From IMG/VR virus record IMGVR_UViG_3300005738_000030, positions 1-22,829 of that record: a stretch of DNA of 22,829 bases. One strand, given 5' to 3'. Below the pieces are notes generated by a model, which saw nothing but the letters and a program-made list of their open reading frames with translations, had not been told where the DNA came from and searched no databases. A program made the position numbers and the translations under genes. Below are positions 1 to 22,829 of this stretch, piece after piece (position 1 is the first letter of the stretch; each line of letters starts with the position of its first letter). The stretch is from a virus.

Positions 1-1065
1 TCTTATGGCTTTCCTGTATTCAACACACCAAAAAAAGAAACAGTAGGTCCTTTCGGAGATATTATAACGCAGGGAGTAATAGAGTACTGGAACAACGAAG
101 TTGAAGGTCTTAAAAATGATCAAGACGGTTTAAATGAATTTTACAGACAATTTCCACGCACAACTAAACACGCGTTTAGAGATGAGTCTAAAGAATCTCT
201 ATTTAACCTAACAAAAATATACGAGCAAATAGATTTTAATGAAGACCTTAAAAACTCAATATCAGTTACACAAGGTAGCTTTCAATGGGAGAACGGGGTT
301 AAAGATACAAAGGTTATGTTTGTGCCAAATAAAAATGGTAGATTCAGAGTTTCCTGGATTCCACCTTTAAATCTCCAAAATCGTGTGATAATAAAGGGTG
401 GACTTAAATATCCAGGTAATGAGCATTGTGGAGCTTTTGGCTGTGATAGCTACGATATATCAGGTACAGTTGATAAAAGAGGTTCTAATGGATCTTTACA
501 CGGTTTAACTAAGTTTAGCATGGAGGATGTACCTCCAAATCACTTCTTTTTAGAATATATAGCTAGACCACAAACCGCTGAAATATTTTTTGAAGATGTT
601 TTAATGGCTTTGGTTTTTTATGGTATGCCAATATTAGCAGAGAATAATAAACCTAGATTATTATATCATTTAAAAAGAAGAGGTTATAGAAAGTTCTCTA
701 TAAATAGACCGGATAAAAAATATAATAAATTATCAGTAACAGAAAGAGAGTTAGGTGGAATACCAAATTCAAGTGAAGATATAAAACAAGCTCATGCGGC
801 TGCAATTGAATCTTATATAGAGGATTTTGTAGGTTTAAAAACTACAGGCTACGGTGATATGTACTTTCAAAGAACATTAGAAGACTGGGCAAAGTTCAAT
901 ATAAACAACAGAACAAAGCATGATGCTTCTATTAGTTCTGGTTTAGCATTAATGGCTTGCAATAAAAATAGATACGCTCCGTCTGCTCCAGTTAGAAGAG
1001 AAGCTGTAGATTTAGGAATTAAAAAATACGACAACAAAGGTGTCACATCAAAAATAATAAGTTAA
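1..1065 (+). CDS. terL: Terminase large subunit, 3' part (nuclease domain); 5' end outside window
   Basis: The frame is open from the first base, so the gene starts upstream; 354 codons are visible. The ATG at 316 is internal. The protein is the DNA-packaging motor that translocates and cuts phage DNA at the portal. Visible residues about 45-70 (GLNEFYRQFPRTTKHAFRDE) match the end of the terminase ATPase domain and linker. The rest reads as the RNase H-like nuclease: a first acidic motif FGCDSYDISG (Asp codons at 445 and 454), a second at PILAEN (Glu codon at 640), and a third region SSEDIKQAHAAAIESYI (Asp codon at 778) with the usual Ala-rich helix. These are the positions expected for the metal-binding carboxylates of this family; the exact ligands are my inference. 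The stop codon directly abuts the portal start, implying coupled translation. The Walker A and B motifs lie outside the window. Confidence 0.93.
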   Translation, partial: SYGFPVFNTPKKETVGPFGDIITQGVIEYWNNEVEGLKNDQDGLNEFYRQFPRTTKHAFRDESKESLFNLTKIYEQIDFNEDLKNSISVTQGSFQWENGVKDTKVMFVPNKNGRFRVSWIPPLNLQNRVIIKGGLKYPGNEHCGAFGCDSYDISGTVDKRGSNGSLHGLTKFSMEDVPPNHFFLEYIARPQTAEIFFEDVLMALVFYGMPILAENNKPRLLYHLKRRGYRKFSINRPDKKYNKLSVTERELGGIPNSSEDIKQAHAAAIESYIEDFVGLKTTGYGDMYFQRTLEDWAKFNINNRTKHDASISSGLALMACNKNRYAPSAPVRREAVDLGIKKYDNKGVTSKIIS

Positions 1066-3453
1066 ATGGGTATATACACTAACACCAATAGCGCTTTTCC
1101 AAGCCAAGTAGTAAGCGACGCTGAAAAAGCTAGCTGGGAATACGGAACTCAAGTTGCGCAAGCGATAGAGTATGAGTGGTTTGACCAAGGGCGATCTGGA
1201 GGTAATAGATATCTAACTAATTGGAATAATTTCCATTCGTTAAGACTTTACGCTAGAGGTGAACAGCCTGTACAAAAATATAAAGATGAATTATCTATTA
1301 ACGGTGATTTGTCTTATCTTAATTTAGACTGGAAACCAGTGCCTATTTTATCTAAGTTCGTAGACATCGTAGTTAACGGTATATCACAAAAGTCTTACGA
1401 CATAAAAGCTTACTCTCAAGATCCTAGTTCAGTTAAAAGAAGAACTGAATATGCAAGCAGGCTTCAAGAGGATATGGTTGCTAAGGAGTATTTAGACAAT
1501 TTAAAGCAAACACTAGGTATTGATTTATATCAATCACCAAGCGGAGTTGTAGTTCCAGAATCTAAAGAAGAGCTTGAACTACATATGCAGCTTAGCTATA
1601 AGCAATCAATTGAAATAGCAGAAGAAGAAGCTATATCAACTGTGTTTGCTCAAAATAAATATGATCTTGTAAGACGTAGATTAAATATGGATCTTACAAC
1701 TATTGGTATTGCAGCTGGTAAAACTAATTTTAATACAGCCGAAGGAATTACAGTTGATTACGTTGATCCTGCTTATATGGTTTACTCATATACAGAAGAT
1801 CCAAACTTTGAGGATATATACTATGTAGGTGAAGTAAAATCTATAACAATACCAGAACTTAAAAAAGAGTTTCCCGGTATATCAGAAGAGGAATTAAAAA
1901 GAATACAAGAAACCCCTGGAAATAGACAATATATAACAGGTTGGGGTAATTACGATGAAAACACCGTACAAGTTATGTACTTTGAATACAAGACTTACCA
2001 TAATCAAGTATTTAAAATAAAGCAAACAGATTCAGGTTTATTAAAAGCTTTAGAAAAGCCAGATACATTTGATCCACCTGAAAATGACAACTTTGAAAGA
2101 GTATCTAGATCAATAGAGGTTTTATATACTGGCGCTAAAGTTTTAGGAACTAATACCATATTAGACTGGAGTTTAGCAGAGAATATGTCTAGACCAATGG
2201 CTGATACAACTAAAGTTGAAATGAACTACACAATATGTGCCCCTAGAATGTATAAGGGACGCATAGAATCTGTTGTAAGTAAATGTATTGGGTTTGCAGA
2301 TATGATTCAGCTAACACATCTTAAATTGCAACAGGTAATGTCTAGGATGGTACCAGACGGTGTTTACTTAGACATGGATGGTTTAGCTGAGGTTGATCTT
2401 GGAAATGGTACTAATTATAATCCTGCAGAGGCTTTGAATATGTATTTCCAAACAGGTTCTATTGTAGGTAGATCAATGACGCAAGACGGTGATATGAATC
2501 CAGGCAAAGTACCTATTCAAGAACTTAATAGCTCTAGCGGTCTTGGTAAAATACAAGCGCTTATACAAACGTATCAATATTATTTACAAATGATACGTGA
2601 TGTAACGGGGTTAAACGAAGCTAGAGATGGAAGCTCTCAAGATAAAAATTCGTTAGTAGGTCTTCAAAAAATGGCTGCCAACGCATCTAACGTTGCAACT
2701 AGACACATAAAGCAAGCTAGTTTATATCTTACGTTAAAGCTAGCAGAAAACGTGTCTCTTAAAATAGCAGATGCTTTATATTTCCCATTAACAGCTGAAT
2801 CTCTCAAAAACTCTATATCAACTTTTAATGTTGAAACACTACAGCAAGTTGTTGATTTAAACTTATATGACTTTGGTATATTCTTAGAATTAGAGCCAGA
2901 TGATGAAGAGCAAGCTAAGTTAGAAGAGAATATACAGGCTGCATTGGGTCAAGGCGGCATAGACCTTGAAGACGCTATAGATTTAAGACAAATTAAAAAT
3001 CTTAAACTAGCTAACCAAATGCTTAAAGTTAAGCGTAAGCAAAAAGCTATTCAAGATCAAGCTAATCAACAAGCTAATATACAAGCTCAAGCAGCTGCAC
3101 AAGCGGAGACTGCTGAAAAAACAGCAATGGCTGAAGTTCAAAAACAAGAAGCTATATCAGGTTCTAAGGTTCAATATGAACAAGCTAGAACTCAAATGGA
3201 AATAAACAAAATGCAAATAGCAGCTGATTTAGAAAAAATTAAAATGCAGCAAAAGTTTGAATACGATATGCAGCTTAAGCAAATCGAAGTTCAAGCTATA
3301 CAGCAAAAAGAAGCAGCTATAGAAGATAGAAAAGATAAACGTAGCAAAATGGAAGCTACACAACAAAGTGAAATGATAAGCCAACGTCAAAACGATAGCT
3401 TACCTAAGGACTTTGAAAACGAACCCGATATGGGTATGCAAGCTTTCATGTAG
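1066..3453 (+). CDS. Portal protein
   Basis: This 795-residue protein forms the dodecameric ring at the capsid vertex through which DNA is packaged and ejected. The call rests on position directly between terminase and scaffold/capsid, on length (large portals of this size occur in P22-like and crAss-like phages), and on layout. An alpha/beta body occupies about residues 1-600. An acidic helical segment follows (LELEPDDEEQAKLEENIQ, from residue 607), then a long Gln/Ala/Lys-rich coiled coil at about 660-775, resembling a C-terminal barrel or helical crown. The segment GLNEARDGSSQDKNSLVGLQ (about 523-542) is the type of conserved loop-and-helix seen in portals. The ATG immediately follows the terminase TAA with no gap, so there is no room for a ribosome site and re-initiation is likely. 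No catalytic role is expected. Confidence 0.88.
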   Translation: MGIYTNTNSAFPSQVVSDAEKASWEYGTQVAQAIEYEWFDQGRSGGNRYLTNWNNFHSLRLYARGEQPVQKYKDELSINGDLSYLNLDWKPVPILSKFVDIVVNGISQKSYDIKAYSQDPSSVKRRTEYASRLQEDMVAKEYLDNLKQTLGIDLYQSPSGVVVPESKEELELHMQLSYKQSIEIAEEEAISTVFAQNKYDLVRRRLNMDLTTIGIAAGKTNFNTAEGITVDYVDPAYMVYSYTEDPNFEDIYYVGEVKSITIPELKKEFPGISEEELKRIQETPGNRQYITGWGNYDENTVQVMYFEYKTYHNQVFKIKQTDSGLLKALEKPDTFDPPENDNFERVSRSIEVLYTGAKVLGTNTILDWSLAENMSRPMADTTKVEMNYTICAPRMYKGRIESVVSKCIGFADMIQLTHLKLQQVMSRMVPDGVYLDMDGLAEVDLGNGTNYNPAEALNMYFQTGSIVGRSMTQDGDMNPGKVPIQELNSSSGLGKIQALIQTYQYYLQMIRDVTGLNEARDGSSQDKNSLVGLQKMAANASNVATRHIKQASLYLTLKLAENVSLKIADALYFPLTAESLKNSISTFNVETLQQVVDLNLYDFGIFLELEPDDEEQAKLEENIQAALGQGGIDLEDAIDLRQIKNLKLANQMLKVKRKQKAIQDQANQQANIQAQAAAQAETAEKTAMAEVQKQEAISGSKVQYEQARTQMEINKMQIAADLEKIKMQQKFEYDMQLKQIEVQAIQQKEAAIEDRKDKRSKMEATQQSEMISQRQNDSLPKDFENEPDMGMQAFM

Positions 3454-3460
3454 AAAGTAA

Positions 3461-3484
3461 ACAATTATTTAATTATATTATATT
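3461..3484 (+). promoter_or_regulatory. AT-rich leader element, copy 1 (before scaffold gene)
   Basis: The 24 bases directly before the ATG at 3485 match 21 of 24 positions in the 24 bases before the ATG at 6252. The shared core is ATTTAATTwTATTATATT. It overlaps an AAACAATTAT motif starting at 3459. Its role is unknown: a promoter, or a translation leader of the A/T-rich type used by Bacteroidota, is possible. Confidence 0.4.
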
Positions 3485-4666
3485 ATGTCAGAAGTAAAAA
3501 CAAATGAACCTGTTAAGCAGGAAGGTGAGTTTAAAATTAAAAAGAAAACTCCAAAAAAATTAACAACACCAAGCAGTGAACCTGTTAAAGTTAACATCAA
3601 AGAACCTTTAGTAGAGGTTCCAGCAGAGGTTACCAAGGTGGTAATACCAAAAGAAGATGCCATTCAAATCGGAGAAACAAAGGAAGTTCTTGTGGAAGAA
3701 CCATCCGGAGATAGCACTCAGGTGGGAGAACAAGTACAAGAGCCCGTCAAAGATGCTGAAGAGTTTACACCAATCAAAGAAGTTGAAGTAGCTAAAGTAG
3801 AAGCTGAAGTTAAAGAAGCTCTAAGAGATGAAAAAGTTTTAGGTAAACAGTTACCTGAAAACATTGAAAAACTAGTTAGCTTTATGGAAGAAACTGGTGG
3901 AACAATTGAAGATTACACGAGGCTTAATGCCGATTACTCTAATGTAGATGAAAAAACATTGTTAAAAGAGTATTACAAAAAAAATAAACCTTATTTAGAT
4001 AATTCAGATGTTGAACTTCTTTTAGAAGATTTTGACTATGACGAAGATCTAGAAGAGGAAAGAGATATACGTAAGAAAAAACTTGCGTTTAAAGAAGAAG
4101 TTGCAAAAGCAAAAGGTTTTTTAGAGGAAACGAAAAGCAAATATTACGATGAAATCAAGTTGAGATCAAACGTAAATCCTGATTCTCAAAAAGCAATGGA
4201 CTTTTTCAACCGATATAACAAGCAGCAAGAAGTAGCTGAGCAACAACACAAGCGGTTTCAAGAAAGTACTAAACAACTTTTCAACGATGGTTTCGAAGGT
4301 TTCGATATCAAAGTCGGTGACAAGAGCTATAAGTACAACATTCAAAACCGTGAAAAAGTTGCACAAAACCAATCAAATATTAACAACCTTGTCGGGAAGT
4401 TCCTAGACTCTGATGGTAATGTTAGTGACACGAAAGGTTATCACAAAGCTATGTATGCAGCTGACAACGTAGATAAAATTGCCTCTCATTTTTATGAGCA
4501 AGGAAAAGCTGACGCCGTTAAAGACGTTATGAGCAAATCAAAAAACCTAAGTGACACCAAAGCTAGGTCTCAACAAGGTGATGTGTTTGTAAACGGGTTT
4601 AAAGTTAAAGCTATTTCAGGTAGTGATTCTTCGAAATTAAAAATAAAAACAAGAAAATTTAACTAA
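3485..4666 (+). CDS. Probable capsid scaffolding protein
   Basis: This 393-residue, very highly charged protein (Glu/Lys/Asp-rich, almost no Cys or Trp) sits between portal and major capsid genes, the usual place for the scaffold that templates procapsid assembly and is then removed. Residues 1-110 are Pro/Val/Glu/Lys low complexity and probably disordered. The segment from about 120 (LPENIEKLVSFMEETGGTIE, then DYTRLNADYSNVDEKTLLKEYY) resembles the helical core seen in many podovirus scaffolds. A helical charged region follows to about 265. The C-terminus is basic (KLKIKTRKFN), consistent with capsid-protein binding, as in the P22 scaffold. The assignment comes from position and composition, not from a catalytic motif; an internal head protein is the main alternative. 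Confidence 0.72.
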   Translation: MSEVKTNEPVKQEGEFKIKKKTPKKLTTPSSEPVKVNIKEPLVEVPAEVTKVVIPKEDAIQIGETKEVLVEEPSGDSTQVGEQVQEPVKDAEEFTPIKEVEVAKVEAEVKEALRDEKVLGKQLPENIEKLVSFMEETGGTIEDYTRLNADYSNVDEKTLLKEYYKKNKPYLDNSDVELLLEDFDYDEDLEEERDIRKKKLAFKEEVAKAKGFLEETKSKYYDEIKLRSNVNPDSQKAMDFFNRYNKQQEVAEQQHKRFQESTKQLFNDGFEGFDIKVGDKSYKYNIQNREKVAQNQSNINNLVGKFLDSDGNVSDTKGYHKAMYAADNVDKIASHFYEQGKADAVKDVMSKSKNLSDTKARSQQGDVFVNGFKVKAISGSDSSKLKIKTRKFN

Positions 4667-4680
4667 AAAAACAAACAATT

Positions 4681-6129
4681 ATGAGTTTAACTCCTCAATT
4701 TGGGTCTATTGTCCCATCTCAAGTACAAGCTTTGTTGCCATCTAACTACTTACAGTTTAACAATGGCGCAAATGACTTCGCACAACAGTACTTACCTGAA
4801 ATCTACGAACAAGAAGTAGAGCGTTACGGAAACAGAACTCTATCTGGATTCTTACGTATGGTTGGGGCTGAAATGCCAATGACTTCTGATCAAGTAATTT
4901 GGTCTGAACAAAATAGATTACACATCTCTTACGCAGGCGTTGCTTCTGGAGCAGATGGTGGTGGACCAGGTGCTACTGACAACGTTTTAACTGTTGGAGC
5001 TGCTGACACTAATGTAATTTCTATTTCTGATACAATCGTTGTATTAGATCCTGCTACTGGATTAGAAGATAAAGGATATATTACTGGATCAACTACAGGT
5101 GTAGCTGGAACTGTAACTTACCAATCTTATACAAACGTTGGACTTATTGCTCAAGGATTCACTGCAACAGGTCTTAAGATCTTTGTATATGGTTCTGATT
5201 ACGCAAAAGGTTCTAACTTAGCTGGTGTAGCTGCAGGAGCTGGTGCTCAAAACGCTAACACAAGAGTAAGTGTTGATCCTTCTTTCACACAATATTCTAA
5301 CTCTCCAATCATTATCCGTAACCAATATACAGTATCTGGTTCTGATATGGCACAAATCGGATGGGTTGAAGTTGCAACTGAAGACGGAACATCTGGTTAC
5401 CTATGGTATTTAAAAGCTGAATCTGAAACTCGTTTACGTTTTGAAGATTACTTAGAAATGTCAATGGTAGAAGGTGAGTACAACCAGGTAGCTGGTACGC
5501 TTGGAACAAACCCTGGAACACAAGGTTTATTCTCTGCTATCCAAACTCGTGGTAACGTAGAAGTAGGATTTACTGCTGCTGCTGGACTTGATGAATTTGA
5601 TGCTATCCTTAAGAATTTAGATACTCAAGGAGCTATTGAAGAAAACATGTTATTCTTACAAAGACAAACATCTTTAGATTTTGATGATATGCTAGCTGCA
5701 ATTTCTGGTGGAAACGCTGGTGGTACTGCTTTTGGTTTATTTGAAAATTCAGAAGAAATGGCTTTGAACTTAGGATTTAGCGGATTCCGTAGAGGATCTT
5801 ACGATTTCTATAAGACTGACTGGAAATACTTAAATGACGCTTCTACTCGTGGAGGTATTGTAGGTATCAATTCCGTTGAAGGTGTATTAGTACCTGCTGG
5901 AACTTCTACAGTTTACGATCAAATCTTAGGAACTAACATTCGTCGACCATTCTTACACGTACGATACAGAGCTTCACAAGCTGATGATCGTCGTATGAAG
6001 TCTTGGTTAACTGGTTCTGCTGGTGGAGCTTATACTTCAACTCTTGATGCTATGGAAGTAAACTTCCTATCTGAAAGATGTTTAGTAACTCAAGCTGCTA
6101 ACAACTTTGTACTTTTCAAAGGAATCTAA
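4681..6129 (+). CDS. Major capsid protein
   Basis: This 482-residue protein is the shell subunit. The call rests on its place after the scaffold, its length, and a capsid-like sequence: an N-terminal helical arm (about 28-70, with YLPEIYEQEVERYGNRTLSG), a Gly/Ala/Thr-rich beta segment (about 88-180) that may be an extra surface or E-loop-like domain, and an alpha/beta core with a C-terminal beta-rich end. An HK97-type fold is likely but inferred. Codon use sets it apart: all 23 Ile codons are ATT or ATC, none ATA, and CGT is the commonest Arg codon, whereas neighbours favour ATA and AGA. This fits selection for very high expression. The gene starts 14 bases after the scaffold stop, behind an AAACAATT leader, and is followed by a strong terminator. 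Confidence 0.9.
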   Translation: MSLTPQFGSIVPSQVQALLPSNYLQFNNGANDFAQQYLPEIYEQEVERYGNRTLSGFLRMVGAEMPMTSDQVIWSEQNRLHISYAGVASGADGGGPGATDNVLTVGAADTNVISISDTIVVLDPATGLEDKGYITGSTTGVAGTVTYQSYTNVGLIAQGFTATGLKIFVYGSDYAKGSNLAGVAAGAGAQNANTRVSVDPSFTQYSNSPIIIRNQYTVSGSDMAQIGWVEVATEDGTSGYLWYLKAESETRLRFEDYLEMSMVEGEYNQVAGTLGTNPGTQGLFSAIQTRGNVEVGFTAAAGLDEFDAILKNLDTQGAIEENMLFLQRQTSLDFDDMLAAISGGNAGGTAFGLFENSEEMALNLGFSGFRRGSYDFYKTDWKYLNDASTRGGIVGINSVEGVLVPAGTSTVYDQILGTNIRRPFLHVRYRASQADDRRMKSWLTGSAGGAYTSTLDAMEVNFLSERCLVTQAANNFVLFKGI

Positions 6130-6148
6130 TTGATTCAACATTAATAAT

Positions 6149-6176
6149 AATCCCTGCCTTCGGGCGGGGGTTTTTT
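6149..6176 (+). terminator. Intrinsic terminator after the capsid gene
   Basis: The stem CCCTGCC (6152-6158) pairs with GGCGGGG (6163-6169) around a TTCG tetraloop closed by C-G, with one T-G wobble. It is followed directly by six T residues (6171-6176). This is the textbook rho-independent form and the only GC-rich block in the neighbourhood. It sits 20 bases after the capsid stop codon. Confidence 0.93.
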
Positions 6177-6180
6177 ATAT

Positions 6181-6220
6181 GACATTAGCCTATTACTATT
6201 TATATACTATGGCTATTGTC
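6181..6220 (+). other. Imperfect stem-loop just after the terminator
   Basis: GACATTAGCC (6181-6190) pairs with GGCTATTGTC (6211-6220), 9 of 10 positions matched, around a 20-base AT-rich loop. There is no T-run after it. It may be an mRNA structure, or a protein-binding inverted repeat upstream of the next cistron. Confidence 0.5.
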
Positions 6221-6251
6221 ACAATTTTCAACTATTTAATTTTATTATATT
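6216..6251 (+). promoter_or_regulatory. Leader element, copy 2, with possible Bacteroidota-type promoter
   Basis: Bases 6228-6251 match the leader before 3485 at 21 of 24 positions. The stretch also contains TTG (6216-6218), then 18 bases, then TAATTTTA (6237-6244), close to the Bacteroidota pattern TTG-N~19-TAnnTTTG, lacking only the last G. Transcription from it would start almost at the ATG (6252), giving a nearly leaderless message. Position right after a strong terminator makes a promoter reasonable, but AT-rich DNA gives such matches by chance. Confidence 0.35.
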
Positions 6252-7070
6252 ATGGCTAAAAAAGCTACAGCAGAAACAATTGAGGTTGCACCTCAAGAGG
6301 TAGCAGTTAAAACTGCACCAATCAAACCCACAAAACCAACGTGGGAAATTAAAGATAGAGTTTACTATTTAAAAGGTAATAAAAATCCCTTAACTCTAAC
6401 TATACCTAGTAAACATACAAGAAAACATTCGTTACTTTATTTCGATAAAGAGTCTGGAAAACAGAGGGAGATAAGATATGCAACGAATCAAGATTCTCCA
6501 CTTGTAGATGAACAAAAAGGAGAATGTACTATGGGTCATATTAGATTTACTAATGGAGACTTAAAAGTACCAAAAGAACAGCAGAATCTACAAAAACTAC
6601 TATCTATATACCACCCTTTAAAAGGTAGGATATACGAAGAGTTTAGCGCAGTTGCAGTTGCTGAAGACGAACTAGATGTTTTAGATCTTCAAATTGATGC
6701 TTTAAATGCTGCTAGACACATGGACATAGATCAAGCTGAGGCTATCTTACGTGTTGAAAAAGGATCTCAAGTAAACACTATGAGTTCTAAAGAACTTAAA
6801 AGAGATTTGTTGTTATTCGCTCGAAACAATCCTGCATTGTTTATTAACTTAGCTAATGACGAAAACGTTATGCTACGTAATTTTGCAATTAGAGCATCTG
6901 AAGCAGGTATAATTAACTTATCTCAAGACCAAAGAACATTTACATGGGGATCAAACGGTAGAAAATTAATGAACGTACCATTTGACGAAAACCCTTATTC
7001 TGCATTTGCGGCTTTCTTAAAAACTGACGAAGGTGTAGAAATCTATAAGTCTATAGATAAAAAACTATAA
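6252..7070 (+). CDS. Unrecognised virion-region protein (272 aa)
   Basis: I do not recognise a named family. The first 30 residues are Ala/Pro/Lys-rich and probably disordered. Residues about 30-110 look beta-rich (WEIKDRVYYLKGNKNPLTLT and following). Residues about 140-200 are helical, with acidic VAEDELDVLDLQIDALNAAR and then SSKELKRDLLLFARNNPALF. The C-terminal 70 residues have a compact pattern (RTFTWGSNGRKLMNVPFDEN, then PYSAFAAFLKTDEGVEIYKS). I see no membrane segment or catalytic motif. The gene lies behind the capsid terminator and its own putative promoter, and ahead of the connector genes. A head-completion, decoration or assembly role would fit the place, but this is inference only. 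Confidence 0.85.
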   Translation: MAKKATAETIEVAPQEVAVKTAPIKPTKPTWEIKDRVYYLKGNKNPLTLTIPSKHTRKHSLLYFDKESGKQREIRYATNQDSPLVDEQKGECTMGHIRFTNGDLKVPKEQQNLQKLLSIYHPLKGRIYEEFSAVAVAEDELDVLDLQIDALNAARHMDIDQAEAILRVEKGSQVNTMSSKELKRDLLLFARNNPALFINLANDENVMLRNFAIRASEAGIINLSQDQRTFTWGSNGRKLMNVPFDENPYSAFAAFLKTDEGVEIYKSIDKKL

Positions 7071-7083
7071 AAACAAGTAATAC

Positions 7084-7123
7084 TAATATAACGGAGGCTA
7101 CGCAAGTAGTCTCCAATATATTA
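7084..7123 (+). other. Long two-part stem-loop with GCAA tetraloop
   Basis: GGAGGCTAC (7093-7101) pairs with GTAGTCTCC (7106-7114), one G-T wobble, around a GCAA (GNRA-type) loop. Beyond a 2x2 internal loop, TAATATA (7084-7090) pairs perfectly with TATATTA (7117-7123). No T-run follows, so it is not a standard terminator. It fills the gap between 6252-7070 and 7140-7916; a processing, stability or attenuation structure is plausible. The GGAGG inside it is not a ribosome site because it is more than 40 bases from the next ATG and is base-paired. Confidence 0.7.
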
Positions 7124-7139
7124 TAATAAAAAATAAAAA

Positions 7140-7916
7140 ATGGCGGTAAACATAAATACGGTGTATCAAACGGTCTTGTTAATATTAAACAAAGAACAAA
7201 GAGGCTATATAACTCCACAAGAATTTAATGATATTGCCACTCAAGTGCAACTTGAAATATTTGAAAAATATTTTGAAGATTTAAACCAACAACTTAGAGT
7301 TCCTCAAACAGATACAGACTATTCCGATAGAACATTGAATATAGATGAAAAAATATCTATATTTAAAACATCTGGTGTATCTACTTACGACAATGCTACA
7401 GCATATCCTTTCTGGACACTACCGAATGTTGATATATTCTCTCAAAACGTAAACTTGAGTAGATTAGGCGCTGTAACTTACAAACCAACCAACGGTGAAT
7501 CTGTTGAATTACAAAGACTTCAAAGAAATGATTTTTATAATATTCAAAAATCTAAACTAACAAAATCAACAGAAAGATTCCCTACTTATCTACTGGAAAA
7601 CAATAGGCTTTTTATAAGTCCAAATACTATAACTGATACTTCAGGTTCTATAAGCATAGATTTCGTAAGAACACCACTAAATCCAATATGGGGTTTTACT
7701 ACAGGTGGTTTAGGGCAATATATATATGATTTTTCTCCTTATGATGATACTGTAATACCAAACACTGGTTCTAGAGATTTTGAGTTAGATTCTACGGAGC
7801 AGACAAATATTATAATGAGGATATTAAAATATTCAGGTGTAATTATAAACGACCCAGCTATAGTCCAAGCTGCTACTCAAGAAGTTGCTAAAAAAGAAAT
7901 TAACGAAAAAAGCTAA
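7140..7916 (+). CDS. Probable head-tail connector / ring protein
   Basis: This 258-residue protein starts with a helical segment that is very typical of a structural protein found in Bacteroidota phages after the capsid block: NTVYQTVLLILNKEQRGYIT, then PQEFNDIATQVQLEIFEKYF, at about residues 7-45. A beta-rich middle follows (about 85-175) and a C-terminal helix. By position between capsid and tail hub, it probably forms one of the stacked rings below the portal that join head to short tail. The family resemblance is from memory and the exact ring cannot be named. The double stop TAATAA is followed at once by the next ATG, so the two connector genes are translationally coupled. A generic 'structural protein' is the safe fallback. 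Confidence 0.72.
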   Translation: MAVNINTVYQTVLLILNKEQRGYITPQEFNDIATQVQLEIFEKYFEDLNQQLRVPQTDTDYSDRTLNIDEKISIFKTSGVSTYDNATAYPFWTLPNVDIFSQNVNLSRLGAVTYKPTNGESVELQRLQRNDFYNIQKSKLTKSTERFPTYLLENNRLFISPNTITDTSGSISIDFVRTPLNPIWGFTTGGLGQYIYDFSPYDDTVIPNTGSRDFELDSTEQTNIIMRILKYSGVIINDPAIVQAATQEVAKKEINEKS

Positions 7917-7919
7917 TAA

Positions 7920-9149
7920 ATGAGTTTAATAACTGAAACAAATCAACAATATTATCAAGGCGCTCAAGGCTTTAGAGGTGATAATACTACAGTAGCTTTT
8001 AAAACTACATTTGATACAGAATTAGTATTGGGTAATTTTGATCCAAACAATATAAACTATGCTTTAAATAATTTTAAACTATATACGAGCAGTACTGGCA
8101 TACCTGGTTCATATTCTGAGTATATTACAGAGTATACTGTTATTGGAAATATAATAACTTTTCCAATAGCACCAGCCACTGGTTTATATATAGTTGTTCA
8201 GTTAAAAAAACTAGATGGTGGACTTTATGGTCAAACAGAAGCTGAAAAAGCGTATGGTCAAGTTGTAGAAGATAATTACGGAAGCTATTCTTATATAACC
8301 TTAGACGATGTTGTAAATAACTTTGAAGTCGCTTATGTTGGCGCTGGTAAATTAGTTTCTAGTGTTAAAAGAACTGATTTAATATTTCACGCTAAAAGAG
8401 GTTTACAAGAGTTTAGCTATGACACTTTAAAAAGTATTAAGTCAGCTGAATTAACAATACCAGCTAGTTTAACATTAGCTTTACCGCAAGACTACGTTAA
8501 CTATGTTAGAGCATCTTGGATTGATCAGTTAGGTGTTAAGCATATTATTTATCCTACAAACAATTTAACAATAAGTCCTTATTACACTCAAATACAAGAC
8601 GAAAAAGGAGTTCCAACGCAAGATAACTTTGGGTCAGACATTGAAGGTACATCGATAACTCAAGAAAGATGGCACAAGGGCAACGCTCAAGATTTTTTAT
8701 TAGACAATGCAGGTTTATCTGGTATAAATGATTTCGCTTTTAACTGGAACCAAAACGGTGAGTGGATTGGTTATAGAAATTATGGTGAGCTATATGGGCT
8801 AGACCCTCAATACTCACAAATGAACGGTTGGTTTAATTTAAACGAACGCGAAGGCAAAATATCTTTTTCTAGTCACTTAGTAAACCGTTTAATTACACTA
8901 GAGTATATATCTGATGGCTTAGCATATGATACAGATACTAAGATACCAAAGATGGCAGAGGAAGCTTTATATGCACACATATTGCATGCTATAATATCTA
9001 CACGTGCTAATCAACCTGAGTATGTAGTTCAAAGACTCAAGAGAGAAAGATCTGCTAAGTTAAGAAATGCTAAAATAAGATTATCTAATATTAAAACTGA
9101 CGAAATTACTCAAGTAATGAGAGGTAAGTCTAAATGGATAAAACACTAA
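7920..9149 (+). CDS. Probable tail tubular / connector protein (P22 gp4- or T7 gp11-like role)
   Basis: In this 409-residue protein, residues about 1-100 form a beta-rich N-terminal domain (QGFRGDNTTVAFKTTF, ending NIITFPIAPATGLYIVVQLK) of a type often used in phage tails as an attachment module. From about 120 comes a helical core (ITLDDVVNNFEVAYVGAGKL, then SSVKRTDLIFHAKRGLQEFS), followed by LPQDYVNYVRASWID, resembling adaptor subunits under the portal that start with a helix and a Tyr-rich strand. The C-terminus has a long basic helix (YVVQRLKRERSAKLRNAKIR). It starts three bases after the previous stop and ends six bases before the hub gene. The role is inferred from position and pattern. 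Confidence 0.68.
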   Translation: MSLITETNQQYYQGAQGFRGDNTTVAFKTTFDTELVLGNFDPNNINYALNNFKLYTSSTGIPGSYSEYITEYTVIGNIITFPIAPATGLYIVVQLKKLDGGLYGQTEAEKAYGQVVEDNYGSYSYITLDDVVNNFEVAYVGAGKLVSSVKRTDLIFHAKRGLQEFSYDTLKSIKSAELTIPASLTLALPQDYVNYVRASWIDQLGVKHIIYPTNNLTISPYYTQIQDEKGVPTQDNFGSDIEGTSITQERWHKGNAQDFLLDNAGLSGINDFAFNWNQNGEWIGYRNYGELYGLDPQYSQMNGWFNLNEREGKISFSSHLVNRLITLEYISDGLAYDTDTKIPKMAEEALYAHILHAIISTRANQPEYVVQRLKRERSAKLRNAKIRLSNIKTDEITQVMRGKSKWIKH

Positions 9150-9155
9150 AATTTA

Positions 9156-12100
9156 ATGGCACAAGCTAATAATAATTTTTTAAAGTCTAGAATGAATAAA
9201 GATCTAGACGCTAGAATATTACCGAAAGGTGAATATAGAAACGCTGTAAATATTCAAGTCAGTAGATCAGAAGGAGAAAGTGTTGGTGCTTTAGAAAACA
9301 TATTAGGAAACGAGTTGTTAACTACTCTTCAACCCAATTCCAAAGCTATTGGTTATTTTGCAAACGAGGAATCTTCTATTGTTTATATTTTTGTAACTAA
9401 TTATTTAGATGAAAACCCAGATCAACCAACATACGATCCTACTAAAACACACGGTATATATTCTTATAACACTTTAACTAATCAAAGTACTTTATTAGTT
9501 TCAGGGGCTTTTTTAAATTTTTCACAGTCAAACCCTATATACGGTGTTAATTGCCTTGAAGAATTACTATTTTGGACAGATAATAGAAATCAACCTAGAA
9601 AAATAAATGTAAAAACTGCTTCTGAAGTTCCTGGTTATTACACTAAAGAAGAGCAAATATCTGTAGCTAAAAACTTCCCATACAAATCAATAGAGCTTTG
9701 GCAAGAAAGTCAATTAGGAACTTCTATTACAGAGAAAGAGTATGAAACTACAATGTACGATGTTTCTTCTAAGTTTTATCCAGATGGCGGAGAAGCATTA
9801 ACTAATGGAGCTGTAACTGCTTCTGTTAACATAATTATAGATAATATAGTTGGTTCTATACCTGTAGGATCTGTTGTTACGGGACCTAATGTAGCTGCTG
9901 GAACTACTGTTGTTTCTTTTACATTATCAACTAACACTTTAGTTGTTAATCAAGCCCAAACTCTAATAAACAATAGTGAGTTAGTTTTCAACGCAAACCC
10001 TTATTATGAATCTACTTTCAATGGAGATCCTAGCTACTTAGAAGATAGGTTTATTAGGTTTAGCTATAGATTTAGATATGATGATGGAGAATATTCAGTG
10101 TTTGCTCCATTCACTCAAATAGCTTTTATACCTAAGCAAGATGGTTATTTTATGCAAAAAACACCGGCTTCAACAGGTGTATTAGAGGAAGATGAGGAAG
10201 CTGCTTACAGAACAACAATAGTTGAATTTGTTGAAAACAAAGTAGATAAAATACTTCTTAGAATACCTTTGGAATCTAAAAATACTTTGTTTCAGGAAGA
10301 TTTAAAAGTTACTGAAGTAGACATACTATATAAGGAATCAGATCAAACAGCTGTTAAAGTTGTAGATACTATACCAATAAGTGCTATATATAATCAATCA
10401 GCAACATGCAGTGTTGTAGGAAATCCAATAGCTACTACCGATATAGTAGTTGACAATATAGTTGGTGGAATACAAGAAGGTAGTATAGTTTCTGGTGAAG
10501 ACATAGTTGATGGCACTAAGGTGGTTAGTTTCGATCAAGACACTTCTACTATAACAATGAGCGTAGCTCAAACACTAACAGACTCGACCGCTTTAACCAT
10601 AGGAGAACCAGATTTTTATATTTACAATTATCAATCAAAAAAACCCTTTAAAACTTTACCAGAAAACGAGCTAATAAGAGTGTACGATAAAATACCTGTT
10701 AAAGCTTTTGGTCAAGAAATAATAAGTAATAGAGTTGTTTACTCCAATTTTCAAGATAAACATACTCCACCTTCTACTTTAGATTACAATGTAAACGCTT
10801 CTGAAAAAGCAAATTTTAGTTTAAAAAACGGAACTCTAGATGTTAATGGAACTTTTGTAAATACAGACACTATAAATTACACTAATGTAACTGGTAGTAT
10901 TTTTACAGGATCTTTTGTTACTTCAGACGCCGTTGGCGCTGTAATACCAGCTGGAACAATAGTAGTTAGTTTTGACTCTGGTACTTTGTCTATGACATTT
11001 TCTAATAACGTTACTTTAGCTAGTGGAGATTTACTTCTTTTTACACCTAATTCTGATGTAGAGTATAATACTAGTACAATAGAATATCCAAATCACTCGT
11101 TAAAAGAAAATAGAAATTATCAAGTTGGAGTTGTTTTATCTGATAAGTTTGGTAGACAATCTTCTGTTATACTTTCAAGCAGTTTAGCTAGTGCGATAGT
11201 TGATGGGCAAGAATATATAGGCTCTACAATATACTCTCCATATAGGACAGCTGGAGTAAATCCAGCCGAATGGCGTGGTGATTCTTTAAAAGTTTTATTT
11301 AATAGTCCAATACATCCTATAGCACCAAATTATGCTACTGGTTGGCCAGGAGTGTATAATGGTGACTCTACTAGTTCAGATTATAATCCTCTTGGTTGGT
11401 ATTCCTATAAAATAGTTGTAAAACAAACAGAGCAGGAATATTATAATGTGTATTTACCAGGCGTAATGGCTGCTTATCCAGAACAAAACACTTTAGAGAT
11501 AGGTAAAACATCTCACACTGTTTTATTTAATGATAACATAAATAAAGTACCTAGAGACTTAAACGAAGTTGGTCCACTGCAGAGGCTTTTTAGAAGTTCT
11601 GAAGAGCTTTTTGGTAGAGTAGAAAACTTAGATTCTAGCATTGGAACTGGAGACATTAATACCCAATATTACCCGGGAAGAGTTTCAGATATAGTTAGTT
11701 CTATAGCTAATATGAATGATTTATTTGGATTAGATCCTTTATCTGTTGGTTATCCAGTTGCAGGTTATAAAGAATTTTATCTCTACGAGTCAAACCCTTT
11801 AATAGGTAGAATATCAACGGCTACAAAATTTGGAGTTGCATCAACCGTTACTAGAGCGACTGTAGATGGTGTTGTTACGGCTAATGTAGATATAATAATA
11901 GATAATTTATCTGGACCAGTTCCTCAACCAGGCGATATAGTAACTGGTTCAGGTATCTTAGCAGAAACCTCTGTGGTTAGTTATAATGCTGGTCTTTCTA
12001 CAGTTACAGTAAATCAAGCTCAAACATTAGCTGACGATACTTTACTTTTATTTTCTCCACAAGTTGCACCAATTACAATACAAAATTTAGCAGTTTTTGA

Positions 12101-13685
12101 AACAGCGCCGGTAGAATCTTTGTTAGATATATTTTGGGAAACATCTACAAGTGGTTTAGTTAGTGATTTAAACACAGCTATACTAGATCAATCACTTGGA
12201 GGTTCTAGCTTAGAAGGCTGGACAACGCCTAATTTTACTGAAGAAGCTATTATAGGAACTATTATAAATGGCGCCCCTTTTTACTTATCTAATAATTTTG
12301 GATCTCAAGTAGCTCAAGCTGATATAGTAGATTTTTCTTTGCTAAACGTATTAGACAATAACAACGTAGATAGGTCTAGCGATTTTGAAGTTGACTACTC
12401 TCTTAATAATGGAACTTACCAAATAAAAACAAAAAGTTTATTTTGGTTTGGAGTTGATACAGCTCCTAGAAATTTCACTTTTACATTTTCAGCACAAACA
12501 ACAGATGGTACTATTAGTCAGTTTATTGAAACAGCTAGTTTAATAAATATAACACCAGCTATTACGACGTGTCCTGATGGGCAAACATTGGTAGTAGATA
12601 TAGAAGATACTTTTATTACACAAATACAAGGTGAAAATGGTTCCGCTTATTTTGAAGCTTCAGGTCAAAACCCAGCTGTTAAAAATTTAGCTGGTCAAGA
12701 TTTAGTTTGGGAAATGATACAGTACAATGTTACTGACCCAACTACTCCGTTAGAATTTGGACCTTTTACAGCAACACCTGTAACACCTGCGGAAGGTACA
12801 GATGATATAGCTTCTTTAAATATAACAAAAGACACAACTTCATCTGGAGAATATATCATAGAAGTAACATTAAAAGATGCGCAAGGTGAGCCTGGAGCTG
12901 GTTCTTTATCTACAATAGCTTCTTCTTGTACTTTTAACGTAGAAATAGAAACCCCATGTGAAGATGGTAGGCAATGGCGGTATAAAACTGGATCAAAACC
13001 TGGTAATTTAATTGATGCAACTGCTAATTTTACAAGTTTAGTAAGTGGAAGTTACTCCGATGCAGACCAGGTGTTTTTAATTGATACACTAGATTTTTAT
13101 AATGCTACAGCTAATATATGGAGTTATTGCAGTCAAGAAGCAGACGGAAATATACAAGCAGGAAATCTAAGTGAAGCTGGAGTTTATAAAGGTTCTAGAG
13201 TTCAGGTTTACCAGAATGGAGCTTGGTCTGAATACGCTCAAGTACAATATTATAAACCAGGAGGTGGAAGTACTGCTGAAATAAAAATTAGACCAAGTTC
13301 TTATGTTGGCGGAAACCCTCAGACAGGTATAGATTGGTCTACTGTTGCAGCTGGAACTCCAATTAGGTTTTATACTGGAAAAGACCTTCTTAGATGGACT
13401 AACCAGTTTGGAACGCAATGTGGTGGGATTTATAATTTCAATACGCTTGTTTTTATGGTTGGAGATCCTGTAAGCCCACCGAATGATTCTAGTTTAAATA
13501 TATCATCAAACTTCGCAGACGGAGGTATTTGTTGGGCTCAGTCGTTTACACAGTGTCTAACACCTCAATGTCCAGTTCAAATAGGAGACGGAACATATCC
13601 TTATACACCAACAAGCTTTCAACCTTACCCTGGCGGCGGTGGAAACTCGTGTGGTTCTACAATTGGCAATATAACATGTACATAG
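9156..13685 (+). CDS. Tail hub / DNA-stabilisation protein, N-terminal part, with inserted beta modules
   Basis: This 1509-residue protein begins with a motif typical of P22 gp10/T7 gp12-like hub or 'muzzle' proteins: MNKDLDARILPKGEYRNAVN, IQVSRSEGESVGALENILGN (about 13-52), then propeller-like strands. Four copies of a small beta module (about 59-63 residues) are inserted at 218-279, 425-483, 568-630 and 905-967. Residues about 1035-1260 look cadherin/Ig-like (for example SSDFEVDYSLNNGTYQIKTK). The last 371 residues are Cys-rich: 10 of the protein's 12 Cys are there, ending NITCT. No signal peptide is visible. It should cap the short tail and hold DNA in the head, and may present host-contact domains. 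The next gene looks like the other half of the same structure. The hub call is good; the adhesion role is inference. Confidence 0.75.
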   Translation: MAQANNNFLKSRMNKDLDARILPKGEYRNAVNIQVSRSEGESVGALENILGNELLTTLQPNSKAIGYFANEESSIVYIFVTNYLDENPDQPTYDPTKTHGIYSYNTLTNQSTLLVSGAFLNFSQSNPIYGVNCLEELLFWTDNRNQPRKINVKTASEVPGYYTKEEQISVAKNFPYKSIELWQESQLGTSITEKEYETTMYDVSSKFYPDGGEALTNGAVTASVNIIIDNIVGSIPVGSVVTGPNVAAGTTVVSFTLSTNTLVVNQAQTLINNSELVFNANPYYESTFNGDPSYLEDRFIRFSYRFRYDDGEYSVFAPFTQIAFIPKQDGYFMQKTPASTGVLEEDEEAAYRTTIVEFVENKVDKILLRIPLESKNTLFQEDLKVTEVDILYKESDQTAVKVVDTIPISAIYNQSATCSVVGNPIATTDIVVDNIVGGIQEGSIVSGEDIVDGTKVVSFDQDTSTITMSVAQTLTDSTALTIGEPDFYIYNYQSKKPFKTLPENELIRVYDKIPVKAFGQEIISNRVVYSNFQDKHTPPSTLDYNVNASEKANFSLKNGTLDVNGTFVNTDTINYTNVTGSIFTGSFVTSDAVGAVIPAGTIVVSFDSGTLSMTFSNNVTLASGDLLLFTPNSDVEYNTSTIEYPNHSLKENRNYQVGVVLSDKFGRQSSVILSSSLASAIVDGQEYIGSTIYSPYRTAGVNPAEWRGDSLKVLFNSPIHPIAPNYATGWPGVYNGDSTSSDYNPLGWYSYKIVVKQTEQEYYNVYLPGVMAAYPEQNTLEIGKTSHTVLFNDNINKVPRDLNEVGPLQRLFRSSEELFGRVENLDSSIGTGDINTQYYPGRVSDIVSSIANMNDLFGLDPLSVGYPVAGYKEFYLYESNPLIGRISTATKFGVASTVTRATVDGVVTANVDIIIDNLSGPVPQPGDIVTGSGILAETSVVSYNAGLSTVTVNQAQTLADDTLLLFSPQVAPITIQNLAVFETAPVESLLDIFWETSTSGLVSDLNTAILDQSLGGSSLEGWTTPNFTEEAIIGTIINGAPFYLSNNFGSQVAQADIVDFSLLNVLDNNNVDRSSDFEVDYSLNNGTYQIKTKSLFWFGVDTAPRNFTFTFSAQTTDGTISQFIETASLINITPAITTCPDGQTLVVDIEDTFITQIQGENGSAYFEASGQNPAVKNLAGQDLVWEMIQYNVTDPTTPLEFGPFTATPVTPAEGTDDIASLNITKDTTSSGEYIIEVTLKDAQGEPGAGSLSTIASSCTFNVEIETPCEDGRQWRYKTGSKPGNLIDATANFTSLVSGSYSDADQVFLIDTLDFYNATANIWSYCSQEADGNIQAGNLSEAGVYKGSRVQVYQNGAWSEYAQVQYYKPGGGSTAEIKIRPSSYVGGNPQTGIDWSTVAAGTPIRFYTGKDLLRWTNQFGTQCGGIYNFNTLVFMVGDPVSPPNDSSLNISSNFADGGICWAQSFTQCLTPQCPVQIGDGTYPYTPTSFQPYPGGGGNSCGSTIGNITCT
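9807..9992 (+). repeat. Beta-module repeat, copy 1 (residues 218-279 of hub protein)
   Basis: The protein-level pattern is NIIIDNIVGSIPVGSVVTGP, then GTTVVSF, then TLVVNQAQTL and a final LVF. It is clearly homologous to copies 2-4. The DNA is diverged, so the duplication is old or maintained by selection on protein. Confidence 0.85.
10428..10604 (+). repeat. Beta-module repeat, copy 2 (residues 425-483)
   Basis: The pattern is DIVVDNIVGGIQEGSIVSGE, then GTKVVSF, then TITMSVAQTL. It is closest to copy 1 in the DNIVG and VVSF blocks. Confidence 0.85.
10857..11045 (+). repeat. Beta-module repeat, copy 3 (residues 568-630)
   Basis: The most diverged copy: INYTNVTGSIFTGSFVTS, then AGTIVVSF, then LSMTFSNNVTL and LLLF. 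It keeps the GT-VVSF core and the closing hydrophobic strand but has lost the QAQTL signature. Confidence 0.75.
11868..12056 (+). repeat. Beta-module repeat, copy 4 (residues 905-967)
   Basis: The pattern is DIIIDNLSGPVPQPGDIVTG, then SVVSY, then TVTVNQAQTLADDTLLLF. It shares VNQAQTL with copy 1, suggesting that 1 and 4 are the closest pair. Confidence 0.85.
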
Positions 13686-13725
13686 TAATATTGTTAATAT
13701 TAAAACAAACAAGTAATAATTAACT

Positions 13726-15168
13726 ATGGGAGCAGTAGTAGAAGTAAAATATTTTAACACTTTTGTATTAAAAAAGACTATAAGTAATCCACCTGAAAAA
13801 CCAGTTTGGAATGGCTCTTTTGGTATACCTCAAAGTATTGGTGGTTATACCAGATCAGGATCTAACTTAACAGGTACAGGAAACTGGGCTATAGAAGAAT
13901 CTAGAATTAGAGGTGGCTACAATAATACGACAGTTGATTTTGGAGTAAAAGCTTATTTAGTAGAAGAAGAACCAAATGCATCTAACAGAATAAACTCTTT
14001 GATATACTCTGGCATATTTAACTCGAGAACGGGTATAAATAGAACAAATGTTTTTTCTGTAGGTGAAGATATAATAAAGTCAGTTGATCCAGCTAATGGA
14101 TCAATACAAAAACTTTATGCTGAAGACAGTAGGTTAATAATATTTCAAGAAAGAAAAGTCAGTGGAGCATTAATAGATAAAGACGCTATATACTCAGCTG
14201 AAGGTGGAGGTGTAGTGACTTCTTCAAATTTAGTTATAGGCGCTATTCAACCTTATGCTGGCGATTATGGCATAAGTAAAAACCCAGAAAGTTTCGCTGT
14301 ATATGGTTATCAAAAGTATTTTTCAGATGCAAACAAAAATGTAATACTTAGACTTTCTAATAATGGAATAACAGAAATATCTGCAGCTGGAATGGTTGAT
14401 TATTTTAGAGACAAAATAAACTCGTTTTCAGTTCCTTCTTTTCCAGCTAGACTAATAGGAGGTTACGATATACATAACAAACAATATGTTATTTCTATTC
14501 AAAAAAACATACAGTTACAAGATAATAGCTATCAAACCTTATCTTTTGACGAAAGAGTAAAAGGTTGGGTTAGTTTCTTTAATTACCAGCCAGATCAAAT
14601 ATTTAGCTTAAGAAATAAAACATATACCATTAAAAACGCTGGTCTTTGGCAGCATTATGCTATTAGACCAACTACATTTTACGGTACGACTTACCAGTCG
14701 TCTATAACCTTTGTGTTAAACTCAGAGCCAGAACAAAGCAAGTCTTTTTATACTATTGGTTATGAAGGAACAAATGGTTGGCAAGTTAATAATATAGTAT
14801 CTGACCCAACTGGTTCAGGTCCAAATGTAGAAAATGACGGTACCGGGTGGATATCTACAGATGATAAATCTGCTTTAATACGAAGTTATACAGTTGGAGC
14901 ATACGACAATTATGGTAATGAATACCCAGCAACTTTATACCCACCATTGAACTATGCTGGTTTTAATAGAAAAGAAAATAAATATGTTGCTAATATAATA
15001 AACAACAGTACTCCAGCAGAAGCTGAAGTAGCTTTTGGAGACCAAATAAGCGGAATTAAAGGAAACTATATAACTGTAACAATGCAAACAGATGGGGTTA
15101 CAGATCCAGAAGGTGTTAAAGAATTGTTTTCTGTAAACTCTAAATACACAAGAAATAGCGGATATTAA
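13726..15168 (+). CDS. Tail hub / stabilisation protein, C-terminal part
   Basis: This 480-residue protein reads as the second half of the hub/muzzle structure begun by the gene before it. It has propeller-like blades: ESRIRGGYNNTTVDFGVKAY (about 62-81), NSLIYSGIFNSRTGINRTNV, GEDIIKSVDPANGSIQKLYA, DSRLIIFQERKVSGALIDKD, GGYDIHNKQYVISIQ, then DERVKGWVSFFNYQPDQIFS. The repeated pattern of strands ending in short Gly/Asn turns is typical. It lacks the N-terminal DARILPKGEYRNAVN motif, which lies in the upstream gene. It has its own ATG 40 bases after that gene's stop, in a different frame and behind an AAACAAGTAATA leader, so it is an independent cistron and not a simple frameshift. The two products probably assemble together; this is inference. 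Confidence 0.72.
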   Translation: MGAVVEVKYFNTFVLKKTISNPPEKPVWNGSFGIPQSIGGYTRSGSNLTGTGNWAIEESRIRGGYNNTTVDFGVKAYLVEEEPNASNRINSLIYSGIFNSRTGINRTNVFSVGEDIIKSVDPANGSIQKLYAEDSRLIIFQERKVSGALIDKDAIYSAEGGGVVTSSNLVIGAIQPYAGDYGISKNPESFAVYGYQKYFSDANKNVILRLSNNGITEISAAGMVDYFRDKINSFSVPSFPARLIGGYDIHNKQYVISIQKNIQLQDNSYQTLSFDERVKGWVSFFNYQPDQIFSLRNKTYTIKNAGLWQHYAIRPTTFYGTTYQSSITFVLNSEPEQSKSFYTIGYEGTNGWQVNNIVSDPTGSGPNVENDGTGWISTDDKSALIRSYTVGAYDNYGNEYPATLYPPLNYAGFNRKENKYVANIINNSTPAEAEVAFGDQISGIKGNYITVTMQTDGVTDPEGVKELFSVNSKYTRNSGY

Positions 15169-15180
15169 TAAAAATTACAA

Positions 15181-15396
15181 ATGAAATCTAAAGGACTAGG
15201 TGATACAATTGAAAAAATAACAACAGTAACAGGACTAAAAAAAGCAGTAGAATTAGCTTCTGAAGTTACTGGTGTTCCTTGTGGATGCGGGAATAGAAAA
15301 GATTCATTAAACAAACTATATAATTACGAAAAAATAAAACAAAACTGGAAGAAAGTAAAAGGAAAATGGAAGCTTATTTCGGTAGAAAAGTTATAA
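15181..15396 (+). CDS. Small conserved protein with CGC motif (71 aa)
   Basis: The N-terminal GLGDTIEKITTVTGLKKAVE and the later VPCGCGNRKDSLNKLYNY (Cys 34 and 36) match a short motif I associate with Bacteroidota phages and mobile DNA, usually near virion genes. Its function is unknown to me. The C-terminal 20 residues are basic and aromatic (KIKQNWKKVKGKWKLISVEK), which would suit binding of nucleic acid or of an acidic partner. Two Cys alone could bind metal only as part of a dimer. It begins 12 bases after the hub gene, so it is co-transcribed with tail genes. It is real by codon pattern and recognisable motif. Confidence 0.75.
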   Translation: MKSKGLGDTIEKITTVTGLKKAVELASEVTGVPCGCGNRKDSLNKLYNYEKIKQNWKKVKGKWKLISVEKL

Positions 15397-15402
15397 CACA
15401 TG

Positions 15403-15420
15403 TATTTTAATTATATTAAA
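15403..15420 (+). promoter_or_regulatory. AT-rich element, possible copy 3
   Basis: TATTTTAATTATATTAAA resembles the core of the elements before 3485 and 6252 (TATTTAATTwTATTATA) with a one-base insertion. It is followed by AAACAAGTATTA (15420-15431). It lies in the 60-base gap before the ejection-protein gene and may be a start site for a last virion transcript. Evidence is weak because the region is so AT-rich. Confidence 0.25.
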
Positions 15421-15456
15421 AACAAGTATTAAAATGAATAATAAAAATATAAAGAT

Positions 15457-16122
15457 ATGACACTAGGAGCAGGAGCAGTTATAGGACTAGGCTCATCTAT
15501 GATAGGAGGGTTTTTAGGATCATCTTCAGCTAAAAGAGCAGCTAGAGCAGCCGAAGCTGAAAAACGTAGATTAGCAAATAAACTTCACACGTTAGAAAGC
15601 AATAGACAAGAAGTTATAAATCCTTACGAAGACGTTACGAGTTTAAGTAGTATGATAAGTAATCCTTTTGCTAATTTATCAGTAGCAACAGGAGCTGCTG
15701 AAACAAAAATTGCAGAGGCCGATATTTCACTAGCTAATACGTTGGACACTATAAAAGCTACTGGCGCCGGCGCTGGTGGAGCTACAGCCTTAGCTCAAGC
15801 TGCTTTGAAATCTAAAAAAGGTGTTGCAGATAGCATAGAGCAACAAGAAAAAACCAACGAAGATAAAAGAGCAGCTGGAGAACAACAAATGCAAAGAGCT
15901 AAGATGGCTGAAGAGCAACGTATTCAACAAGCCGAAGCTATGGGTAAACAATTTGTTTTTGGTGCTACTGAAAGTAGAGAGCAAGCACAAATAGATAGGA
16001 CTTATGCAGAATTAATGGGTGCAAAACAAGACCAAGCGCAAGCTAAAGCAGATCAAACAGGTGCTATGACTGGTATGTTTGGATCTTTAGCGTCTATTGG
16101 CGGTGGAATGATGAAAGGATAA
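15457..16122 (+). CDS. Probable ejection / internal virion protein
   Basis: This 221-residue protein has hydrophobic, Gly-rich ends and a helical, Ala/Gln/Lys/Glu-rich middle. The N-terminus (LGAGAVIGLGSSMIGGFLGS) and C-terminus (MTGMFGSLASIGGGMMKG) look able to insert in or pass a membrane; the middle (about 20-50 and 120-195) is coiled-coil-like. This layout is typical of small podovirus internal proteins such as T7 gp14 or P22 gp7, which leave the head before the DNA and help build a channel across the cell envelope. Similarity is in composition and position, not a specific motif. The start is the first in-frame ATG and overlaps the TGA of an 8-codon mini-frame (15434-15460). The next gene follows after 13 bases. 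Confidence 0.65.
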   Translation: MTLGAGAVIGLGSSMIGGFLGSSSAKRAARAAEAEKRRLANKLHTLESNRQEVINPYEDVTSLSSMISNPFANLSVATGAAETKIAEADISLANTLDTIKATGAGAGGATALAQAALKSKKGVADSIEQQEKTNEDKRAAGEQQMQRAKMAEEQRIQQAEAMGKQFVFGATESREQAQIDRTYAELMGAKQDQAQAKADQTGAMTGMFGSLASIGGGMMKG

Positions 16123-16135
16123 TTAAAAAAACAAA

Positions 16136-17233
16136 ATGGAAAAAAACTTAAATCAAAACCTTTTTTTACAGCAGTTCAACGAAAGTGATGCTATAGCTTA
16201 TAGTGAAGGTTTTACATCTAGTACTAGTGATTATAATTTTAGATTATTAGAAAACGCGTATAGAAATACAGGTAGAGTTTATGCTAAATTAAAGCTAGCT
16301 ATAGACTCTAATAACTGTCAAGATGAAACTTGCGCTTACGAGTTGTCTGAAATTAAGCACTTACAAGAAGCTCCACAACTATCTTTAGACTTCTTATCTT
16401 CTCTTTTAGCTGAATTAAGCGTAACAGATGATCCAAACTTTGATCCTAACAATAATTTTAAATACACAGCTGCTAACAGTGTTATGACTGCTAAGCCAGG
16501 ATTCTCTAAGTCTGATGGTTATAACGTTTATTTAGATCTACTACCAAACGGAGCTCAACAGATTGTCTTTATAGGACCCGCGTTTGAAGAGCCATTAGTA
16601 ATAAACAATACAGCTTTAAATGCTTTAAACGAGTCAAACACTTCACTTGTAGCATCTACTCCAGATATTAATAAAGATATGTTAAGATTATTAACTGAGG
16701 TTGGTGTATTTTCTCCTGATATGGTTGGTGAAAACGGACAGCTTACAGCTGGAGCTAAAATAACTGAAGAATATGTAATTATGAATCCTGATGGAACTCC
16801 TGATTATGAGATCATAGACATCGGGAATGGAAAAGGTAGAAACACACTTAAATACGATTTAGATAAAATCGAAAAGAAAGTAACTCCATTTATAAACGCT
16901 GAGGTTGCTGGCTTAATGAGCTCTGAGCAAGACGCTGTTGCAGCTTGGAACGTTTATATATCTAAAGGTACAAGTGTTGAAGAGGACGATCAGATGGCTC
17001 AGAATGCTAATGCTGGTTCTAGCTCTTGGAGTTACACAGAAGACTTGCCACTAATGCAAGATAAAAAAGTTTTATTTGAAAAGAAATATAAAGAATACTT
17101 TATGAATAATTATCTGAAACAATTTACTACGAACCAATTTCCTACGGTTCAGGCAGACGCTGCGGTGTTTGATTTAGCTGAAGCTAAAAGAGCTAAAGCT
17201 CAGAAATTTTTGAAAGATAACGAATTAAATTAA
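16136..17233 (+). CDS. Unrecognised virion-region protein (365 aa)
   Basis: I do not recognise a family. The N-terminus is helical (about 1-55, LENAYRNTGRVYAKLKLAID), followed by a closely spaced Cys pair CQDETC at about 61-66. A mixed acidic middle includes YNVYLDLLPNGAQQIVFIGP and EYVIMNPDGTPDYEIIDIG. The C-terminus is helical and charged (YKEYFMNNYLKQFTTNQF, then LAEAKRAKAQKFLKDNELN). No signal peptide or membrane segment is seen. It is flanked by the probable ejection protein and the giant polyvalent protein, with gaps of 13 and 5 bases, so it is probably a second internal or cargo protein of the virion. A tail protein is the alternative. Confidence 0.82.
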   Translation: MEKNLNQNLFLQQFNESDAIAYSEGFTSSTSDYNFRLLENAYRNTGRVYAKLKLAIDSNNCQDETCAYELSEIKHLQEAPQLSLDFLSSLLAELSVTDDPNFDPNNNFKYTAANSVMTAKPGFSKSDGYNVYLDLLPNGAQQIVFIGPAFEEPLVINNTALNALNESNTSLVASTPDINKDMLRLLTEVGVFSPDMVGENGQLTAGAKITEEYVIMNPDGTPDYEIIDIGNGKGRNTLKYDLDKIEKKVTPFINAEVAGLMSSEQDAVAAWNVYISKGTSVEEDDQMAQNANAGSSSWSYTEDLPLMQDKKVLFEKKYKEYFMNNYLKQFTTNQFPTVQADAAVFDLAEAKRAKAQKFLKDNELN

Positions 17234-17238
17234 GTTAA

Positions 17239-20200
17239 ATGAACGAATTAGAAACTTACGTAGTTTCACTACAAGATCAAGGTTTGTCTGTAGATGAGAT
17301 TAAAGCTAAAGTAATAGAGTGGAAAAAGAACAACAAACAAGAAGTTGTTGAAACCTCTGTCGAGCCAGTAAAGACAGAAGACGGTGCAGTGGGTGCAAGT
17401 GCTCCGTCGGTAGGACCACAACCAGCACCAGAGCCTACGGAATTAACATTGGAAGATGGTTTTTCGGTATCACCAGAAGATAAAATAAAAGAATTAGATA
17501 GAGAGGCAGAGAATATTTTATGGGAAGGATATCAAAGAGCAGCTAAAGAGACTAAAGCTAAAGAAAAAGAAATAGCCATAATGTCTTTTGGTGAAAAACT
17601 TTTAGTTGATTTTAAAAAAGGAAGTACGACTTTAGGTGAAATGATAGCTTCTGTTCCAGAAACTATATACGACTTATTTGCTTTACCTCAAAACTTGTTA
17701 GCTAGCGCTACTGGCTTAGACATTGAAGCTAGTGCTGAAAAATTTAAAGAAAAAACTGGATTAGAAAACCCTGTGTTAGAGTTTTATGAAGCAGAAAGTG
17801 CTAAACTTCAAGAATCACAAGACATATACAATAAAGCCAACTATGATCACCAAGGTATCTACAAAAACTTCGAAGAAGGTAATTATGTAGATGGTTTTAA
17901 GCAATTAGCTAGCGGTTTAGCTGAAAGTGCACCAGTAAGTATGTCTATGATGATTGGGGGTGCTGCTGTTAGCACAGGTAAACTAGCTGCTGGTAGTACA
18001 ATAGCTTTTGCTGGTCCAGAAATAAAAGAACAAAGAGAAAAAAATGTAGGACAATCTGAAGCAGAAAATATTATAAAAGGCTTAGGTTTAGCAGGGGCTG
18101 AAAGTGTATTTAGCTCTATAGGAACTGGTACTATAGGTAAAGTCTATAAAGATATATTAATAAAAGAAGGTAAAGAAGAAGGCGTAAAGATATTTAGACA
18201 AGGACTTGTAGATATGTATAGATCTGCTTTAACTAAGTTTGGAGCACCAGCTTCTATGGTTGGTGAGGGCGTTGAGGAGGTTGCTACTACTATTACTCAA
18301 AATATGATAAATGGAGTCGATCCATTTGAAAACGTAGCTGATTCTTTTATACAAGGAGTTGGTGGTGGTTTAACTTACGGAGCTCCAATTAACTCTGCTC
18401 AAGCAGTTAAAGCTGTTAAGTCTGGTATTACAAACTTAAATATAAACAAGGAGTTAAAAACATCTGATTCCAATAATGTTATAGAAGCTTTTAACTCAGA
18501 GACACCAACATCTGAAGCTGAAATTAAAATATCACAAATCCCTGGATCATTAAGTGCTATAGACGCTAAAGCAGATAAGCAAGTTGAGGTTGGTGATATA
18601 ACTATAGATCAAGCTAACGATGTTAAGTTGAGAGCTAGAGAAGTTCAAGGATCTGTTAATAGATTAAAGCCTTTAGGTATAAGCGTAGAAAATCAACCAG
18701 CAATAGTTGATTTAATGATAGAACAAAAAAAGTTAAAAAATACTATAAAGCAGGTAGACAACTCTAGTCTAACAAAAGCAGAGTCAGAAAGACTTAGTGA
18801 GATAGACAAAGAGTTAAATGATATAATTGTAGCTGATAAAACTGCTAAAGTAGAAAAGGGAGCAAAGGTCATAGCAGAGCAAGTTGGAACTGGCTTTGAA
18901 ACTTTTGAAAACGAAGCTGATATGGCTTCTGCTATAGAAACTTTAAAAGAGCAAGGCGGAAAAGTAGATGTTAAAAATTCTCAAGACTATGGCAGCTTTG
19001 TTGTTATGCCTGATGGTAAAAAAATAGTAATACTAAACAAAGAGTCAGCTGCTGAAGATAACGTCATGGACAGTGGCGGTCACGAAATTGGCCATGTTCT
19101 AGTGTATGAAACCGTAAAAAATAATCCAGAAGCCGCGATAGCTTTAGGTACATCTCTTTTAGAAGAATTAAAAAACAGTAAAGACATAACATTTACAAAC
19201 TCTAGGTTTTTAGATAGATTTAATCAGTACGTTGAAGATGCTGATATATCTAAAGCAGATACTATGGAAGAGGTATTAACTCTATCTAGTGAAGGTTTAG
19301 CTAATGGTGATATAGTTTTTAATGAAAAAGCCTCTACTAAAATAGGTGATTTTATACGTAGAGCTTTAAGCGCTATGGGTTTAAACGTTAAGTTTAAAAC
19401 TGGAAAAGATGTATTAAATTTTGTTAGAGATTATAATAGAAGTATACAAAAAGGTAAAGGTCTTTCTAAAGGTCTTGAAAAAGCAGCTACAAAAGGAGCT
19501 GAAGTAGGTATAAAAGCACCAACAGAAGTTGATATGGGCCTTGAAACAGAGGTTGACTTAGGTGATGTTAAACCTAGTAAAAAAGATACAGGCGTTATAG
19601 CATCTACTAAGGTTCAAGAAATATACGACACGCAAGGTGAAGCTGGTGCTTTTGATATTATAGATCAATTTAAGCCTATAGTAAATAGAATAGTAGAAAA
19701 AAGAAGAGATGCGCCTAATTTTGATCGTCAGTTATTAACTGATGAAATTGAAACAGGTAAGCGTGGTATATTCGATTTAATTAGAGAGTATAAACCTGAA
19801 TCAGGTGTGCCATTAGCCGCTTATATAAATAAGTTTTTACCAGCTAGAGCTATTGAAGCTTCTCAAAGAGTTTTAGGTGAAACATTTACTGAAGACGTAA
19901 CTGAAGCTAGAGGTATAGCAGCAGAAGAGGTAACAACTGAAGTTGCTGAAAAACCTATTACTAGAAAAATAAAGCCAAGTTCGTTAATTTCTAACGATGC
20001 GGTGACTAAAATTAAAGAGCAAGTACAAGAGAAGATTAAAGGCATCGATCCTAAAAATCTAACATTTAAAAAACTTGGTGACTTAGCTCCTGAAATTATT
20101 GCAGCTGAATTGGGTATACCAGTTAAAAAGCTTACAGTAGCTACAGCTAACCTATCGAAAGGTGATGCTACAGCTATTCAGCAATTTGTCAATAAGAACG

Positions 20201-22829
20201 CAGATAAATTATTAAAGATATTACCAGAAGGTGCGGTTATAGAAGCTGCAACAGAGAAGCTCTTAGGCACATCTACTGGCGTGCCAAAAGGATTACTTAA
20301 TGCTTTTTATACTAAACAAGATAGATTAGGCAAAGGAGCTGGACTTGCTCCATTTAAATTAAACAAAGGGATTAGTAAAGCTGATTTCTTAAAAACGTTT
20401 GGTATTGTTGAAGGTAAAAAAGCTGAAGGGTTTGATGCTAGATCACCACAAGCTCAAGCTTTAAAAGGTATTGCTAGTTTATATGGTAAATTAGTAACTA
20501 ATGAAATTGTAAGATCTGATACAGGTTTAAGCCTAGAAGCTAAGCAAGATGTAGCAGCCGGTAAGTCTAAAGCTATGGCTAGTAAAAGAATAACTACAGA
20601 GGCTGAAATTTCACCTAAACTAAAAAAGTTATTTGAGGAAGTTACTCAAGCTAAAGATATAAATTCTGCCGCAAAAATCATTGGCATAGAAGGTAAAATA
20701 ACTGTTAGTGATTCAAATAGAGCGGAAAAACAAGCTCAAATGCTCGAATACATAAAAGCAGCTAAAATACCTAGTTCTGTTTTTATAGCTGCAAAGTTTG
20801 GTAATTTTGCTAGGAGAAAAGTAGATGGAAAATATATAGATTTACCTGCTAGAGGGGGTTTGTATTATGGAGGTAAAGATCCTAATTATCAAAATGCTTT
20901 AGCTTTAGCGAAAGAAAATGATTCTAAATATCCTGATTTAAAAGCTCCTAAGAGAGTTAATGTTAAAAATGCTTTTACTAAAGAAGGTCAAGAACAGTCA
21001 GCTGTTAATATGGAATTTTTAGAAAGCTTCACTAATATATTAAGTGATGCTGTAAACAATAATGGGATGCCAATTGAATTAGCGGCTTTGTTTATTACGT
21101 CTAGTTATCAAGCTTCAAGTGGAGCTATAAAGATAGCTGCTGGTTTTAAATATGAGTCTTCAAAATTTGAGTACGCTGGAAAAGACGCTAGTAAAGCTAG
21201 TGATAATACAGGTGAAAAGTTTAGAGAAGAACACACTATACCAGCTTCAGTTATAGGTGCTAATTTAATATTAGCAATAAAAAACAATGCTGTTAAGCCT
21301 ACGATGGATGCTGTTAGAGAGAACTTTTATCAAATAAAGTTATCTAAAAAAGATGATACAAAACTTGATAAAGCCAATTTAAGCTCTACGCTTGTAGAAG
21401 GACAAACAATATTTGACAACCCTATAACAAGACTTGCAGCTGCTGGAATTGATTTAAACGTAATAACAAAACCTAACACAGGTAAAACTATAGCTCAAGA
21501 AAGTGGGTTTGGTATCGATTCAAAAGTATACAATAAATATAATGCTAACGAAAAACTACAAGCTTCTAGTATTCAAAATGAGGCTATATTAGAAGGTTTA
21601 AAAAACCCAGACTTAGATGTTGCGAGTCAAATAAAAGCATCTCTACCTTTGGTACCAGGAAAGTCAATAGCTTCAAAACGTGATAGCGATTTAATTCCTG
21701 ATGCTATAAAGTACGACAGACCTATAACTGTACAAACAGCTATAAACGCTTTAGAAAAAACTGATAAAGCTTTAGAATTAGCTAGAAAACTAGATCAACC
21801 TGTTAAAAAAATTAGAGTATTTGATTTTGACGATACATTAGCTAGAACTAAAAGCAATGTACTATATACAACGCCTAATGTTGAAGGAGGTTTTAGTGAA
21901 GGTTCTACTAAATTAAAGGCTATATTTATGGTTGGTGGTCCTGGCGCTGGAAAAACAAACGTAGGTAAAGGACTACAACTTGGTAGAAGAGGTTACAAAG
22001 TAGTTAATCAAGATATAGCTCTTGAAGCTATGAAAGCAGAGTCTGGACTACCTGCTAAGGAGTCGGATTACACAGCAGAGCAAAGATCAACAAGATCTAA
22101 GTTAGGTGCAGCAGCTAGAAAAGCAGCTGTAGCTAAGTTTGACAAGTACGCTGCTAATGGAGACGGTATGGTTATTGATGGCACTGGTGCTTCATATAAC
22201 GCTACTACAAAAAAAATAAAAGCATTACAAGAAAAAGGCTATGAAGTACATATGGTTGTAGCTAATACACCATTAGAAACAGCCTTAGAAAGAAACAGGG
22301 CTAGAACTGAAAGATCTTTACCAGACTTCGTAGTACAAAAAACATACGATCAAGTTCAAGAAAGTTTAGCTAAATATAAAAAGGATTTTGGAGGTCGGTT
22401 ATATGAAATAAATACTGAAGCTATACAATACGGAAAACCTTTACCTGGTGATTTCTTAGAAGTAGTTTATGAGGGAATAAACGCTAACAAAGTAGGTAAG
22501 ATTGACGCTGCTACATTTGCTAAAGAAGCAAGTAACATGGAAGCTGAAGGAGCTCAGTGGGATTTCTCAGAGTTTAGTAAAGTAATGGAAGGAAGTAAAG
22601 GACCACTTTTAGATGTAGCTAAGATTATAGCAGACAAGCGTGGGACTAAAGATGTATTTGTTTTAACGGCAAGACCTGCAGATGCAGCTGGACCAATTAA
22701 AGAATTCTTAGCTAGCATGGGATTAGATATTCCACTTGCTAATATAACTGGTTTAGGTGATGGTACTCCACAGGCTAAAGCTGGGTGGATTATGGGTAAA
22801 GCAGCTGAAGGTTATAACGACTTTTATTT
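17239..22829 (+). CDS. Giant polyvalent (probably injected) protein; 3' end outside window
   Basis: The frame is open from ATG 17239, five bases after the previous stop, to the window end: 1863 full codons. Order: a helical start and Pro-rich linker (about 45-75); a phage-type Ala/Gly-rich region with a hydrophobic stretch (about 228-260, SAPVSMSMMIGGAAVSTGKL); a zincin-like region with HEIGH at 615-619; a sigma-70 region-2-like segment (about 795-880); a helical region (about 1020-1120); an EHTIP domain (His 1332); and a HAD phosphatase (DFDDT, 1529-1533) interrupted by a P-loop kinase (GGPGAGKT, 1566-1573), resuming with VLTARP (Thr 1810). Such chains of unrelated enzymes are characteristic of 'polyvalent' phage proteins thought to be packaged and injected. 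Packaging here is inferred from neighbours. The last HAD motif should lie just past the window edge, where YNDFY has begun. Individual activities are predicted, not shown. Confidence 0.88.
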   Translation, partial: MNELETYVVSLQDQGLSVDEIKAKVIEWKKNNKQEVVETSVEPVKTEDGAVGASAPSVGPQPAPEPTELTLEDGFSVSPEDKIKELDREAENILWEGYQRAAKETKAKEKEIAIMSFGEKLLVDFKKGSTTLGEMIASVPETIYDLFALPQNLLASATGLDIEASAEKFKEKTGLENPVLEFYEAESAKLQESQDIYNKANYDHQGIYKNFEEGNYVDGFKQLASGLAESAPVSMSMMIGGAAVSTGKLAAGSTIAFAGPEIKEQREKNVGQSEAENIIKGLGLAGAESVFSSIGTGTIGKVYKDILIKEGKEEGVKIFRQGLVDMYRSALTKFGAPASMVGEGVEEVATTITQNMINGVDPFENVADSFIQGVGGGLTYGAPINSAQAVKAVKSGITNLNINKELKTSDSNNVIEAFNSETPTSEAEIKISQIPGSLSAIDAKADKQVEVGDITIDQANDVKLRAREVQGSVNRLKPLGISVENQPAIVDLMIEQKKLKNTIKQVDNSSLTKAESERLSEIDKELNDIIVADKTAKVEKGAKVIAEQVGTGFETFENEADMASAIETLKEQGGKVDVKNSQDYGSFVVMPDGKKIVILNKESAAEDNVMDSGGHEIGHVLVYETVKNNPEAAIALGTSLLEELKNSKDITFTNSRFLDRFNQYVEDADISKADTMEEVLTLSSEGLANGDIVFNEKASTKIGDFIRRALSAMGLNVKFKTGKDVLNFVRDYNRSIQKGKGLSKGLEKAATKGAEVGIKAPTEVDMGLETEVDLGDVKPSKKDTGVIASTKVQEIYDTQGEAGAFDIIDQFKPIVNRIVEKRRDAPNFDRQLLTDEIETGKRGIFDLIREYKPESGVPLAAYINKFLPARAIEASQRVLGETFTEDVTEARGIAAEEVTTEVAEKPITRKIKPSSLISNDAVTKIKEQVQEKIKGIDPKNLTFKKLGDLAPEIIAAELGIPVKKLTVATANLSKGDATAIQQFVNKNADKLLKILPEGAVIEAATEKLLGTSTGVPKGLLNAFYTKQDRLGKGAGLAPFKLNKGISKADFLKTFGIVEGKKAEGFDARSPQAQALKGIASLYGKLVTNEIVRSDTGLSLEAKQDVAAGKSKAMASKRITTEAEISPKLKKLFEEVTQAKDINSAAKIIGIEGKITVSDSNRAEKQAQMLEYIKAAKIPSSVFIAAKFGNFARRKVDGKYIDLPARGGLYYGGKDPNYQNALALAKENDSKYPDLKAPKRVNVKNAFTKEGQEQSAVNMEFLESFTNILSDAVNNNGMPIELAALFITSSYQASSGAIKIAAGFKYESSKFEYAGKDASKASDNTGEKFREEHTIPASVIGANLILAIKNNAVKPTMDAVRENFYQIKLSKKDDTKLDKANLSSTLVEGQTIFDNPITRLAAAGIDLNVITKPNTGKTIAQESGFGIDSKVYNKYNANEKLQASSIQNEAILEGLKNPDLDVASQIKASLPLVPGKSIASKRDSDLIPDAIKYDRPITVQTAINALEKTDKALELARKLDQPVKKIRVFDFDDTLARTKSNVLYTTPNVEGGFSEGSTKLKAIFMVGGPGAGKTNVGKGLQLGRRGYKVVNQDIALEAMKAESGLPAKESDYTAEQRSTRSKLGAAARKAAVAKFDKYAANGDGMVIDGTGASYNATTKKIKALQEKGYEVHMVVANTPLETALERNRARTERSLPDFVVQKTYDQVQESLAKYKKDFGGRLYEINTEAIQYGKPLPGDFLEVVYEGINANKVGKIDAATFAKEASNMEAEGAQWDFSEFSKVMEGSKGPLLDVAKIIADKRGTKDVFVLTARPADAAGPIKEFLASMGLDIPLANITGLGDGTPQAKAGWIMGKAAEGYNDFY
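18916..19338 (+). other. Zincin-like metallopeptidase domain within the giant protein
   Basis: HEIGH (bases 19081-19095) follows a strand pattern (GSFVVMPDGKKIVILNKESA) and lies in a helix-like GGHEIGHVLVYETV. A candidate third ligand is Glu 677 or 678 in TMEEVLTLSSEG, about 60 residues on. This is the usual order for HEXXH zincins: strand, HEXXH helix, downstream acidic ligand. Boundaries are approximate. The substrate is unknown; self-cleavage of the polyvalent chain is one option. Confidence 0.65.
19621..19878 (+). other. Sigma-70 region-2-like segment within the giant protein
   Basis: Residues about 795-880. After a helix FDIIDQFKPIVNRIVEKRR, the core GKRGIFDLIREYKPESGVPL then AAYINKFLPARAIEAS closely follows the sigma-70 region 2 pattern G-x-x-G-L-x-x-A-hydrophobic-x-x-F-D-P-x-x-G-x-x-F-x-x-Y-A-x-x-x-I-R-x-x-I. 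No region 4 helix-turn-helix is evident nearby. Confidence 0.5.
21808..22829 (+). other. HAD phosphatase with nested P-loop kinase (partial)
   Basis: HAD motif I DFDDT is at residues 1529-1533. A P-loop kinase occupies about 1558-1730: Walker A GGPGAGKT 1566-1573, Asp 1592 in VVNQDIALEAMK, VIDGTG at 1645-1650, and a lid-like ALERNRARTERSLPD. The HAD chain resumes at KIDAATF (about 1754), with motif II VLTARP (Thr 1810) and probable motif III Lys 1847. Motif IV should follow YNDFY at the cut end. The kinase resembles polynucleotide-kinase/zeta-toxin families. Confidence 0.8.

Follow-up and report, generated by a model that had tools for sequence, protein, structure and literature searches.

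Crassvirus-type phages are abundant and the way in which their tail tip recognises the host is poorly known. The locus analysed here raises the question of what four dispersed copies of one short repeat are doing within a single long tail protein of a phage of this kind. The window, that is, the whole stretch of DNA examined, is a virus record of 22,829 bases in which terminase, portal, capsid and tail genes are arranged in series, and its nearest named phages are relatives of Callevirus, Elemovirus and Baltivirus together with MW202828. An earlier note on this DNA had proposed that a small exchangeable domain was inserted repeatedly into surface loops of the propeller of a tail hub protein, perhaps for carbohydrate or host binding. 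The reading favoured by our analyses, to which taken as a whole we assign a probability of roughly 0.6, is that the repeats are exchangeable cassettes on the exposed distal part of a tail muzzle, most likely touching the host envelope. The two reading frames concerned and the four repeats are the following:

9156 to 13685, plus strand: muzzle ORF1, 1509 amino acids, N-terminal portion of a tail muzzle of the crassvirus type, with four inserted modules
9774 to 9995, plus strand: module S1, residues 207-280, six predicted strands, pLDDT mostly 82-89, i-E 9.9e-22 (earlier limits 9807-9992)
10401 to 10601, plus strand: module S2, residues 416-482, six predicted strands, i-E 1e-18 (earlier limits 10428-10604)
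10830 to 11045, plus strand: module S3, residues 559-630, six predicted strands, i-E 9.5e-21 (earlier limits 10857-11045)
11850 to 12056, plus strand: module S4, residues 899-967, six predicted strands, i-E 4.5e-20 (earlier limits 11868-12056)
13726 to 15168, plus strand: muzzle ORF2, 480 amino acids, the C-terminal muzzle piece, without modules in the window

That these are four real copies of one module, as had been suspected, is borne out both by shuffled scores and by profiles taken from other genomes. Identity between any two copies ranges from 25/65 to 32/67. Local alignment scores, at 73-152, exceed those of shuffled sequences (500 shuffles per pair) by 6.8 to 18.5 standard deviations, the real score being reached by no shuffle of its pair. 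Profiles built, with the window clade excluded, from the modules of other genomes at S2, S3, S4 or S6 (the last being a site in ORF2, described below) each recovered all four window copies at values below 1e-5, and the corresponding S1 profile matched none of the four. Against reversed ORFs the site profiles gave 0/3172 matches and against the outgroup muzzles none, and a search of the other window proteins for the module yielded no copy (next best i-E 1.7). The iterated HMM search identified 290 domains in 119 ORFs, and the modules outside ORF1 were all in ORF2 (38 ORFs), save for positions 10870-13380 of locus L073, the remainder of one broken ORF1; ORF2 hence accounts for 38 of the 39 ORFs other than ORF1. 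The sequence blocks by which the repeats had been recognised hold approximately, with literal DIIIDN present in copy 4 alone, GTxVVSF present in copies 1, 2 and 3 but replaced by ETSVVSY in copy 4, and QAQTL confined to copies 1 and 4. The predicted domains also begin about 6-11 residues before the limits previously given (residues 218-279, 425-483, 568-630 and 905-967).

Each copy is predicted to be an autonomous six-stranded beta-barrel of about 70 residues and not a propeller blade. The model of ORF1 gives all four copies the same six strands with pLDDT mostly 82-89, much of the scaffold around them being uncertain, and S2 folded alone with 105 relatives gave a pLDDT of 88.4 and the identical six strands. 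The nearest solved folds were the JBD30 baseplate hub at 476-561 (Z 9.1), the Mystique tail tube at 101-181 (Z 8.5) and the Chi tail tip at 230-313 (Z 8.3), which cover 72-74 of the 76 module residues, followed at Z 6 to 7 by domain II-like barrels of translation factors, T5 Dit pb9 and lambda J; because Z values of 7-8 are usual for models without clear relatives, these matches to phage barrels are only suggestive. Barrels were the best among the fold matches listed and no Ig-like family appeared there, although a family may have been missed. The likeness to other phage structural proteins, which had also been suggested earlier, agrees with the viral predicted structures of the BFVD that share this fold (best E 2.8e-4; 8 matches at E <=0.001), among them structural proteins of cyanophage and uncultured phages. 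At the sequence level, no Pfam family reached cut-off level against the 105 modules (best E 0.0039, none matching more than 2/105), the PDB search with the module profile gave lambda J as a weak best match (E 0.15), and tblastn against the named phages yielded no match at all for S4 and three for S1 at E 8-10, none of them significant.

The description of the carrier as a tail hub did not survive, since the match to PF25731 and the fold match to phicrAss001 identify it as a crassvirus-type muzzle piece. Residues 7-174 of ORF1 match the Pfam profile PF25731 (crAss_MUZ) with 42.3 bits against a cut-off of 27, and ORF1 also matches phrog_14478. ORF2 matches PF25731 with 38.8 bits (profile positions 1050-1223) and PF25729 with 38.1 bits, the cut-offs being again 27. 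Because ORF1 matches the start of PF25731 and ORF2 its C-terminal end, the muzzle is present as two pieces. AlphaFold2 on residues 1-1150 with 56 sequences yielded a model that is poor overall (mean pLDDT 65, pTM 0.41), and its top match among solved structures was the phicrAss001 muzzle 7qol_P (Z 11.0, 208 aligned residues, rmsd 5.7), in which residues 52-531 of an only moderately confident model align onto 61-316 of the chain; 7qok_A was matched with Z 10.8, and the fold shared with phicrAss001 gp44 is that of its propeller/IG1 region. The PDB search with the ORF1 profile gave no match at E 0.01. On these profile and model matches the protein is a piece of a two-ORF crassvirus-type muzzle and no generic hub. 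Within its distal part, where the crass fold was looked for, residues 760-896 have pLDDT <50 and are covered by none of the fold matches listed, and after the last module follows another domain:

12195 to 12554, plus strand: cadherin-like beta-sandwich, residues 1014-1133, VIA-align Z 10.7 to CDHR3 domain 1

By VIA-align this domain also resembles many protocadherins, and from there a poorly conserved tail runs to residue 1509.

The two-piece state is not peculiar to the window. Relatives were sampled as the best 80 of 392 confirmed ones, giving 79 loci, so that all counts refer to the nearest relatives, and ORF1 and ORF2 are separate in 67/67 clade loci that extend beyond ORF1, the other 13/80 ending at a contig edge. 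In 6/6 outgroups, including phicrAss001, the muzzle is a single ORF and ORF2 aligns within it, although the one-polypeptide state is a difference only and not a defining feature of the Pfam muzzle family. With the muzzle split into two ORFs across this marine clade, two chains must therefore build one propeller-type protein.

Comparison with the outgroups shows the modules at S1 to S3 to be insertions. Five outgroup muzzles have 24-26 residues in the S1 interval where the window has 126, and 47-48 residues in the S2 interval where the window has 116. The S3 interval is empty in phi38:1 (45 residues vs 126 in the window), the other four holding a different long sequence, and at S4 all five outgroups aligned there have other, unaligned sequence, so that no empty state was seen. 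In phicrAss001 gp44 the intervals measure 17 vs 111 (S1), 60 vs 128 (S2) and 65 vs 125 (S3) residues in the window, with borders that are approximate because 73/373 aligned residues are identical to the window. The module is thus missing at S1 and S2 in 6/6 outgroup muzzles and at S3 in phi38:1 and phicrAss001. By a mapping based on about 20% identity and the fold match, S1 and S2 fall in or beside the IG1 domain of phicrAss001 (163-292) and S3 at the start of IG2, as these domains are delimited by Bayfield et al. Because the intervals map to IG1 and IG2, the modules would lie, as inserts, in the Ig-like and distal regions of the muzzle and outside the blades: of the original proposal, the insertion of small domains into loops of a tail-tip protein stands, and their placing in loops of the propeller does not.

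Within the clade, site occupancy changes. The sample contains 71 distinct ORF1 proteins among 80, the window record counted. The S1 module is present in 71/71 of them and the S2 module in 67/71, its interval having only 21-22 residues vs 86-104 in L011, L050, L069 and L074; close relatives lacking a copy at the same loop, whose existence had been put forward as a check, are therefore found (4/71). Two further sites lie in ORF2 and are empty in the window:

14638 to 14664, plus strand: empty site S5, ORF2 residues about 305-313, module present in, for example, L006, L028 and L042
14896 to 14925, plus strand: empty site S6, ORF2 residues about 391-400, module present in, for example, L021, L027, L028 and L042

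Among the rows with usable ORF2, S5 is occupied in 15/47 and S6 in 24/47, in different combinations (S5 only in L006, S6 only in L021 and L027, both in L042 and L028). A scaffold tree built from 70 rows after exclusion of the module columns requires at least 3 changes for S2, 1 for S3 doubling, 2 for S4 doubling, 5 for S5 and 1 for S6, counts that do not separate gain from loss and that use site states taken from segment lengths. L070 was accordingly scored S5-filled by length, although its ORF2 gave no module match with the profile; the S4 states exclude L060 and five rows cut at S4 (L065, L072, L073, L077 and L078), and L005, a near copy of the window, was excluded from the tree and several counts. 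Of the long S3 and S4 segments, 21/23 contain nested modules (L045, L054, L057, L071 and L079 among the carriers): the N-part of an outer module is followed by a whole second module and then by the C-part of the outer one, which scores near full length after removal of the inner one. The nesting site is the loop between strands 4 and 5. L021 and L048 are uninformative on this point because the script chose the first module as the inner one.

Despite this turnover, the modules are mostly site-faithful and inherited in place. The best match beyond near relatives was at the same site for 62/70 S1, 63/66 S2, 63/68 S3 and 38/43 S4 modules; same-site matches dominate at S6 too, and S5 is mixed (5/16). 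On the module tree, 8 label changes suffice to account for the sites, vs a mean of 55.7 after shuffling. These two results rule out free hopping as a rule, and the idea of an exchangeable domain is to be kept for replacement at a site and given up for free movement between sites. General gene conversion within a genome was likewise rejected, as modules at different sites are no more alike when they share a genome (mean identity 0.257, 364 pairs) than when they come from different ones (0.246 to 0.270), with same-site identity higher than between-site identity in every band. As a separate observation, S1 of the window clade (9774-9995) is nearer to the S2 and S6 modules of other genomes than to their S1: the S2 and S6 profiles match the window S1 (9e-16 and 6e-15) and the S1 profile of other genomes misses it, and the S1 of L001 scores highest against its own S4. 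A cross-site replacement of S1 in this clade is unsupported by the tree, in which an all-S1 clade is not rejected (p-AU 0.927).

Whole modules are replaced between otherwise similar muzzles. In the pair L019/L031 the DNA identity is 94-98% in the muzzle scaffold, 94% in S2 and 96% in S3, and falls to 50% in S1 and 61% in S4, the deepest drops over the first 15.6 kb of the loci; at S4 the identity breaks off abruptly, with borders defined to a few tens of bases. Identity dips less deeply at 2101-2400 (0.80-0.81) and in part of 12001-12900 (0.83-0.90). Past 15.7 kb the genes differ widely. The first of these dips is a second variable spot, close to the C-terminus of the portal or to the beginning of the next gene. 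In a second case the S4 of L023 is identical at 77/81 positions to the S4 of L016 (scaffold 0.87) and at 28/62 to that of L032, whose scaffold is the closest to that of L023 (0.93). Among 16 pairs using each genome once, drops of more than 15 points below scaffold identity were found in 13/61 module blocks vs 1/144 control blocks of similar size from ORF1 (Fisher p 5.7e-7), these pairs being partly dependent (a single near-identical cluster supplies both L044/L052 and L041/L046, and close kinship links L016, L017, L023, L030, L032 and L037). All 39 pairs gave 33/151 module blocks vs 4/351 control blocks, and many pairs (for example L002/L003, L040/L043 and L063/L067) had no such drop.

The modules are under purifying selection, with ω never above 1: in the 16 pairs ω ranged between 0.12 and 0.62 in the modules and between 0.04 and 0.17 in the scaffold, and the dN of the modules was 1.5-12.7 times that of the scaffold, the modules being faster in all 16. 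The dS values of modules vs scaffold were 0.50 vs 0.17 in L019/L031 and 0.48 vs 0.18 in L071/L079. A DGR origin, for which the criterion was adenine-only substitutions within a repeat of fixed length, was rejected: the replaced modules contain all six mismatch types and 15-69 gap columns, and 59-70% of the mismatches involve A.

Phage tail tips with small inserted domains are already known, and so is domain mosaicism. One of the closest systems is phicrAss001 gp44, which according to Bayfield et al. 2023 (PMC10172136) has a similar ring-joining and propeller region with Ig-like inserts, and which differs from the window in being a single polypeptide of 1371 amino acids with no module at S1, S2 or S3. 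The same paper places the crass domain at the tail tip, where it is thought to contact the cell surface, and states that muzzle length varies by crass and IG2 insertions that can affect surface properties, insertions that it reports in general terms and not as one repeated domain. Domain VI of the JBD30 hub (Z 9.1, 74 aligned residues, rmsd 2.6, 10% identity) has the same barrel topology class and likewise extends from a beta-domain of a tail-tip protein, but it is a single copy in another tail type, and its role is given as stabilising the baseplate. The barrels of the Mystique tail tube, Chi tail tip, T5 Dit pb9 and lambda J (Z 8.5, 8.3, about 6.9 and 6.4, values close to the background of the tool) have no significant sequence kinship with the module and are single copies as far as seen. 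According to PMC10688798, inserts in the Dit of lactococcal skunaviruses raised adsorption to EPS-bearing hosts; these evolved Dits resemble the present case in having small distal-tail inserts, present or absent among relatives, that affect adsorption, and differ in being siphophage ring proteins with recognised carbohydrate-binding modules, the window protein being a muzzle. The present case also resembles the sharing and shuffling of fragments that Smug et al. 2023 (PMC10684548) outline for receptor-binding and other tail proteins; unlike the mosaicism described there, the window muzzle has one domain in several loops of one protein, with nested copies. In the open-licence literature, represented mostly by titles and abstract openings, we found no repeated barrels or module exchange in a muzzle, nor any two-ORF muzzle in which a single family has repeatedly entered several fixed loops, nests within itself and is exchanged there.

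Taken together, these results give the following picture. One autonomous barrel of about 70 residues sits, by the mapping given above, in loops belonging to the Ig-like and crass-domain region of the muzzle, and the clade keeps about six docking loops, four in ORF1 and two in ORF2. The modules are mostly inherited in place, evolve faster than the scaffold and are occasionally lost, gained or nested. Whole alleles are exchanged among phages that are related, a process that probably runs through homologous recombination where the flanks are conserved. Most likely the modules serve as exposed decorations at the tail end in contact with the host envelope (capsule, LPS or surface proteins), and a module swap would retune adsorption with the gate and ring-joining parts undisturbed. 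The common fold, the insert status of S1 to S3, the presence or absence of modules, their nesting and whole replacement and the purifying selection on them come out of the computations, whereas surface exposure, contact with the host and the route of recombination are inferences. The placing of the modules on the hexamer is only inferred because the ORF1 model is poor overall, and the role of the JBD30 match, the purifying selection, the lack of an S4 empty state in the outgroups and the partial dependence of the 16 pairs are points against this reading. It is conceivable, though we advance it tentatively, that the muzzle of this marine clade is a display platform with multiple slots, in which some six fixed loops carry one interchangeable barrel, which can also accept a copy of itself, and alleles are shuffled slot by slot through recombination. 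If true, this would mean combinatorial variation of a host-contact surface on a split gate protein, by a mechanism resembling antigenic variation but with no retroelement, inversion or recombinase.

The main competing explanation is that the modules are structural spacers or clamps that stabilise an enlarged split muzzle with no contact with the host, the barrels joining the ORF1 and ORF2 chains or neighbouring subunits. Conserved sites that are nearly always filled (S1 in 71/71, S2 in 67/71) are what it would predict, and a stabilising role has been described for JBD30 domain VI; replacement between near-identical muzzles, nesting and the vacancy of S5 and S6 in the window are, however, a poor fit to a tight interface, and we consider it rather unlikely. 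We hold it improbable that the modules serve to anchor further proteins of the phage, tail fibres for example, and co-vary with these partners. Fibres can be borne by accessory tail domains, and L019 and L031 differ also downstream of about 15.7 kb, but no partner was identified, the fibre hubs of phicrAss001 are on ring proteins R1 and R2 and not on the muzzle, and S1 and S4 of L019/L031 differ while the intervening genes are 94-100% identical.

Comparably low is the probability that the divergence reflects fast drift of exposed loops with no exchange of alleles. The faster evolution of the modules in 16/16 pairs and the predominance of same-site best matches are both expected from drift, yet some close pairs (L019/L031 and L071/L079) have elevated dS in their modules as well, one module at 50% DNA identity lies beside neighbours at 94-96%, and the S4 of L023 matches the module of a less related scaffold. 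That the segments are ordinary propeller blades, or folds common to all homologues, which had been named beforehand as the outcome that would speak against insertion, is extremely improbable: the near-constant presence of S1 and S2 within the clade (71/71 and 67/71) would suit it, but both are missing in the six outgroup muzzles, phicrAss001 among them, and a module modelled by itself closes into a barrel; relatives also differ at these loops by gain, loss or doubling, and individual modules are exchanged for others between near-identical genes.

Under the favoured reading, of exchangeable cassettes that touch the host envelope, the module family pinpoints the muzzle surfaces that seem to be under selection, and the transfer of loop cassettes from one related phage to another would be an added mechanism of tail diversification. 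The near-identical backgrounds with natural module replacements constitute a ready set for testing muzzle contacts.

Elsewhere in the window, a very long ORF (17239-22829) runs off the record and has an AAA or zeta-toxin-like kinase domain near residues 1560-1709. HEIGH and FDFDDT motifs are visible in it by eye, which we take to be like those of metallopeptidases and HAD phosphatases, respectively. The product may perhaps be an ejected cargo protein.
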